Below are positions 1 to 64,000 of a DNA stretch of 64,000 nt, piece by piece. Numbering within the stretch: position 1 is the first letter of the stretch; every line of letters begins with the position of its first letter. Both the position numbers and the translations under genes were made by a program. The stretch is taken from contig NZ_SWKN01000012.1 in the NCBI RefSeq assembly GCF_005871185.1, forward strand, positions 62,001-126,000, given 5' to 3'. This stretch comes from Limnobacter alexandrii. Its GTDB lineage: Bacteria > Pseudomonadota > Gammaproteobacteria > Burkholderiales > Burkholderiaceae_B. The notes beneath the pieces were generated by a model, which did not search any database, was not told where the DNA came from, and saw nothing but the letters and a program-made list of their open reading frames with translations.

Positions 1-758
1 GCGCGAAGGATACGTCGAACAGGCCGGCGGCTACGAAGGCCAGGCTGATGGCCAGTGCAATGACCGACAGCGTAAACAATTCACGAGAACCTGTTTTGGC
101 AATGTGCCACAGCATCCACGGAATAACCCGTTTGCCTACCACCAGCATCAAGCCCACAAACAATGTCACTTTCACCAAGGTAAAGCCAATGTCGAATACC
201 AGGTTGGTTTCAGGATCCAGGGTGCCGCCTTTGAGCAAACCTGCCAGCGGCGGCAACAAAACCAGAATCAGCACCATGGCCAGGTCTTCAACCACCAGCC
301 AACCCACCGCAATTTGGCCGTTCGCGCTGGTCAACATGCCGCGAGCTTCCAATGCTTTCAGCAACACCACCGTGCTGGCCACTGACAAGGCAAGGCCAAA
401 AACCAAACCCTGGCCCATGGGCCAGTCCCAGTAATGGGCCACACCCATGCCCAATAGCGTAGCAGCTGTCATTTGAACAATGGCGCCGGGTACGGCAATA
501 TTCTTGACGGCCAACAGGTCTTTCAGGGAGAAGTGCATGCCCACACCAAACATCAGCAGCATCACGCCCACCTCAGCCAACTGGTTGGTCAGTGCAGGGT
601 CTGCCACGAAGCCTGGGGTTGCCGGACCGATCAGAAACCCTGCAACCAGATAGCCAAGCAAGGCAGGGGCCCTAAGCTTCTCCGCAATAAATCCGAAGAT
701 GAGCGCAAGGCCAAAGCCAAAAGCCAGGGTTGAGATCAGGGAAACGTCGTGGGGCATG
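1..758 (-). CDS. CPA2-family cation:proton antiporter, KefB/YbaL-like (partial)
   Basis: The minus-strand reading frame starts at an ATG at 758 (MPHDVSLISTLAFGFGLAL) and is still open at base 1, so only about the first 252 residues are present. It consists of successive hydrophobic segments with the family pattern: an EKLRAPALLGYLVAG-type first loop, GVMLLMFGVGMHFS, and a VASTVVLLKALE stretch, as in the membrane domain of monovalent cation:proton antiporters of the CPA2 type. These inner-membrane proteins exchange K+ or Na+ for H+. The C-terminal part, which would show whether there is a TrkA-N nucleotide-binding domain (KefB/C, YbaL), lies outside the window, so the subtype is open. The family is clear and the substrate is not. 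No signal peptide is expected; the first membrane helix serves for insertion. Confidence 0.88.
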
Positions 759-861
759 ATCGGGGCATTCCTAATGTTTTTTCCAATGATAGCAAGTGCG
801 TATCCCATGCACCCGCTTCACAGACAAGGACCTGCCCCTGAAGTTGCGATTAAATCGCGAC

Positions 862-2490
862 TTATTCTGTTTTGAATACTTTCACAGCATTCATCATGGA
901 TTGGGAGACACCAGACAAGTGATTGGCCACCTGAGTATTTTGTTGCGCAGCCGCCGTGTTTTCCTCCGTCATCTGTGCAACGCGTTCTACGTTGCGGCTG
1001 ATTTCGATGCTGACATTGGATTGTTCTTTCATGGACACTGCGATGGCGGCAATGGCCTCCGAAACCCGGTCCGAGTCCGACTTGATCTTCTGGATGGTGG
1101 AGTTCACCACGTCGGCTTGATCAATCCCTTCCTGCACCAGTTGTACTGAGGTGTCCATCGATTTCACAGCACCTTGTGTGATGTTCTGAATTTCAAACAC
1201 CATGGTGGAAATACGATCGGTAGATCCCTTGGTTTGCTCAGCCAGTTTGCGAACCTCATCGGCCACCACTGCAAACCCGCGGCCCTGCTCACCCGCTCGC
1301 GCCGCTTCAATGGCAGCATTCAATGCCAGCAGGTTGGTGCGGTCGGCAATTTCGGTAATTGTGGATACAATTTCAGAAATATCGGCTGATTGTTTCTCAA
1401 GCGTTTGAACCGCCTGCGCACTGGTTTGCACAGCCTGTGCAATTCGCTGAATGCCTTCCACTACCTCACCCAAAGTCACCATGCCATTGTCGGCCGATTC
1501 ACGTGCCGCATTGGCGGTGGCTGTTGCGTCGTTTGAATTCTCGGAAATCTGGGAAATACTGACCGTCAACTCTTCAACCGCAGCAGCCATCGAGGAGGTG
1601 GCATCCGCTTGCTCCACGCCAGCATTGGCCATGGTTGATGAAGACTCTTGCACCTGTGTCGCGCTGCTGCTTAGTTCAAGTGCAGATTGGCGAATGCCGT
1701 CAATCAGTTTTTTCAAATTGCCCTGCGCGGTCGCCAACGCAGCAAGTAGTTGGTCAACTTCATCTTTATTTTGGTGATGAATGGGGCTGTTCAGTTCGCC
1801 ATTGGCCAAGGCATTGATGTGTTTGCCTGCGTTACCCAATTTGTTTTGAAGCAGCTTGACCAGACTGATGGTGGCGAGCACGCCCACCACAAAACTTGCA
1901 ATCAGGGCAGCTGCTACAGACCACAAAGCTGTTTGATAAGTGCTCTCGGCTGCTTGTGTACGTACCTTTAGCAAATTCAATTCGTCCTGTTCAATTTGTT
2001 CAATCAGCTCGCGCATTTTGTCCATGATGGGTTTGCCCGACAAGGAAAGGAATCGGTTCATGAACTCATTTTGGTCAATTTCCTGATTGTTCAGTGATTG
2101 GCGCAGTTCAATGGTTTTGTCGATCGAGAACTTCAGCCAGTTTGAGTACATTTCCCGAAGACTGTTGAATCTCTCGGTTTGAGCAGGATTGTCAGAAGTC
2201 AGTTTGATCGCGGCGGCAAAGTGGGTGTCTATTTCCTTTTTGCCCTCGGTGTAGGGCTCAAGGTAAGTGGGGTATCCCGTGACTAGAAATCCGCGTTGAC
2301 CGGTTTCAATGTTGGTCATGTTTTCCCGGATCAAACCAACTTCGCGAAGCACCTCATGTGTGTGTTCGTTGGCCTGAGCGCCGTCCATGATTTTCTTGGC
2401 GTTAATCAGTCCGAGGGCACCTGTTAACAGGCCCAAGGCAATCACGAGAGCGAAGCCAAAACTCAGTTTGGCACGGATGGTATTGAACAT
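862..2490 (-). CDS. Methyl-accepting chemotaxis protein with CHASE3 sensor
   Basis: This 542-residue receptor has a transmembrane helix at about residues 9-30, then a helical periplasmic sensor whose [11 protein letters not shown] motif (about 62-72) is the signature of CHASE3 domains. A second helix lies at about 187-212, followed by a HAMP linker to about 265 and a long methyl-accepting signalling domain. The hairpin tip is conserved ([20 protein letters not shown], about 386-405), which is the CheA/CheW contact region. I start the gene at the ATG at 2490 because AGGAAG lies 5 bases before it; an upstream in-frame ATG at 2550 has no ribosome site and would add residues unlike a receptor N-terminus. 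The ligand is unknown. The gene lies 110 bases downstream of the hybrid kinase gene on the same strand, with no other che genes nearby. Confidence 0.93.
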
Positions 2491-2600
2491 GGCACTTCCT
2501 TTGTGGTGGTTTACTTGTTGTAGTGCAACAAGTATCGCCAATGTCCACAAAGTGAAGTATCTCTAGTTTTGGGGGATTCCCATTTTGGGTGTTTTTTGAT

Positions 2601-5600
2601 TTATAGCGATTCTGTGGATTGTTGCCCTTGAATATCCAGCAATATTCGAATCAGTGTTTCTTTCTTGAATGGTTTAATGACATGCTCGCACATGCCTGCA
2701 TTCAATATGTCCATGCGGTCCTGTTCACTGGCTGATGCTGTCACAGCCACAATGGGTGGCGCTGCATTGCCCAGTTCTTCGAGAATTCTGGCGGTGGCCT
2801 CATAGCCGTCCATTTCCGGCATTTGCAAGTCCATCAATACTAGGTCGTATCGCTCAGAAACACAGGCTTGAACAGCCTCTTTGCCATTTTCTGCGAGGTG
2901 TACCTGTGCTCCCCACTTCTTCAGCATTTCCGAGGCCACCATTCGGTTTAATTTGTGATCGTCGACCACCAGCACCCGCTTGTTGAGCATGGGTGGCGTG
3001 GCTGGCCCAGTTTCAGCGGGTGCGGCGACGGGTTGCAGTTTCAGGGCCTGTTGGTCTTCTGCACGAATCGTAAACTCAGGATCAGTACAATCCACGGTGA
3101 AGTGAAAAGTTGTACCCAATCCTTCTGCACTCTCGACCCAAATGTTGCCGCCCATCAACTCAACCAGGTTCTTGCAAATTGACAGGCCCAAACCTGCTCC
3201 GCCGTAGCGGCGCGATGAACTGTCATCCACCTGGCTGAAGGGTTGGAACAGGGCCGAGCACTGTTCCTCGTTCATGCCAATGCCAGTGTCTTTCACACTG
3301 AATTGCAACTGTTTGCCATCAGCCACACTTTGAACTTGTAAATGTATGCGTCCCTTCTCGGTGAATTTCAGCGCATTCGACAACAGGTTGTTCAAAATTT
3401 GTGCAAGGCGAAGTCGATCACCTTTCAGGCTGACCGGGCAGTTCGCATCTTTAGTGCAGTACAACTGAATGGCCTTCTCTTCAGCGCGGTAAGCAAACAG
3501 ATCAGTGGCCTTGCTCAGTACCTGGTCCAGCAGAAAGCGGCTGTGGCTCAGTTCCAGCTTGTTGGCTTCAACCCTCGAAATATCCAGAATGTCATTCAAC
3601 ACATTCAGCAAAACATCCGCCGCTGAACCAATCTTGCTAAGGTAGTCTCGTTGCCGGGCCTGCAAGTCGGTGTCTTCCAGCAGTTGCAGCAAGCCCATAA
3701 TCGCATTCATCGGTGTACGAATTTCATGACTCATGTTGGCCAGAAATGCGCCTTTCGCTTTGCTGGCTGCTTCAGCCTGCTGGGTGCGTTCGGTCAACAC
3801 ATGGTTAATGCGTTCAAGTTCGCGTTGCTGGGCCTTGAAGTCGGTGATGTTGGTTGAAATGGAGAAGAAGCCCTCAACCTTGCCATACAGCACATCGGGT
3901 ATCAAATGCACCAGCATGTCGGCATAGCCGCCAGTGGGCAGGGGCTTTCTGCGCTCGAAGCGCTGCTTTTCACCCTTCAATACGCCCAGTACATAGTGGT
4001 GATCATGAATAAACAGTTCTTCACCCAGTACCTTGCGCATGTGTTGCCCGCGCATTTTGTCAGCTGGAATACTGGACCATTTTTCATGGTTGCGGTTTGC
4101 GAAATGGCAGCGCAGATCCGTGCTCCAATACGACACCAATCCTGGCAAGCACTCCGACAAGGTGCGCAAAAAATGCTCACGTTCAATCAGTGTTGCTTCA
4201 TTTCTTTTTCGCTCTGAAATGTCCTGGATCTGGGAAATAAAGTAGATCACCCGGCCTTTGTCATTGCGCACCGCTGACACTGAAAGGTGTACCCACACAA
4301 CATGTCCGTCTTTGTGAATGTAGCGTTTTTCCAGCTGGTAGTTGTGTCGGCGCCCCTTCAGCACATCGCGTACCAGGTGAGTGTGCTGCATGGTGTCTTG
4401 TGGGTGCGTAATTGCATCAAAACTGAAACCCAGCAATTCTTCTTCACTGTATCCAAGAATGTCAGAAAGTGCTTTGTTCACCTGCAAGAACTGACCTTTG
4501 AAGTCCAGCATCGCCATGCCAATCGCAGCCCATTCAAACGAGGAACGGAACCGGGCTTCGGCCTCGCGCAAGGCGTCCTCAAATTGGCGTTGCACCGTCA
4601 CGTCCACATTCACCCCAATCATTCTGAAGGGAATGCCTTTGGCGTTTCGGTGTGTTTTTGCACGGGCCTGTATGTGGCGAATACGGCCATCACTGGCCCG
4701 GCGAATGTTGAAGTTGAATTGGAAGGTGTCCTGGTTTTTGGAAGCCTCAATCAACACTGTGCCCAGTTTGTTGACATCCTCAGGCAACACGTAATTCAGC
4801 CACTCTTTGTAAGACACCAGTTCTTTCTCGTCCTGGACGCCGTATATCTTGCGCATCGCGCTGTCCCAGCGAATGAACTTCTCTTGGATGTTGTATTCCC
4901 AAACGCCGATGCCTGCGCTTTCGGTGGCCAGTTGAAAACGTTCGTCATTGAATTGCTGATCAGCCTTGGCTTTCTCTTTGGCCAGAATTTGTTGCGCTTG
5001 ATAGTTCATGCTGGCTTTGATCGCGAGCACAGCCAATATGCAAAAGGCGAGGTAGCCCAGGAAAAGACCCATGGTTTGTTCTCGCCACTGTGCCTTCATT
5101 GGGGCGGCGTCTGACCAGGTAATCAGGTAAAGAGGAATCGGCGTATTCAACTGCTCTGAATTGGCCAGAGACAGACTCGCAAAATAATGATCCTTGAACA
5201 GATCATCTTCTATCAAATCGATTGCGGCCGGCTTTGATCCCCCCTGCGTGCGCGAGGCTTCGAAGTAGGGTAGCTGTTTGCCCAGAATTTTGTTGAACTC
5301 GGGTTGAACAAGCAGCACGGTGCCATCTTTAAAGGCCAGTCCGCTGCGCATGTAGTCGCCAAGCTGCAGTGATGCCACTTTGCGTTCAAGGTATCTTGCA
5401 TGGAGGCGACCCTGAATCAAACCCAGCAATTCGCCGTGTACGTCTTTGATCTGATAGTTGACGACCAGTATCAACTGTTTCGATGCATTGAATGAGTATG
5501 AAAAAGACACCAGTCTTTCGTTGTGCAGCAGCCTCGCGTTTGATGCAAAAGCTGGTTTGGTGTTGATCAGGTCGTGGTCGATCCGGGTTTGTCCAAGAAT

Positions 5601-5927
5601 GTTACCAACCGAGTCACGGGCCACGATGGTTTCCACAGCAGGTAGCGCACTTTTCAGCAATTCCAGTCGTTTGTGAATGTTGTTGCTGTTGTTTCCCTCA
5701 ATGTGTTCTGCCAACTGAAGTGTGGCTTCATCGAAAGAACGTACGATTGTGCTGAACTCGTCATACAAAATGTCGTGAAGCAGTCGAAGCTGGGTTTGCG
5801 TGTGCTGTTCAGAGGAATGATTGATTCGGCGAAGATCGGCTGCTGCCATGGCCAGCAATCCAAGACCCAGCACGCAGAGCATGGCTGCAGCGAGAATCCA
5901 TTGATATTGGATTTTGCGAGTAGTCAC
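2601..5927 (-). CDS. Membrane-bound hybrid sensor histidine kinase with three PAS domains
   Basis: The 1108-residue protein has a transmembrane helix near residues 10-30, an extracytoplasmic sensor region (about 31-285), a second helix (about 287-305), and then three PAS/PAC units (about 330-450, 460-575 and 585-700). A HisKA dimerisation domain with the phosphorylatable His at 734 (FLANMSHEIRTPMN) and an HATPase_c domain (DTGIGM; GAGLGLSICKNL) follow. A C-terminal receiver has acidic residues VVDD near 988-990, phospho-acceptor Asp 1033 (LMDLQMPEMDGY) and the conserved KPF lysine. It therefore autophosphorylates on His and passes the phosphate to its own receiver. No histidine phosphotransfer protein or output regulator is adjacent, so the downstream partner is unknown. 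The chemotaxis receptor gene follows on the same strand. Confidence 0.93.
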   Translation of the reverse strand: MTTRKIQYQWILAAAMLCVLGLGLLAMAAADLRRINHSSEQHTQTQLRLLHDILYDEFSTIVRSFDEATLQLAEHIEGNNSNNIHKRLELLKSALPAVETIVARDSVGNILGQTRIDHDLINTKPAFASNARLLHNERLVSFSYSFNASKQLILVVNYQIKDVHGELLGLIQGRLHARYLERKVASLQLGDYMRSGLAFKDGTVLLVQPEFNKILGKQLPYFEASRTQGGSKPAAIDLIEDDLFKDHYFASLSLANSEQLNTPIPLYLITWSDAAPMKAQWREQTMGLFLGYLAFCILAVLAIKASMNYQAQQILAKEKAKADQQFNDERFQLATESAGIGVWEYNIQEKFIRWDSAMRKIYGVQDEKELVSYKEWLNYVLPEDVNKLGTVLIEASKNQDTFQFNFNIRRASDGRIRHIQARAKTHRNAKGIPFRMIGVNVDVTVQRQFEDALREAEARFRSSFEWAAIGMAMLDFKGQFLQVNKALSDILGYSEEELLGFSFDAITHPQDTMQHTHLVRDVLKGRRHNYQLEKRYIHKDGHVVWVHLSVSAVRNDKGRVIYFISQIQDISERKRNEATLIEREHFLRTLSECLPGLVSYWSTDLRCHFANRNHEKWSSIPADKMRGQHMRKVLGEELFIHDHHYVLGVLKGEKQRFERRKPLPTGGYADMLVHLIPDVLYGKVEGFFSISTNITDFKAQQRELERINHVLTERTQQAEAASKAKGAFLANMSHEIRTPMNAIMGLLQLLEDTDLQARQRDYLSKIGSAADVLLNVLNDILDISRVEANKLELSHSRFLLDQVLSKATDLFAYRAEEKAIQLYCTKDANCPVSLKGDRLRLAQILNNLLSNALKFTEKGRIHLQVQSVADGKQLQFSVKDTGIGMNEEQCSALFQPFSQVDDSSSRRYGGAGLGLSICKNLVELMGGNIWVESAEGLGTTFHFTVDCTDPEFTIRAEDQQALKLQPVAAPAETGPATPPMLNKRVLVVDDHKLNRMVASEMLKKWGAQVHLAENGKEAVQACVSERYDLVLMDLQMPEMDGYEATARILEELGNAAPPIVAVTASASEQDRMDILNAGMCEHVIKPFKKETLIRILLDIQGQQSTESL

Positions 5928-6063
5928 CGAATAAGACCTGTGGCAAGTGAAAAAGTAGAGTTGATTGCTCGGGGCATATCACCCCACAGCTATTTTGTTG
6001 TATCCATCTGCGCATCAATTCGAGGATTAAGGGCGTCTTTTCGCGGCTTATCGTTCTCAAGTT

Positions 6064-6966
6064 TCAGGTGTTCCAGTAAGAGTCAAGGCTGTAGCGGTGT
6101 TTCAGGAAATCGATCCACAAGCGAACGCGCAAGGGAAGGTGCTTCCTTTGGGGGAATACGGCGTAAATTGCATTGGGCGGTGCAATAAAGTTGTCCAGCA
6201 CAGTGACAAGGTTGCCGTTGCGCAAATGTTGTTGCACCTCCCAGCGGCTGCGCCAGGCAAGGCCAGCATCGTTCAATGTCCAATCCAGGATCGAAGAGCC
6301 ATCATTGCAAGCCAGGCTTCCACTGACTCTGATCTGAATAGCCTCGCCATCGATTGTGAAAAGCCAGCCACTTGGTGCTCCCGAACTGACCAGATTCAGG
6401 CAATTGTGTTTGGCCAGGTCGTTGGGGTGTTTTGGGTAACCGTGCCGTTGCAGGTAGCGCGGCGTTGCAACCACCAGTCGTTGATTGTCGGCCAGCTTCA
6501 CACCCACCAGGCTTGAGTCGGGTAACACCCCAATCCTCACGGCGCAGTCCATATTCTCGTTTAATAAATCCACGACCCGGTCTGACAGGTCGAGTGATAC
6601 CGTCACTTCCGGGTGTTCGCGCACAAAATCATGAACAAGCGGTGCCACATGCTGCCTTCCAAACCCGCCGGGTGCCGATACCCGCAAGTGCCCGCTGGCT
6701 TTAATACCTCCCAGGCTGACACTGGCTTCGGCATTGGACAGGTCATTCAAAATTCGCTGGCAGTCCTCAAGGAAGGCCGATCCTTCGTAGGTCAGGTTCA
6801 GGGTGCGTGTGGTACGAATCAGAAGCTTCACGCCGAGGCGTTCCTCCAGCGCATCCAGGCGTCTGCTGATTACCGCTGGCGCAACGCCTTCTTCTCTGGC
6901 CGCGGCCGACAAGCTGCCCTTGGTCGCTACCGCAGCAAAGGTGGTGATCTGTTTAAAGTGGTCCAT
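6064..6966 (-). CDS. LysR-family transcriptional regulator
   Basis: This 300-residue protein opens with the LysR winged helix-turn-helix at about residues 1-60 (GSLSAAAREEGVAPAVISRR followed by LEERLGVKLLIRTTR), then a substrate-binding-like effector domain to the end. It is divergently arranged with the haloacid dehalogenase gene at 7070, with 103 bases between the two starts. That is the usual layout for a LysR protein that controls the neighbouring gene and itself. A perfect 14-base palindrome in the shared region (6993-7006) is a plausible operator. The inducer cannot be read from sequence; regulation of the dehalogenase is inferred from position only. Confidence 0.9.
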   Translation of the reverse strand: MDHFKQITTFAAVATKGSLSAAAREEGVAPAVISRRLDALEERLGVKLLIRTTRTLNLTYEGSAFLEDCQRILNDLSNAEASVSLGGIKASGHLRVSAPGGFGRQHVAPLVHDFVREHPEVTVSLDLSDRVVDLLNENMDCAVRIGVLPDSSLVGVKLADNQRLVVATPRYLQRHGYPKHPNDLAKHNCLNLVSSGAPSGWLFTIDGEAIQIRVSGSLACNDGSSILDWTLNDAGLAWRSRWEVQQHLRNGNLVTVLDNFIAPPNAIYAVFPQRKHLPLRVRLWIDFLKHRYSLDSYWNT

Positions 6967-6992
6967 GCTTTTGCGAAAAACGTAAAAATGTC

Positions 6993-7006
6993 TTCAATTA
7001 ATTGAA
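6993..7006. promoter_or_regulatory. Candidate LysR-type operator palindrome
   Basis: TTCAATTAATTGAA is a perfect 14-base inverted repeat in the 103-base divergent region between the LysR gene (start 6966) and the dehalogenase gene (start 7070). It lies 27 bases upstream of the regulator start. A second near-palindrome (TTTATTCAATAAA) is at about 7019-7031. LysR regulators bind dyads of this kind in divergent promoters; binding by this regulator is inferred from position. Confidence 0.45.
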
Positions 7007-7069
7007 AGAGTATGCTGGTTTTATTCAATAAACTAGAGGTTACCTAATCCAAGATCAAGGATGTGATGC

Positions 7070-7738
7070 ATGGCAACTCCCAAAGTGGTGCTTTTTGATG
7101 CTTATGGCACCTTGTTTGATGTTTATTCGGTTGCGAGCACAGCAGAGCAAATTTTCCCGGGACAGGGCTCTGCGCTGTCGGTGCTGTGGCGTGACAAACA
7201 GATCGAATACACAAGGCTGCGCGCCATGGCCGGGCGCTACAAGCCTTTTTGGGATATCACCATTGATGCGTTGCGATACGCTTGCGAAGCACTGAAGCTG
7301 AATTTAAGCGAAGAACGCCAACGGCGGCTTTTGAATGTGTATTCAAGCCTTGCTGCCTATCCTGAGAACAGGGCCGTGTTGCAGGAATTGAAAAGCCGTG
7401 GCATTCAAACTGCAATTCTGTCCAACGGCAACACCGACATGTTGAACGTGGCGGTGCGTGGGGCAAACTTTCAGGGCCTTCTCGATGCGGTGCTGTCTGT
7501 CGATGCTTTGCAAACCTTCAAGATTCACGGAGCGGTGTACCAAATGGGCTTGAATCATTTTGGCGTCAAAGCTTCGGAGGCCCTTTTCGTGTCCAGCAAT
7601 TGCTGGGATGCCTGCGGTGCCACCTGGTTTGGCCTTCCAACCCTGTGGGTAAACCGCGCTGGCTTGCCTTTGGAAAGGCTGGATGTTGAGCCGATGGCCA
7701 TAGGCCGGAACTTGAATGATGTGTTATCCCTCGTGTGA
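7070..7738 (+). CDS. (S)-2-haloacid dehalogenase, HAD superfamily type II
   Basis: This 222-residue cytosolic enzyme fits L-2-haloacid dehalogenase, which hydrolyses short 2-haloalkanoic acids to 2-hydroxy acids through an aspartyl ester. Asp10 in LFDAYGTLFD is the nucleophile. Arg41 (LWRDKQIEYTRLRAM) fits the halide and carboxylate-binding Arg. Ser118-Asn119 (LSNGN), Lys151 (FKIHGAVYQMG) and the Ser175/Asn177/Asp180 cluster (FVSSNCWD) match motifs II-IV, and the WVNR ending of motif IV is also typical. AAGGA lies 8 bases upstream of the ATG. It is divergent from a LysR gene. Members of this family sometimes act on other substrates such as phosphoglycolate, but the WRDKQIEYTRLRAM segment favours a dehalogenase. 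Confidence 0.88.
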   Translation: MATPKVVLFDAYGTLFDVYSVASTAEQIFPGQGSALSVLWRDKQIEYTRLRAMAGRYKPFWDITIDALRYACEALKLNLSEERQRRLLNVYSSLAAYPENRAVLQELKSRGIQTAILSNGNTDMLNVAVRGANFQGLLDAVLSVDALQTFKIHGAVYQMGLNHFGVKASEALFVSSNCWDACGATWFGLPTLWVNRAGLPLERLDVEPMAIGRNLNDVLSLV

Positions 7739-7842
7739 GGGAGTGATAATTCCGGTTTTTGCCATCAGCCTGGATTCGTGGCACCGTAGTAAAAAAAATA
7801 CACCGTCAATCCTTGTCTTTAATTCAGACATAGGAATTATTA

Positions 7843-9672
7843 ATGGGTGGCTCCCAACCGTTGTCCTCAAGGTATTCACCTCAAGCAGACGATTTCTCCC
7901 TGCAGTCCTGTCGTGCTCATACCATTCGCAAAGCGAACTACAAATCGTTGGGCAACGGGCAGTTGGTTCGCAAAGGTTGGCAATCCAGGATAAGGGCCTG
8001 GATTGAGGGCAACAATGCCGACGCACGTTATCGCAGAGCCGCGCACGAGAGCAGCCAGCGGATTTCTGCTGCAATTTTTGCTGATCAATACAAATCAGCG
8101 CATCTTGGCAGAACTGCCGATCTCGCTGAAAGTGATCTGGTCAAGGCACGGTTCTATCGGCAGGACAACCTTCGTTTCAATCCTCAATTAAGTCACCCCC
8201 AGTTTGGTTTGTCGAACCGGGATCAGCGTGCGGTCAAAATCTCACGCTGGGCGCACTTTGCGAACGGTGTCACTGAGTTGGGCGCGGCACCCACAGGCAT
8301 GTTGCTCAAGTTCACCAAAATTGGATTTACGCCCAAGAAAGATGACAAGTCCTTCGTCAGTCAACTGCGGGTTCTCGCTGCTTTGCCGATGGTGGCTGGT
8401 GTTGTGGCTCTGTTTTCCCTTGGCTTATTTGGCGAGGGCATAGGCAGGGCATTGAGCAAAGTTCCGAAGGCACTGCTCGAGGATATGCGGGCCCTTGCTG
8501 GCAGCTTCAGTGCAATTTCAGCCGTATCTGCAATTGTTTCGCTGGGTTTGGGGGCGAGCAGTTGCCTGGCTGCGTCAAAGTCGAATCTGAGCAATCAGGT
8601 GAAGGACTTGATTTTGTTCAACCGGGACAAACACCTTCACCGCATTTTTCTATTATTAGACGATGTGAAGAACAAGCCCAACGCCATTCAGCTTTTGGCG
8701 AAGGCTTTGCGTTACAAGATTGCCGATAATTATTGCGGTACAGACCGTGTTCCTGTGTTGTTGAGTCGCTTGCTGGACGATGTGAAAAATCAACCTAGCG
8801 AATTTCTGGCCAAGCAGGCCATGGAGAAAACGCTAGGCTCTTACTTGACCGAACGTAGCCACGCTGGTGGTAATTCAGCTTGTTTTCTGGATCTCAAGGC
8901 CGACAAAGCTGAGCTGTTGGTCCGCGAAAACCACTTTCTGGCTCTGACCAATTTGATTGAGCATTCTGCTCTTCATGCGAAGCCTTCGGAAAATTTTATG
9001 GACTTGCGTCACCGGGCAGAACGTGGTGTCGAAAAGTTTCGCGATTTCGCCATCAAGGGTTCTGGCAATTTACTCAATGTACTTGGTATAGCCAACAAAA
9101 AGGATCCTCACGAGCCTACTCATTCATCCCTGAAAAACAGGTTTCACAGCACCAAAAACATTTTGGAGAATCCGCATCAATATGGGCCGGTGACACGCAG
9201 TTTGGCAAAACTCTCGGAAGGGCTGCGTGTTTTTAATCATGGTGTTTTGATGTCCCTGAATTATCAGTTAACCCGTCCAATTACATGGCTGGCAGGACGC
9301 ATCACCGAATCGGTGCTGAGAATTCCAAACTCCCGCACTGCCAGTTTCAGTATTGGAAGGGCAGTGGCAAGCTCTATTTGGGCTGCGGTGGATGCTTTTT
9401 TGTTTGTTTCTCTGGCTGCTGGCAATGGCGTGGGTTTGGGTGGGCCTGAAGCCGTGTCCAAGGTGAAATTCCCTTTGAAAATTGACATGGGTGTCCTGAC
9501 CTTGGGTATTTCAATCATTAGCACTGCATCTCAAATGCTCTTTGTGGCCGCACCTGCTGCTGTTTTAATGGCAGCGGCCAAAGGCGCTTGTCATCTCGAA
9601 GGTTGGGAAGGCAATGTGGCCCGCGGCATAGAGCCGACCGGCAGCAAAAGACGAGCGACTAGCTGGACATAG
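7843..9672 (+). CDS. Orphan 609-residue protein with two hydrophobic regions
   Basis: I do not recognise a family. The ATG at 7843 is preceded by AGGA at a spacing of 8 bases, so the start is well supported. The first 130 or so residues are polar and rich in Ser, Arg, Gln and His, with no signal peptide. A first hydrophobic pair follows (roughly 168-192 and 205-232, with LPMVAGVVALFSLGLFG and ISAVSAIVSLGLGA), then a long soluble helical-looking middle, and a second hydrophobic pair near the end (about 508-528 and 550-585). A short internal repeat, LLDDVKNKP and LLDDVKNQP, recurs about 50 residues apart in the middle region. A polar N-terminus with internal hydrophobic hairpins is seen in secreted effectors that insert into membranes, but no secretion genes are near, so this is only a possibility. 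A shared terminator follows at once. Confidence 0.75.
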   Translation: MGGSQPLSSRYSPQADDFSLQSCRAHTIRKANYKSLGNGQLVRKGWQSRIRAWIEGNNADARYRRAAHESSQRISAAIFADQYKSAHLGRTADLAESDLVKARFYRQDNLRFNPQLSHPQFGLSNRDQRAVKISRWAHFANGVTELGAAPTGMLLKFTKIGFTPKKDDKSFVSQLRVLAALPMVAGVVALFSLGLFGEGIGRALSKVPKALLEDMRALAGSFSAISAVSAIVSLGLGASSCLAASKSNLSNQVKDLILFNRDKHLHRIFLLLDDVKNKPNAIQLLAKALRYKIADNYCGTDRVPVLLSRLLDDVKNQPSEFLAKQAMEKTLGSYLTERSHAGGNSACFLDLKADKAELLVRENHFLALTNLIEHSALHAKPSENFMDLRHRAERGVEKFRDFAIKGSGNLLNVLGIANKKDPHEPTHSSLKNRFHSTKNILENPHQYGPVTRSLAKLSEGLRVFNHGVLMSLNYQLTRPITWLAGRITESVLRIPNSRTASFSIGRAVASSIWAAVDAFLFVSLAAGNGVGLGGPEAVSKVKFPLKIDMGVLTLGISIISTASQMLFVAAPAAVLMAAAKGACHLEGWEGNVARGIEPTGSKRRATSWT

Positions 9673-9687
9673 ATCGGCTGCAGGAAC

Positions 9688-9716
9688 AAAAAAAAGCCGC
9701 CCTGAGGCGGCTTTTT
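9688..9716. terminator. Bidirectional rho-independent terminator
   Basis: AAAAAGCCGCC, loop CTGA, GGCGGCTTTTT forms a perfect 11-pair stem with A-runs and T-runs on both sides. It sits between the convergent orphan gene (stop 9672) and cspA (stop 9733) and can end transcription from both. Confidence 0.92.
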
Positions 9717-9732
9717 CACGTAGACGCGAAAA

Positions 9733-9942
9733 TTACAGCGCTGTTACGTTTTCAGCTTGTGGGCCTTTCTGACCTTGAGTCACAGTGAAAGACACTTTCT
9801 GGCCTTCAGCCAAGGTTTTGAAGCCGTTGCCCTGAATGGCGCTGAAGTGTACGAACACGTCAGGACCGTTTTCACGGGAAATGAAGCCAAAGCCTTTGGA
9901 TTCGTTGAAAAATTTAACTTGACCGGTTACGGTATCAGACAT
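9733..9942 (-). CDS. cspA: Cold shock protein, CspA family
   Basis: This 69-residue single cold-shock domain carries both RNA-binding motifs: RNP1 as KGFGFI (residues 16-21) and RNP2 as VFVHF (29-33). Proteins of this family bind single-stranded RNA and DNA and act as RNA chaperones in the cytoplasm. I start at the ATG at 9942, preceded by AGGA, which gives the standard CspA N-terminus; a longer in-frame start at 10059 lies in the leader. The messenger appears to have a leader of about 130 bases from the promoter at 10078-10105. Such a leader is typical of cold-inducible csp genes, but cold induction itself is inferred. Confidence 0.96.
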
Positions 9943-10077
9943 AGCAATATCCTGGATTTCTGAATTGAACAAAATAGCTAAAAAACTGGGTGAAATTCGA
10001 GAAACAGAACTATTGCTTAAGCGGTTTGCCTGAATTGAACTGACCTGAAGTAGCGCCAAATTTTTTTTGCTGAAGTC

Positions 10078-10105
10078 AGTTTAGGCTTTTCCTGAAGCTT
10101 GTCAA
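10078..10105 (-). promoter_or_regulatory. Candidate sigma-70 promoter of cspA
   Basis: On the minus strand TTGACA (10105-10100), a 16-base spacer and TAAACT (10083-10078) make a good -35/-10 pair. Transcription from about 10071 would give a 5' leader of about 130 bases. The decamer TGAATTGAAC, in plus-strand reading, occurs in the leader at both 9961-9970 and 10031-10040. Confidence 0.6.
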
Positions 10106-10196
10106 GCAACATTTTCAGTTCAGTCACCTTTTCTTCATATTTCTTTTATCGCGCTGTCACATGCAATCCGTACATTTCGTGTCATCGAAATGACAA

Positions 10197-10997
10197 ATGG
10201 ACCCTTGGATGGAAGCGATCAAGCACGATGTCACCAAGCAAGATGCCTTGAGAAATGCCTTGTACCTGAGCACTCCTGCGCGCGCACAGGCCCCTTCGCT
10301 GGAGGTTTGCCTGGCCAGAACAGCGGCCGAGGTGCTCGAGGCCCAAAAACTACGTTTCAATATTTTTTCTGAAGAATATGGTGCAGATCTGGGTAGTAAC
10401 GGGATTGATCATGATGTGTTTGATGCCTACTGTGATCACCTTCTTGTAAGAAACAGCCAAACCGGTGAGGTGGTGGGTACTTACCGCATTCTTGCGCCAG
10501 AAAATGCGGCGCGCTTGAAATGCTGGTACTCGGAAACCGAGTTTTTTATGAACCGGATTGAGCGGCTTCGCAAAACAACGGTGGAAGTGGGAAGGTCTTG
10601 CGTACACCCGGATTACCGCAACGGCGCTGCCATCATGCTGCTGTGGAGCGGCATTGCGCAATACATGAAACTGGGTGGCTACAAACATTTGATTGGTTGT
10701 GCAAGCGTAAGCCTTCGCGACGGCGGGCACCAGGCTGCCAGCCTGTTCAAACAGCTTGAACCGCACCTGGCTGATGCCAGTTGCCAGGTGTTTCCAAAGA
10801 ACCGCCTTCCGGTTGAACGCCTGCGTTGCGATGTGGAAATTGAGCCGCCACCCTTGGTAAAAGGTTATTTGCGGCTAGGTGCGGTGGTGTGTGGAGAGCC
10901 TGCATGGGACCCTGACTTCAACACCGCTGACTTCATGATGTTGTTGTCAATCGACAAGATGAGCCCGCGTTACGCAAGGCACTTCGGCTTTATTTGA
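10197..10997 (+). CDS. OlsB-like ornithine-acyl-ACP N-acyltransferase (GNAT fold)
   Basis: The 266-residue protein matches the GNAT-fold family of OlsB and related acyl-homoserine-lactone-synthase-like acyltransferases. The indicators are LRFNIFSEEYGAD near residue 55, HDVFDAYCDHLLV, VVGTYRIL, and the EVGRSCVHPDYRNG core followed by LLWSGIAQYM. OlsB transfers a 3-hydroxyacyl group from acyl carrier protein to the alpha-amino group of ornithine, the first step to ornithine lipids. The second-step acyltransferase OlsA is not next to it. Ornithine lipids commonly serve when phosphate is short, which would suit the neighbouring polyphosphate genes, but no regulatory link is shown. No strong ribosome site is visible before the ATG; a second ATG four codons on is possible. 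A related N-acyltransferase with another amine substrate cannot be excluded. Confidence 0.78.
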   Translation: MDPWMEAIKHDVTKQDALRNALYLSTPARAQAPSLEVCLARTAAEVLEAQKLRFNIFSEEYGADLGSNGIDHDVFDAYCDHLLVRNSQTGEVVGTYRILAPENAARLKCWYSETEFFMNRIERLRKTTVEVGRSCVHPDYRNGAAIMLLWSGIAQYMKLGGYKHLIGCASVSLRDGGHQAASLFKQLEPHLADASCQVFPKNRLPVERLRCDVEIEPPPLVKGYLRLGAVVCGEPAWDPDFNTADFMMLLSIDKMSPRYARHFGFI

Positions 10998-11017
10998 TCG
11001 GGTTTAAATGGCCCGGC

Positions 11018-12517
11018 TTAGCGCCGGGTCAGCAGTTCAAGTTCAAGGCCGATGCGTTGCCACTGCTCAACCTCGGTTTCAAGGCTGTATTGCGTCAAAG
11101 GGTGGGTAATCAGCCAGTTTTTGGGCACGCTCATCTGGATGCCTTGTTCAAGCAACTTCACCTTCAGTTCAGGCAAAGCCTCTACTTCTCTGCGGCGCAA
11201 AAACAGCGCAGCCAAACGCAAACACATGGGTGCGGCCCAATGAATCGCTGTGTTGGCAATGTCGCTGACCTTGCCCAGTTTTCCGTTGTGTGCCAATACC
11301 CAGGTGGACAGCAGTTGTTGTTCCCGCTTTGAAAAACCGGGCATGTCAGCATTGCTGAGAATGTATGCCGCATGTTTGTGGTGGCCGTTGTGCCCAATCG
11401 ACAAACCAATTTCGTGCAACATCGCCGCCCAATGCAGCATGGGCAATTGCTCTTTCAACTCGGGCAATTGTTTCATCAGTTGTTTGAATAACAACTCAGC
11501 CAGTACTTTGACCTTGCCCGCATGTTTGCTGTCAATTTTGTAGCGGTGCAGAAACTGGGCCACCGTAATTTCGCGCATGTCGTCGTTGTGCTGGCGGCCT
11601 AACATGTCGTAGAGCAAGCCCTGGCGAAGTGCGCCGTCGGTCACATCCATGTGCTCAATTTCAAGCTCTTCGAAAACTGCACTCATCACGGCCAAGCCGC
11701 CTGGCATCATGGGCAGGCGGTCCACTTTCAGTCCCTCAAGGGTGATATTGTCAAGATGGCCTGCTGCAGAGACGTGTTCACGAATCAGCCGAAGACCTTC
11801 TGCAGACATACCATGTTGCGTGAATCCGTTTGAGATACAGATTTCAGCCAGGGCTCTGGCCGTGCCTGAAGAGCCAATGGCGTGGGTCCAGCCCATGTCC
11901 AGCATTTGCCGGCGCAGCACCGCCACTTCTTTGCGGGCAGCCATCACCGCATTTTTCATGGAACGGGGGCTGATACTGCCATCGGCGAAGTACTGTTGTG
12001 CAGTGCTGACACAGCCAATGTACAAGCTCTCCATGGCTTCGGGTTCGTAGTCTTCACCGATGATGAATTCTGTCGATCCGCCACCAATGTCGACGACCAG
12101 GCGTTTGCCCTGACCAATTGGCAACTGATGGGCAACGCCGCAGTAAACCAAGCGGGCCTCTTCCACGCCTGAAATAACATCAATCGGAAAGCCCAGGGCT
12201 GCTTCGGCCTTGGTAATGAACTCCACGGCGTTGCGGGCCACCCGCACTGCATTGGTGGCCACTGCGCGGACTTCACCGGGTTTAAAAGAGCGCAAGCGTT
12301 CGCCAAACCGGCTCAGTGCGCCTAGAGCACGTTCTTGAGATGCGTCATCCAGATACTTTTGGGCGTTCAGGCCCGCACCCAAACGAACGGGTTCGCGCAG
12401 GGTGTCGATGATGTAAATTTGCGATTGACCGTTGAGTTCTTCTACCCGGGCAACAATCATTCGAAAGCTGCTGGAACCCATGTCTACGGCTGCAATCAAC
12501 TGACGTTGCTTGGACAT
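11018..12517 (-). CDS. ppx: Exopolyphosphatase / Ppx-GppA phosphatase
   Basis: The 499-residue protein has the two ASKHA phosphate-binding loops of the Ppx/GppA family: AAVDMGSSSFRMIVAR at the N-terminus and LVVDIGGGSTEFIIGE near residue 145. A C-terminal HD-like helical domain (HRYKIDSKHAGKVKVLAEL, HWAAMLHEIGLSIGH) follows. These enzymes release phosphate from the ends of polyphosphate chains; some also convert pppGpp to ppGpp. The gene is divergent from ppk, so the enzymes that make and break polyphosphate share a control region. It converges with the N-acyltransferase gene, with only 20 bases between the stops. Ppx versus GppA is not decided by sequence alone; the ppk neighbour favours Ppx. 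Confidence 0.93.
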   Translation of the reverse strand: MSKQRQLIAAVDMGSSSFRMIVARVEELNGQSQIYIIDTLREPVRLGAGLNAQKYLDDASQERALGALSRFGERLRSFKPGEVRAVATNAVRVARNAVEFITKAEAALGFPIDVISGVEEARLVYCGVAHQLPIGQGKRLVVDIGGGSTEFIIGEDYEPEAMESLYIGCVSTAQQYFADGSISPRSMKNAVMAARKEVAVLRRQMLDMGWTHAIGSSGTARALAEICISNGFTQHGMSAEGLRLIREHVSAAGHLDNITLEGLKVDRLPMMPGGLAVMSAVFEELEIEHMDVTDGALRQGLLYDMLGRQHNDDMREITVAQFLHRYKIDSKHAGKVKVLAELLFKQLMKQLPELKEQLPMLHWAAMLHEIGLSIGHNGHHKHAAYILSNADMPGFSKREQQLLSTWVLAHNGKLGKVSDIANTAIHWAAPMCLRLAALFLRRREVEALPELKVKLLEQGIQMSVPKNWLITHPLTQYSLETEVEQWQRIGLELELLTRR

Positions 12518-12661
12518 TGTTTGTTCTGTGTTTCAGGTCAGGCGCTAGAATGCCACAAATGCAGCACACTGGCTTTGTTTGTCGCCATTTGACCACTTTC
12601 AAATGTTTGTCACATTTTTGAAATACCATCAAGGATAACGCATCCACATTTGGAGTTTTGT

Positions 12662-14803
12662 TTGAAAGTAGCCGCTGTTTCTGACGTAGCACCCAACAAA
12701 GAATTGTTTCTAAACCGCGAGTTGGGCGTTTTGGCCTTTAACCGTCGGGTGTTGGCCATGGCTGAAGACCAAAGTGTGCCCTTGCTGGAGCGTTTGAAGT
12801 ATCTCTGTATTGTGTCCAGCAATATGGATGAGTTTTTTGAAATTCGGGTAGCGGGTTTGCAGGAACAAATTCGACAGAATCCCGAATTCACTGACAAAGA
12901 TGGTTTGAGTGCACTTGAAACATTGCACAGGGTGTCAGTTGTCTCTCAGGAAATTGTGGAACAGCAATACCGCCTGCTCAATGAGTCGGTGTTGCCCGCC
13001 ATGCGGGAGGAGGGCATTGCCCTGATGACCCTGGCCACCTGGAATGAAGAACAGGCACATTGGGCACGTCAGTATTTCAGGCACGAGGTGCTGCCGGTTT
13101 TAACACCGATTGGATTGGACCCTGCGCACCCGTTTCCGCGCGTGCTGAATAAATCACTGAATTTTGCGGTTGAATTGACCGGCCATGACGCTTTCGGGCG
13201 TGCGTCGAATGTGGCAATTGTGCAGGCACCGCGCGCCTTGCCGCGACTGATTCGCATGCCGTCCAATTTGTCGGGTTACGAGCATGGTTTCGTCATGTTG
13301 ACCTCGATTTTGCAAGCCTTCATCCCCGAGTTGTTCCCCGGCATGGAAGTCCATGGGGTTTATCAGTTCCGTGTCACACGCAACAGTGATTTGTATGTGG
13401 ACGAAGAGGAAATAACCAATTTGCGTGTGGCCTTGCAGGGTGAATTGTCGCAGCGGCACTTTGGGGATGCAGTGCGCCTTGAGGTGAGTGATCAAACCTC
13501 GCCAGACATGACCTCGCGTTTGTTGAAAGAGTTTGGATTGTCCGAGCAGGCACTTTATCGAGTGAATGGTCCGGTGAATTTGGTGCGCTTGATGCAATTG
13601 CCAGACTGGGTGGATCGCCCAGACTTGAAATTTGCGCCTTTTGCGCCAGGTCGCCCCGATGCCTTGGTGAAGCAGCCCGATATTTTCAAGGCGATTCAAA
13701 AGGGTGATGTGTTGCTGCACCACCCGTATCAAAGTTTCAGCCCAGTGCTGGAATTCATCAAAAAGGCAGCGACCGATCCCGATGTGGTGGCGATCAAACA
13801 GACCATTTACCGCACGGGTACGGAATCGGTGCTGATGGACAGCCTGTTGTCTGCCGCACGAAGTGGCAAGGAAGTGACGGTGGTGCTGGAACTGATGGCC
13901 CGTTTCGATGAGGAAGCCAACATCAACTGGGCATCCAAACTAGAGCGGGTTGGCGCCCATGTGGTGTACGGCGTGGTCGGCCAGAAAACCCACGCCAAGA
14001 TGTTGATGGTGGTTCGCCGGGAAAAAACCGAGACTGGCAAGGTGGTGTTGCGCCGTTATGTGCATTTGGGTACGGGCAACTACCACCCCAAGACCGCTCG
14101 CCTGTACACCGACTTCGGTTTGTTTTCTTGCGATGAGTCGTTGGGGCACGATGTGCACGAAGTGTTCAATCACTTGACTGGCCTGGGCCGCGCCCGGAAA
14201 TTGAACAAAATTTGGAATTCGCCATTTAATTTGCACAGCAATGTGGTGATTGCGGTACGCAAAGAAGCTGAACTGGCCAAGGCCGGCAAGAAGTGCCGAA
14301 TCATGGCGCGCATGAATGCTCTGCTGGAGCCACACCTGATCAATGAGCTTTATGCCGCGTCACAGGCTGGGGTAAAAATTGATTTGATTGTGCGGGGTGT
14401 GTGTGCTTTGCGTCCCGGTGTGCCTGGCCTTAGCGAGAACATTACCGTTCGGTCGGTGGTGGGCCGTTTGCTGGAACACAGCCGCGTGTTTTATTTCAGT
14501 AACGATGGTGATGAAGAGGTGTTTATTTCAAGTGCCGACTGGATGGACCGGAATTTCTTCAGACGTGTCGAGCTTGCTGTACCTGTGACTGACAAGAAGC
14601 TGAAAAAGCGCGTAATTGACGAAGGTTTGAAGGCTTTGTTGGCAGACAATATTCTGGCCTGGATCATGGACTCAAATGGAAACTACGTTCGACGCAAGCC
14701 CACTGGCGCGCGCCGCATGAATTCACAGAATTATTTGCTGGGTACCTTGGCTGCCAGTTTTGTGGAACACAGAGAGCCGCTTGGTCCGACGGAATCAAAT
14801 TGA
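12662..14803 (+). CDS. ppk1: Polyphosphate kinase 1
   Basis: The 713-residue protein reads as full-length PPK1, which polymerises the gamma-phosphate of ATP into polyphosphate. Visible are the N-terminal LFLNRELGVLAFNRRVL segment, SSNMDEFFEIR, LTPIGLDPAHPFP, and the catalytic phospholipase-D-like halves: QKTHAKMLMV with RRYVHLGTGNYHPKTARLYTD, and SSADWMDRNFFRRVE near the C-terminus. I start at a TTG at 12662, because GGAG lies 6-7 bases before it; an in-frame TTG at 12650 lies on top of that site and is less likely. No ATG is available near the conserved N-terminus. The stop is one base from the stop of convergent relA. Confidence 0.96.
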   Translation: MKVAAVSDVAPNKELFLNRELGVLAFNRRVLAMAEDQSVPLLERLKYLCIVSSNMDEFFEIRVAGLQEQIRQNPEFTDKDGLSALETLHRVSVVSQEIVEQQYRLLNESVLPAMREEGIALMTLATWNEEQAHWARQYFRHEVLPVLTPIGLDPAHPFPRVLNKSLNFAVELTGHDAFGRASNVAIVQAPRALPRLIRMPSNLSGYEHGFVMLTSILQAFIPELFPGMEVHGVYQFRVTRNSDLYVDEEEITNLRVALQGELSQRHFGDAVRLEVSDQTSPDMTSRLLKEFGLSEQALYRVNGPVNLVRLMQLPDWVDRPDLKFAPFAPGRPDALVKQPDIFKAIQKGDVLLHHPYQSFSPVLEFIKKAATDPDVVAIKQTIYRTGTESVLMDSLLSAARSGKEVTVVLELMARFDEEANINWASKLERVGAHVVYGVVGQKTHAKMLMVVRREKTETGKVVLRRYVHLGTGNYHPKTARLYTDFGLFSCDESLGHDVHEVFNHLTGLGRARKLNKIWNSPFNLHSNVVIAVRKEAELAKAGKKCRIMARMNALLEPHLINELYAASQAGVKIDLIVRGVCALRPGVPGLSENITVRSVVGRLLEHSRVFYFSNDGDEEVFISSADWMDRNFFRRVELAVPVTDKKLKKRVIDEGLKALLADNILAWIMDSNGNYVRRKPTGARRMNSQNYLLGTLAASFVEHREPLGPTESN

Positions 14804-14804
14804 C

Positions 14805-17099
14805 TTATCGTCGTCTAACCTCGAACACTCCATTCACTTCAAGCAAGTGGCTTAGTGCACCACGCAACTGCTCACCGCTGCTAACCTCAGCGGTAAACTG
14901 CATTTTGGCAACACCGCGCTGCGTTTCTGTTTGTACGCCAATCACATTGATTTTGTCTTTTGAAAATACCTCGGTGATGTCGCGCAGCAAGCCTTGGCGG
15001 TCGTTTGCGGTGACAGCAATATCCACGGGATAGTGCAAGCCCGAGGATTCCCCCCAGGTGGTTTCAATCAAGCGCTCGGGTTGACGACGCATGACCTCGG
15101 CCAGGTTGGAACAACCCAGGCGGTGAATGGACACTCCTTTGCCCCGGGTGACAAAACCAATAATAGGGTCAGGCGGCGCTGGGCGGCAGCACCGTGCAAG
15201 GTTGGTCATCAAGGTGCTGACACCCACCACCAGCACACCCGATTCCTTGCCCGCTGAGTTGCCTTGTGAACCAGGTTTGCGTTTGTTCAGTATTTCGACT
15301 TGTTCTTCATCGGACAATGGCCCGGAAGGTTGCAGGTCGGCGCGCAAGGCGTTTTCAATGGCGCGGGGCCGTATTTCTTCACGGGCCAGCGCAACATACA
15401 AGTCGTCGGGTTTTTCGTAACCCAGTTTCTGGGCCAACAGCTCCAGGTTTTGTGCGGTTTGCCCAATTCGTTGAAGTTCGCGTTCTGCTATGGCTCGGCC
15501 GCGTTCAAGCGTTTCCTTGCGTTCTTGCTGAGCGAACCACTGCTTGACCTTTTGGCGCGCGCGGTGGCTGATCAGGTATTTTTGGGTGGGGTTTAACCAG
15601 TCGCGGGAAGGGCCTGTGGCCGCGTCGCCGCGAGCACTCACAATTTCCACAGTTTGGCCGTTGTCCAGCGGGGTGTTTAATTGCACCATTTGCCCGTTCA
15701 CTTTGGCGCCGCGGCAACGATGCCCCAGCTCTGTGTGCACATGGTAAGCAAAATCTAGCGGCGTGCTGCCTGTGGGCAATTCCACCACTTTGGCTTGTGG
15801 TGTGAACACATACACGCGATCGTTCAAGGCGCTGGTTTTCATTTCCTGCGCCCAGTCGCTGGCTTCACCCATGGTGTCGGTGACGTCTTTTTGCCAGGCC
15901 AGCAATTGGCGCAACAAGGCAATTCGCTCTTCGAACTGGCCCTCGGCGCGGCTTTCGCCGGTGTAGCCGTCTTTGCCCGATTCTTTGTAGCGCCAATGTG
16001 CAGCCACACCATATTCAGCGAACTGGTGCATGGCTTCCGTGCGTATTTGCACCTCGAGTGTTTTGCCGGTTTCGTCTTGAACTACGGTGTGCAGGCTTTG
16101 GTAGCCGTTGGGTTTGGGCTTGCTGATGTAGTCGTCGAATTCCTCAGGGATTGGTGTCCACAAATTGTGAACAATGCCCAGTGCGGTGTAGCAGTCGTCG
16201 ACCGTGTCTACAATCACACGGCATGCGCGCACATCGTACAGCTTGTCGAAGCTGATGCCCTTGCCACGCATTTTGTTCCAGATGCTGTAGATGTGTTTTG
16301 GGCGACCGCTGATTTCGCAATGAATACCGGCCAGCAACAGGTTTTCTTTGATGCTGGCCATGGCCGACTCAATGAATGCTTCACGTTCGACGCGCTTTTC
16401 ATCCAGCATTTTGGCCACGTTTTTGTACGTGTTTGGTTGCAGGATACGAAACGACAGATCTTCGAGTTCCCACTTCAGTTGCCACAAGCCTAAGCGGTTG
16501 GCCAGCGGGGCATACAGGTCTAGGGTTTCTTGCGCATGCGACACGGCATAAGGCCATAACGGGCCTTTTTCGTTTTTGATGTCGTCGTGGCTGGTGAAAT
16601 GCCGCAAGGTTTGCAGGCGTGAGCACAAGCGAATCATGATGACGCGAATGTCGGTGGACATGGCCAGCAACATTTTGCGCAGGGTTTCAATTTGGTCGGC
16701 CCAGCGCAAGGTTTCAATGGTGTTACGGCTGGCACTTGGGCCTACCATGGATCGCATTTTAAAAAGCTTGCGCAGGCTGGCCAGCATGCGGCCTACCTCA
16801 TCACCAAACTTTTTCTCCATGTGGCTTTCTAGGTGTTTGTCAAAAAACACCAATGGGCCCAAGGCGCCGGCAATCCGGGTATTGGCATCGGCTCGCAGTT
16901 CGGCCAACAGATCGGCCACAGCCAGCATGTGTTGAATCGCAGGCTCTTGCGTGTCCAGAATATGATCAGCAGCATGAAGCCGCGCATAATTCAGTGCCTC
17001 TTCAACGCGGGCTGCGTCGAATTTGTTCAACAACACCAGGGCAGGCGCTGCAGCGCTGCCTTTCTTCTCAGAGCCCAGTGTTGATGAAACTGAAACCAT
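14805..17099 (-). CDS. relA: (p)ppGpp synthetase RelA with degenerate hydrolase domain
   Basis: The 764-residue protein has the long RelA/SpoT layout: pseudo-hydrolase domain (about 30-200), synthetase domain (about 250-370), TGS (about 425-485, VYVFTPQAKVVELPTGST) and a C-terminal ACT domain (about 690-764). The hydrolase His-Asp motif is missing: where SpoT-type enzymes have ALLHDVVED this one reads ALGPLVFF. In the synthetase domain the motif EEFDDYISKPKPNGYQSLHT carries the acidic EFDD form of monofunctional RelA rather than the basic form of bifunctional enzymes. So it should make (p)ppGpp on stalled ribosomes and not degrade it. A separate SpoT is expected elsewhere in the genome. It is convergent with ppk1. 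Confidence 0.95.
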   Translation of the reverse strand: MVSVSSTLGSEKKGSAAAPALVLLNKFDAARVEEALNYARLHAADHILDTQEPAIQHMLAVADLLAELRADANTRIAGALGPLVFFDKHLESHMEKKFGDEVGRMLASLRKLFKMRSMVGPSASRNTIETLRWADQIETLRKMLLAMSTDIRVIMIRLCSRLQTLRHFTSHDDIKNEKGPLWPYAVSHAQETLDLYAPLANRLGLWQLKWELEDLSFRILQPNTYKNVAKMLDEKRVEREAFIESAMASIKENLLLAGIHCEISGRPKHIYSIWNKMRGKGISFDKLYDVRACRVIVDTVDDCYTALGIVHNLWTPIPEEFDDYISKPKPNGYQSLHTVVQDETGKTLEVQIRTEAMHQFAEYGVAAHWRYKESGKDGYTGESRAEGQFEERIALLRQLLAWQKDVTDTMGEASDWAQEMKTSALNDRVYVFTPQAKVVELPTGSTPLDFAYHVHTELGHRCRGAKVNGQMVQLNTPLDNGQTVEIVSARGDAATGPSRDWLNPTQKYLISHRARQKVKQWFAQQERKETLERGRAIAERELQRIGQTAQNLELLAQKLGYEKPDDLYVALAREEIRPRAIENALRADLQPSGPLSDEEQVEILNKRKPGSQGNSAGKESGVLVVGVSTLMTNLARCCRPAPPDPIIGFVTRGKGVSIHRLGCSNLAEVMRRQPERLIETTWGESSGLHYPVDIAVTANDRQGLLRDITEVFSKDKINVIGVQTETQRGVAKMQFTAEVSSGEQLRGALSHLLEVNGVFEVRRR

Positions 17100-17129
17100 G
17101 TTTGTTTGGGTGGATTCGTTAGGACCAGT

Positions 17130-17990
17130 TTAAAACAAAAAGCTGCGAACAATATTAATTTGCTCGTTCTGCATGAAAGTGGGGGCATGGCCAACGCCGT
17201 GCACCTCGATAACGCGTGGCTTGGGGCCACGTTGACTCATTTCCGCCACTGTTTGTTTCGATAGCAGGTCGGAGTGTTCGCCGCGCACCACCAGTGTGTC
17301 GGCTTTGATTGAGTCAAATGCCGCCCAAAGCGCGCTCTCATGCAGCAAGGTAGTGGATTCTGACAGGTTTTGAAATGCATGGCCGATTGCGGGGTCGTAG
17401 TGGGGTTGCCAGTGACCGTTTTTTTCGATCAATACTGAGTCGCACAATTCATTCCATTGGGATTCGGTGTGCGGGCCAAAGGGTTGGGATATGGTTCGAA
17501 TGTATTGCCGGGCCTCTTGAAGTGTTTGAAATTGAACCGGTTTTCCGACATAGTCGCCAATGCGTTGTAGTGCGCCAAAGTTCAGGCTTGGGCCCACATC
17601 ATTCAGTATCAGCTTTCGAATCGGGTTGTTGGGCAGGCTGGCATAAGCCATGCCGATCAGGCCTCCCATGGAAGTGCCAAACCAATCCAGCGTATCTGCG
17701 TTCAAGCGGGCCACCAAGGCCACACAGGCGCTCACGTAGGTGGGTACGCCATAGAGGGCAGGGTCGGGCAGCCAATCAGACCTTCCCCGACCAGGCATGT
17801 CGGCAGCCACCACGCGCAGGTTTTTCCCAAGGTCTTGAGCCAGGGATTCAAAATCAGCACTGCTGCGGGTTAGGCCATGCACACACAACAACACATGTGG
17901 GTTGTCGGGGTCGCCCCATTCGCGGTAGGCTAATTTGTGTAAACCCTGCGGGCTTAACCATTGCACGGTGTGCAAGCGCGCTGTCAGCAT
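17130..17990 (-). CDS. Alpha/beta-hydrolase
   Basis: This 286-residue protein has the alpha/beta-hydrolase fold. The oxyanion segment CVHGLTRSSADF is near residue 38. The nucleophile elbow GTSMGG has Ser107, and the catalytic His lies in VHGVGHAP near the C-terminus. The lid region after the elbow is helical. No secretion signal is visible, so it acts in the cytoplasm. The substrate cannot be told. It lies 30 bases downstream of nothing else on its strand and upstream of relA, so the two may be cotranscribed. Divergent bdhA begins 70 bases beyond its start. Confidence 0.88.
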   Translation of the reverse strand: MLTARLHTVQWLSPQGLHKLAYREWGDPDNPHVLLCVHGLTRSSADFESLAQDLGKNLRVVAADMPGRGRSDWLPDPALYGVPTYVSACVALVARLNADTLDWFGTSMGGLIGMAYASLPNNPIRKLILNDVGPSLNFGALQRIGDYVGKPVQFQTLQEARQYIRTISQPFGPHTESQWNELCDSVLIEKNGHWQPHYDPAIGHAFQNLSESTTLLHESALWAAFDSIKADTLVVRGEHSDLLSKQTVAEMSQRGPKPRVIEVHGVGHAPTFMQNEQINIVRSFLF

Positions 17991-18059
17991 TGTTCAATAC
18001 CCTCCTGTGAATTGTATTAATCAGTATTTCAGAGTTTCATTGTCGAAAGAGGTTCATCC

Positions 18060-18842
18060 GTGGATTTTAAGAACATGAATGCGTTGGTCACCGGTTCAAC
18101 CAGTGGTATCGGTTTGGGCATTGCCCAGCGCTTGGCTGCCAAGGGTGTCAATGTGATGCTCAATGGTTTTGGGACATCCGAACAAATCGAGGCGGCCAAG
18201 CAAAGCATTGCTGCCCATGGTGTGAAAGTGGGCTATCACGGTGCTGATTTAAGCAAAGTGGCAGAAGTTGAAGACCTGGTGAAAAGCACCGAAGCCCTGT
18301 TTGGCCGGGTGGATGTGCTGGTGAACAATGCGGGTATTCAGCATGTGTCGCCCGTGGAAAGCTTTGATCCCGCCAAGTGGGATGCGGTAATCGCCATTAA
18401 CTTGAGCGCAGCTTTTCACACCACACGCCTCGTATTGCTAGGTATGCAGGCACGCAACTGGGGGCGGATTGTGAATATTGCCTCTGCCCACGGCTTGGTG
18501 GCCTCGGCCAATAAGTCGGCTTATGTGGCTGCCAAGCACGGCATTGTGGGCTTGACCAAGGTAGTTGCTTTGGAAAATGCCAAAACCGGCATTACCTGCA
18601 ATGCAGTGTGCCCGGGTTGGGTGCTGACGCCGCTTGTGCAGGCACAGGTGGATGCGCGTGCGGTGCGGGAAGGTGTTTCTGTTGAAGAAGCGAAAGTGGG
18701 TTTGTTGAGTGAAAAACAACCGTCGCAAGAGTTTGTAACGCCAGAGCAGTTGGGTGGGCTGGTGGTGTTTTTGTGCTCCGACGATGCGCAGGAAGTGCGG
18801 GGTGCTGCGTGGAATATGGACGGAGGGTGGGTGGCGCAGTAA
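18060..18842 (+). CDS. bdhA: 3-hydroxybutyrate dehydrogenase (short-chain dehydrogenase)
   Basis: The 260-residue protein is a classical short-chain dehydrogenase. It has the NAD-binding TGSTSGIGLGIA motif (about 12-23), NNAGIQHV (about 89-96), a catalytic Ser-Tyr-Lys in IASAHG and SAYVAAKHGIVGLTK, and the NMDGGWVAQ ending. The GIQHVSPVESF and QPSQEFVTPEQLG segments and the length are characteristic of D-3-hydroxybutyrate dehydrogenase, which interconverts 3-hydroxybutyrate and acetoacetate in polyhydroxybutyrate use. The start is a GTG at 18060 with AGAGG about 8 bases upstream; an ATG five codons later is the alternative. Both promoters must lie in the 70 bases shared with the divergent hydrolase gene. 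Confidence 0.92.
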   Translation: MDFKNMNALVTGSTSGIGLGIAQRLAAKGVNVMLNGFGTSEQIEAAKQSIAAHGVKVGYHGADLSKVAEVEDLVKSTEALFGRVDVLVNNAGIQHVSPVESFDPAKWDAVIAINLSAAFHTTRLVLLGMQARNWGRIVNIASAHGLVASANKSAYVAAKHGIVGLTKVVALENAKTGITCNAVCPGWVLTPLVQAQVDARAVREGVSVEEAKVGLLSEKQPSQEFVTPEQLGGLVVFLCSDDAQEVRGAAWNMDGGWVAQ

Positions 18843-19390
18843 GCGTCGCCACTGCGGTTATTTGCTGAACTCGGCGTGGGTTACTTGTGCCGCCTGTCAT
18901 TGGTGACTCAGGAGCTGAACTTGAAGGGTCACCGCTGCCCGAAAACTTGGCATATCGTCTTGTCTGCTTGAGCCTGCACTAAGCCAAGCCCTCCAAAAGT
19001 AACGGTCGGGTCTTGGCTTTCGCGCCAGGGCACGGTCGTTTGTCTCAGCGCGCCAGGCCGGCAAGTTTTCTGACCGGTCATCGTGCGACCCATTGCAAGT
19101 TCAGCTCAGCGTCACCGTCGGCTGGGTCTGTAGCCCAATCGGCGGCGGTGTTTCGATCGCTTCGCCTTCAAGAAAACCTGCCCGTTTGAATTCACCCGCC
19201 ACGGTCGGCCAAAGGCCGGCACCGAGACTCGGCCCGCCCTTTTGCCGATCGAGGTGAGTCAGGGAGAATCTCGAAAAGGGAAAACCAGGTTTTCAGGCGA
19301 GAGATTGGAACCCAAGCCGATTGGGGCAGTAAACCGGCAGGCGAGAGATCGGAACCCAAGCCGATCGGGCTATAAAGACCAGCCGGTGAA
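18843..19390. other. Gene-free region with hairpins and a broken reading frame
   Basis: No supported gene lies in these 548 bases. The right end holds two tandem hairpin repeats (19294-19369), and GGTCGGCCAAAGGCCGGCAC near 19204 can also fold. On the minus strand one frame is open for 63 codons (19292 to 19104), interrupted by a TGA (19101-19103) and open again for 67 codons to a TGA at 18897-18899. It has no good start codon or ribosome site. That looks more like a decayed gene or a dispersed repeat than a working gene. Confidence 0.5.
19294..19369. repeat. Two tandem 44-base hairpin repeats
   Basis: Copy 1 starts at 19294 and copy 2 at 19338; each begins CAGGCGAGAGAT and continues with a six-base stem, the loop AACCCAAG and the other arm. 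Copy 2 pairs GATCGG with CCGATC perfectly. Copy 1 has GATTGG with CCGATT, which still pairs in RNA through G-U. The retained pairing in both copies suggests the RNA shape matters. Confidence 0.7.
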
Positions 19391-20194
19391 TCAGCCAACC
19401 CGCTCAATGGTCACTTGCACGTCGAGGCTTTCCTGCCCACCACCCGTGCGTATGCCACGAATTGGAGACGCACCCGTGAAATCTTTGGCCACAGCCAGGC
19501 GGCAGTGATTGCCCTGCACCAACGATTTGTGCGTGGCATCCACCCCCAGCCACTGCTGGCGGGTTTCATCGAACACTTCAACCCAAGCGTGGCTGTCGTG
19601 CTGTTCCACATTGGGGTTGAAAAAGTAGCCACTCACGTATCGTGCAGGAATGCGGTGTGCGCGCAGGCAGGCCAGCATTACATGAGAATGGTCCTGGCAA
19701 ACACCCTGTCCATTTTCAAAGGCTTGCATGGCCGAGTCAGCCACTGTCGTGCTGCCTTTGGTGTACACCACACGATCGGCCACGGCGTGGGCCAAGGTCA
19801 ATATTCGATGTGCAAATGGAATGTGCTTGTCAGAAACGAAGCTGGCAAAGTCGCGCATTTCATCATTGAATTGAGTGAGCGGCGTTGTGGGGGTGTAGAC
19901 CAAGGGATGAAGTGAAAAAGATTGAACCGGGGTGTAGCCGTCTTCAAGGGGATCAATTTCAACTTGGCCCTGAGACTGAACAGATAGCTCCCGGTGTTGT
20001 TGGTTCACCGAGAAGGTGTGCACTGCATTGCCATGGTGATCGCAGGCGCTGTGATGTCTTGCTGGTGTTTTGATTTTCCAGTCGACAATTCTTTGATTGG
20101 TGTCCTGTTGCGGTGTCAGGCGCACGTGCTGGATGCTGTACAGCACGGGCCAAGTATAGCGATAGGTGGTGTGGTGTTGAATGCGCAGTTTCAT
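19391..20194 (-). CDS. Transglutaminase-like cysteine peptidase family protein
   Basis: The 267-residue protein has the bacterial transglutaminase N-terminal domain (IQHHTTYRYTWPVLYSIQHVRLTP) followed by a transglutaminase-like core with an intact catalytic triad. Cys lies in GQGVCQDHSHV (about 166), His in DSHAWVEVF (about 203) and Asp in GVDATH (about 219). Proteins of this type are thought to act as peptidases or amide-transfer enzymes rather than true protein cross-linkers. The start ATG overlaps the alpha-E gene stop by four bases (ATGA), so the two are translationally coupled. It is the last gene of the three-gene module 22578-19391. No signal peptide is present. Confidence 0.9.
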   Translation of the reverse strand: MKLRIQHHTTYRYTWPVLYSIQHVRLTPQQDTNQRIVDWKIKTPARHHSACDHHGNAVHTFSVNQQHRELSVQSQGQVEIDPLEDGYTPVQSFSLHPLVYTPTTPLTQFNDEMRDFASFVSDKHIPFAHRILTLAHAVADRVVYTKGSTTVADSAMQAFENGQGVCQDHSHVMLACLRAHRIPARYVSGYFFNPNVEQHDSHAWVEVFDETRQQWLGVDATHKSLVQGNHCRLAVAKDFTGASPIRGIRTGGGQESLDVQVTIERVG

Positions 20195-21150
20195 GCCTCA
20201 AGCGGTACCAGGAAATCTTTGCTGATCCGGTTGCCCAAATCATTCACGCGCTCAAGAAAGTTGGTCAAATACGCATGCAAACCCATTTGCAAAATGTCGT
20301 CGATTTGGCTGTACAGCAACTCGGCGCGCAGTTTACCCGCGCGGCGTTCAGTGGAAGCTGAATAGTCGTTTCGAATCATTTCCAGGTTGGCGCACACTTC
20401 ATTCAGTGAAGCCAGCAGCGAACGTGGCATGTCGTCGCGCAGTATCAGCAATTCGGCAACACGGTCGGGTGTAATCACGTCCCGATACACTTTACGGTAA
20501 GTTTCGAATGCAGACACTGAACGCAAAATGGCAGCCCAGTGGTAGTAATCGGCATGGGGGTCGGCAGTGCTTAAATTGGCCAATGGGCTAAAAGGCATGC
20601 TGTGAAATTTCACATCCAGCAGTCGTGCGGTGTTGTCGGCACGTTCCAGAAAGGTACCCAAGCGAATGAAACGGAATGCATCGTCTTTCAGCATGGTGCC
20701 AATGGTGACGCCACGCGACAAATGACTGCGAAACTTTACCCATTCAAAAAATTCAGAGGGGTCGCGTTCAACTGTGCCGTCGGCCAACACCTTCTTCAAT
20801 TCCAGCCAGGTAGTGTTGTTGGTTTCCCAAACCTCGGTGGTAAGCGCACCACGCACAGCACGCGCGTTTTCTCGGGCACCTTGCAGGCAACAGTAAATGC
20901 TGGAAGGGTTGCTGGGGTCTTTCACCATGAAGTCGATCACAGCTTCTGCGCTGACTTCGTCGTGCCTTTGGGCAAATGCTTCGGTCAACTCACAAATGGA
21001 CAGCATGGCTCGCCAGCCTTGTTCTGCATTCTCCGGATCCTGCGGAAGCAGTGCGGTTTGCACGTTCACGTCGAGCATGCGGGCTGTGTTCTCGGCGCGT
21101 TCAATGTAACGGGCCATCCAGAACAAGTGGTCAGCAGTTCTACTTAACAT
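20191..21150 (-). CDS. Alpha-E domain protein
   Basis: The 319-residue protein is an all-helical alpha-E domain protein (COG2307 type). It starts MLSRTADHLFWMARYIERAENTARM, the family hallmark, and has RSHLSRGVTIGTM and FLERADNTARLLDVK in the middle. The biochemical role of the domain is not established; it always travels with circularly permuted ATP-grasp and transglutaminase-like proteins, and is taken as a partner in the same peptide-type reaction. The gene sits between those two, 12 bases after the ATP-grasp gene and overlapping the transglutaminase gene by 4 bases. A homologous domain is fused to the ATP-grasp part in the second module (36933-39506). Confidence 0.92.
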   Translation of the reverse strand: MLSRTADHLFWMARYIERAENTARMLDVNVQTALLPQDPENAEQGWRAMLSICELTEAFAQRHDEVSAEAVIDFMVKDPSNPSSIYCCLQGARENARAVRGALTTEVWETNNTTWLELKKVLADGTVERDPSEFFEWVKFRSHLSRGVTIGTMLKDDAFRFIRLGTFLERADNTARLLDVKFHSMPFSPLANLSTADPHADYYHWAAILRSVSAFETYRKVYRDVITPDRVAELLILRDDMPRSLLASLNEVCANLEMIRNDYSASTERRAGKLRAELLYSQIDDILQMGLHAYLTNFLERVNDLGNRISKDFLVPLEA

Positions 21151-21162
21151 GTTGATTGCTCC

Positions 21163-22578
21163 TTATCGTTCCAGTACCCAGGTGTCTTTGGTGCCGCCGC
21201 CCTGGCTGCTGTTCACCACCAGCGAACCCTCGCGCAGTGCCACCCGGCTTAAGCCGCCCGGGATCAAGCTGACTTTGCTGCCAGACAACACGAAAGGGCG
21301 AAGATCAATATGGCGGGGGGCCAGGCCCTGTTCCACAAAAGTAGGGCAGGTCGACAATGCCAGTGTGGGTTGGGCAATGAACTTTGCCGGGTCAGAAATC
21401 ACCTTCTGGCGGAAATCTTCAATTTGCGCTTTGGTGGATGCAGGGCCCACCAACATGCCGTACCCACCCGCACCATGAACCTCTTTCACAACCAATTCCG
21501 GCAGCTTGTCCAACACCTCTTTCAATTGGTCTGGTTTGCGGCATTGCCAGGTGGGTACGTTTTGAATAATGGGTTCTTCGCTCAAGTAAAAGCGAATCAT
21601 GTCGGGTACATAGGGGTAAATCGATTTGTCATCGGCCACGCCTGTGCCAATCGCGTTGGCCAAGGTTACATTGCCCGCGCGGTACACCGACAACAGGCCG
21701 GGAACGCCCAGTTGTGAATCTTCACGAAATGCCAATGGGTCGAGAAAATCGTCATCCAATCGGCGGTATATAACATCCACACGCTTGGGGCCTTGCGTGG
21801 TGCGCATATAAAGCACCTCTTCATCCACAAACATGTCTTTGCCTTCCACCAGTTCAATGCCCATTTGCTGGGCCAGAAAGGCGTGCTCGAAATACGCCGA
21901 GTTGTACATGCCTGGGGTGAGCAACACAACCGTGGGGTCGGTGCTGTTTTGTGGTGAAACCGAGCGCAGGTTTTCCAGCAGATTGTCAGGGTAATGTTCA
22001 ACTGGTGCTACACGGTTGCGGGCAAACAGTTCCGGAAACAGGCGCATCATCATTTTCCGGTTTTCAAGCATGTAGCTGACGCCCGAGGGCACACGCAGGT
22101 TGTCCTCGAGCACGTAAAACTCGCCTTCACCGGCACGCACCACATCAACACCGGCAATGTGTGCGTAAATGTCGCCAGCCACTTTCACGCCTTGCATTTC
22201 GGGGCGGTACTGTTCATTGTTGAAAATCTGTTCAGGCGGAATTAGCCCTGTGCCCAGTATTTTTTGCTCGTTGTAAATGTCTTTCAAAAACATGTTCAAG
22301 GCCTGAACACGTTGACGCAAGCCAGCCTCCAGTGTTTTCCATTCCGAGGCTTTAATCACGCGCGGCACAATGTCAAATGGAATCAACCGTTCAGTGCCAG
22401 ATTCTTCGCCGTACACGGCAAAGGTAATGCCGACCCGTCTGAATATGAGGTCCGCCTCTGCGCGCTTGTTCTGCAGTTTTTCAGGAGCTTGCATTTCCAG
22501 CCAACGCGAAAAATCCTGATAATGCGGGCGAACTTCTCCGCCGGGCGTGTACATTTCGTCGAAGGGTGTTGATGACAT
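21163..22578 (-). CDS. Circularly permuted ATP-grasp protein (type 2)
   Basis: The 471-residue protein belongs to the circularly permuted ATP-grasp group (COG2308 type), predicted amide-bond ligases that use ATP. Family marks include FDEMYTPGGEVRPHY at the N-terminus, LRVPSGVSYMLENR, LTPGMYNSAYFEH, LVEGKDMFV, YRRLDDDFLDPLAF, and VKEVHGAGGYGMLVGP in the nucleotide-binding part. It ends SQGGGTKDTWVL, like its relatives. It is the first gene of the module: a 12-base gap to the alpha-E gene and then a 4-base overlap to the transglutaminase gene make one likely transcript. The substrate is unknown for the family; peptide or small amide synthesis is a prediction from fold and neighbours. Confidence 0.93.
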   Translation of the reverse strand: MSSTPFDEMYTPGGEVRPHYQDFSRWLEMQAPEKLQNKRAEADLIFRRVGITFAVYGEESGTERLIPFDIVPRVIKASEWKTLEAGLRQRVQALNMFLKDIYNEQKILGTGLIPPEQIFNNEQYRPEMQGVKVAGDIYAHIAGVDVVRAGEGEFYVLEDNLRVPSGVSYMLENRKMMMRLFPELFARNRVAPVEHYPDNLLENLRSVSPQNSTDPTVVLLTPGMYNSAYFEHAFLAQQMGIELVEGKDMFVDEEVLYMRTTQGPKRVDVIYRRLDDDFLDPLAFREDSQLGVPGLLSVYRAGNVTLANAIGTGVADDKSIYPYVPDMIRFYLSEEPIIQNVPTWQCRKPDQLKEVLDKLPELVVKEVHGAGGYGMLVGPASTKAQIEDFRQKVISDPAKFIAQPTLALSTCPTFVEQGLAPRHIDLRPFVLSGSKVSLIPGGLSRVALREGSLVVNSSQGGGTKDTWVLER

Positions 22579-22676
22579 AAGTTGTTATTCCTGTTCTGTG
22601 TAGTCATGAAGTAACAAGAAGCATGCCAAGCGCATGCAGGCTGATTGTGTCGCGCTTAGCCATAAAGTTAACAGTG

Positions 22677-25112
22677 TTAAGGCGCTTTTGCACCGCTTTC
22701 GTGCATGTGCCAGTAGCGCTGACGATGCTGCCGTGCGTTGTCCACTTCAGGCTGGAAGTTCAGGTGCTTAAACTTCCATCTTATTGCACCATTTTGGGCG
22801 GTGTTGAACCATTGGACGCCCATGGTCTCGTATCGTTCAATCACCGCTTTGTGCGGGTGACCAAACTGGTTTTCCCAACCAGCCTGTATCAGGGCATATT
22901 CGGGTTGAACGGCTTGAAGAAACGGCATGGTAGAAGAGGTTTTTGAGCCGTGGTGCGGCACGATCAAAACCCGGGATTTCAAGGCCTTTGCGCCATGTTG
23001 CGCCAACAAGGTCATTTCGGAAATCGCTTCGATGTCACCAGTCAGCAGTACGCTGTGATTCGAATTGCCTATTTTTAGCACACAACTTTGGTTGTTTTTG
23101 GCCAATAATTTTTGGGGTGAATGTTCAGGCGCATCAAGCCCGATTGGTGTGAATGTCACGCCATCCCAAGTCCATGGCTTCAGTGTGTGGCAGTTTGCTG
23201 TGCCGCTTTTCCGGGTGTGGGCTAGCCGGTTTAAATTGTGTTGTTGCTTGATCGAGGAGATGAACTGAATGGGCGGGGCTTTTTCCAACAGCAGTGGTGC
23301 GCCGCCTGAATGGTCTGCATCATCATGCGACAGCATGAACACATCAGCTTGTCGATAGCCGTGCGCTGCCATCCAGGGCAGCAGCACGCGCCTGGCTGAA
23401 TCAGCCCGTGCGTTGAATGCGGGGCCAGCGTCGTAAATTAAAAGATGATTTCGGGTTTGAATGCTGATGGCGGTGCCTTGACCAACATCCATCAAGGTCA
23501 TCCAGAAATCATTGTGTTCAGGCCTGGGTGGTGGAAGTGCCAGCAAGGCAATCAGTGCAACTCCTGTCCATCTTGGAATTAAGCCAGCGGGCAAAATCAA
23601 CACCAGGCAGCCCATGCCCACAAGGCCATTAATCCACCAGGGCTGGTTGTGCACCGGCAGGGTGGCCCAACTTAATTCATTGAAAAATACAAGCCATTCG
23701 CGTTGCAAGGCAAGGCTGTTGGCGGCCAGCCAAAGTAAGGACGGTTGTTGGGCCAGTCCGCCGAGCAAGGCCAGTGGCGTGCTTACAAAACTCATCCACG
23801 GAATGGACAGGGCATTGGCCACCGGGCTAACCAACGACTGCTGGTTAAACAGCATTGCACAGGGCAGTATCAGTCCGATGGTCACCGTGTATTGGGCTTT
23901 CACAGCGTTGACAATCAATTCCTGCTTGGGTTTGATGAAGTGATAGTGCCCCTGAGTCACGAAAATAAGCACGGCCACCGCACCGAAGGAGAGAATGAAG
24001 CCCGCATCCAGAACGGCCCAGTTGTCAAACGCAAGGGTTAGAAACAGGGCGAGAAAGAAGGTGTCCCAACTGCTTTGCATGCCGCCCCGCACTTGCCCCA
24101 CGAATAGCGCAAACAGCATGAACACGGTGCGTTGCGCGGGCACTCCCCAGCCTGCAATCAGGCCGTACAACACTGCAAACACCAATCCAAATGCGCTGCC
24201 TGCCAAAGGGGCTGGCAGGCGAAGGCACAGCTTGCTTGATCGACGCCAAAGTGCACTGAACAATTTGCCCGCCAGCATGGCAAACAGGGTAATGTGCAAA
24301 CCGGAAATAGCGACCAAATGTGCAATGCCTGTGGCGCTGAACATTTCCCGGTCTTCCGGGCTGATCAGGCCTTGATCACCCACCACCATGGCCAACACCA
24401 AAGCTTGTTCGGGGTGGTCTTGCAAGGCCGTGACGATGATGTTTGCTATGTACAGGCGTGCCCGTTCCATCCCGCTCAGCGGATTCAACAGGGCTGAGTC
24501 AGTTAATTTCTCCAGCCCGCCTTTCAGTTGGGCAGTGCCAGCGATTCGATTGGCAAACCAGTGGCGGTGAACATCAAACCCTTCCAGTTGCAAAGGTGCT
24601 TTGGGTGGTTTGATTCGAACCGTTGCCCGAAAGAATTGGCCAGGCCGAAGTTCTCGGTGTGCATTCGCTTGTTCGACGAAAGTTTGCAAGCGCGCACCCG
24701 TGACCAGGCATTCGCTAACGCGCGCTGGGCGTTGCGGCGTGTGTTCAAGCAGCCAGGTTTGTGCGCCGTTGTCGCGAAAGGTTTTTTCAATTAGCCGAAA
24801 TTCGGATTGAATGGTGTGCTTGTTACAAGCCAAAGGTATTTGAGCCTGTTGATGCGCTGCGGCCTGAATGCCTGCGCACAGTTGTGCTGTTGCAAAACCC
24901 AGAATGAACCATGCGAGTTTCTCAGTGTTGTGTTGACTGACACCACCTCGAACGCCTAGCAGTAGAAAGATGGCTGCCCAAGCAAACAAAATGATGCTGT
25001 GTTCGCCGAAGCTTTTGTAGGCCATGGTCCACACCCATGGCAGCGTGGCTTGGCTGTGAAACAGCAGTAGGCTAAGCAGGTAGGCTGTGGTGAACAGCGG
25101 CAGAGAAGGCAC
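22677..25112 (-). CDS. comEC: DNA internalisation competence protein ComEC/Rec2
   Basis: The 811-residue protein is ComEC/Rec2, the inner-membrane channel for single-stranded DNA in natural transformation. It has an N-terminal membrane and OB-like region (about 1-200) and a central multi-helix competence domain (about 220-500; HLVAISGLHITLFAMLAG is the family signature). The C-terminal metallo-beta-lactamase-like domain (about 540-790) has MDVGQG and a metal-binding HDDADH in MLSHDDADHSGG, plus LTGDIE and VPHHGSK. The intact metal motif is as in ComEC proteins thought to degrade the non-transported strand. The start is a GTG at 25112. No other competence gene lies in the window. Confidence 0.95.
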   Translation of the reverse strand: MPSLPLFTTAYLLSLLLFHSQATLPWVWTMAYKSFGEHSIILFAWAAIFLLLGVRGGVSQHNTEKLAWFILGFATAQLCAGIQAAAHQQAQIPLACNKHTIQSEFRLIEKTFRDNGAQTWLLEHTPQRPARVSECLVTGARLQTFVEQANAHRELRPGQFFRATVRIKPPKAPLQLEGFDVHRHWFANRIAGTAQLKGGLEKLTDSALLNPLSGMERARLYIANIIVTALQDHPEQALVLAMVVGDQGLISPEDREMFSATGIAHLVAISGLHITLFAMLAGKLFSALWRRSSKLCLRLPAPLAGSAFGLVFAVLYGLIAGWGVPAQRTVFMLFALFVGQVRGGMQSSWDTFFLALFLTLAFDNWAVLDAGFILSFGAVAVLIFVTQGHYHFIKPKQELIVNAVKAQYTVTIGLILPCAMLFNQQSLVSPVANALSIPWMSFVSTPLALLGGLAQQPSLLWLAANSLALQREWLVFFNELSWATLPVHNQPWWINGLVGMGCLVLILPAGLIPRWTGVALIALLALPPPRPEHNDFWMTLMDVGQGTAISIQTRNHLLIYDAGPAFNARADSARRVLLPWMAAHGYRQADVFMLSHDDADHSGGAPLLLEKAPPIQFISSIKQQHNLNRLAHTRKSGTANCHTLKPWTWDGVTFTPIGLDAPEHSPQKLLAKNNQSCVLKIGNSNHSVLLTGDIEAISEMTLLAQHGAKALKSRVLIVPHHGSKTSSTMPFLQAVQPEYALIQAGWENQFGHPHKAVIERYETMGVQWFNTAQNGAIRWKFKHLNFQPEVDNARQHRQRYWHMHESGAKAP

Positions 25113-25202
25113 GACTCGGTTTCAGAGTAGAGGCAAGCCTGCAAGCGTGCACCAAGGCGGTCGAGTTCACCAATGATGAACGCGATCGGGTGATGACGTT
25201 GG

Positions 25203-25988
25203 TTAGCCTTGAAGGGCGAGGGCGGGCAACACGCGTTGCGAGTTCAATTGCGTTTGCTCAGAAAGTGCCTGCATGCTTAAACCGCGCAGCTCGGCGATGG
25301 TTTGCGCAATTCTCGGCAGGTGTTCAGGCGCGTTGCGCTGTTTGTTAATCCATTCTGGTGCAATATCGGGGCCGTCTGTTTCAAGCACCATGGCATGTTC
25401 GGGTAGCTCGGCAGCCAACCGCCGCAGCTGAAGTGCCCGGGTGAAAGTACTGGCCCCGCCAAAGCCAAGGCACATGTTCAAACTCAGAAAATGATCTGCT
25501 TGCTGAAAGCTGCCGTTGAATGCGTGGGCAATGCCACTGCGTGGTTTGTATATTCGAAGGCCTTTTAAAACAGGGTCTTGCGCTTTGCGAACATGCATCA
25601 CCACAGGCACATCAAAATCGCGTGCCAATTTAAGTTGTGCATGGAAAAATTGAACCTGCTTGTCCCAGTTCAAACCAGGCACAAAGCCGTCCAGTCCGAT
25701 CTCTCCGATGCCCGCAAACTTGGGGTCATCAATTGACCGCTGAATTTTTTGCCTCAAGATCAAAAGGTCTTCTTCTTTTGCCTTGTCTACAAACATGGGG
25801 TGTATGCCCAGGCAGTACACCGCGCCTTGAATGCTGTGAGCCAAGGTTTTTACCGCATCAAAATTGAATGCGCCCACGGCGGGCAATACAAAGCGGGTAA
25901 CATGCAATTCACGCGCCCGCTGAACTACAGCGGTGCGATCGCTGTCGTATTCAGAAGCATCAAGATGAAGGTGCGTGTCGGTCCACAT
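25203..25988 (-). CDS. TatD-family metal-dependent hydrolase
   Basis: The 261-residue protein has the TatD layout: the TDTHLHLD metal-binding motif (residues 3-10), GIHPMF, GIGEIGLDG, a His in VVMHVRKAQ, GIAHAFNGS and ETDGPD near the C-terminus. The set of His, Glu and Asp ligands for a two-metal site is complete. TatD proteins are DNases with 3'-5' exonuclease activity, used in repair and nucleic acid turnover; the individual substrate is not certain. It lies 90 bases upstream of comEC on the same strand, so the two may be cotranscribed. The DUF2062 gene starts divergently only 15 bases away, so each promoter must overlap the other's coding region. Confidence 0.9.
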   Translation of the reverse strand: MWTDTHLHLDASEYDSDRTAVVQRARELHVTRFVLPAVGAFNFDAVKTLAHSIQGAVYCLGIHPMFVDKAKEEDLLILRQKIQRSIDDPKFAGIGEIGLDGFVPGLNWDKQVQFFHAQLKLARDFDVPVVMHVRKAQDPVLKGLRIYKPRSGIAHAFNGSFQQADHFLSLNMCLGFGGASTFTRALQLRRLAAELPEHAMVLETDGPDIAPEWINKQRNAPEHLPRIAQTIAELRGLSMQALSEQTQLNSQRVLPALALQG

Positions 25989-26003
25989 ACTTTAAAGTTT
26001 GCC

Positions 26004-26561
26004 ATGTTTCGTCGGAAAATTCGCAAGTACCTGCCTACGCCCGATCATTTCGATCGACTGTCTTGGGCACGGCCATTCAAACGCTTCTTGGGGCATCCCA
26101 ATATTTGGGCCTTGAACCGCAAAAGTATTGCGGGGGGTGTGGCGGCAGGTCTGTTTTGCGGTTTGATTCCCGGTCCGTTTCAAATATTTGGAGCGCTTAT
26201 TTGGGTGGTGTTGGCCAAAGTCAATATGCCAGTGGCCTTTACCGTCACTTTGTATACCAACCCCATCACCATCGTACCTTTGTACTTGGTCGCAGTGGCC
26301 TACGGGCAGTTTTTCTTGGGCGAGATCGGCGAGGCCACCATGCAGCCCCTGCCCGAATGGAATTGGTCAGCCTGGGGCGATTCCACCCACGCCATGCTGG
26401 ACTGGATGTTGTCCATGGGACCGTCGCTGGCGGTGGGTTTGCCCGCACTGATGGTGACCTTGTCTCTATTGGGCTACTTCACCGTTCGTGTGGCCTGGAA
26501 CTTGGGTGTGCGAATTGCAGTGGTGCGCAGGCGCAAGCGCAATTTTTCCGCACCACGCTAG
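26004..26561 (+). CDS. DUF2062 membrane protein
   Basis: The 185-residue protein belongs to DUF2062. It has a basic N-terminus (MFRRKIRKYLPT), SIAGGVAAGLFCGLIPGPFQ near residue 40, a membrane pair around NMPVAFTVTLYTNPITIVPLYLVAVAYG, and a last hydrophobic segment ending in a basic tail. It is an inner-membrane protein of unknown function. I place the start at the ATG at 26004; longer forms would run through the divergent TatD gene. The ribosome site is weak (AAAG). Confidence 0.85.
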   Translation: MFRRKIRKYLPTPDHFDRLSWARPFKRFLGHPNIWALNRKSIAGGVAAGLFCGLIPGPFQIFGALIWVVLAKVNMPVAFTVTLYTNPITIVPLYLVAVAYGQFFLGEIGEATMQPLPEWNWSAWGDSTHAMLDWMLSMGPSLAVGLPALMVTLSLLGYFTVRVAWNLGVRIAVVRRRKRNFSAPR

Positions 26562-26570
26562 GCGTTGCTC

Positions 26571-27260
26571 CTATTCCGGTTTTAATTCGCCTTTTTCTAG
26601 CCTTAACACCTTGCTGCACTTGCGCGCCAATTCCATGGAATGGGTCACGATGATCAAGGCCGATTTGTTGGCTGCCTTGCTGTGTATCAGGCTTTCAAAC
26701 ACCTGGTCGGCTGTGTCCTGGTCCAGGTTGCCTGTTGGTTCATCGGCCAAAATGGCTTTTGGGTTGGTCACCATGGCGCGCGCAATCGCCACGCGCTGGC
26801 GTTCGCCGCCTGACAACTCCGCAGGGCGGTGGTTTAACCGGTGTTCAAGGCCAAATTGTTTCAACAATACAGCGCTTTTTTCTCGCGCCACTTGTTTGTT
26901 CTCTCCACCAATACGCAATGCCATGGCCACATTGTCCAGCGCATGAAATTCCGGCAACAAGTGGTGGAACTGGTAAATGAAGCCCAAGGTTTTGTTGCGT
27001 TCCATGCCCAGTTTGCGAACCGACCAAGGCTCGATCGCCTGGCCAGCCCACAGCACTGAACCGTTGTCGGCTTTTTCAAGCCCACCGAGCACATGCAACA
27101 GCGTGCTTTTGCCTGCGCCGGAGGCACCAACAATTGCCACGGTTTCGCCTGCCTGCACCTGAAAGTTCAGGTTTTTGATCACTTGTGTTGCTTTGTCGTT
27201 CGCAGTAATGCCTTTGAACGCCTTGCTCAGATTTTTTGTTTCCAGAACAACATTACTCAT
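26571..27260 (-). CDS. lolD: Lipoprotein-releasing ABC transporter ATPase LolD
   Basis: The 229-residue protein is an ABC ATPase with Walker A GASGAGKST, Q-loop FIYQFHHLLPEFHALDNV (the LolD form of the segment), signature LSGGERQRVAIARAM, Walker B AILADEPTGNLD and switch His in VTHSMEL. LolD powers extraction of outer-membrane lipoproteins from the inner membrane to LolA. I start at the ATG at 27260. It overlaps the end of lolC by eight bases, so the two are coupled. The window encodes three lipoprotein candidates that would use this pathway (35275, 44388, 45665). Confidence 0.95.
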   Translation of the reverse strand: MSNVVLETKNLSKAFKGITANDKATQVIKNLNFQVQAGETVAIVGASGAGKSTLLHVLGGLEKADNGSVLWAGQAIEPWSVRKLGMERNKTLGFIYQFHHLLPEFHALDNVAMALRIGGENKQVAREKSAVLLKQFGLEHRLNHRPAELSGGERQRVAIARAMVTNPKAILADEPTGNLDQDTADQVFESLIHSKAANKSALIIVTHSMELARKCSKVLRLEKGELKPE

Positions 27261-28530
27261 AACGCAGGGCCTCCGCAGGTTCGGCACGCGATGCACGCCA
27301 GCTTGGGTAAATGGTGCTGAGCACGCTGAGCACCAAGGCCACGGTGACGATGGTGACCACATCGCTTGCACGTGGGTCGGAGGGCAACTGGCTGATGAAG
27401 TAAATTGATTTTGGCAAGAACTCAACGCTAAGCGCACGTTCAATGGCGGGTACGATGGTGCCCAAATTGATGGCCAACAACCAACCCGCTGTTACACCTA
27501 AAAATGTACCAATCCAGCCCACCAGTGCACCTTGCAACATGAAAATTCGCTGAATGGCAAAAGGGCTTGCACCCAAGGTGCGCAGAATGGCGATCTCGCC
27601 GCGCTTGTCTTTCACGGTCATCACCAGCATGGAAACCAGGTTGAATGCCGCCACGGCGATAATCAGTGTGAGAATGATGAACATCATGCGTTTTTCAGTT
27701 TGCACGGCAGCAAACCAGGTGCGGTTTTGCACTGACCAATCGCGAACCCAAACTGTGGGTGGCAATTGGCGTTCAATGTCACGGGCAACGAATGGAGCCG
27801 CATCCATGTCGTTGAGCTTCACGCGAATGCCGGTGGGGCCCAAGCTGCGGTAAAAGCGTGCTGCGTCGTCCAGGTTCATCAACACCAGGCCACTGTCGTA
27901 TTCATAATGGCCAGTGCTCACCAGGGCGGTAATTTCGAAAGCTTTCAAACGGGGAATCATGCCGGCGGGGGTCATTTGGCCTGAAGGTGCAATCAGCGTA
28001 ATTCGGTCACCCACGCTGACACCAATCTGCTTGGCCAGCTCAATGCCCAAAACCACGCGAAATTCGCCAGCTTGCAGGTTGCTGAGGCTGCCGGAAATCA
28101 CTTCCTTGAAATCTGAAACTTCCTGTTCTTGTGCAGGGTCAATGCCGCGAACAATGGCTGGGCGCAACAAATCGCCATGCGCCAGCATGCTTTCACCAGC
28201 GACATAGGGCGCAGCGCCAATCACTTTTGGGTTGGCGCTTTTGATTGCGCCCACCAGTGCCTCGGGGTTGTCGAAGCCTTCCTGTGGGGCCAGTACCTCG
28301 ATGTGTGCAATCACCGACAGCATGCGGTCGCGCACTTCTTTTTGAAAGCCGTTCATCACCGACAACACGACGATAAGCGCCGCCACGCCAAGCCCGATGC
28401 CGGCCATGGACAATCCGGAAATGAAGGAAATGAATTTGTCGCGGCTTCTGTGGCCGCCACCGCGCACATAACGCAGTGCAATTTCAACATCAAAGGGTAA
28501 ACTAATCACAAATTGTCCCGAATTGTTCAA
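27253..28530 (-). CDS. lolC: Lipoprotein-releasing ABC transporter permease LolC/LolE
   Basis: The 425-residue protein is a LolC/LolE-type permease. An N-terminal helix (FISFISGLSMAGIGLGVAALIVVLSVMNGF pattern around residues 35-64) is followed by a large periplasmic domain (about 65-270) and three C-terminal membrane segments (about 283-415, including FNLVSMLVMTVKDKRGEIAILRTLGAS). A single LolC/E gene with LolD is common in betaproteobacteria. The start is a TTG at 28530; a GTG seven codons later (28509) would give an N-terminus closer to typical LolC, so the exact start is open. It forms an operon with lolD. Confidence 0.93.
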   Translation of the reverse strand: MNNSGQFVISLPFDVEIALRYVRGGGHRSRDKFISFISGLSMAGIGLGVAALIVVLSVMNGFQKEVRDRMLSVIAHIEVLAPQEGFDNPEALVGAIKSANPKVIGAAPYVAGESMLAHGDLLRPAIVRGIDPAQEQEVSDFKEVISGSLSNLQAGEFRVVLGIELAKQIGVSVGDRITLIAPSGQMTPAGMIPRLKAFEITALVSTGHYEYDSGLVLMNLDDAARFYRSLGPTGIRVKLNDMDAAPFVARDIERQLPPTVWVRDWSVQNRTWFAAVQTEKRMMFIILTLIIAVAAFNLVSMLVMTVKDKRGEIAILRTLGASPFAIQRIFMLQGALVGWIGTFLGVTAGWLLAINLGTIVPAIERALSVEFLPKSIYFISQLPSDPRASDVVTIVTVALVLSVLSTIYPSWRASRAEPAEALRYE

Positions 28531-28567
28531 ATGCGCTTCTGAAGTTTCAAAGCGCTCTCATTGTAGT

Positions 28568-29770
28568 GTGAATAAAACCGTGTCCAAACCAAGCAATGCG
28601 CCTTTGTGGGTGTTCGTTCCCAACATTCTTGTGCCTGAAATGGCACTTGAACGCCTGTCGGCCACCGCGCAGGCTCAATCCTTTCAAGGCCTGCCAGCCG
28701 GTTTGCTGCAAACCATGGCCAGAAATGCTGCGCCCGAATACCAGCATGCAGACGGGCTGGACCGAATTGAAGCCTGGCTGTTGCGCTACTTGGATTCAGA
28801 AGCGCAAGCAAAGTTCGACCAGTACCCGGCTTGGGCCATGCTTCAGAGGTTCAACGCGGATGGCGATGTTAGCCACTTAACGCCTTTCACCCGGTTTTGG
28901 GGCACAGTGGGTTGCCTGGAAATTGAAAGGGATGGCGTGCGTTTTACGCCGCCCGAGGTGTTGCAGGTGGGCAAGGCTGACTTGGAGGCCTTCTGGAACG
29001 TGGTTCAACCCTTGCTGGACAAGCATGGTTGGTCATTGAACACCCCGGCAGGCTTTCACAGCCTGTTGAGCAACCCTGTGCCTGTGCCCATGGAGCAGGC
29101 ATCGCCCTGGTCGGTGCAAGGCATTCGATTGACCGACTACCTGCCCATGACCCACGAATGCAGCGACTGGCGGCGCATGTGGCTGAACATGCAGGTGGAA
29201 TTGCACAACGCTGAATTCAACAAGGCCCGCGAGGCCAAAGGCTTAAAGCCTTTGAATGCACTGTGGTTCTGGGGTGGTGGCGAGGCTTGGCAAACTGATT
29301 TGCCGCTGCCGCGTGTGAAATCAGTGTCAGAGGACGGCGTATTCGACGCTGTCAAAATGACCGATGGCGCAGACGAGGCGGTGAATCGATTTGTGTTCTG
29401 GACCCAATTGCTGGATCCCGTATTGAAACAGTACACCGATTCCGGGCCAAAACCTGATCACGTGTATTGCGTGAACTTTCAGGGTTGGGGCGGCAACATT
29501 GCTGTGTTCAAATTGCTGGAAAGCGAGGTGCTGCAACCCATGCGCCTGGCGGGTTTGGCTTTTAACTGGGTGCTGTTGGGCAACAATGGCTGGAAAACTT
29601 TAACAAGCAACTGGATGAATCGCTTTAAATTTTGGCAGAACACACCGAACTGGGCCGTGCTGGGTGAACCCGAAATGCAGGAAGGCCCTTCAGAGGAAGA
29701 CTTGCAAGCGGCATGGCAGCAAGGTCAGCGCGACCAAGACAGCATTCAGGCTGAGTGGGAGGGGCGATGA
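28568..29770 (+). CDS. Conserved protein of the RpfE type, upstream of recJ
   Basis: The protein of about 400 residues resembles the conserved family (RpfE type, COG4255) found next to recJ in many beta- and gammaproteobacteria, including the rpf region of Xanthomonas. No catalytic motif or membrane segment stands out; Trp is unusually common, and PVPMEQASPWSVQG, LNALWFWGGG and HVYCVNFQGWGG are likely conserved blocks. Its function is not established. The start is uncertain: GTG codons at 28568 and 28580 are the first sensible choices, neither with a strong ribosome site, and the first ATG is much further in. The stop overlaps the recJ start by one base at 29770, so the two genes are probably coupled. 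Confidence 0.75.
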   Translation: MNKTVSKPSNAPLWVFVPNILVPEMALERLSATAQAQSFQGLPAGLLQTMARNAAPEYQHADGLDRIEAWLLRYLDSEAQAKFDQYPAWAMLQRFNADGDVSHLTPFTRFWGTVGCLEIERDGVRFTPPEVLQVGKADLEAFWNVVQPLLDKHGWSLNTPAGFHSLLSNPVPVPMEQASPWSVQGIRLTDYLPMTHECSDWRRMWLNMQVELHNAEFNKAREAKGLKPLNALWFWGGGEAWQTDLPLPRVKSVSEDGVFDAVKMTDGADEAVNRFVFWTQLLDPVLKQYTDSGPKPDHVYCVNFQGWGGNIAVFKLLESEVLQPMRLAGLAFNWVLLGNNGWKTLTSNWMNRFKFWQNTPNWAVLGEPEMQEGPSEEDLQAAWQQGQRDQDSIQAEWEGR

Positions 29771-31509
29771 TGAGCAACACGGTTCAACATCGTGTTCGAA
29801 CACCACGCCCACAAGTTGAAGCTGCGCTACGTAGTCAGGGCATGCACCCTTTGTTGGCCCGGCTCATGGCCGCACGGGGTATTGCTTCCCAGGCCGAAGC
29901 CGAAATGAAACTGGCTGATTTGATTCCGCCCGCCGAGTTGAAAGGCATTGAACAAGCCGCTGAAATTCTGGCAGACGCCTTAGAAGCAGGTGCACGCATC
30001 GTGGTTGTGGGCGATTACGATTGCGATGGCGCAACCGCCACCGCGGTGGGCGTGCGCGGCTTGCGCATGTTGCTGCAAAGTTTGGGAGCCGATGAAGAAG
30101 CGGCGAGATACCACATTGATTTTCTGGTGCCCAATCGGTTTGAGTACGGCTATGGCCTGAGCCCTGAAATTGTTCAACTGGCTGCCCAAGAATTTGAACC
30201 CGATTTGTTGGTGACCGTGGACAACGGCATTGCCAGTGTTGAGGGTGTGAATGAGGCCAATGAGTTGGGTATTGGCGTGATTGTGACCGACCATCACTTG
30301 CCCGGTGAGCAACTGCCGCAAGCCTTGGCCATTGTGAATCCCAACCAGCCCGGTTGTAATTTCCCCAGTAAGTCGATTGCCGGGGTGGGTGTGATGTTCT
30401 ATGTGTTGTTGGCCACCCGTGCGGTGTTGCGCGAACGTGGCGTGTTCGACGCCGCCAGTCAGCCCCGAATTGACGCGTTGCTTGACCTTGTGGCGCTGGG
30501 CACCGTGGCCGACGTGGTTAAACTGGATGCCAACAACCGCCGACTGGTGTCGCATGGTTTGCAGCGCATTCGTGCAGGTCGCGCCCAACCAGGCATGCTG
30601 GCCTTGTTTCATGAAGCCAGCCGCGACCCCCGCAAGGCCACAGCAGCCGACATGGGTTTTGCGCTGGGCCCGCGTCTGAACGCAGCAGGTCGCCTCGCCG
30701 ACATGGCGATCGGCATTCGCACTTTGTTGGCCGACGACGCTGCCGAGGCCAGTGCACTGGCCGCCCAGCTTGGCAAAATGAACGAAGAACGCAAGCGTAT
30801 CGAAGCCGACATGAAACGCGATGCGCTGGAAGACATTGAAAAGTTCATCAGCCAGGATGAACCCGCCGCAGGCATTGTGGTGGCCCACAGCACTTGGCAC
30901 CAAGGTGTCATTGGCATTTTGGCGTCTCGCATCAAAGAACGCCTGTACCGGCCTACTATTGCGCTGGCCCCTGGCGATGATGGTTTCTGGAAAGGCAGCG
31001 GCCGTTCCGTGCAGGGCGTGCATTTGCGCGATGTGCTTGATTTGGTGTGCAAACGCCTGCCCGAAGGCAGCATGCCCAAGTTCGGCGGCCATGCCATGGC
31101 GGCTGGCTTAACCATTGCTGAGGGCGCCATTGAGCAATTCAAAATTGAATTTGCCAAAGCCATTCTGGATTTGAGCGACCCCAGCGCACTGACCCAGGTG
31201 GTGGAGACCGATGGTTCAATCCCCGCCGACTACATCGCGGCCAGCTCAGCCGACCTTCTGGAAACCCAGGTGTGGGGACAGGGCTTTCCGGCCCCCTTGT
31301 TTTGCGATGAATTTGAAGTACTTGAACACCGTTTGCTGAAAAACGCGCACAGCAAGTTCGCCTTGCGCCGTGATGGCAAAACCTTTGTGGCCTTGCGTTG
31401 GCGAGCCGTGGAGGCGTTGCCGGCCCGGGTCAAGCTGGCCTACCGGTTTGAAAGGGACTCCTTTACCGGTGGCGATGCGGTGCAAATCATTGTGGAACAT
31501 GTGTTGTGA
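29770..31509 (+). CDS. recJ: Single-stranded-DNA-specific exonuclease RecJ
   Basis: The 579-residue protein is RecJ, a 5'-3' single-strand exonuclease of recombination and mismatch repair. The DHH-family motifs are all visible: VVGDYDCDGATAT (motif I), LVTVDNGIAS (motif II), VTDHHLPG (DHH, motif III) and DLVALGTVADV, then LGPRLNAAGR, and the DHHA1 part with GHAMAAGL. I start at the ATG at 29770; GGAGG lies 7 bases before it. An ATG at 29767 is nearly as good. It overlaps the stop of the RpfE-type gene. Confidence 0.95.
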   Translation: MSNTVQHRVRTPRPQVEAALRSQGMHPLLARLMAARGIASQAEAEMKLADLIPPAELKGIEQAAEILADALEAGARIVVVGDYDCDGATATAVGVRGLRMLLQSLGADEEAARYHIDFLVPNRFEYGYGLSPEIVQLAAQEFEPDLLVTVDNGIASVEGVNEANELGIGVIVTDHHLPGEQLPQALAIVNPNQPGCNFPSKSIAGVGVMFYVLLATRAVLRERGVFDAASQPRIDALLDLVALGTVADVVKLDANNRRLVSHGLQRIRAGRAQPGMLALFHEASRDPRKATAADMGFALGPRLNAAGRLADMAIGIRTLLADDAAEASALAAQLGKMNEERKRIEADMKRDALEDIEKFISQDEPAAGIVVAHSTWHQGVIGILASRIKERLYRPTIALAPGDDGFWKGSGRSVQGVHLRDVLDLVCKRLPEGSMPKFGGHAMAAGLTIAEGAIEQFKIEFAKAILDLSDPSALTQVVETDGSIPADYIAASSADLLETQVWGQGFPAPLFCDEFEVLEHRLLKNAHSKFALRRDGKTFVALRWRAVEALPARVKLAYRFERDSFTGGDAVQIIVEHVL

Positions 31510-31515
31510 TGCTTC

Positions 31516-31815
31516 TCAATGGCGCAATTCGCGTGTGTGCCAAATACGCAGTATCACGATGATCGTAGAGCCTCTGGACTGAATGACGCTGTAACGAATC
31601 TCGTATTGTCGGGAATAAATGCGCCTAACTTCCTGTTCTGAAAATTCAAGCATACGTTCGCCCAAGCGGGGAAAACTTCTTAACTTATGAGTCGCCGCAG
31701 CAATACCTTCCGAAGCATTAATGGCAGCATCCACGCTTTTCTCAAGTAAAAACGCGTGCAAGCGTTTTAGGTCGGTCGAAGCGCCGCTTGACCAGACAAT
31801 TTCGCAATTCAACAT
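31516..31815 (-). CDS. RelE/ParE-family toxin
   Basis: The 99-residue protein has the RelE/ParE toxin pattern: an N-terminal helix rich in charges (ASTDLKRLHAFLLEK), FPRLGERM, then the C-terminal strands (VRRIYSRQYEIRYSVI, IIVILRIWHTRE). These toxins block growth by cutting messenger RNA on ribosomes (RelE) or poisoning gyrase (ParE); WHTRE with the preceding strand suits the ParE side of the family, but sequence alone does not settle it. It follows its antitoxin gene by nine bases. It lies in reverse between recJ, whose stop is six bases away, and prfB. Confidence 0.88.
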   Translation of the reverse strand: MLNCEIVWSSGASTDLKRLHAFLLEKSVDAAINASEGIAAATHKLRSFPRLGERMLEFSEQEVRRIYSRQYEIRYSVIQSRGSTIIVILRIWHTRELRH

Positions 31816-31824
31816 GAGGGGTTG

Positions 31825-32100
31825 TCAGGCTTTGCGTTCTTGAGATTTCAGGGCTTCGGAATTTGCATCATGAATCCATTTCAAGATGTCCTCATGCCGC
31901 ACAAAGTTGCCTTCTTCTACGGAACGAATAGCATCCAGCGTCATCTCATACTTGGCCTGTTCCTCCGCCACGTAATTATTCAAAGCCTGTTTCACAATCC
32001 AAGCCTTGGAGCGGTCCATTTTCTCGGCGATTTCATCCACCTTGTTGGCCAGGTCTTCCGGTACATGCGCAGTGATCACGCGGGTTTTGTCGGTAGCCAT
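31825..32100 (-). CDS. Ribbon-helix-helix antitoxin (CopG/RelB-like)
   Basis: The protein of about 91 residues starts with a short strand and a ribbon-helix-helix (TRVITAHVPEDLANKVDEIA, then MDRSKAWIVKQALNNYV), the DNA-binding fold of many antitoxins. A charged C-terminal tail (EEQAKYEMTLDAIRSVEEGN) should wrap the toxin. It lies directly upstream of the toxin gene, as expected for an autorepressing pair. I choose the ATG at 32100; ATGs at 32115 and 32142 are also in frame, with weak ribosome sites. The operator should lie in the 195 bases shared with the divergent prfB gene. Confidence 0.88.
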   Translation of the reverse strand: MATDKTRVITAHVPEDLANKVDEIAEKMDRSKAWIVKQALNNYVAEEQAKYEMTLDAIRSVEEGNFVRHEDILKWIHDANSEALKSQERKA

Positions 32101-32295
32101 ATGGATTTCGCTCATTATTTGCTTTGATTGAAAGTTAATCATACTGAATCAGATCATGGGACCACAAGCTTTGTGAAATGGGGGAGGGTGACAAACCTTG
32201 ACTGAGTGAAACCCTTCCTCAAAGCACGCATGCGCTATGGCCATGCGGATTGGACTATAATGTAGGGTTACGCACATTGAATTTGTTAGAGAAAC

Positions 32296-33400
32296 ATGGA
32301 AGCCGAACGCCTGAATGCCATCATCAACGCCCTGACTGACCTTGCCGACCGTGCAGGCCAGTTGCGGAGGTATCTTTGACGTCGACCGCAAGGCCGAGCG
32401 ACTCACTGTAGTTGACGCCGAACTGGAAGACCCCAATGTTTGGAACGATCCCAAACACGCGCAAGAGTTGGGCAAAGAGAAAAAGATGCTGGATGGCGTG
32501 GTGGTGACCATGAACACCGTGCAGGCCAACATCAGCGATGCGCAAGAATTGGTGGAAATGGCCGAAGCCGAAGGGGATTTCGACACGCTGGAAGCGATCG
32601 AGGCCGATGTGGCTGAATATGAAAAGATTATTGCCGATCTTGAATTCCGCCGCATGTTCAGCAACCCGGCCGACCCGGCCAACTGCTTCATCGACATCAC
32701 CGCAGGTGCAGGTGGCACGGAAGCCCAGGACTGGGCCAGCATTTTGTTGCGCCAGTACCTACGCTACTGCGAACGCAAGGGTTTCAAAGTTGAGGTGATG
32801 GAACAATCTGACGGCGACGTGGCGGGTATCAAATCGGCCACGGTGAAGGTCGAAGGTGAATATGCTTTTGGCTACCTGCGCACCGAAACTGGCGTACATC
32901 GCCTGGTTCGCAAATCACCTTTCGATTCCTCTGGCGGGCGCCACACTTCTTTCGCGTCACTCTTTGTGTATCCGGAAGTCGACGATTCCTTTGAAATCGA
33001 AATCAACCCAGCCGATGTTCGCACCGACACTTACCGCGCCAGTGGTGCGGGTGGTCAGCACATCAACAAAACCGATTCTGCGGTTCGCTTAACCCACATT
33101 CCCACCGGCATTGTGGTGCAGTGTCAGAACGACCGTTCGCAGCACCGCAACCGCGACGAAGCCTGGGGCATGTTGAAAGCCAAGCTGTATGAGTTCGAAA
33201 TGCGCAAGCGCATGGCCGAGCAACAGGCTTTGGAAGACACCAAAACCGATGTGGGCTGGGGCCATCAAATTCGCAGCTATGTGCTGGACAACAGCCGCAT
33301 CAAAGACCTGCGCACCGGTGTTGAAATTTCCAACACCCAGCGCGTACTCGACGGCGACCTCGACCCATTCATTGAAGCCAGCTTGAAGCAAGGTATTTAA
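32296..33400 (+). CDS. prfB: Peptide chain release factor 2, with programmed +1 frameshift
   Basis: RF2 ends translation at UGA and UAA. The first frame runs from the ATG at 32296 for 27 codons to an in-frame TGA at 32377-32379. The ribosome shifts +1 at CTT TGA and continues in the frame that ends at 33400, giving a protein of about 367 residues. The main frame has the RF2 tripeptide SPF (about 204-206 of the full protein) that reads the stop codon, and the GGQ catalytic loop in [11 protein letters not shown]. The ATG is close to a TATAAT at about 32256, a plausible -10 box. lysS follows after three bases. The exact start base may be off by one, as I inferred it from the frames. Confidence 0.94.
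32366..32380 (+). promoter_or_regulatory. RF2 programmed frameshift signal
   Basis: GGAGG (32366-32370), which can pair with the 16S rRNA tail, lies three bases before CTT and the in-frame TGA C (32377-32380). This matches the canonical bacterial RF2 site, where low RF2 favours the shift and so more RF2 is made. Confidence 0.93.
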
Positions 33401-33403
33401 ATC

Positions 33404-34936
33404 ATGAACGACAAAACACAAGCCGCTGGCGAAGAACTACCTGTTGACGAGAACCAGATTATTGCTGAGCGCCGCGGCAAGTTGAGCAAATTGCGCGAGA
33501 AAGGCCAGCCTTTCCCCAACAGCTTCAAGCCTGAGCACCGTGCTGCCGATTTGCATGCCCATTATGGTTTGCTTGACAAAGAAACACTCGATCCACAGGG
33601 TATTGAGGTGTCCGTTTCAGGCCGAATGATGTTGAAACGTGTGATGGGCAAAGCCAGTTTTGCAACCGTGCAAGATGGCACAGGCCGCATTCAGTTTTAC
33701 ATCAACAATGAAGGTGTGGGCGAGGGCGTTCACGGCGAATTCAAGCACTGGGATTTGGGCGACATCATCGCAGCCAAAGGCAAGCTGTTCAAAACCAACA
33801 AAGGTGAGTTGAGTGTGCACTGCACGGAAATTCATTTGTTGGCGAAAAGCCTGCGCCCGCTGCCTGACAAATTCCATGGCCTGGCCGATCAGGAAATCAA
33901 ATACCGCCAGCGTTACGTGGATTTGATTGTTTCCGATCAAACACGCGACACCTTTGTGACACGCTCCAAAGGCATGTCCTCGATTCGAAATTTCATGACC
34001 AATCACGGGTTTCTGGAAGTAGAAACACCGATGTTGCATGTGATCCCGGGTGGGGCTTCAGCCAAGCCTTTCATCACCCACCACAATGCGCTGGACATGG
34101 AAATGTACCTGCGCATTGCGCCTGAACTGTATTTGAAACGCCTGATTGTGGGTGGCTTCGAGCGCGTGTTCGAGATCAACCGCAACTTCCGGAATGAGGG
34201 TGTCAGCCCGCGCCACAACCCTGAATTCACCATGATGGAATTCTATGCAGCGTACTGGAATTACCGCGACTTGATGGACTTCACCGAGCAGGTGATTCAA
34301 CACGTGGCCACCACCGCAACCGGCAGCGCAAGCCTCACTTACCAGGGTCGTGAGCTTGACTTGTCCAAGCCCTTTGCACGCTTGACCATTGTTGAAGCCA
34401 TTCAAAAGTATTTCCCTGAATACGGCACAGACGATTTGCAGAACATCGACTACCTGAAAAAGGCCTTGGCCAAGAAAGGCGTGCATGTAGACAAGGAACC
34501 TGCGCTAAAAAATGCAGGTGTCGGTGCTTTGCAGTTGGCTCTGTTCGAAGAAACTTCTGAAAGCCTGTTGTGGGAACCCACCTTCATCGTGGATTACCCG
34601 GTTGAAGTGTCGCCTTTGGCACGCGCATCCGATGCGAATTCACAAATCACGGAGCGTTTTGAGTTGTTCATCACTGGCCGTGAAATTGCCAATGGTTTTT
34701 CCGAGTTGAATGATCCGGAAGACCAGGCCGATCGATTCAAGAAGCAGGTTGAGGCGAAAGAGGCAGGCGATGATGAAGCCATGTTCTACGACGCAGACTT
34801 CATTCGAGCGCTTGAATACGGCATGCCACCCACTGGTGGTTGTGGCATTGGTATCGACCGTTTGATGATGCTGATCACTGATAGCCCGAACATTCGGGAC
34901 GTGATTCTGTTTCCGCACCTGCGGCGCGAAGATTAA
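33404..34936 (+). CDS. lysS: Lysyl-tRNA synthetase, class II
   Basis: The 510-residue protein has an N-terminal OB-fold tRNA-binding domain (about 60-170; [25 protein letters not shown]) and a class II catalytic domain. It has motif 1 around [17 protein letters not shown], motif 2 [20 protein letters not shown] and motif 3 [14 protein letters not shown]. It charges tRNA-Lys in the cytoplasm. Length is normal. It follows prfB by three bases in a common operon, an arrangement found in many proteobacteria, and is followed by a clear terminator. Confidence 0.96.
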
Positions 34937-34947
34937 GTTTAACTTGC

Positions 34948-34985
34948 ACCGCGCGGGCGTGATTCAGTCACCTGCGCGGTTTTTG
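34948..34985 (+). terminator. Rho-independent terminator after lysS
   Basis: ACCGCGC and GCGCGGT arms with an inner loop are followed by a T-run (TTTTG), 12 bases after the lysS stop. It should end the prfB-lysS transcript. Confidence 0.88.
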
Positions 34986-35005
34986 TTCACTGCAAGTGCA
35001 ATGCT

Positions 35006-35181
35006 CACCTCATGTGTTGCACCATCCCGCCTTGGCGGGCTTTCATCCCTTCTTGATTGCTTGCTCGGTTCATGCGAAACGCAAAAGCGTGTTCGCATCG
35101 ATTGCTTGCGCAATCGCCCCTCGCTGCGCATCAAGCGGGAAGCCCACCTGAAATCGGCGGGACGGTGCAGCACATGAGGTG
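35006..35181. repeat. MITE-like repeat, left copy
   Basis: A 176-base element with 26-base terminal inverted repeats (35006-35031 and 35156-35181) that differ at two positions only. Inside are a CCCGCC/GGCGGG hairpin and a 38-base core (35063-35100). A second copy lies in opposite orientation at 35727-35910, and the core is identical in both. No coding capacity is visible. The structure is that of a small non-autonomous element or a dispersed hairpin repeat. Confidence 0.8.
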
Positions 35182-35274
35182 AACTTGAGCGCTGGTGATG
35201 CACAACGGAGTACCTGCTTCGCGCACGATGAGCGCGCTATTACACTTAGCATCCAAAATATTGCTCGGCTCACT

Positions 35275-35703
35275 ATGCTTCGCTCTGCCATTGTTGTAAT
35301 ACTTGCTTCCTTTCCGATTATTTCTGCGTGTTCCGAGTCTGATCAACGACTATCGACTCAACTGTTTATGCATTCGGAAACAGCATGCGAGTTGATATTC
35401 AAATCCCAGAATGCTGTTGTTGTCGAGAATTTTTGCGACACGGCGCAGAAACCCATCTTGATCAAGTTGGCTGAACAAGAAATCAGATCTGACTGGATTG
35501 ACGAGAAGACCAGTCGTTTTCTGTTTCAGGAAGGTTGTGCCCAAGCGGATGAGTGTTTCTATGAACTGAGTACAAACGATGCTGGCGTGAGCGGCCGCTT
35601 TTCGTATCGAATCAATATGACGGAAGGTGAATACGGCTTCGAAGTCAATAGGTCTGGACAGTCGAAGGTGTTCAAGCAGTCATCCAAGGATATTCCGTCT
35701 TGA
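35275..35703 (+). CDS. Orphan lipoprotein between two inverted repeats
   Basis: The 142-residue protein has a signal peptide ending in a lipobox (ASFPIISAC, Cys at about residue 19), so it should be lipidated and probably sent to the outer membrane. The mature part has six more Cys residues and is rich in acidic residues; no domain is recognised. I place the start at the ATG at 35275, directly before the signal peptide. The ribosome site is weak. The gene is framed by two MITE-like repeats in opposite orientation and has no partner on either side, which suggests that it entered as a small cassette. Confidence 0.65.
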   Translation: MLRSAIVVILASFPIISACSESDQRLSTQLFMHSETACELIFKSQNAVVVENFCDTAQKPILIKLAEQEIRSDWIDEKTSRFLFQEGCAQADECFYELSTNDAGVSGRFSYRINMTEGEYGFEVNRSGQSKVFKQSSKDIPS

Positions 35704-35726
35704 AAGGATTGTCACAGGCATTTTTA

Positions 35727-35910
35727 GGCCTCCGCGCTTTGTTGCATTCATCTCGCCGAGTTCAGGTGGGCTGCCCGCTTGATGCACAGCGAGGGGCGCT
35801 TCCGGCAGGAAGCGATGCGAACACGCTTTTGCGTTTCGCATGAACCGAGCCAGCAATCAAGAAGGGGCAAAAGCCCGCCAAGGCGGGATGAAGCGACATG
35901 AGCGGAGGCC
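35727..35910. repeat. MITE-like repeat, right copy, inverted
   Basis: A 184-base element with perfect nine-base ends (GGCCTCCGC and GCGGAGGCC) and longer imperfect inverted ends. It is similar to the reverse complement of the element at 35006-35181, including an identical 38-base core at 35813-35850. It is followed by 100 bases without a gene, in which the 13-mer GGCCATCAAGAAA occurs at about 35907 and 35988. Confidence 0.8.
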
Positions 35911-36010
35911 ATCAAGAAAGCAGCTGGAGGATACGCGACAAGCGTGGAGCCAGCAAACGAACTGGTGAATAATCCAACGTGCGCTGTGGCCATCAAGAAA
36001 CCGGGGATTT

Positions 36011-36928
36011 CTAAAAAACCGTCACCGCCACCTTCAAGGTATGTTCCCCACCTCCGTGCACCACACCCCGCATCGGCGGCACATCCGCATAGTCACGGCC
36101 AACCGCCACAGTCACATACCGGGTATCCGGCAACTGGTTGTTGGTGGGGTCAAAGTCAACCCAGCCCACATCAGGGCCGCACCACAGCGAAACCCAGGCA
36201 TGGCTTGCATCGGCACCCAGCAGCTTGGGTTGCCCGGGCGGTGGTTCGGTCAGCATGTAGCCACTCACATAGCGTGCTGAAAGCCCCAGTGAGCGCAGTA
36301 CGCCCAACATCACATGCGCAAAGTCCTGGCAAACACCTTCGCGGCTTTGCATCACTTCTTCAACGGTGGTGTGGATTGTGGTTGATCCGCTTTGGTAGGT
36401 GAATTCCCGAAAAATACGCTGCATCAGGGCTTGCCCGGCGTGCACCACCTGGCGGCCTGGCCAGAAGTCGAGACTGCCATAGTCGCGCAGTGAATCGAGC
36501 AAGGGCACATGCTTGGATTCAAACCTGAATTGATAATCATACGAAATGGCTTGGCCTGACTGGTAGCGTAATTGGTCCACCAATTCATTCCAGCTTGGGC
36601 TGATCAAATCGTCAATCGGGCCAGTGTGCAAAAAGCTGCTCACTTCGACTTCACTTTCGCTGTGAACTTCAAGATGATCGTGGGGGTAATTCATCTCGAA
36701 GTGATGCACCACATTGCCAAATGCATCGGTGTTGCTTTGCACAGTCGACGGGTTGGGGCGAATTTTCAGCGTGTGCGAAATCAGCTTTTGGCCCTTGCGC
36801 AAAGGGCCCGCTTCCATGCCTTCGCCTTCTTGCGGCTGCAAGATACAAATTTGCTGCGAACATTCCGCAGGTTGTTGATAGTCGTAGTCGGTGACATGGG
36901 TCACCTTTCTTCTTTCCGAGAAGGGCAT
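36011..36928 (-). CDS. Transglutaminase-like protein, second module
   Basis: This 305-residue relative of the protein at 19391-20194 has the N-terminal domain and a complete Cys-His-Asp triad. Cys lies in SREGVCQDFAHVM, His in ASHAWVSLW and Asp in GWVDFDPTNN. The similarity of layout (RSLGLSARYVSGYML, RDYADVPPMRG) is clear. I start at the ATG at 36928, just four bases after the stop of the ATP-grasp/alpha-E gene, so it is likely coupled. No signal peptide is seen. The role of the family is not established; peptide cleavage or amide transfer is a prediction. Confidence 0.9.
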   Translation of the reverse strand: MPFSERRKVTHVTDYDYQQPAECSQQICILQPQEGEGMEAGPLRKGQKLISHTLKIRPNPSTVQSNTDAFGNVVHHFEMNYPHDHLEVHSESEVEVSSFLHTGPIDDLISPSWNELVDQLRYQSGQAISYDYQFRFESKHVPLLDSLRDYGSLDFWPGRQVVHAGQALMQRIFREFTYQSGSTTIHTTVEEVMQSREGVCQDFAHVMLGVLRSLGLSARYVSGYMLTEPPPGQPKLLGADASHAWVSLWCGPDVGWVDFDPTNNQLPDTRYVTVAVGRDYADVPPMRGVVHGGGEHTLKVAVTVF

Positions 36929-36932
36929 TGAT

Positions 36933-39506
36933 TTATCTTCCCTGAATGACTTGGTCGGGCAACTCTGCCAGTCTGAAATATTGGGCACCCACAAGGTCTG
37001 AAACCTTGTAGGCCGTGTCGAGTAATTCTTGCAGCCAGGCGCGCAATTTACGCCCGGTATCAGCCGGGAAGGGAGGTTGCAGGCCCTCCAGGCTGAGGCC
37101 ATCCGGCATGTCGCCGTTGTTGTACACACTGTCAAACAGTTGTCGAATCTGGCTGGTGTCGCCGGGCAAACGATCAATCACAATGTTCAGCTTATACAGA
37201 ATTCGGCGAATGGCATAGGGCGCATCTTCATCAAAGATCAACAGGTCGAGTGTAGGCAACCACTCAAAGCGATGCTGGTAGCGCGATCTATAGGTAATGG
37301 TGCTGTCGGCCAAAGCAATGGCCAAAGCAAGCCCGTGTTCGCCTGCTCGCCCAGGCATGCTGGTCAGCGACAGCAAACAATCGCAGGCACCACACAAGCG
37401 TTCAAGCTGCCTGCCCAGTTGCAAAAAGCGCCAGCCGTTGTCGCGGGTCATGTGGTCACTTTGCTCGCCGTGCATGGCCAGCAAATACAACTGTACCTGT
37501 TCAAGCGAATTGGTGGGCAAGCTGCGCTGGAAACGAACCCACTCGGGTTCGATCAGCACTTTGGCGCAATCGTTCAGCAATCGCCAGTGGCCACTGCTTA
37601 AACGTTCGCGCAATTGCCCGGCCACATTGGCCAGTCCATTGAGCTGACCTGCCAGTCCAACTGCGGCAGGCTCATCTATGCCGGTTTTGTACCAAAGCCT
37701 TTCGAGAATATTGGCTTCAAGTTCATCCTGCGTCAGTGGTTCTGCCGGGTCAAACTCGGTACTCAAGCCTTGTTTGCCACACAATTCGTGCAGCAAGCCC
37801 AGGGTGGTGGTGTCCAGGTACTCTTCTTCGTTCAACAGCAACTGGGCTCGCAGTAGTAAACGCAATGAAAAACTGGCGCGCTCGGTGTAACGCCCCAGCC
37901 AAAACAAATGCTCCGCAGCCCGGCTAGACACTGGCCTGCGCAACGCCTGCAAATCTTTGGCTTGCAGTTTTTCTTTCAGGTTGGTGGTTCGTTCAACGGG
38001 TTCGCCGCTGCGCACCCAGGTGTCTAGGCTGGTGCCACCTTTTTGCATGCTTACAATGCCGTGCTGGTCGCCCGCCACGCGGGTCAGCCCCCCGGGCATC
38101 ACGGTGTAATTGCCTTGTCCATCAGTCACGGCAAAAAGCCGCAGCATCATGGCACGTTCTTCAATGCCACCGGCACCGGTCCAAATTGGCACGCGTGACA
38201 GCGGGATCAGTTCCTGCAGGGTGTATTGCGAGGGTCGCTGGCTGATCTTCGACAACCAGCTTCGTTTCTCGATTTCATCCAACTCCGAGCCCATGATTGA
38301 ATCCATGGTGCGCCCGCGCCGGTTGGGTCCGGTGGATTTGATCACCAAATTATTCAGCCTTTCGCTGGCTTGCGCCCAGGCGGGCGATTCACCGCACCAC
38401 CAGCTGGGCACGCTGGGCAACAGCAAGTCTTCCTGTAGGTAATGCTTTCCCAGCCCGGGCATAAAGCCATGAATGGCTGGGCTTTCCAGCCAGCCAGCGC
38501 CTGGCATGTTTGCCATCACAACGCCACCTGTGCGAATGGCCTGCAGCAAACCAGGCACGCCCAGTTGGGAGTCTTCGCGCAGTTCGAGTGGGTCTAGCCA
38601 TTGGTCGTCGGTACGTCGAATCAAGCCATCAATCGGCTCAAGACCGTTCACGGTTTTCAGAAACACGTTGTTATTTCGAACAGTCAGGTCGCTGCCTTCA
38701 ACCAAGGATATGCCCAGGTAGCGAGCCAGGTAAGTGTGCTCAAAGTAAGTTTCGTTGTAAGGGCCCGGGGTCAGCAGTGCAATGCGTGCATTGTCACCCT
38801 TGGGTGAAAGCCTGCGTATGCCGTCGATGTAGTCGCGGTAAAAACCGGCCAAATGCTGAATGTGCATTTCTCGAAAGCCACGCGTGAAACTGCGCGAGAT
38901 GCTCAAGCGGTTTTCAAGGGCATAGCCGAGGCCTGACGGTGCCTGCATTCGATGGGTAATCACCCACCATTTGCCGTCTGGGCTGCGGCCCAAATCGAAC
39001 GCCACCATGTGTAGCCACACTCCGTTCAGTGGTTCCGTGCCTTGCATTTGTGGCAAATAGCCAGAATGACCGTACACCAAATCGGCAGGCAACAATCCTT
39101 TGGCAAGCAGTTCTCGCTTCCCGTACACATCGGCCATCATCGCGTTCAACAGGCGTGCTCGCTGGGCAATGCCTGTTTGCAGCACGGCCCAGTCAGCCTG
39201 GTCAATGATGAAAGGCAGCAAATCGAGCGACCAAGGGCGTGAGGTGCCCTGTGCGTGGTCGGCGTACACATTGTAGGTGATGCCGTTGTCGCGAATTTGT
39301 TTGGCCAGCGCATTCAGCTTGGCATCGAGGTGATCACTCAGCCCGGTGGAGGGCAGGCGGTTGACAAAGTCAGCCCATGCCGGGCGAAGCACACCACTGC
39401 TCGCCAGTTCGCTGTAGTAAGCACTGGTGCCTTGAAGAATGCTCTGTTGCCAGGGCACTTCGACATTCGCAAGGGTGGTGTTCGGGTTCGCGCTCAAAGC
39501 GGTCAC
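36933..39506 (-). CDS. Circularly permuted ATP-grasp and alpha-E fusion protein
   Basis: The 857-residue protein joins the two proteins that are separate at 20191-22578. Residues about 1-500 are the circularly permuted ATP-grasp part (THRMQAPSGLGYALENR, LLTPGPYNETYFEHTYLAR, LVEGSDLTV, GGTSLDTWV). From about 520 onward the alpha-E domain begins VSSRAAEHLFWLGRYTERA and continues to the end. The domain order equals the gene order of the other module. No signal peptide is present, so it acts in the cytoplasm. It stands between the transglutaminase gene (four-base gap) and the DUF2126 gene (31-base gap) on one strand, so all three form a likely operon. The substrate is unknown. Confidence 0.92.
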   Translation of the reverse strand: MTALSANPNTTLANVEVPWQQSILQGTSAYYSELASSGVLRPAWADFVNRLPSTGLSDHLDAKLNALAKQIRDNGITYNVYADHAQGTSRPWSLDLLPFIIDQADWAVLQTGIAQRARLLNAMMADVYGKRELLAKGLLPADLVYGHSGYLPQMQGTEPLNGVWLHMVAFDLGRSPDGKWWVITHRMQAPSGLGYALENRLSISRSFTRGFREMHIQHLAGFYRDYIDGIRRLSPKGDNARIALLTPGPYNETYFEHTYLARYLGISLVEGSDLTVRNNNVFLKTVNGLEPIDGLIRRTDDQWLDPLELREDSQLGVPGLLQAIRTGGVVMANMPGAGWLESPAIHGFMPGLGKHYLQEDLLLPSVPSWWCGESPAWAQASERLNNLVIKSTGPNRRGRTMDSIMGSELDEIEKRSWLSKISQRPSQYTLQELIPLSRVPIWTGAGGIEERAMMLRLFAVTDGQGNYTVMPGGLTRVAGDQHGIVSMQKGGTSLDTWVRSGEPVERTTNLKEKLQAKDLQALRRPVSSRAAEHLFWLGRYTERASFSLRLLLRAQLLLNEEEYLDTTTLGLLHELCGKQGLSTEFDPAEPLTQDELEANILERLWYKTGIDEPAAVGLAGQLNGLANVAGQLRERLSSGHWRLLNDCAKVLIEPEWVRFQRSLPTNSLEQVQLYLLAMHGEQSDHMTRDNGWRFLQLGRQLERLCGACDCLLSLTSMPGRAGEHGLALAIALADSTITYRSRYQHRFEWLPTLDLLIFDEDAPYAIRRILYKLNIVIDRLPGDTSQIRQLFDSVYNNGDMPDGLSLEGLQPPFPADTGRKLRAWLQELLDTAYKVSDLVGAQYFRLAELPDQVIQGR

Positions 39507-39537
39507 TGTCTAAAGTTTGGTGCCTTATTGTAAATGC

Positions 39538-42500
39538 CTAACACCATCTTAGGTCCAGTGTGATGGGGAACTCGGGCCTTCCACTTGGGCTTTTTACACT
39601 AACTGAGCCCTGGGTGTGGCCCATGCGGAAAAAGCGGGTCAAGCGTCGACTCTCGGCCTCGAATGCATTCACCGGGAATAGGTCATAGTTGCGCCCGCCC
39701 GGGTGGGCCACATGGTATTGGCACCCACCCAGGCTGCGGCCGTTCCAAGTGTCGATCAGGTCGAACACCAAGGGTGTGTGCACGCCAATGGTGGGGTGCA
39801 GGGCATTGGGTGGTTGCCAGGCCCGGTAACGTACCCCAGCCACATATTCACCCTCGGTGCCCGTGCTGTGCAATGGCACCTTCACGCCATTGCAGGTCAA
39901 GGTGTAGCGTTCGTCCACAAAGTTGTTCACCTTCACTTCCAGGCGTTCAAGTGAAGAATCGACATAGCGCACAGTGCCACCGGGCGCGCCTTCCTCGCCC
40001 AACACATGCCACGGTTCAAGCGCACTGAATATTTCTACCTCCACACCCCGGCTGGAAAAGTCACCCATTTTCGGGAAACGGAATGCAAAGTGGGGTGCAA
40101 ACCAGTCCAGCTGGAAAGGAAAGCCAGCTGCCTGCAAATCGCCTACCACGTCGGCAATGTCGTTTTTCACGAAAGTGGACAGCATGAACTGATCGTGCAG
40201 GCGCGTACCCCATTTCACCAGTCTGGCTGTGTAGGGTGTTTTCCAGAACTTGGCAATCAGGGCGCGCAGCAGCAGTTGCTGCGCAAGGCTCATTTGCGCA
40301 TTGGGTGGCATCTCGAAGGCACGCAACTCCAGCAGCCCCAAGCGGCCAGTCGAGGTGTCGGGGCTGTACAGTTTGTCGATACAAAATTCGCTGCGGTGGG
40401 TGTTCCCGGTTGAATCAATCAGAATATTTCGCAGCAAGCGGTCGATGATCCACGGCGGTGGGTTGCCCGCGTGTTTTTGTATTTGCCGGTTTAGCTCGGT
40501 TAAGGCCAGCTCAAGTTCATGCACCTGATCGCTGCGTGCCTCGTCCACGCGTGGGGCCTGGCTGGTGGGGCCAATGAACAGGCCGGAGAACAGGTACGAC
40601 AAGCCTGGGTGGTTGTGCCAGTAACGCAGCAGACTGCCCAACAAATCGGGGCGGCGCAGGAAGGGACTGTTCTCGGGTGTTTCCCCACCCATCACGAAGT
40701 GGTTGCCGCCACCTGTGCCGCTGTGCCGGCCATCCAGCATGAATTTCTCGGTCGAAAGCCCGATCAACCGAGCTTCCTCATACAAATTCGTGGTCAGGTG
40801 CAGCAACTCACCCCATGTTTTGCTGGGTTGTACGTTCACTTCCAGCACGCCGGGGTCGGGTGTCACCTGCAGCATGGTCAGGCGTTTGTCACGCGGGGGC
40901 GGGTACCCTTCCAGCACCACAGGCTGATTCATGTCTTCTGCGGTGTCTTCAATTCTAGCCACCAGCTCCAGGTAATCATCGAGCACTTCCAGCGGGGGCA
41001 TGAATACATACAAGTGCCCGTTGCGCACTTGCACACACATGGCGGTGCGTACCACATGGCTTGCCGATTCTTTCAGTACTGGCGGGGTGTCATCGGCCAC
41101 ACTGGGCGCACTTGCTTTGGCCCCTGTCTTTTGAAGAGCCACGCGCGAAGGTGCAGCAGGCGCAAACGGGTCAGCGGGAATGGTGTACGGAAAGTCTTTC
41201 TTGGCCACCCAGGGTTGTGAATCCAGCGGCAGGCGATAGCCCATGGGCGAATCGCCAGGAATCAGGTACATGCGCTCTTCCCGCAGAAACCATCGCCCGG
41301 TGCGCCATTGGCCTTTGGCCGATTGAATGGGCAAGCAATAACCCACTTCCTCGGTCAGCCCTTGAGTAAATACCTTGTTCAGGCGTTTGCGTTCAAGCGG
41401 GTCGTCGAGCCGCGAATCGAATGGGTCCACATTCACCGGCAATTTGCGCTCGCGCCACATGTAGTACCAGGCGTCTTCGAAACCGGGCATCACATAGCGC
41501 GGATGTATGCCCAAACGGCTGCAAAGCCCCTCCATAAATTGTTTGGCTGTCGCGTTGCTGGCTTTGCCATCCGCTTGTTCATGGCTCAGCAGTTTCGGGT
41601 TTTTCCAGACCGCTTCACCGCTTTTCAGCCAGTACATCGACAAGGCCCAGCGGGGCAATTGCTCGCCCGGGTACCATTTGCCTTGCCCAAAATGATAAAA
41701 ACCACCCTTGCCGTAGTATTTGGCCAGCTTGTTCAGCATTTTGATGCCGTAATCGCGCTTGGTGGGGCCCAGCGCATCCACATTCCATTCTGCAGCGCCG
41801 CGGTCGGTGTTGGCCACAAACGTGGGTTCGCCACCCATGGTCAGGCGCACGTCCAGTGCATTCAATGCCTTGTCTACTTCAAAGCCCAGCGCTTCAATGC
41901 CTTTCCATTGTTCTTCGGTGTAGGGTTTGCTGGTGCGTGGCGATTCGTAAATACGCTGCACGCTCATTTCATGCTCAAACTCAACTTCACATTCATCCAG
42001 CGTGCCGGTAATGGGTGCTGCACTGCCGGGTTCGGGCGTACAAGCCAAGGGTATATGGCCTTCACCAGCCAGCAAACCCGAGGTGGGGTCCAGGCCTATC
42101 CAGCCAGCCCCTGGCAAATACACCTCGCACCAGGCATGCAGGTCGGTGAAATCTTTTTCAGGGCCATCCGGGCCGTCAATGGCTTTCACATCGCTGGTCA
42201 ATTGAATCAGGTAGCCAGATGCAAAACGTGCAGCTAGCCCTAAGCGACGGAATATTTGCACCATCAGCCAAGCGGTGTCGCGGCAGGAACCAGAGCCATT
42301 GTTCAATGTCTCATCGGGTGTTTGCACACCCGGTTCCATCCGGATCAGGTATTTGATACGACCGGCAAGGTCTTGATTCAAGGCCACCAGAAAATCGATG
42401 GTTTTAACCCGACTCAGGTTCATCTCGGCCATGTAGGCATTGAAGGCCTTGCCTGTGTGGCATGGCACCAGGTAGGGCGCCAGTTCCTGATCCAGCGAGG

Positions 42501-42822
42501 CATCGTATTTGAAGGGAAAAAACTCGGCGGCTTCTTCGAGGAAAAAATCGAAGGGATTCAGCACTGACATTTCAGCCACCAAATCAACTGCAATTTCCAT
42601 CATCTCGGTGCGCTCGGGGAATATCAAACGCCCCATGTAATTGCTTTGCGGGTCTTGTTGCCAGTTGATGAAATGGGTTTGCGGCAGCACCTTCATGCTG
42701 TAACTCAAAATACGCGTGCGGCAATGCGGGGCGGGGCGCAAACGCACCACTTGAGGGCCAAGGTTGATCAAGCGGTCGTAGCGGTACCGTGTAATATGGC
42801 GCAGAGCAACGTGAATTGACAC
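39538..42822 (-). CDS. Transglutaminase and DUF2126 protein
   Basis: The protein of about 1094 residues begins with a transglutaminase-like part (about 1-300). This has the N-terminal motif HITRYRYDRLINLGPQVVRLRP and an intact triad: Cys in GSGSCRDTAW, His in DLHAWCEVY and Asp in GLDPTSG. The rest is DUF2126, for example RLTMGGEPTFV, HFGQGKWYPGEQLPRW and DGRHSGTGGGNHFVMGG. Proteins of this combined type occur with circularly permuted ATP-grasp proteins; the DUF2126 activity is not established. The start is a GTG at 42822 with GGGA about 8 bases before; a longer frame upstream lacks support and would run into the divergent oxidoreductase gene. It is the first gene of the module. Confidence 0.9.
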   Translation of the reverse strand: MSIHVALRHITRYRYDRLINLGPQVVRLRPAPHCRTRILSYSMKVLPQTHFINWQQDPQSNYMGRLIFPERTEMMEIAVDLVAEMSVLNPFDFFLEEAAEFFPFKYDASLDQELAPYLVPCHTGKAFNAYMAEMNLSRVKTIDFLVALNQDLAGRIKYLIRMEPGVQTPDETLNNGSGSCRDTAWLMVQIFRRLGLAARFASGYLIQLTSDVKAIDGPDGPEKDFTDLHAWCEVYLPGAGWIGLDPTSGLLAGEGHIPLACTPEPGSAAPITGTLDECEVEFEHEMSVQRIYESPRTSKPYTEEQWKGIEALGFEVDKALNALDVRLTMGGEPTFVANTDRGAAEWNVDALGPTKRDYGIKMLNKLAKYYGKGGFYHFGQGKWYPGEQLPRWALSMYWLKSGEAVWKNPKLLSHEQADGKASNATAKQFMEGLCSRLGIHPRYVMPGFEDAWYYMWRERKLPVNVDPFDSRLDDPLERKRLNKVFTQGLTEEVGYCLPIQSAKGQWRTGRWFLREERMYLIPGDSPMGYRLPLDSQPWVAKKDFPYTIPADPFAPAAPSRVALQKTGAKASAPSVADDTPPVLKESASHVVRTAMCVQVRNGHLYVFMPPLEVLDDYLELVARIEDTAEDMNQPVVLEGYPPPRDKRLTMLQVTPDPGVLEVNVQPSKTWGELLHLTTNLYEEARLIGLSTEKFMLDGRHSGTGGGNHFVMGGETPENSPFLRRPDLLGSLLRYWHNHPGLSYLFSGLFIGPTSQAPRVDEARSDQVHELELALTELNRQIQKHAGNPPPWIIDRLLRNILIDSTGNTHRSEFCIDKLYSPDTSTGRLGLLELRAFEMPPNAQMSLAQQLLLRALIAKFWKTPYTARLVKWGTRLHDQFMLSTFVKNDIADVVGDLQAAGFPFQLDWFAPHFAFRFPKMGDFSSRGVEVEIFSALEPWHVLGEEGAPGGTVRYVDSSLERLEVKVNNFVDERYTLTCNGVKVPLHSTGTEGEYVAGVRYRAWQPPNALHPTIGVHTPLVFDLIDTWNGRSLGGCQYHVAHPGGRNYDLFPVNAFEAESRRLTRFFRMGHTQGSVSVKSPSGRPEFPITLDLRWC

Positions 42823-42881
42823 TTTGTAATCCCAAAAATGAAGCCGAACAAACAAAACCTGTTTACGGCATGGAGAGAAGC

Positions 42882-43427
42882 ATGAACCATGCCGAAGAAA
42901 TCTGGAAAACTTTGGTGCGTGCCACTGTGGACAAAAAGCACCCATGGCGAATTGCTGCATTCAGCACCGCAGGTGCCACAGGCCCACAGTCGCGCTCTGT
43001 TGTTTTGCGGGGCGTGAATACTGCGGAACACTCACTTGTGTTTTACACCGATCGCCGTAGCCAGAAAATGAAGGATCTGGACCACGATTCGCGTGTTGCC
43101 CTGTTGTTCTGGAACCCGCGCAGCAATACCCAACTCAGAGTATGTGGTATTGCCAAGCCTGAGGCCAGTGAATTGATTGTGAATGGTTTTTGGGATCGAA
43201 TCCCGGAATACGCCAGAAAAGACTACGCAACCCTGAGCGCCCCCGGGGATGCGCTTGTTGGTGGTGATCTGGTTTATGACTTCGATATGGCACGCGCCAA
43301 CTTTGTGGTGTTGAACGTGAAAGTATTGAATTTCGAGTTATTGGAATTGAAGCGCGAGGGCCATGTGCGATTTCGCTGCGATCTTGATGAAACCGGGCAA
43401 TGGATTCATCAAAACATGGTTCCCTGA
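42882..43427 (+). CDS. Pyridoxamine 5'-phosphate oxidase-like flavin protein
   Basis: The 181-residue protein has the split-barrel fold of the pyridoxamine phosphate oxidase family: KHPWRIAAFSTAGATGPQSRSVVLRGV at the N-terminus (about 20-46), then FYTDRRSQKMKDLDHDSRVALLFW. These mark the FMN-binding strand and loop. It is shorter than typical PdxH and lacks its characteristic C-terminal motif, so it may not be the vitamin B6 enzyme; an FMN or F420-type oxidoreductase is equally possible. The ATG at 42882 is preceded by GGAGAGAAG. It is divergent from the DUF2126 gene, 59 bases apart. Confidence 0.8.
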   Translation: MNHAEEIWKTLVRATVDKKHPWRIAAFSTAGATGPQSRSVVLRGVNTAEHSLVFYTDRRSQKMKDLDHDSRVALLFWNPRSNTQLRVCGIAKPEASELIVNGFWDRIPEYARKDYATLSAPGDALVGGDLVYDFDMARANFVVLNVKVLNFELLELKREGHVRFRCDLDETGQWIHQNMVP

Positions 43428-43479
43428 AGGTATCCTGAGTATTGAGTTTTTGAGCAGTCAGTAAAGCGAGGTTATAGCG

Positions 43480-44331
43480 ATGAGCGACACGAAATACACG
43501 CCCCCCAAAGTTTGGGTGTGGGACAAGGAAAGCGGTGGCAAATTTGCCAACATCAATCGCCCCATCGCGGGCGCTACCCATGAGAAAGATTTGCCTGTTG
43601 GCGAGCATCCTTTGCAGTTGTATTCACTGGCCACCCCGAATGGCGTGAAAGTGACTGTGATGCTGGAAGAGTTGCTTGCACTTGGCCACGCGGGCGCAGA
43701 ATACGACGCCTGGTTGATCAATATTTCCAATGGCGACCAGTTCAGCAGTGGGTTTGTCGAAGTGAACCCCAACAGCAAAATTCCAGCCCTGCTGGATCGC
43801 AGCACCAATCCGCCCACGCGCGTGTTTGAATCGGGTTCAATCCTGTTGTACCTCGCCGAGAAGTTCAAGGCATTCTTGCCCACCGATCCAGCCAAGCGAA
43901 CAGAAACCCTGTCATGGTTGTTTTGGCAAATGGGCAGCGCGCCCATGCTGGGTGGTGGTTTCGGGCACTTCTATGCCTACGCTCCAGAGAAGTACGAATA
44001 CCCAATCAACCGTTACGCCATGGAAGTGAAACGACAGCTGGATGTGCTGGATCGCCAACTGGCCGATCATGAATACATTTCAGGCAATGAATACACCATT
44101 GCAGACATGGCGATTTGGCCCTGGTATGGCGCTTTGGTGACCAACAAAGTGTACGAGGCTGCCGAATTTCTGGAGGCGCACACTTACACCAATGTGCTGC
44201 GTTGGACCGAGCAAATTGCCAAGCGGCCTGCCGTAATCCGTGGGCGCATGGTGAACCGCGCATGGGGCGAGCCCAACGAACAGGTACTTGAGCGGCACAG
44301 TGCCAGTGATTTCGATGGCAAAGCCATTTAA
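43480..44331 (+). CDS. yghU: YghU-like glutathione S-transferase / disulfide-bond oxidoreductase
   Basis: The 283-residue protein matches YghU: an N-terminal extension KYTPPKVWVWDK, the PIAGATHEKDLPVGEHPLQLYSLATPNG segment, then a thioredoxin-like domain and a helical C-terminal domain (DYTIAD-type segment reads EYTIADMAIWPWYG). YghU-type proteins bind glutathione disulfide and reduce disulfide bonds rather than conjugate toxins. It is about the length of the family. Its gene follows the oxidoreductase gene by 52 bases, so a common transcript is possible. Confidence 0.88.
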   Translation: MSDTKYTPPKVWVWDKESGGKFANINRPIAGATHEKDLPVGEHPLQLYSLATPNGVKVTVMLEELLALGHAGAEYDAWLINISNGDQFSSGFVEVNPNSKIPALLDRSTNPPTRVFESGSILLYLAEKFKAFLPTDPAKRTETLSWLFWQMGSAPMLGGGFGHFYAYAPEKYEYPINRYAMEVKRQLDVLDRQLADHEYISGNEYTIADMAIWPWYGALVTNKVYEAAEFLEAHTYTNVLRWTEQIAKRPAVIRGRMVNRAWGEPNEQVLERHSASDFDGKAI

Positions 44332-44387
44332 GGGTGGCTGGCTGGGGCACAATGTGCCCTTTCTTTAATTGGCAGTGGGGTTTTATT

Positions 44388-44783
44388 GTGTACAAGCTTG
44401 CGTTTGCATTGGTAGTAGCTGGTTTGGCGGGTTGTGCGTCAACCCATGATTTGTCCAAGGGCACCAATATGCTGGGCGGTGGTTATAAACAAGAGGAAAT
44501 GGGCCCAGGCCTGTTTTACATTTATGCACGATCGAACCATGCGCCCTGGACCAATATTGAAGCTGCTCGAATTACCTGGCGAAACGGTGCTGAGCGGGCG
44601 TGTTTATCGGCCGCTTATGATGAGTTGAATATCCAGGAAGGCGAGAAAGACACTGGCCTGCAAAACAGCAGTGGCGTGCGTTATTTGGTGACCGAGCGAA
44701 CCGGGTATGCCAAATGCGATTCTTCAACGTTAAGCGATGCAGAGATCAATCAAATTATCGGAAAGGACGCCGCAATTCGATAA
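44388..44783 (+). CDS. Small lipoprotein
   Basis: The 131-residue protein has a signal peptide with lipobox (VVAGLAGC, Cys at about 15). The mature part has no recognised domain; SNHAPWTNIEAARITWRNGA and TERTGYAKCDSS are its most distinct stretches. The GTG at 44388 is preceded by GGGG at about 8 bases; an upstream ATG would put the signal peptide inside the protein. It lies 15 bases before the class D beta-lactamase gene and is likely cotranscribed with it. Function unknown. Confidence 0.75.
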   Translation: MYKLAFALVVAGLAGCASTHDLSKGTNMLGGGYKQEEMGPGLFYIYARSNHAPWTNIEAARITWRNGAERACLSAAYDELNIQEGEKDTGLQNSSGVRYLVTERTGYAKCDSSTLSDAEINQIIGKDAAIR

Positions 44784-44798
44784 ACAACGGAGAGGTTA

Positions 44799-45602
44799 AT
44801 GCGTCTATTCAATGCAGTTATTTTGGCATTCTCCATGTTTGTAACCAACGTGCAGGGTGCATCCCAACAAGCTGCGGTTGAACGTCAAAACTGGAAAATC
44901 TTCTTCGAACAGCACAATGCCGAGGGCACCTTGGTGGTGCTTGACCAACGTGCCCCCGGTGCGGTGTTTCAGGTACACAACCCAAGACGCGCCAGCGCGC
45001 CCTATTTGCCCGCCTCCACTTACAAAATTCCCCATGCCCTGTTCGCACTTGAACACGGTGTGGTGAAAGACGAGTTTCAGGTGTTCAAGTGGGATGGGAA
45101 AACGCGTGAATTCGATGTCTGGAATTCTGATCACAACCTGCGCTCGTCCATGCGAGGCTCCGTGGTGTGGGTGTATCAAAGGATCGGCCAGGAAATTGGC
45201 GAGCAAGCCGCTAAAACTTATCTCGAAAAAGCAGACTATGGCAATGCCGACCCCAGTGGCGGAAAAGACGGTTATTGGCTGGACGGAAACATTCGAATCA
45301 ATGCCTTTGAGCAAATCCAGTTTTTACAAAAGCTTTACACGAACAGTTTGCCTTTCAAAGTAGAGCACCAGCGACTTGTGAAAGACATCATCATTGTTGA
45401 GGCGGGCAAAGACTGGATACTTCGCGGCAAAACAGGTTGGGAGGGCAGCTTTGGCTGGTGGGTTGGTTACGTTGAATGGCCAACCGGCCCTGTGTTTTTT
45501 GCTTTGAATATCGATACGCCCAATCGCATCGGCGACCTGCCAAAGCGGGAAGCAGTAACCCGGGCGGTGCTTCAGTCCATCAAGGCGTTGCCACCCAGCT
45601 AA
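44799..45602 (+). CDS. Class D (OXA-type) beta-lactamase
   Basis: The 267-residue protein has a signal peptide (about 1-20) and all class D motifs. Ser73 in STYK (73-76) is the acylated Ser and Lys76 the carbamylated base. SVV is at 121-123, YGN at 147-149, WLDG at 160-163 and KTG at 211-213. It should hydrolyse beta-lactam drugs in the periplasm. The gene sits in the chromosome among ordinary genes, with no transposase or integron nearby, so it looks native rather than recently acquired. The OXA subgroup and the range of drugs cannot be read from this sequence. The upstream lipoprotein gene is 15 bases away. Confidence 0.94.
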   Translation: MRLFNAVILAFSMFVTNVQGASQQAAVERQNWKIFFEQHNAEGTLVVLDQRAPGAVFQVHNPRRASAPYLPASTYKIPHALFALEHGVVKDEFQVFKWDGKTREFDVWNSDHNLRSSMRGSVVWVYQRIGQEIGEQAAKTYLEKADYGNADPSGGKDGYWLDGNIRINAFEQIQFLQKLYTNSLPFKVEHQRLVKDIIIVEAGKDWILRGKTGWEGSFGWWVGYVEWPTGPVFFALNIDTPNRIGDLPKREAVTRAVLQSIKALPPS

Positions 45603-45664
45603 ATAGATGACCACGCTTGATCTGACCGCTGTATATTGATTACAACTCTCAGTGGGCTCGAAAA

Positions 45665-47206
45665 ATGGCAATCAAAGCATTGATCACCGTTTTTTTGCTT
45701 GGCACTCTGCTGCAAGGTTGTGCCTTGCCGCCACTGAATGATCGAACACAGTCGAGTGCACTCAGCCCACAACTGGCCAGTGAAACGAAACTTGGAAAAT
45801 CCTTGGCTGTGCGCTTGGCACAGAATCGTGGCAAAGCTGGCATTTATCCGATTCAAGACCCAAAGCAAGCTTTCGCCGGTCGTGTTGCCTTGGCACGCAC
45901 GGCAGAACGAACCATCGATATTCAATCCTACTTGTGGCACAACGACACCACAGGCACCTTGATATTGAATGAATTATTCGCCGCTGCGCAGCGCGGTGTG
46001 CGTGTGCGTTTGCTGCTTGATGACAACGGCATCACGGGTTTGGACAATCAGTTGAATCGACTGGATCGTCACCCGAATATTGAAGTACGTTTGTTTAATC
46101 CGTTTGTCATTCGTAATCCAAAGTGGCTCGGGTATATCACCGACTTTTCCCGCGTAAACCGCCGAATGCACAACAAGTCGTTCACAGTAGACAATATGGT
46201 GACCATTTCTGGTGGGCGAAATATTGGTGATGAGTACTTTGGGGCAACCGATGCGCAACTGTTCACCGATCTCGACATGCTCTGTGTTGGCGCAGTGGTG
46301 GATGCGGTGTCTCGCGATTTCGATTTGTACTGGCAAAGTAATTCTTCTTACCCGTCGAGCAAAATTCTATTGCCCACCGAACCTACTGTGCTGGACAAAC
46401 TGGACAGTGAGGAATTGACAGCAGAGCAGCAAGAACGTGCCGCGGTGTACACAACGCAGGTTCGTGAATCTGTGTTTGTACAAGACTTTTTAAGTGGCAA
46501 TTTACAGCTGCAATGGACCGAGGTGCGCATGGTCAGCGATGACCCCGCCAAGGGGCTGGATGAGGCCAGCCGAGAGGATTATTTGGTGGCAGAGCTTCGA
46601 GACTTTATTGCTGAACCGAAGTTCAGCTTGAGTGTTGTGTCCCCTTATTTTGTGCCCACAGAGAAAGGCGTGGCTTTCTTTTCCCGCTTGGCGAAGGCGG
46701 GTGTCAATGTGCAAATTCTGACAAATTCGCTGGAGGCTACTGATGTGGCTGCCGTGCACTCTGGTTATGCAAAAACGCGTGTGGAGTTATTGAAGGCAGG
46801 CGTGAAACTGTTTGAATTAAAAAGCAGCGCTGGGGTACAAAAGACCAATACAAAACGGAATTTGATGCTGGGCAACTCGGGCTCAAGCTTGCACACCAAA
46901 ACTTTTTCAGTTGATTCGTCGCGCGTGTTTGTTGGTTCGTTCAATTTCGATCCGCGTTCAGTGAACCTAAACACTGAAATGGGCTTTTTGATTCAAAGCG
47001 AAAGCCTTGCAACCCAAATTGATTTGGCATTTCAAGCCCTGCCGGTGATGGCGTATGAAGTTCGGTTGGATGAAAACGACGCGTTGGTGTGGATAGAGCG
47101 GCAGAGCGGAAAAGAAATTGTTCACAATCTGGAGCCCAAGGCCACTGTGTGGCGTAAGGCTGTTGTGTTCTTTTACTCTCTGCTGCCTATCAACGACTTG
47201 CTTTAA
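45665..47206 (+). CDS. Phospholipase D-family lipoprotein, cardiolipin synthase-like
   Basis: The 513-residue protein has a lipobox signal peptide (LLGTLLQGC, Cys at about 19) and two phospholipase D motifs with all residues: HNKSFTVDNMVTISGGRNIGD (about 168-188) and LHTKTFSVDSSRVFVGSFNFD (about 409-429). Each has the His-x-Lys-x4-Asp pattern. Family members include ClsC-type cardiolipin synthases and other phosphatidyl transferases. The lipid anchor suggests action at the periplasmic face or outer membrane, unlike most cardiolipin synthases, which have membrane helices. The substrate is not certain. It is 62 bases after the beta-lactamase gene and convergent with iscX (stops adjacent). Confidence 0.88.
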   Translation: MAIKALITVFLLGTLLQGCALPPLNDRTQSSALSPQLASETKLGKSLAVRLAQNRGKAGIYPIQDPKQAFAGRVALARTAERTIDIQSYLWHNDTTGTLILNELFAAAQRGVRVRLLLDDNGITGLDNQLNRLDRHPNIEVRLFNPFVIRNPKWLGYITDFSRVNRRMHNKSFTVDNMVTISGGRNIGDEYFGATDAQLFTDLDMLCVGAVVDAVSRDFDLYWQSNSSYPSSKILLPTEPTVLDKLDSEELTAEQQERAAVYTTQVRESVFVQDFLSGNLQLQWTEVRMVSDDPAKGLDEASREDYLVAELRDFIAEPKFSLSVVSPYFVPTEKGVAFFSRLAKAGVNVQILTNSLEATDVAAVHSGYAKTRVELLKAGVKLFELKSSAGVQKTNTKRNLMLGNSGSSLHTKTFSVDSSRVFVGSFNFDPRSVNLNTEMGFLIQSESLATQIDLAFQALPVMAYEVRLDENDALVWIERQSGKEIVHNLEPKATVWRKAVVFFYSLLPINDLL

Positions 47207-47401
47207 TCAGTCCTGCTCTTCAATCCAGGTCATCTGGATGGCTTCCAGAATTTTCTCATTGGACTTTTCGGGATCATCCTCGAAGCCGGGCAGGGCGCAC
47301 ACCCACTTGTGTAAATCGGTGAAACGAATGTATTGCGGATCTACGTCAGGGTGGGCGTCAATCAATTCAAGCGCAATGTCCAGCGTGTCAGTCCATTTCA
47401 T
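47207..47401 (-). CDS. iscX: Iron-sulfur assembly protein IscX
   Basis: The 64-residue protein is IscX, the last gene of the isc operon: MKWTDTLDIALEL at the start, then DPQYIRFTDLHKWV and LPGFEDDP, the conserved acidic patch. It binds iron and IscS and tunes cluster assembly. I start at the ATG at 47401; longer forms extend into the spacer after fdx. Confidence 0.93.
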   Translation of the reverse strand: MKWTDTLDIALELIDAHPDVDPQYIRFTDLHKWVCALPGFEDDPEKSNEKILEAIQMTWIEEQD

Positions 47402-47417
47402 GTTGAAGCTCCCTTGA

Positions 47418-47756
47418 TCAGTGATTTTCGCGTGCGTGGTTAATGGTGTACTTGGGCAATTCAACCACCAGGTCTTTGTCAGCCACTTTCACCTGGCAAG
47501 ACAGGCGGCTTTGTGGTGTGAGGCCCCAAGCCATGTCCAGCAAGTCGTCTTCGTCGTCATCGCTTTCGTTCAGGCTATTAAAGCCTTCTTTGATGACCAC
47601 ATGGCAAGTGGTGCAGGCGCAACTCATCTCGCAAGCATGTTCCAGCGCAATGTCGTTCTTCAGGATGGCTTCGCAAAGCTGGGCGCCCACGGGTACTTCA
47701 AATGTTTTGCCTTCCGGGCACAAACTTTCATGGGGCAAAATTTTAATAACTGGCAT
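47418..47756 (-). CDS. fdx: [2Fe-2S] ferredoxin of the isc system
   Basis: The 112-residue protein is the adrenodoxin-type ferredoxin of the isc operon. Cys 42, 48 and 51 (CEMSCACTTC) and Cys 87 (LSCQV) hold the cluster. It supplies electrons for cluster assembly. It lies between hscA and iscX. Confidence 0.96.
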   Translation of the reverse strand: MPVIKILPHESLCPEGKTFEVPVGAQLCEAILKNDIALEHACEMSCACTTCHVVIKEGFNSLNESDDDEDDLLDMAWGLTPQSRLSCQVKVADKDLVVELPKYTINHARENH

Positions 47757-47788
47757 GGCTTAATCTCTCGTGTTCCGTTGCTTCGTGT

Positions 47789-49672
47789 TTATTTGGCCTG
47801 ACCACCCAATGTGGCGCTGACGGTGTCAATGGTTTTGCCGGTCAAGGCTTTGCGAATGCCAGCATCCATGCGGCGCGCGGCAAAGTCCTCAGTCAGGTGG
47901 CTCAAGTCTTCAATGCCTTTTTCAATGGCACGCAGGTCGTCGGTTTGGGCCAACTCACGCAAGGCTGTCAGGCTGGCGTTAATCGTTTCAAGTTCGCTGG
48001 TGTCGAGCAGTTCACCGTCTTTGCCAATGGCTGCTTCAACCGATTCCACAAGGCGCATGGCTTCCACTTGTTGCTCGCGCAATTGGCGGGCATTCATGTC
48101 AGCTTCTGCAAATTCAAAGCTGTTTTTTAACATGCCTGCAATTTGATCGTCGTCCAGGCCGTAGGAGGGCTTCACGGTGATATTCGCAGACACGCCAGAA
48201 CCTGTTTCCATGGCGTTCACGGCCAGCAAACCATCCGCATCCACCTGGAAAGTAACCCGAATGCGCGCAGCACCAGCCACCATGGGTGGAATGCCGCGCA
48301 GCTCGAACCGCGCCAGTGAACGGTTTTCTGAAACCAGTTCGCGTTCACCTTGCACCACGTGAATGGCCATGGCGGTTTGCCCGTCCTTGAACGTGGTGAA
48401 TTCCTGTGCACGCGCTACAGGTATCGTGCTGTTGCGATTGATCACGCGCTCTGTCAATCCCCCCATGGTTTCAAGGCCAAGGCTCAGCGGGATCACATCA
48501 AGCAATAGTAGTTCGTCGTCGCTGCGGTTGCCTGCCAATGTGTCGGCTTGAATGGCCGCACCAATGGCAACCACTTCGTCGGGATTCAAATTCACCAGTG
48601 GGTCTTTGCCAAAAAAGGCTTTTACGGCTTTGCGAATGACGGGCATGCGGGTAGAACCGCCCACCATGACCACGCCGTCAATTTCATCGGTACTCAAACC
48701 TGCGTCGCGCAAAGTTTTGCGGGCCGCTTGAATGGTGCGTTTCACCAAAGGCTCCACAATGGCCTCGAATTGCTCTGCGGTCACAGTTTCGGCGATGGTT
48801 TCACCGCTTTTGAATTCAACGCTCAGGAAGGCTGTGTGTTCATGCGAAATTTGTTCTTTCACGCGGCGGCAGGCCATCACCAAACGCGAGCGCTGTTGCG
48901 GGTTCAGTTCTTCAAAGCCATGTGTGGCAATAAAGTGGTCGGCCATCGCGCGGTCGAAATCGTCGCCACCCAAAGCGGAATCTCCGCCTGTGGCCAGTAC
49001 CTCGAACACACCACCCTGCAAACGCAAAATGGACACATCAAATGTGCCGCCACCCAGGTCGAACACCACAAACTGCCCTTGCGCTTTTTGGTCAAGGCCA
49101 TAAGCCACAGCGGCGGCGGTGGGTTCGTTGATCAGTCGAAGCACATTCAGGCCAGCCAGTTGGGCTGCATCCTTGGTGGCTTGTCGTTGAGCGTCATCAA
49201 AATACGCAGGCACTGTGATAACAGCACCCACCAATTCACCGCCCAAAGTGGCTTCAGCGCGTTTGCGCAAATTGCGCAGAATATCGGCAGACACTTCAAC
49301 CGGGCTTTTGGTGCCGTAATCGGTTTGAATTTCCACCATGCCGCCCGAGTCTTTCACACGGTAGGGCAGGTTCAAGCCTTGTACATCCTTAAAACCACGG
49401 CCCATCAAGCGTTTCACAGAAAACACGGTGTTGAACGGGTCGGTGTCGGCACAGGCCAAAGCATCTTCACCCATGTTTTTCACACCGGTTTCGCCATAGC
49501 GAACCACGCTGGGCAAAATCACGCGGCCGGAAGAGTCGGGCAAACACTCGGCACTGCCGCTTCGCACGCTGGCCACCAGCGAATGCGTGGTGCCCAGGTC
49601 GATACCCACAGCCAGCCTGTGCTCGTGGGGTGCGGTCGACATGCCGGGTTCGGCAATTTGTAACAAAGCCAT
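47789..49672 (-). CDS. hscA: Hsp70-type chaperone HscA
   Basis: The 627-residue protein is the specialised Hsp70 that moves the cluster from IscU. Visible are [11 protein letters not shown] (phosphate loop 1), [35 protein letters not shown] and a substrate-binding domain. The HscA-specific lid is expected in the C-terminal third. Its start overlaps the hscB stop by one base (TAATG), so the two are coupled. Confidence 0.96.
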
Positions 49673-50217
49673 TAGCTGGCGTCCTCCAGTTGCTCCAATT
49701 TCTTGGTCAACTCAATCATGAATTTGTCGATAAACAGCAAGGCCTGTGCGGTGGCATTGGCCGCCTGCGCGTTTTTCTCGCCGTCAATTTGTTGTGCAAT
49801 CAGTGCAAGGCAACGCTTCTTCTCAGCGCTTACTTCGTCGAGCAAGTTTTCAAGCGCCTCAATGCCCTTTGCACCTTCGATTTCTTCCAATGCTTCTCGC
49901 CATTCCATTTGCTGCAGTAGCAGGGCAGGGGGCAAGTTGCTTTGTTGCCCACGCGGGTTTTCGCCGTTCAGTTCGCACCAGTAAATGGCGCGTTCCAAAG
50001 GGTTTTGAAGGCGCTTGTAGGCCTCGTTAACCCGCGTGGCCCATTGCACGGCCAAGCGTTTCTCCTGCGCGCTGGAATTTGCAAAACGGTCAGGGTGGGT
50101 TTGGCTTTGAAGACGCAAGTAGGAAGCAGAAAGGGCTACGCTGTCCAGTTCAAACTGGCAGGGCAACCCAAAAATTTCAAAATCGCTGTCGCTTAACTTA
50201 ATTGCCAAATCAGCCAT
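49672..50217 (-). CDS. hscB: J-domain co-chaperone HscB
   Basis: The 181-residue protein has an N-terminal J domain with HPD in [10 protein letters not shown] (about 41) and a C-terminal helical bundle that binds IscU. It activates HscA. Its start overlaps the iscA stop by one base (TAATG), and its stop overlaps the hscA start. Confidence 0.95.
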
Positions 50218-50540
50218 TACACTGTGAAGCTTTCACCACAGCCGCAGCGCGCCTTTTCATTGGGGTTGTTGAATTTGAAACCCTCATTCAGGCCTTCCCG
50301 TGCGAAATCAAGCTCGATTCCTTCCAGATAAGGCATGCTTTTCGGGTCAACAAACAGCTTTACACCATGGGCTTCGAATACATTGTCCTCGTCGGCCACA
50401 ACGTCGACAAACTCGAGCTTGTAAGCCATGCCGGAACACCCGGTTGTGCGCACACCAATGCGCAAGCCAAGTCCCTTGCCACGTTTGGTCAGGAACTTGC
50501 TAATATGATCGGCGGCGCGTTCTGTCAATGTAATCGCCAT
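50217..50540 (-). CDS. iscA: Iron-sulfur assembly protein IscA
   Basis: The 107-residue protein is IscA: three conserved Cys residues in TTGCSGMAY and CGCGESF near the end, and [14 protein letters not shown] start at the ATG at 50540 because AAGGAA is at a suitable distance; an ATG three codons upstream is less likely. It is an A-type carrier of iron or clusters. Confidence 0.95.
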
Positions 50541-50574
50541 GGTGTTCAATTCCTTTTCAACAACTTTTCAACAA

Positions 50575-50955
50575 TCAGGCGTGCTTCTTTTTGTAATCTT
50601 CCACTGCGGCCTTGATGGCGTCTTCAGCCAAAATAGAGCAGTGAATTTTCACAGGTGGCAAGGCCAGTTCTTCAGCAATCGCGGTGTTCTTGATTTCCAA
50701 AGCCTGGTCCAGGGTTTTGCCCTTGACCCACTCGGTGACCAGTGAAGACGATGCAATGGCTGAACCGCAGCCATAAGTTTTGAACTTTGCATCGGTAATC
50801 AAGCCGTCGGCGCCCACCTTGATTTGCAGCTTCATCACGTCGCCGCAAGCAGGTGCACCCACCATGCCAGTGCCCACTTCGTCGTCGCCCTTTTCGAACG
50901 AACCTACGTTGCGGGGGTTTTCATAGTGGTCTAAAACTTTTTCGCTGTATGCCAT
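50575..50955 (-). CDS. iscU: Iron-sulfur cluster scaffold IscU
   Basis: The 126-residue protein is the scaffold on which clusters are built. The three cluster ligands are present: Cys in GAPACGDVM, Cys in YGCGSAIASSS and Cys in KIHCSILAEDA. LPPVK near the third Cys is the HscA-binding motif. The start ATG at 50955 is preceded by GAGGAGAAG. Confidence 0.96.
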   Translation of the reverse strand: MAYSEKVLDHYENPRNVGSFEKGDDEVGTGMVGAPACGDVMKLQIKVGADGLITDAKFKTYGCGSAIASSSLVTEWVKGKTLDQALEIKNTAIAEELALPPVKIHCSILAEDAIKAAVEDYKKKHA

Positions 50956-50982
50956 GGTACTTCTCCTCAATCTTTAAATATT

Positions 50983-52194
50983 TCAGTGCTCAGCCCATTG
51001 AACGGTGCTTAAATCAACGCCGTCCAGGTGCATTTCCCAAAGGGGCGACAATTCGCGCAACTTCGCCACTTTGGCTTTCATCAATTCGATGGTGAAATCA
51101 ACATCGGCTTCGGTCGTGAAACGGCCAATCGAGAAACGAATGGAGCTGTGCGCCAATTCGTCGCTGCGACCCAAGGCGCGCAACACATAAGAAGGCTCAA
51201 GCGAGGCTGATGTACAGGCAGAGCCGGAAGACACCGCAATGTCTTTCACCGCCATGATCAACGATTCGCCTTCCACAAAGTTGAAGCTCACGTTAAGGTT
51301 GTGTGCTACACGCTGTTCAAGGTTGCCGTTCACGTAAATTTCGTCGATGGCTTTCAAGCCGTTCAGCAAGCGATCACGCAGGGCTTTCATGCGGGGCAAT
51401 TCGCTGGCCATTTCTTCTTTGGCAATGCGGAACGCCTCACCCATGCCCACAATTTGATGAGTAGCCAATGTGCCCGAACGCATGCCGCGCTCATGGCCGC
51501 CACCGTGCATCTGCGCATCAATGCGAATGCGGGGCTTGCGGCGTACATACAAAGCACCAATACCCTTGGGGCCATAGGTTTTGTGGGCAGAAAAGCTCAT
51601 CAAGTCCACTTTCAGCTTTTGCAGGTCAATTTCAACCTTGCCCGTGGCTTGCGCTGCGTCGACATGGAAAATAATGCCTTTCTCGCGGCACAATTCACCA
51701 ATGGCTGGAATGTCTTGAATCACGCCGATTTCATTGTTCACATACATGATTGAAACAAGCACTGTGTCAGGGCGAATGGCTGCTTTCAGCGCGTCCAGGC
51801 TGATCAGTCCGTCTTCCTGAACGTCCAGGTAGGTGGCTTCAAAGCCATGACGCTCCAGGTCGCGGAAGGTGTCCAGCACAGCTTTGTGCTCTGTTTTTAG
51901 CGTAATGATGTGCTTGCCCTTGGTTTCACCGTAGAACATGGCTGCGCCTTTGATGGCCAGATTGTTCGATTCGGTTGCGCCAGAGGTCCAGACAATCTCG
52001 CGAGGGTCGGCATTAACCAATGCGGCGACATCTTCACGGGCTTTTTCAACTGCTTCCTCGGCAGTCCAGCCATAGGCATGGCTGCGGGATGCCGGGTTGC
52101 CAAAGCTTTCACGCAGGAAAGGGATCATGGCGTCGGCTACACGCGGGTCCACAGGTGTGGTGGCGCTGTAATCGAGGTAAATCGGCATCTTCAT
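50983..52194 (-). CDS. iscS: Cysteine desulfurase IscS
   Basis: The 403-residue enzyme is a pyridoxal phosphate-dependent desulfurase that takes sulfur from cysteine. The PLP Lys is in [12 protein letters not shown] and the active-site Cys in [14 protein letters not shown]. The start is the ATG at 52194 with GGAG about 10 bases upstream; an ATG two codons on is also possible. It follows iscR by 27 bases. Confidence 0.96.
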
Positions 52195-52221
52195 AGTGTG
52201 TGTGCTCCAATCAACTGCTGT

Positions 52222-52704
52222 TTAATGTGTGTGCTGTACGGCTGCGGCATTGGATGCTGCTGGCCTTTCACGAAACTGAACAGTTCGTTCCGCGTTTTTT
52301 TGTTTGTGTTTTTCAACCAGGCATTGCAGGCTGACCGAACCCAGGTACTCAAGCATTTTGGTGTTCAGGCTGCTCCACAGGTCGTGCGTCATGCACTGGC
52401 CTTCATCGGTGCAGTTTTCTTTTCCACCGCACTGCGTGGCGTCTAGTGGTTCATCAACAGCCAAAATGACGTCAGCCACGCTCACTTCTTTCAGGGCGCG
52501 GGCAATATGATAACCGCCGCCGGGGCCGCGAACACTTTCAACCAGTTCATGACGGCGCAACTTGGAGAACAACTGCTCCAAGTACGACAAAGAAATGTTC
52601 TGGCGCTGGCTGATGCCGGCGAGTGACACCGGCCCTGTGTCTTGCTGCAAGGCAAGATCAATCATGGCTGTGACGGCAAATCTGCCTTTCGTGGTCAATC
52701 GCAT
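52222..52704 (-). CDS. iscR: Iron-sulfur cluster regulator IscR
   Basis: The 160-residue Rrf2-family regulator has an N-terminal winged helix (MRLTTKGRFAVTAMIDLAL; SLSYLEQLFSKLRR) and the cluster ligands Cys92, Cys98, Cys104 and His107 (QCGGKENCTDEGQCMTHDL), at the same numbers as in E. coli. With a [2Fe-2S] cluster it represses the isc operon. Two type 1 IscR boxes overlap its own promoter (52718-52770), so autorepression is well supported. Confidence 0.96.
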   Translation of the reverse strand: MRLTTKGRFAVTAMIDLALQQDTGPVSLAGISQRQNISLSYLEQLFSKLRRHELVESVRGPGGGYHIARALKEVSVADVILAVDEPLDATQCGGKENCTDEGQCMTHDLWSSLNTKMLEYLGSVSLQCLVEKHKQKNAERTVQFRERPAASNAAAVQHTH

Positions 52705-52717
52705 GGCAATCCTTTTT

Positions 52718-52770
52718 AATTCCTACTATTTTGGTCAAGTATAGCAAAGTTGACTGTTTTACTCAAGTAT
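52718..52770 (-). promoter_or_regulatory. Tandem type 1 IscR boxes upstream of iscR
   Basis: Two 25-base sites, 52746-52770 and 52718-52742, match the type 1 IscR consensus (ATASYYGACTRWWWYAGTCRRSTAT, minus-strand reading) at most positions. They are three bases apart, so their centres are 28 bases apart. The first covers the -35 box and spacer, the second overlaps the -10 box and likely transcription start. Confidence 0.8.
52738..52766 (-). promoter_or_regulatory. Sigma-70 promoter of the isc operon
   Basis: On the minus strand TTGAGT (52766-52761), a 17-base spacer and TATACT (52743-52738) make a good promoter, ending 34 bases before the iscR start codon. Both boxes are inside or beside the IscR sites. 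Confidence 0.78.
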
Positions 52771-52814
52771 TCGGCAGGTTTGAATGGCTAGGGGAAACCT
52801 TGATCTCCAAAAGA

Positions 52815-52844
52815 AAAAACCGCCAGCCTGAGCCAGCGGTTTTT
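52815..52844 (-). terminator. Rho-independent terminator after the phosphatase gene
   Basis: The arms AAAAACCGC and GCGGTTTTT pair over nine bases, with a T-run on the minus strand. It sits 36 bases after the stop of the phosphatase gene and just upstream of the isc promoter, so it insulates isc. Confidence 0.85.
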
Positions 52845-52879
52845 AATGATTTGCCCGCTTTAACACGGGCGTTGTGCAA

Positions 52880-53371
52880 TTACGCTGCTGCGAACTGAAA
52901 CACACGCTTGCGCAACACTTCCAACAAGCCTGTGCAGCTGTCTTCAATGTAGTTCAATACCGTGTCAAAGCCGTCGGGGCCGCCGTAGTAGGGGTCGGGC
53001 ACGGTGGCTTCGTCGTGTTCAGTGGCGTAGCGCATCATCAATTGAATTTTGTGCGCATACTGGCGTGGGCACTGCTGTTGCAGCAGGCTCATGTTGTCCC
53101 AATCCATGGCCAAAATCATGTCGCTGTCGCGGAAATCGTCGGCGGTGACCTGGCGTGAAATCAGGCTGGAAATGTCGTAGCCACGTTTGGCGGCAGCAGC
53201 CACCGCGCGGGGGTCGGGCGTTTTGTCCAAATGGTAGGCATGCGTGCCAGCTGACTCAACAGAAATTTCATGGTCAAGACCCGCTTCGCTTACCATCTGC
53301 CTGAAAACGCCTTCCGCTGTTGGTGAGCGGCAGATGTTTCCCATGCACACAAACAAAACTTTGCTTTTCAT
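52880..53371 (-). CDS. Low-molecular-weight protein tyrosine phosphatase
   Basis: The 163-residue cytosolic enzyme has the CX5R loop as VCMGNICRSPTAEG (Cys9, Arg15) and the acid DPYYGG near residue 127. These residues are needed for phosphotyrosine hydrolysis. Its substrate is not known; no tyrosine kinase is nearby, and family members may instead act in arsenate or polysaccharide pathways. It lies 46 bases downstream of uvrB and ends at a terminator. Confidence 0.92.
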   Translation of the reverse strand: MKSKVLFVCMGNICRSPTAEGVFRQMVSEAGLDHEISVESAGTHAYHLDKTPDPRAVAAAAKRGYDISSLISRQVTADDFRDSDMILAMDWDNMSLLQQQCPRQYAHKIQLMMRYATEHDEATVPDPYYGGPDGFDTVLNYIEDSCTGLLEVLRKRVFQFAAA

Positions 53372-53417
53372 ATTGGCTTCCTATTGTCCTGAACCCATTA
53401 AAGTAAAACTCTTAAAC

Positions 53418-55481
53418 TCAAGCGCTGCGCTTGGCATCCAGCGAGGTCACGTTTGAATCGCCTTTGCTGCCAAACAACTGTTCTTTCAACAAACCCAACT
53501 GGTCGCGGGCCTGGGCGGCTTTCTCAAACTCCAGGTTCTTCGCGTGTTCCAGCATAAGTTTTTCAAGCCGTTTAATTTCTTTTGCCAACTGCTTTTCGCC
53601 CAAGGGAGCAACTTCCATGGCTTTGTCAGCCTTGCGTTGCTTGGAAGCGTTTGGATCGAACACGCCGTCAATAAGTTCCTTGACCTGCTTGCTCACGCCC
53701 CGTGGGGTAATGCCGTTCTCCGTGTTGAATTCAATTTGCTTGTTCCGACGCCTTTCGGTTTCGCCGATGGCCAGTTTCATGGAGTCGGTCACCCGGTCTG
53801 CATACAAAATAGCTTTGCCGTTCAAATTGCGGGCGGCGCGGCCAATGGTTTGAATCAAACTGCGTTCACTGCGCAAAAAGCCTTCTTTGTCGGCATCCAG
53901 TATTGCAACTAGGGACACTTCCGGAATATCCAAGCCCTCGCGCAATAAATTAATTCCAACCAGTACGTCAAATTCGCCCAAACGCAGGTCGCGGATAATT
54001 TCAACGCGCTCAACGGTGTCGATGTCAGAGTGCAAATAGCGCACGCGCACGCCATTGTCGCTGAGGTAGTCAGTGAGGTCTTCGGCCATGCGCTTGGTCA
54101 ACGTTGTGACCAATACTCGATCGCCAGCGCGAGTTCGTTCGTGAATCTCGCTGAGCAGGTCATCGACCTGGGTGGTGGCAGGGCGCACCTCAATCACAGG
54201 GTCAATCAGCCCTGTGGGGCGCACCACTTGTTCAACCACTTGGCCAGAATGCTCTTTCTCGTAATTCGAGGGCGTGGCTGAAACAAACACTGTTTGCCGC
54301 ATTTTGGACTCGAATTCCTCGAAACGCAAGGGGCGATTGTCCATGGCAGATGGCAGACGAAAGCCGAAGTTAACCAAAGTTTCCTTGCGGGACCTGTCTC
54401 CACGGTACATTCCGCCCAGTTGGCCAATGGTGACGTGGCTTTCATCAATGATCATCAAGCCGTCTTTGGGCAAGTAATCAATCAGCGTGGGGGGCGGCTC
54501 GCCCGGTGCTGCGCCTGACATGTGGCGGCTGTAGTTCTCGATGCCTTTGCAAAAACCGAGTTCGGCCAGCATTTCAAGGTCAAAGCGGGTGCGCTGTTCA
54601 AGGCGCTGGGCCTCCACCAGTTTTCCGGTTTTTACAAAGAAATCAAGCTGTTCGCGCAGTTCTGCCTTGATGGTTTCAATGGCACGTAGCACCGTGGCGC
54701 GGGGTGTTACATAGTGGCTGCTGGGGTAAATCGTGAAACGGGGCAGCTTTTGGCGAATTTTGCCGGTCAGCGGGTCGAACAGCTGAATGCCGTCGATTTC
54801 GTCATCAAACAGATCGATACGCACTGCCAGCTCAGAATGTTCGGCGGGGTACACGTCAATAGTGTCGCCACGCACACGGAAGGTACCCCGCGTGAAATCC
54901 AGGTCGTTGCGCTTGTACTGCATTGCGATGAGGCGCTTCAGGATGTCGCGCTGGCTGAGCTTGTCGCCATGGCGAATGCTCAAAATCATGGCGTGGTAAT
55001 CGGACGGGTCGCCAATACCGTAAATACAGCTGACCGTTCCTACAATAATAGTGTCGCGGCGCTCCAGCAGGCTTTTGGTGGCTGAAAGGCGCATTTGCTC
55101 GATGTGTTCGTTGATTGAGCTGTCTTTCTCAATGAACAGGTCGCGGCTGGGCACGTAGGCTTCTGGCTGGTAGTAGTCGTAATAGCTCACGAAGTATTCA
55201 ACCGCGTTTTTCGGGAAGAATTCGCGCATTTCGGCATACAACTGGGCAGCCAGGGTTTTGTTCGGGGCCAGCACAAGGGCAGGGCGACCTGTTTGAGCAA
55301 TTACATTGGCCATGGTGAAGGTTTTGCCCGAACCGGTCACGCCCAGCAGGGTTTGAAACACTTCGCCGTCGTTCACGCCTTCAACCAGTTTTTCGATCGC
55401 GGTCGGTTGATCACCAGCCGGTGAATAGGGCTGGTAAAGTTCGAACGGACTGTTGGGGTAACTGATAAATCCAGGGGCCAT
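53418..55481 (-). CDS. uvrB: Excinuclease ABC subunit B
   Basis: The 687-residue protein is UvrB of nucleotide excision repair. Walker A is [13 protein letters not shown], the beta-hairpin motif is [12 protein letters not shown], the helicase motifs include [15 protein letters not shown] and [10 protein letters not shown], and the C-terminal UVR motif is [22 protein letters not shown] start at the ATG at 55481 ([13 protein letters not shown]); an in-frame ATG at 55523 would add 14 residues and lacks support. No clear LexA box is visible upstream. Confidence 0.96.
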
Positions 55482-55717
55482 GTTAAACTGCAAGTCTTGA
55501 TGCGAGGCAACCACAAAGCGCACAGGTTTTAGCCAATGATTAACCCAACGGGTTGAACCTTCTGGCCAATCCCGTAGAATTACGGAGTTGCAACATTGGG
55601 CTGGCCGCTGCAGAAAATACGCAGCGTTTTGTGATAAGCCAATCCAGCATTATCGTCGGAAATGAGTTTTTTTTCCAGACTTGACTTTTTCTTTTTTCAC
55701 TCCCAGACAACGGAATC

Positions 55718-56905
55718 ATGCTTTCAAATCGCGCACTTACGATCAAACCTTCCCCTACACTTGCCGTGACAGCCAAGGCGGCCCAACTGAAAGCCGAGGG
55801 TAAAGACATTATCGGCTTGGGCGCTGGTGAACCCGACTTCGACACACCCGACCACATCAAGGAAGCTGCCAAGAAAGCCATTGATGCCGGTTTTACCAAG
55901 TACACCGCTGTGGGCGGTACGGTTGGTTTGAAAAATGCCGTGATCGCCAAGCTGAAGCGCGACAATGGCCTTGAGTACAAGCCCAATGAAGTGGTTGTTG
56001 GTGTGGGTGGCAAGCAGTGTATTTTCAACATGATTTTGGCCACCATCAACGATGGTGACGAGGTGGTGATTCCTGCCCCTTACTGGGTCAGCTACGCCGA
56101 CATCGTTGAAATTGCCGGTGGCGTGCCCAAGCTGGTGTTTGCCGGCATTGAGCAGGGTTTCAAAATGACCCCTGCCCAACTGGAAGCGGCCATTACCCCA
56201 AAAACCAAAATGTTCATGATCAACAGCCCCAGCAACCCAACAGGCGCTGTGTACACGAAGGAAGAGTTGGCTGCTTTGGGCGAAGTGCTGTTGAAGCACC
56301 CAAATATTTTGGTGGCTACCGATGACATGTACGAGCACATCAACCTGACTGGTACACCATTTGTGAACATCGTGAACGCCTGCCCAGCCCTGAAAGACCG
56401 CACCATTGTGTTGAACGGTGTTTCCAAGGCCTACAGCATGACCGGCTGGCGCATTGGTTTTGCGGCTGGCCCCGCCAAGCTTATCGATGTGATGACCAAC
56501 TTGCAAAGCCAGTCCACTTCCAACCCCACTTCAATTTCACAAGTGGCTGCTGAAGCCGCCTTGAATGGCGATCAGGATTGCTTGAAGCCCATGGTGGCTG
56601 CATTCCGTGAGCGCAATGAATTCGTGACCAAAGCTTTGAATGCTGTTTCTACCATTCAGTGTTTGAAAGCCGAAGGCGCTTTCTACGCGTTTGTCGATGC
56701 ACGCAAGGCGATTGAAAAGTTGGCAGCTGAGGGCAAGATCAAGGCAGCGAACGACCTGGAACTGACTGCTTACCTGCTAGAAGCGGGCGTTGCTGTGGTG
56801 CCAGGTTCCGCTTTCGGTGCTGAAGGTTACTTCCGCATTTCATTTGCAACCAGCATGAGCAACCTTGAAAAGGCCTGCGAGCGCATTGCGAAAGCATTGG
56901 GTTAA
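55718..56905 (+). CDS. Class I aminotransferase, aspartate aminotransferase-like
   Basis: The 395-residue PLP enzyme is of the class I fold (subgroup I-gamma, AspB type). LGAGEPDFDTPDHIK is the N-terminal substrate motif, SPSNPTGAVY the cofactor-phosphate region, SKAYSMTGWRIGF holds the PLP Lys, and FRISFATS carries the substrate Arg. Aspartate aminotransferase is the most likely activity; broad or aromatic specificity is possible. It is divergent from uvrB, 236 bases away. Confidence 0.92.
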   Translation: MLSNRALTIKPSPTLAVTAKAAQLKAEGKDIIGLGAGEPDFDTPDHIKEAAKKAIDAGFTKYTAVGGTVGLKNAVIAKLKRDNGLEYKPNEVVVGVGGKQCIFNMILATINDGDEVVIPAPYWVSYADIVEIAGGVPKLVFAGIEQGFKMTPAQLEAAITPKTKMFMINSPSNPTGAVYTKEELAALGEVLLKHPNILVATDDMYEHINLTGTPFVNIVNACPALKDRTIVLNGVSKAYSMTGWRIGFAAGPAKLIDVMTNLQSQSTSNPTSISQVAAEAALNGDQDCLKPMVAAFRERNEFVTKALNAVSTIQCLKAEGAFYAFVDARKAIEKLAAEGKIKAANDLELTAYLLEAGVAVVPGSAFGAEGYFRISFATSMSNLEKACERIAKALG

Positions 56906-56999
56906 GGATTAGAAAGGGTCAGATTGACTAAGGATTAAGCAGGCTGGAAGGTTTTTGTCATTGATTTGCCTTAAATGGCCACTAAGTGGCTATTTAGGG

Positions 57000-57027
57000 T
57001 TGCACAAAAAAATTTCGCTGCTATAAT
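57000..57027 (+). promoter_or_regulatory. Promoter of tRNA-Asn
   Basis: TTGCAC (57000-57005), 16 bases and TATAAT (57022-57027), ending 10 bases before the mature tRNA start. It is a strong consensus promoter, as usual for tRNA genes. Confidence 0.85.
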
Positions 57028-57037
57028 CTCGGCTCTT

Positions 57038-57113
57038 TCCCCGATAGCTCAGTCGGTAGAGCGACGGACTGTTAATCCGCAGGTCCCTGGTTCGAGTCCA
57101 GGTCGGGGAGCCA
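57038..57113 (+). tRNA. tRNA-Asn (GTT)
   Basis: A 76-base cloverleaf: acceptor stem TCCCCGA paired with TCGGGGA, D-arm GCTC...GAGC, anticodon GTT at 57071-57073 in GACTGTTAATC, T-arm CTGGTTCGAGTCCAG, and an encoded GCCA end at 57110-57113. The identity is asparagine by the anticodon. Confidence 0.97.
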
Positions 57114-57120
57114 AATACAG

Positions 57121-57156
57121 AAAGGGTTTCGAGAAATCGAGACCCTTTTTCTTTTC
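57121..57156 (+). terminator. Rho-independent terminator after tRNA-Asn
   Basis: A 12-pair stem (57121-57132 with 57137-57148, one G-U) closed by a GAAA tetraloop is followed by TTCTTTTCC. It starts eight bases after the tRNA. Confidence 0.92.
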
Positions 57157-57942
57157 CTGGAAAAAACGTACTTTCCCGCAAAAGCCAATTTTGGTTGGCT
57201 TTTTAGCCCTTCGGCTAGTGGTTTTTTTGGTTTTGACACGAGGGCGCAGAAGCGCAACACCTCTGTAGTAAATTAGTCAAAAAATAAATAAGAATTATTA
57301 AAATTATAAATTGGATTAAATCGGATCATGCCGGGTTTAGCAGGGACTTCGTTCTTTTTGAGAATGAAGTCGTAATGAGCAGGCCTTGGAACAAATTTAT
57401 CCCATGGGTAAGCGAGCTAGCGGTTTGCACGAAGAGGGAAGCATGTAATGAGTGGTCTTTTCATCACCTAATGCTCTGGCTACTTGGGTAAATTACACCC
57501 TCCGAAGCGTAGATAAATTATTGTCGGCAGATTGATTGGCAGACCGAACAAACCTGAACTAAAGCAACTTGACTCTAAGAAAACCTGGGCAGTTCAATAT
57601 CGGCATAGACTTTTATTCCTTGACACAAACTGGCTTAACATGTGGCCCAGTGCGGCTAGTTTGCCAATCTGTCTGGCCAACATATTAAATGGCTTTGAAC
57701 GTAAAGGAAGTTATCAACCTCCGTGGTACTAATCAGTGGACAAGTCACTAGTTGTAGCGGTTGGCAGCAACTGTCGGGGTACTGAATTAGCGTGATTTGG
57801 CGTCCCAAGGCAAACTACATCGACGGATGGATCGCGGCCCATAGCAACCAATTGAACATGATAAAAAATCCTCTAATCCGCCCTATTTGCAGCAATGTAC
57901 CAATAATCAGTGAACCGTTAGAGAATCATTAGAAAGGAAAGT
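57157..57942. other. Gene-free, AT-rich stretch downstream of tRNA-Asn
   Basis: No supported gene lies in these 786 bases. About 57280-57330 is distinctly AT-rich, and GACTTCGTTCT/AGAATGAAGTC (57345-57371) forms a hairpin without a T-run. A 66-codon open frame at 57532-57732 has no ribosome site and no recognisable family. The region links a tRNA gene to a restriction-modification operon, a usual site for island borders; I see no integrase and no repeat of the tRNA 3' end in the window. Confidence 0.5.
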
Positions 57943-59940
57943 ATGAGCGTAGATAATCAAGCGGGAGCTGCCGGTGGCGAAGTCTCCCAAGTCCAAATCG
58001 GCACGGAGGACGGACATGTCGGATTGCTGGCGCAGCTCCGCGAACTGGTTCCAGGGGCTTTTCCTGACGGTGAACTTGATCAAGGCTTGCTTTTGTCTGA
58101 GCTCGGGTTTGGTGAACCAGCTCAATCCTTCACTTTCGAATGGCCGGGAATGGCGCAGGCTCGCCTTGAGGCCCGTTCACCGACCACCGCGACACTTGTT
58201 CCCGATCCAGAAGCCTCTGTGAACTGGGATGAAGCCGGTGACGTCCTAATCGAGGGAGACAACCTCCAAGTTTTGAAACTATTGAAGAACGGCTATGCAG
58301 GTGCGGTAAAGCTAATCTATATCGACCCGCCATACAACACGGGTGAGAGCTTTACTTACAACGACGACTTTTCGGTTTCTGAGTCTGAATACCTCATCGC
58401 GACAGGGCAGGTAGATGAGCAAGGTCAGGCGTTGACCGCAAAGAAGGAAAGGAGCGGAAGGAAGCACGCTCCTTGGCTAACGATGATGTCCTCGCGGCTT
58501 GCCGTAGCAAGGCATCTGTTGCGCAAAGATGGCGTCTTCCTTGCATCCATTGATAACAATGAAGTTCACCATCTTCGCCTATTGCTCGACGCTGTGTTTG
58601 GTGCGGAAAACTTTGTTGACATGATTACTTGGCGTGGTGCCCGAAAAGGCGACGCCAAGCTGATGGGGGCCGGACAGGATTACATCCTTATTTATGCCAA
58701 AGATCGTGCGTACCTGAAGGACAATAATGTGCGATGGCGCGAACGTAAGGATGGCCTGGAGCCAATATACGAAAAAGTTTCAAAGCTTAGAGAAAAACAT
58801 GGCGAGGATTATGAAGCCATGACTTCGGCATTGCGTGATTGGTACAAGTCACTAGCGGATGACAATCCGTCGAAAGCGCATGATTACTACAATCGGGTTG
58901 ATGCGCGCGGAATTTGGTTTCCCGACAATATTTCAAGCCCAAATTTCCGAGAGAATTTGATATACGAATGGAAGGGTTATAGCCCGCCTGAAAACGGTTG
59001 GAGATATGACAGGGATGCAATGCAAGCATTGCATGATGATGGGCGGCTAATCTACCCCGAAGATAAGTCGAGGAGAGTACAAATTAAGTCGTATTTACAC
59101 ATGCATGAGACTTGGGCTCCTCCATCTGTCATTTATCGTGATCGGCGGTCGGCCTCTAAACAGCTTGATGAGCTGATGGGGGTAAAAGTTTTCGATGATC
59201 CGAAGAGTACTGATGTTCTGGCCCGTTTGTTCCATGCGCTTACCGATGATGGCGATCTTGTCCTCGACTTCTTTGCTGGCTCAGGTTCTTCAGGTCAGGC
59301 GATATGGGAGCAGAACCCGAAGGATGGCAAGATCCGCCGTTGGATTCTTGTGCAACGTCCTGAATCTCCTGATACGACTTCTGATTCTGGTAAAAACGCC
59401 CTATTGGCTGGGTACAAGACAATTTTTGAGATCACGGCAGAGCGCCTACGTCGGGCCGCTGTTCAACTGGGGGGTGGGCTTGGATTCCGGCTTTTCCGTG
59501 CCAGAGAAACTAATTTGATAATCGAGAAGCAGGTTTTTGCAAAGGACGGGCAGGACGCTAGACAGCATCTGGCTCAGATGCTGTTTCATGCGGGCCAACC
59601 CCCAGTGAAAGACGGTGCCGATCCTGCAGCTGTCGCCTGGGAAGTTGTGCTTAAGGCCACGAATTGCAGGCTCGATTCACGCGTTAGCGTCAGCGAGCAC
59701 AATGGCATCAAGGTGTATGAGTTCTGTCCTTTCGTTGCGGAGCCTAGGAGTACTGGAAGGTACTTCATCAGCCTTGACGCTTTCACGCTCGACACGGCGA
59801 AGCACATAGGCCTTACGGATGCGGACTCGCTGATTCTGCGAGGCGATAAGGTTGACAACGAAGTAACCCTCACGTTAGCGCCCAGGCTGCGCTCCAAATT
59901 GATCTTGCTAGAACGGGTGGCACGTGAAGTTTCGCTTTGA
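57943..59940 (+). CDS. Type III restriction-modification methyltransferase (Mod)
   Basis: The 665-residue protein is a beta-class adenine-N6 DNA methyltransferase of type III systems. The catalytic DPPY lies in YIDPPYNTGE (about 127), before the AdoMet motif DFFAGSGSSGQ (about 442), which is the beta-class order. The central target-recognition region (about 215-420) is variable in the family. Mod binds and methylates the recognition site on one strand and forms the Mod-Res complex. The ATG is preceded by AGGA in AAAGGAAAGT. It overlaps the res gene by 17 bases. Confidence 0.93.
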   Translation: MSVDNQAGAAGGEVSQVQIGTEDGHVGLLAQLRELVPGAFPDGELDQGLLLSELGFGEPAQSFTFEWPGMAQARLEARSPTTATLVPDPEASVNWDEAGDVLIEGDNLQVLKLLKNGYAGAVKLIYIDPPYNTGESFTYNDDFSVSESEYLIATGQVDEQGQALTAKKERSGRKHAPWLTMMSSRLAVARHLLRKDGVFLASIDNNEVHHLRLLLDAVFGAENFVDMITWRGARKGDAKLMGAGQDYILIYAKDRAYLKDNNVRWRERKDGLEPIYEKVSKLREKHGEDYEAMTSALRDWYKSLADDNPSKAHDYYNRVDARGIWFPDNISSPNFRENLIYEWKGYSPPENGWRYDRDAMQALHDDGRLIYPEDKSRRVQIKSYLHMHETWAPPSVIYRDRRSASKQLDELMGVKVFDDPKSTDVLARLFHALTDDGDLVLDFFAGSGSSGQAIWEQNPKDGKIRRWILVQRPESPDTTSDSGKNALLAGYKTIFEITAERLRRAAVQLGGGLGFRLFRARETNLIIEKQVFAKDGQDARQHLAQMLFHAGQPPVKDGADPAAVAWEVVLKATNCRLDSRVSVSEHNGIKVYEFCPFVAEPRSTGRYFISLDAFTLDTAKHIGLTDADSLILRGDKVDNEVTLTLAPRLRSKLILLERVAREVSL

Positions 59941-62680
59941 TGACCAGCCGCACCAGGCAGCGGCAATCGATGCTGTTGCCGATTTGTTCACAGGGGCCTT
60001 GTTTGCCCCAGCTAACGCAATCTCCGGCCAGGCACTTGGCGCGGAGGGACATAAAGCCTTTCGGCTCGATCGGGATTTGTTGACCGAGAACCTCAAAGCG
60101 GTTACCGCTCGCGAGGATGTCGATACGCAAAATTCACTTGAATTGATGAGGGAAACCGACCTGCAAGATAAGGACCGAGATTTTCCGAATTTCTCTGTCG
60201 AGATGGAGACCGGCACTGGCAAGACCTACGTCTATATCGGCACCGCGCTGCGATTGGCCGAAGCGCATGGCCTACGCAAGTTTGTGATCCTTGTACATTC
60301 AGTTGCGATTCGTGCAGGTGTTCTCAAGACATTCGAGCAGACCTCTGAGCATTTTCGGAGCAAGTTTCCGAACCTAGCATATCGCTGGAATGTCATGGGT
60401 GAAAGTCGCGCTTTGGATGACTTCATTGATCCTTCAAGCACTGTGCAGTTTCTGGTCGCTAGCATCCAATTACTGGATAAGCCGGAAACAAATACGCTAT
60501 ATTCCTCGCCCGAGCAGGCTCGTATCTGGGGGGAGAACATTTCTGGAATCGAGCAGATCGCCAAGGCTCGGCCTGTTGTTCTGATTGACGAACCTCAGAA
60601 CATGGTTACGCAGTTGCGTAAGCGAGCCATTGCGACTCTCAATCCACTTATTGCGCTGCGTTATAGCGCTACGCACAAAGAGCAGTTCAATCTTGTACAT
60701 CGCCTGAGTGCAAAAAGGGCTGCGGAGTTGGGAATCGTGAAACGCGTCGCAGTTAAGGGCGTCGTGGCTGGCTCAAATGGAGAGCCATACTTGAGCGCAA
60801 AAAAGATTGTTAGTAAGAGTAAGAAGCTATACGTGGCCCTTGTCATCGACAAGGCCACTAACGACAAATCCGAGCGCATAGAAATTGTTGCACAGGTGGG
60901 TACGGACCTATTCGACGAATCTGGTCAGTTGCCGCAATATCGGGGGTTCGTTGTCGAGAATATTCTGCGTAAGCCAGATCGAGTCGAGTTTGCGAGTGGC
61001 CTGGTGATCGGCGTCGGGCAGGAAATTGGAGTCGACAAATTGGCTATTTGGCGCGAGCAGGTTCGACAAACGATTCGTGCCCATTTAGTTCGTCAAGCCG
61101 CTATCGATGCTGCACAGGCCGACGTCAAGGTCTTGTCTCTGTTCTTCGTGGAAAGGGTGGCCGATTACGTTGGCGATGAAGCGCTGCTTCCTGAAATGTT
61201 TGACACCATCTATCGGGAAGAGTGGGTCAGGGCCGGCCGTCCCGCAGACCAGACCCCAGAACCCTCCGAGCTTCGGGTTGCCTACTTTCCCTCGACCAAA
61301 ACTGGCATATTCAAGGACACGAAAGGTGGTCTAGCGTCCGATGCGGAGTTTGAGGCCAGAGCGTATAGAGAGATTATCGAGCATAAGGAGTTAATCCTCG
61401 ACCGAGCAAATCCCCGTGCCTTTATCTTCTCCCATTCCGCGCTTCGTGAAGGCTGGGACAATCCAAATGTGTTCCAAATCGGCTTTCTCCGGCATACCCG
61501 ATCTGACACCGAGCGGCGACAGCAGATCGGACGCGGCCTTCGTTTGCCAGTAGATCAAGGCGGCACCCGCGTCTCAGACCCTGCAATAAACCGGCTTACG
61601 TTGGTAGTTGATGAGTCCTTTGCCGAGTTCCGTAAAGGGTTCAATGAAGAATACAACGCATCCGGGGGAAGGTCGGGTGGGGGGCAAGAATTGGAAGACG
61701 CAGATTCTGAGGTTGTAATTCGTCGTCGTTCGACGCAGTTCGAGAGCCCAGAGTTTAGTGAGTTATGGAAGCGAATCAGATACAAGGCCGTCTACCGGGT
61801 ATCGGTAGACACACCCTCGCTTGTATCAGCTGTTGCACATTCAGAGCACCTTGAAGATCTGAAGTACATCAAGCACCGAGCCAATGTGGTGCAGTCAGCA
61901 GAGCTCGTCTATGACGACAAAGGGCAGATCATAACCGCAGACAGTTCGGTTAATGAAGGTGCGGGTGAGCGGATTATTTTTGTCGGCCAACGTTTGCCCA
62001 ATGTCGTGCAATTGGTCGAAGACCAGTTACTGCATGGCAAGTTCCCTCTGTATCTGACGCGGCCCACTATTGTCGGCATTTTAGACGAAGTACCCGAACG
62101 ATTGAAAGGAGGCGCTGTTGATGACCCGGACCGCTGGGCTCGTGTATTGGCTCAGGCGATCCGAGTGGTTGCCATTGAGCAGATGGTACAGAGCATCACG
62201 TACGAGCCGATAGACGAAGCTACTTGGTGGGATGCTAACGTGGTTTTTCTGGAAGTTGAAACCAAGAGTGTCCCTAGAGTTGAGGCGGGTAAGCCAGCAC
62301 CACAAGCCGGAGTTGCAGCCGCCCCGCTTGGTGGGACTAATCTATTCGACCACGTCGATTATGACAGTCATGTCGAGCGGATATTTGCTGAACGACTGGA
62401 AAACAATACCGATCAAATCAAGCTTTTCACTAAGCTACCAAGACGATTCAAGGTCAGAACTCCCATAGGTGAATACTCGCCGGACTGGGCCATAGTATGC
62501 AGTGAGAACGGCACGGATAAGCTGTACTTGGTGCGAGAGACCAAGGCCACTTTGAACCTCGACGATCTTGAGTGGGATGAGGCCATGCGCATTCGCTTTG
62601 CAGCGAAGCATTTCGAATTGGCCCCCAGAGGCGAGGTGGACTTTACACACACCACCGATAAGGACGGGTTGCGAATTTAG
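59924..62680 (+). CDS. Type III restriction endonuclease (Res)
   Basis: The 918-residue protein has the DEAD-like motor with Walker A METGTGKTYV (about 88-97), Walker B LIDEPQ, SATH and QIGRGLRLP. A C-terminal PD-(D/E)xK nuclease follows, with SPDWAIV and YLVRETK (about 865-885). All key residues are present, so it should cut DNA at a distance from two head-to-head sites together with Mod. The GTG start at 59924 overlaps the end of mod by 17 bases, with a GGGTGG upstream, so the two are coupled. Confidence 0.93.
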   Translation: MKFRFDDQPHQAAAIDAVADLFTGALFAPANAISGQALGAEGHKAFRLDRDLLTENLKAVTAREDVDTQNSLELMRETDLQDKDRDFPNFSVEMETGTGKTYVYIGTALRLAEAHGLRKFVILVHSVAIRAGVLKTFEQTSEHFRSKFPNLAYRWNVMGESRALDDFIDPSSTVQFLVASIQLLDKPETNTLYSSPEQARIWGENISGIEQIAKARPVVLIDEPQNMVTQLRKRAIATLNPLIALRYSATHKEQFNLVHRLSAKRAAELGIVKRVAVKGVVAGSNGEPYLSAKKIVSKSKKLYVALVIDKATNDKSERIEIVAQVGTDLFDESGQLPQYRGFVVENILRKPDRVEFASGLVIGVGQEIGVDKLAIWREQVRQTIRAHLVRQAAIDAAQADVKVLSLFFVERVADYVGDEALLPEMFDTIYREEWVRAGRPADQTPEPSELRVAYFPSTKTGIFKDTKGGLASDAEFEARAYREIIEHKELILDRANPRAFIFSHSALREGWDNPNVFQIGFLRHTRSDTERRQQIGRGLRLPVDQGGTRVSDPAINRLTLVVDESFAEFRKGFNEEYNASGGRSGGGQELEDADSEVVIRRRSTQFESPEFSELWKRIRYKAVYRVSVDTPSLVSAVAHSEHLEDLKYIKHRANVVQSAELVYDDKGQIITADSSVNEGAGERIIFVGQRLPNVVQLVEDQLLHGKFPLYLTRPTIVGILDEVPERLKGGAVDDPDRWARVLAQAIRVVAIEQMVQSITYEPIDEATWWDANVVFLEVETKSVPRVEAGKPAPQAGVAAAPLGGTNLFDHVDYDSHVERIFAERLENNTDQIKLFTKLPRRFKVRTPIGEYSPDWAIVCSENGTDKLYLVRETKATLNLDDLEWDEAMRIRFAAKHFELAPRGEVDFTHTTDKDGLRI

Positions 62681-63034
62681 GGGAAGAGGACTCTCAACGT
62701 GTTTTGAATTACCGCTAAGACGCTCAGCCTCGCGCTCAACCTTCCCAGCTAAGTTGCATCCAGCGCAGTTTTTGCCGTCACCGATTGTCATGCAGTCGGT
62801 GCAGTTTCGAGTCGTTTGCCTTGCTCTTTAATGCAAAAAGCCCAAAATTTTGGTCTTAGCTCTGAGGTATTCTGTGAGTAATGACAGCAATCAACACAAT
62901 CTAATTAAAGAGAGTAAGCCCCCAGCAAACCCATCTTGAAATCGGTGGGGGTGAACGTCGATCATAGTGTCCACTTCATTTCTTGGTGGACACCATGAGT
63001 GCACTTCAAACTATCCCGAAACGTCCCGCTCGTG
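62681..63034. other. Gene-free spacer between res and the IS element
   Basis: No supported gene is visible. Perfect eight-base arms GTGTCCAC (62967-62974) and GTGGACAC (62986-62993) form a hairpin that resembles the end of another IS element. A minus-strand frame at 62791-62435, which starts MTIGDGKNCAGC and is partly antisense to res, is noted as an oddity only. Confidence 0.45.
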
Positions 63035-63125
63035 TGTAGAGCGGGCTTCGGAAATTCAGACAGGTGGATAAAAGATGACAGCTCTGCTTTTTGGGCCAAC
63101 AATGTTGGTCGGAGAAGGAGAAATC

Positions 63126-63428
63126 ATGAGTCGCAGACCCCGTAGAAACCACTCGCCAGACTTTAAAGCCAAAGTGGCCTTAGAAGCAGTTCGAGGCGAG
63201 CAACCACTTGCCGAGTTTGCCCAGAAATACGATGTACACGCCACCCAGATTGCCCAGTGGAAAGCCGAATTGCTGCAAGGTGCATCCAGCGTATTTGGCG
63301 CCACCAAGGGCGTTGAATCCACAGTAGATGTCAAAGTGCTGCACGCAAAAATTGGTGAGCTGACACTGGAGAATGATTTTTTAGAAAGCGCGCTCACCAA
63401 GGCGGGATTGCTGAGCGCAAAACGATGA
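63126..63428 (+). CDS. IS3-family transposase OrfA
   Basis: The 100-residue protein has the OrfA helix-turn-helix (RRNHSPDFKAKVALEAVRGE, then QPLAEFAQKYDVHATQIAQWK) that binds the ends of the element, and a leucine-rich C-terminal helix (LTLENDFLESAL). The ATG at 63126 has AAGGAG six bases before it. Its stop overlaps the orfB ATG (ATGA). Confidence 0.93.
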   Translation: MSRRPRRNHSPDFKAKVALEAVRGEQPLAEFAQKYDVHATQIAQWKAELLQGASSVFGATKGVESTVDVKVLHAKIGELTLENDFLESALTKAGLLSAKR

Positions 63429-64000
63429 TCGACCCGACACATGATTTGCCGGTGAGTAAACAAGCAAAGATTCTTCGCATGGCCAGATCGACGGCTTATT
63501 ACAAGCCTGTGCCAATCTCTGAAGGCGATCTTGCGCTGATGGCTGCGATGGATCGAATTCATTTGGACCGTCCGTATGCCGCTAGCAGGCTGATGAGGGA
63601 TTTGCTGCTTCGCTCGGGCTTTGCAGGCGTTGGTCGGCGCAGGGTGCTCAGCTTGATGCGCAAGATGGGCATTCAAGCTGTTTATCGCAAGCCCAACACC
63701 AGCAAGCGACATCCCGGGCACAAGATCTATCCGTATTTGCTGCGAGCGCTGCCTATTGTTCGGCCCAATCAGGTCTGGGCGCTGGACATTACCTCCCTTC
63801 CGATGAAGCGCGGCTTTTTGTATCTGTGCGCTGTAATCGATTGGTTTAGCAGGAAAGTGCTCAGTTGGAGACTCTCCAATACCATGCATGCCGATTTCTG
63901 CGTTGAAGCGGTTCAAGAAGCGATCGTCAAATACGGCAAGCCCGAGATCGTCAACACCGATCAAGGCAGTCAATTCACCAGCCTGGAGTTCACGGAAATG
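63425..64000 (+). CDS. IS3-family transposase OrfB, partial at window end
   Basis: The first 192 residues of OrfB are present: an HTH_21-type N-terminus (HLDRPYAASRLMRDLLLRSGF) and an integrase core with the first two catalytic acids in VWALDITSLP (about 120) and VNTDQGSQF (about 180). The final Glu is beyond base 64000. It may be translated from its own ATG at 63425 or by -1 frameshift from orfA; GCAAAACG just before is a possible slip site. Confidence 0.9.
   Translation, partial: MIDPTHDLPVSKQAKILRMARSTAYYKPVPISEGDLALMAAMDRIHLDRPYAASRLMRDLLLRSGFAGVGRRRVLSLMRKMGIQAVYRKPNTSKRHPGHKIYPYLLRALPIVRPNQVWALDITSLPMKRGFLYLCAVIDWFSRKVLSWRLSNTMHADFCVEAVQEAIVKYGKPEIVNTDQGSQFTSLEFTEM

Follow-up and report, generated by a model that had tools for sequence, protein, structure and literature searches.

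A fused ATP-grasp/Alpha-E protein encoded beside DUF2126 in Limnobacter alexandrii is a candidate non-catalytic partner in a known peptide-ligation gene set

The window analysed here (64,000 nucleotides of L. alexandrii contig NZ_SWKN01000012.1) carries on its minus strand three closely packed genes, referred to as module 2. The first, TG-DUF2126 (39538..42822), encodes 1094 aa from a GTG at 42822, with an N-terminal transglutaminase-like domain at approximately residues 1-250 followed by DUF2126. The longest ORF in this frame starts at 42960 and encodes 1140 aa, to which Pfam assigned PF08379 (Bact_transglu_N), PF01841 (Transglut_core), and PF09899 (DUF2126, 1299.6 bits). Downstream lie a circularly permuted ATP-grasp/Alpha-E fusion of 857 aa (36933..39506; PF14403/PF04174 and PF04168, with 465 bits for PF14403 and 163 bits for PF04168) and a stand-alone transglutaminase-like gene, TG2 (36011..36928; 305 aa, ATG start; PF08379 and PF01841). 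With gaps of only 31 bp and 4 bp on a single strand, the three genes are likely to form one operon. ORFs and coordinates agree with the gene content described in an earlier note on this DNA, including the 1094-residue transglutaminase-DUF2126 protein, and the Pfam domains agree with its statement that two domains found as separate genes elsewhere in the window are fused here in the same order.

Those separate genes form module 1, also on the minus strand: a circularly permuted ATP-grasp (21163..22578; PF14403, 567.5 bits) with intact ExN, DDK, GGYG, HxD, and NSSQ motifs, a stand-alone Alpha-E gene (20191..21150; 319 aa; PF04168, 345.7 bits), and TG1, a stand-alone transglutaminase-like gene with its triad present (19391..20194; 267 aa; PF08379 and PF01841). 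The domains and their transcribed order are the same in both modules, and in module 1 they are unfused. Whole-genome Pfam searches counted PF14403 and PF04168 twice each and PF09899 once. The earlier description of two paralogous modules within 24 kb was right as to paralogy, and the span is 23.4 kb, of which 13.4 kb lie between the modules.

The DUF2126 operon was found in several phyla. Within the phylum of the window, PF09899 was present in 120/398 sampled genomes, and at least two circularly permuted ATP-grasp matches were counted by hand in 125, together with DUF2126 in 114. The order TG-DUF2126, fusion, TG2 on a single strand was seen in 66 of 80 named loci, while 7 further loci had the fusion but not TG2. 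As Pfam cut-offs were passed widely and the three-gene order recurs to this extent, the module 2 set is real, far beyond chance. The pairing of fusion and DUF2126 is not obligate, since in the phylum sample 11 genomes had a fused-type copy without a DUF2126 match and 6 had DUF2126 with a single ATP-grasp match; the DUF2126 match was partial or broken up in two genomes (G136 and G304).

This breadth, with DUF2126 an established Pfam family, speaks against the earlier view that the locus is the best candidate in the window for an undescribed system, and the core gene set is already published. The available text of later papers describes the ATP-grasp/Alpha-E/transglutaminase set with Anbu as a predicted peptide-synthesis or tagging system and credits it to Iyer 2009 (PMC5666114, PMC6376114, PMC3597751). 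Both modules share with that system the grouping of circularly permuted ATP-grasp, Alpha-E, and transglutaminase genes. The 2009 abstract of Iyer, Abhiman, Burroughs, and Aravind (Mol BioSyst 5:1636) reportedly also includes a circularly permuted glutamine-synthetase-like ligase and an NTN-hydrolase peptidase. Module 1 has the gene order of the Anbu operons of Yersinia bercovieri and Pseudomonas (PMC6376114) but lacks the Anbu gene, and the available text of the Anbu papers mentions neither DUF2126 nor the fusion. According to the same source, the Y. bercovieri ATP-grasp liberates phosphate from ATP, and co-expression of an Anbu operon, with Anbu as bait, gave no stable complex (PMC6376114). 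RloABC/RimK-RimB polyglutamylation offers a similar logic of ATP-grasp, transglutaminase-like protein, and protease; in that system RloC is RimK-like, and RloB, which has transmembrane helices, is a transglutaminase without activity (PMC12239564). By contrast, the transglutaminases of the window have retained the triad, and its ATP-grasp belongs to the permuted glutathione-synthetase type. A literature search found no paper naming DUF2126 and no description of an inactive or degenerate ATP-grasp or a permuted glutamine synthetase; nor, with Iyer 2009 outside its reach, did it find a second, fused, motif-less ATP-grasp described. What looks new is how the two modules relate.

A sigma54-type -24/-12 element with 2 mismatches (22613..22628, minus strand) lies 35-50 bp upstream of module 1. 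It is identical in 10 other loci of the genus and has 1 mismatch in 4 more, while three further genera of the family carry it with 0 mismatches. Sites of this type preceded the first genes of both modules in 9/45 and 21/75 cases, compared with 50/3000 random pieces, an excess that fits published NtrC control: the available text reports that a homologous Burkholderia cenocepacia cluster is under NtrC/sigma54 control (PMC5491218) and that expression of the system in Pseudomonas putida is higher on nitrate than on ammonium (PMC8050072). Raw counts within the window are meaningless, as a scan allowing up to 2 mismatches gave 53 sites against 69 expected, and information comes solely from the position of sites upstream of genes across loci. 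No conserved sigma54-type site was found at module 2 in the genus; a 1-mismatch candidate upstream (42963-42978) was rejected, as it sits within a divergent oxidase-like ORF and, with up to 2 mismatches allowed, recurs in just 2 of the 11 other loci of the genus.

DUF2126 is a predicted glutamine-synthetase-like amidoligase. Foldseek matched its structural model to 3isr and to several glutamine synthetases, the latter weakly (E 0.02-0.1, TM to target 0.22-0.31); hhalign of DUF2126 against E. coli GlnA gave no match, and a PDB sequence profile search with DUF2126 did not find glutamine synthetase. The domain is highly conserved in the alignment, and C180, H229, and D245 are invariant across 15 aligned TG-DUF2126 proteins. 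The C-H-D triad of TG2 was present in 71/71 rows, and all three transglutaminase-like domains of the window each keep C, H, and D. In Alpha-E, E17-R18 and E169-R170 were kept at 93% or more in both the fused and the stand-alone type (44 rows each). An NCBIfam search with 6 proteins returned no matches.

A phylogeny of both ATP-grasps, put forward earlier as a check, was built from 50 fused and 50 stand-alone rows (one genome present twice) and split them into two fully separated groups with full support, with 31% identity between the types over 477 aligned columns. ExN, counted among the defining ATP-grasp residues in the available text of PMC4431377, was present in 50/50 stand-alone and 0/50 fused copies, the fused copy of the window included, and further genomes repeated this pattern (17/17 stand-alone, 0/11 fused). 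DDK likewise scored 50/50 against 0/50, and GGYG, HxD, and NSSQ each 49/50 against 0/50. As hhalign of the stand-alone ATP-grasp profile against E. coli glutathionylspermidine synthetase (GspS) gave no match, the ExN assignment rests on the published motif and fold hits, not on residue-level superposition. The solved structure of the stand-alone family is 3N6X (Mfla_0391 of Methylobacillus flagellatus, a putative glutathionylspermidine synthase), with which the profile of the family (A3) aligns over 469 positions and whose sequence keeps ExN, DDK, GGYG, and NSSQ. The fusion model (pLDDT 87.8) also found 3n6x as its best structural match (30% identity), along with glutathione synthetases and GspS, so the fused domain of the window shares the fold but lacks these motifs. 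It is predicted to be catalytically dead, without ligase function, and would have lost the use of ATP. Nevertheless, purifying selection on the fused gene is strong in the genus: its ATP-grasp part (466-497 codons), compared with 11 genus members of which 10 gave a computable ratio, showed a dN/dS of 0.022-0.118 with a median of about 0.026. The median for TG-DUF2126 in the genus was about 0.035, and the frames of module 2 are open.

Lost motifs under such selection make the modules resemble one two-part machine rather than two pathways. The explanation I favour, at roughly even confidence, is that module 2 forms the conserved DUF2126 wing of the circularly permuted ATP-grasp/Alpha-E/transglutaminase system already known and probably works with module 1, to which it would contribute a non-catalytic ATP-grasp partner and the DUF2126 ligase. 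In the partnership and chemistry that I infer, the stand-alone ATP-grasp of module 1, whose fold is that of eukaryotic-type glutathione synthetase and glutathionylspermidine synthase, would activate a carboxylate with ATP and join it to an amine or amino acid. The glutamine-synthetase-like DUF2126, with its own transglutaminase/cysteine-peptidase domain, would form or edit a second amide bond on this same product or tag; the fusion would use no ATP and serve as a conserved substrate holder, scaffold, or regulator; and the separate transglutaminases would cleave or transfer peptides. Nitrogen limitation would turn the set on via sigma54/NtrC in many lineages. A wider version, held somewhat more tentatively, is that in several phyla the fusion is a dedicated pseudo-ligase, a substrate-holding or regulatory partner of the active ATP-grasp (and of DUF2126 where present) in a nitrogen-starvation peptide-ligation machine that would combine an active and a dead copy of one enzyme.

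The product is where this explanation meets its strongest competitor, namely synthesis of a small peptide metabolite for nitrogen storage or signalling rather than of a protein tag. I consider this possible, if rather improbable. The kinship of the ATP-grasp fold with glutathione-type ligases and the nitrogen control would suit it, as would the lack of an Anbu or Peptidase_Mx match in the genome. The genome's one PF00227 match lies on another contig and was taken for HslV, but PF00227 is unsafe for this purpose, as on its own it missed Anbu in two genomes (G032 and G038) and BLAST-seen Anbu genes at two loci (L092 and L093). A dedicated model from 6 Anbu proteins was used instead; it matched 0/16 genomes of the genus, L. 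alexandrii included, and 12/24 other relatives with E-values no worse than 1e-90, give or take a factor of two (4 of these 12 had supplied proteins to the model). Outside the genus, however, all 12 genomes with the ATP-grasp also have Anbu, and Peptidase_Mx adjoins the system in some loci, which together suggest a peptidase acting on the product; the genus has lost Anbu while keeping both modules. A search for a small carrier gene, as ubiquitin-like or Pup-like tagging would use and another of the checks put forward, found no universal conserved ORF of at least 40 aa within 4 kb of the loci. This too would suit a metabolite, although a carrier gene could lie elsewhere in the genome, and the top small-ORF clusters occurred in at most 17 loci and appear to be mostly shadow ORFs or close-relative genes. 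Against a metabolite also stands that no transporter or tailoring gene is prominent among the linked clusters. RidA-like and zinc-peptidase genes are recurrent neighbours of the module.

Alternatively, the fused ATP-grasp could be a divergent but active enzyme with another metal arrangement, nucleotide, or reaction, which I judge unlikely. Beyond the purifying selection, it would be favoured by the way in which residues are replaced: at the ExN site N became R in 40/50 fused copies, R162 became Q in 44/50, and the replacement signature is often of the form (D/Q)RTQAPSGxGY. The core aspartate D145 is retained in 48/50 and K365 in 29/50, and the E of ExN survives in a few fused copies (L106 and L210), with which the domain may still bind nucleotide. 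However, the glycine-rich loop, HxD, NSSQ, and DDK are lost as well, and fused copies diverge faster than their stand-alone counterparts (mean identity 44% versus 60%, lower in 1195/1225 pairs).

Still less likely is that the modules are independent, both catalytically active, and devoted to different substrates. Their old paralogy with two separated ATP-grasp groups is compatible with this, as are the distance between them and the restriction of the conserved genus sigma54-type site to module 1, and in 44/80 named loci the module 1 ATP-grasp was not within the same examined DNA stretch (in 36/80 it was). In contrast, the five motif sets are missing from every fused copy in the tree and ExN from all 11 further ones, all 11 genomes with a fused-type copy among the 17 checked singly also carry a stand-alone ATP-grasp, and genes of both modules often share one locus in other genomes. 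On the same grounds, the earlier suggestion that the modules serve separate substrates or a two-stage pathway is a poor fit. The possibility, also raised earlier, that one module is inactive would hold for the ATP-grasp of module 2 but not for the module as a whole, as its transglutaminase triads are intact and DUF2126 is highly conserved. The reading as redundant copies was rejected on the old, sharply diverged split, the motif differences, and dN/dS. That module 2 is a decaying relic, as lost motifs and the loss of Anbu in the genus might hint, is extremely improbable and is contradicted by its open frames, the low dN/dS of both genes, and the same motif losses across phyla.

The system is common in bacteria, and the literature found assigns it no substrate. 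If DUF2126 is the sole working ATP-dependent enzyme of module 2 and its conserved partner is dead, the outcomes predicted for single and double deletions would be sharp and distinct, and nitrogen-limited growth is the condition under which the product should be sought. A genus with both modules but without Anbu provides a natural test of what Anbu contributes, and a second ATP-grasp in other genomes should not be read as a sign that ligation has a second step.

Module 2 runs on the minus strand from 42822 down to 36011 and consists of three genes with intergenic gaps of 31 and 4 bp: a transglutaminase-like protein carrying DUF2126 (TG-DUF2126, 1094 aa), a circularly permuted ATP-grasp/Alpha-E fusion (857 aa), and a further transglutaminase-like protein (TG2, 305 aa). 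In module 1 (22578 down to 19391), ATP-grasp (ATP1), Alpha-E and transglutaminase (TG1) are separate genes. The gene content described in the earlier note, with the fused domains, the TG-DUF2126 protein and two paralogous modules, was confirmed in coordinates, ORFs and Pfam content, and the whole genome has two matches to PF14403 (ATP-grasp), two to PF04168 (Alpha-E) and one to PF09899 (DUF2126). Among the genes separating the modules are recJ, TatD and ComEC-like genes and, from a reading of the translations, prfB- and lysS-like genes. Between lysS and module 2 lies a 148-nt inverted repeat (arms 35015-35162 and 35751-35898, 89% complementary), which encloses 588 bp containing an orphan 174-aa ORF (35179-35703) with no match in a Pfam search. 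A portion of the arm gives 13 matches in the genome at 75-100%, including both window arms; the appearance is that of a dispersed repeat or of a small non-autonomous element. At 44799-45602, a 267-aa protein with a penicillin-binding transpeptidase domain and a signal-peptide-like start, which reads as similar to a class D beta-lactamase, adjoins a PLD-family protein at 45665-47206.

Comparing the two ATP-grasp types revealed a consistent loss of motifs in the fused copies. In a quick tree of domains from 49 loci and the window (one genome entered twice, as L099 and L145), 50 stand-alone and 50 fused rows were split by a fully supported branch, with several long branches inside the fused group, and the alignment between both types was unambiguous across 477 columns. 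ExN and DDK were each present in 50/50 stand-alone vs 0/50 fused rows, while GGYG, the H423 and D425 pair, and NSSQ were each found in 49/50 vs 0/50, the remaining stand-alone row having an unknown or differing letter at the site. Fused copies retained D145 in 48/50, K365 in 29/50, and E158 in one case (L106). Further copies showed the same for ExN (stand-alone 17/17 vs fused 0/11, with E retained in the fused copy of L210); an acidic residue and the ExN motif are among the defining ATP-grasp residues according to the available text of PMC4431377. Both ER motifs were kept in the fused Alpha-E, which lacked R93, E94, N95 and R97 among other residues that stand-alone Alpha-E conserves.

The fused copy was less conserved than the stand-alone one in 1195 of 1225 locus pairs. 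Within the genus, its dN/dS was 0.022-0.118 with a median of ~0.026 (11 comparisons, 10 with a computable ratio, covering 466-497 of 857 codons), alongside 0.035 for TG-DUF2126 (13 comparisons), 0.020 for ATP1 (15) and ~0.013 for Alpha-E (14); several of the pairs compared approached saturation at synonymous sites. The low ratio of the fused gene shows strong purifying selection on it in the genus. Given this selection and the motif loss, the fused protein is best read, on sequence grounds, as a maintained non-catalytic paralogue, and it is predicted not to use ATP. Its structure model (pLDDT 87.8, pTM 0.88, 42 sequences) had 3n6x as the best PDB match (E 6.6e-33), followed by eukaryotic-type glutathione synthetases, GspS and trypanothione synthetase.

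The transglutaminase-like domains kept their triads. C180/H229/D245 was invariant in 15 aligned TG-DUF2126 proteins, and across 101 rows of this domain in a wider alignment the counts were 99 (C), 97 (H) and 93 (D), the remainder being gaps. The wider alignment also showed the triad in 71/71 rows for TG2, and C in 6/7 and both H and D in 7/7 for TG1. The TG-DUF2126 model (pLDDT 71.8, pTM 0.63, 15 sequences) matched the transglutaminase-like 3isr, alone under E 0.001, then eukaryotic transglutaminases, and glutamine synthetases (GS) and GmaS at E 0.02-0.1. A sequence profile search of DUF2126 against the PDB returned no GS chain, and hhalign against E. coli GlnA gave no match; the weak structural matches fit a GS-like DUF2126 but do not prove it. 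The abstract of Iyer 2009 reportedly includes a circularly permuted GS-like ligase.

Among 40 relatives, own genome included, DUF2126 was found in 21: 15/16 members of the genus (the only one without a match being a 65% complete genome), 0/8 from other genera of the family and 6/16 others of the order. Across 398 evenly sampled phylum genomes, PF14403 matched in 218 (213 above the family cut-off) and PF09899 in 120. At least two PF14403 matches occurred in 125 of the 398 (transcribed by hand), 114 of which had DUF2126 (Fisher p 3.6e-78, relatedness ignored). The 11 genomes with at least two matches and no DUF2126 each had one stand-alone and one fused-type copy, the latter in frames of at least 811 aa; the Alpha-E part of the L218 fused-type copy was not seen by tblastn. 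Six genomes with DUF2126 and a single PF14403 match had the stand-alone type only.

Gene order was then assessed in 80 named loci, the best 80 of at least 592 relatives in a scan of species-titled genomes. Many are metagenome bins, and by title they include Burkholderiales, Pseudomonas, Marinobacter, Serratia, Azospirillaceae, Verrucomicrobia, Planctomycetes, Fibrobacteres and Desulforhopalus. TG-DUF2126, fusion and TG2 followed each other on one strand in 66/80. Seven had the fusion and no TG2 call, the contig ending inside or at the fusion in five of them, and seven had no fusion within 3 kb downstream of DUF2126: in L143, L171 and L180 it lay at another place in the stretch, contig ends were reached in L132 and L181, and L130 and L166 had enough sequence downstream, yet no fusion there. 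A stand-alone ATP-grasp was inside the stretch examined in 36/80 (19 on the same strand, 17 on the opposite). In a further 20 regions that I chose from other genomes, a biased choice, module 2's three genes were found in 18, in the window's order in 16, and a stand-alone ATP-grasp in 18. ATP-grasp, Alpha-E, TG-DUF2126, fusion and TG2 all stood in one row in L088 (ending with Anbu, an NTN-hydrolase peptidase), L089, L101 and L094 (also including TG1). Two of the 20, L092 and L093, from order members, combine stand-alone ATP-grasp, Alpha-E, TG-DUF2126 and Anbu, with fusion and TG2 absent, and are a minimal DUF2126 version.

By BLAST, Anbu was present in 6/20 chosen regions vs 1/80 named loci (L143), and is therefore not a fixed neighbour of DUF2126. 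I built a model from six of these Anbu proteins and ran it on the 40 relatives; 12 genomes were positive, all outside the window's genus, although four had contributed to the model. These are precisely the 12 non-genus genomes with PF14403 above cut-off, G035 having only a weak partial PF14403 match. Anbu lay within ~10 kb of the ATP-grasp in 11/12 and on a separate contig in G027. In the genus, the model found Anbu in 0/16 genomes, own included, and the ATP-grasp modules were kept in 16/16; the genus thus lost Anbu and kept the modules. Peptidase_Mx (PF15887, a zinc-ribbon metallopeptidase, assigned by Pfam on the L095 copy) occurred in 11 of the 101 sequences searched (the window plus 100 loci; positive were L095, L096, L106, L112, L117, L119, L124, L128, L135, L149, L152), in 10 at <300 bp from a module gene, and is a possible alternative to Anbu; the own genome gave no match. 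In 12 loci (L113, L116, L118, L125, L129, L134, L137, L142, L145, L158, L164, L184), whose titles or genus place all of them in Comamonadaceae, a RidA/YjgF-like gene followed TG2 at a distance of up to 400 bp, and three additional copies lay 2.4-2.6 kb from the ATP-grasp. This neighbour suggests that a reactive imine or enamine takes part in the system's chemistry.

Scanning 400 bp upstream plus 60 bp for TGGCACN5TTGCW with at most one mismatch, in loci that included near relatives and one genome twice, found sigma54-type sites at 9/45 ATP-grasp and 21/75 DUF2126 genes heading a row, vs 1/6 and 1/24 internal ones and 50/3000 random pieces of the same loci. Module 1 of the genus carries TGGCATGCTTCTTGTT (two mismatches) at the same place in 11 loci, own included, and a one-mismatch site in four additional genus loci. 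Three other genera of the family have a perfect match; of the five order loci scanned alongside, L042 and L045 had no site under three mismatches. No conserved site was found for module 2 in the genus. Excerpts of PMC5491218 describe Burkholderia cenocepacia H111 cluster I35_5080-83 (DUF404/407, DUF403 and two transglutaminase-like genes, one large) as 6- to 9-fold down in an ntrC mutant and count it among common sigma54/NtrC targets; my guess is that the large gene is TG-DUF2126. In Pseudomonas putida, nitrate instead of ammonium raised expression of the Anbu gene and of the ATP-grasp gene (PMC8050072).

The proposal of an undescribed system did not hold, as the core ATP-grasp, Alpha-E and transglutaminase set is already published. 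The available portions of PMC5666114 and PMC6376114 describe an Anbu operon with these genes and credit Iyer 2009 with a peptide-synthesis or tagging role, which PMC5666114 argues against in the case of Anbu, and PMC3597751, in the portion available, gives a summary in which these domains form a system of peptide synthesis/modification. According to the available text of PMC6376114, the Y. bercovieri ATP-grasp releases phosphate in an ATP-dependent manner, and no specific complex with Anbu could be detected. The system itself is therefore already known. In the literature searched, I found no paper naming DUF2126 and, Iyer 2009 full text aside, no description of the fused pseudo-ligase or its link to the intact copy. 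Rather than two modules with separate substrates or a two-stage pathway, as the earlier note suggested, this is probably one old system, in which an active ATP-grasp module is joined by an added DUF2126 operon with a probably dead but kept ATP-grasp.
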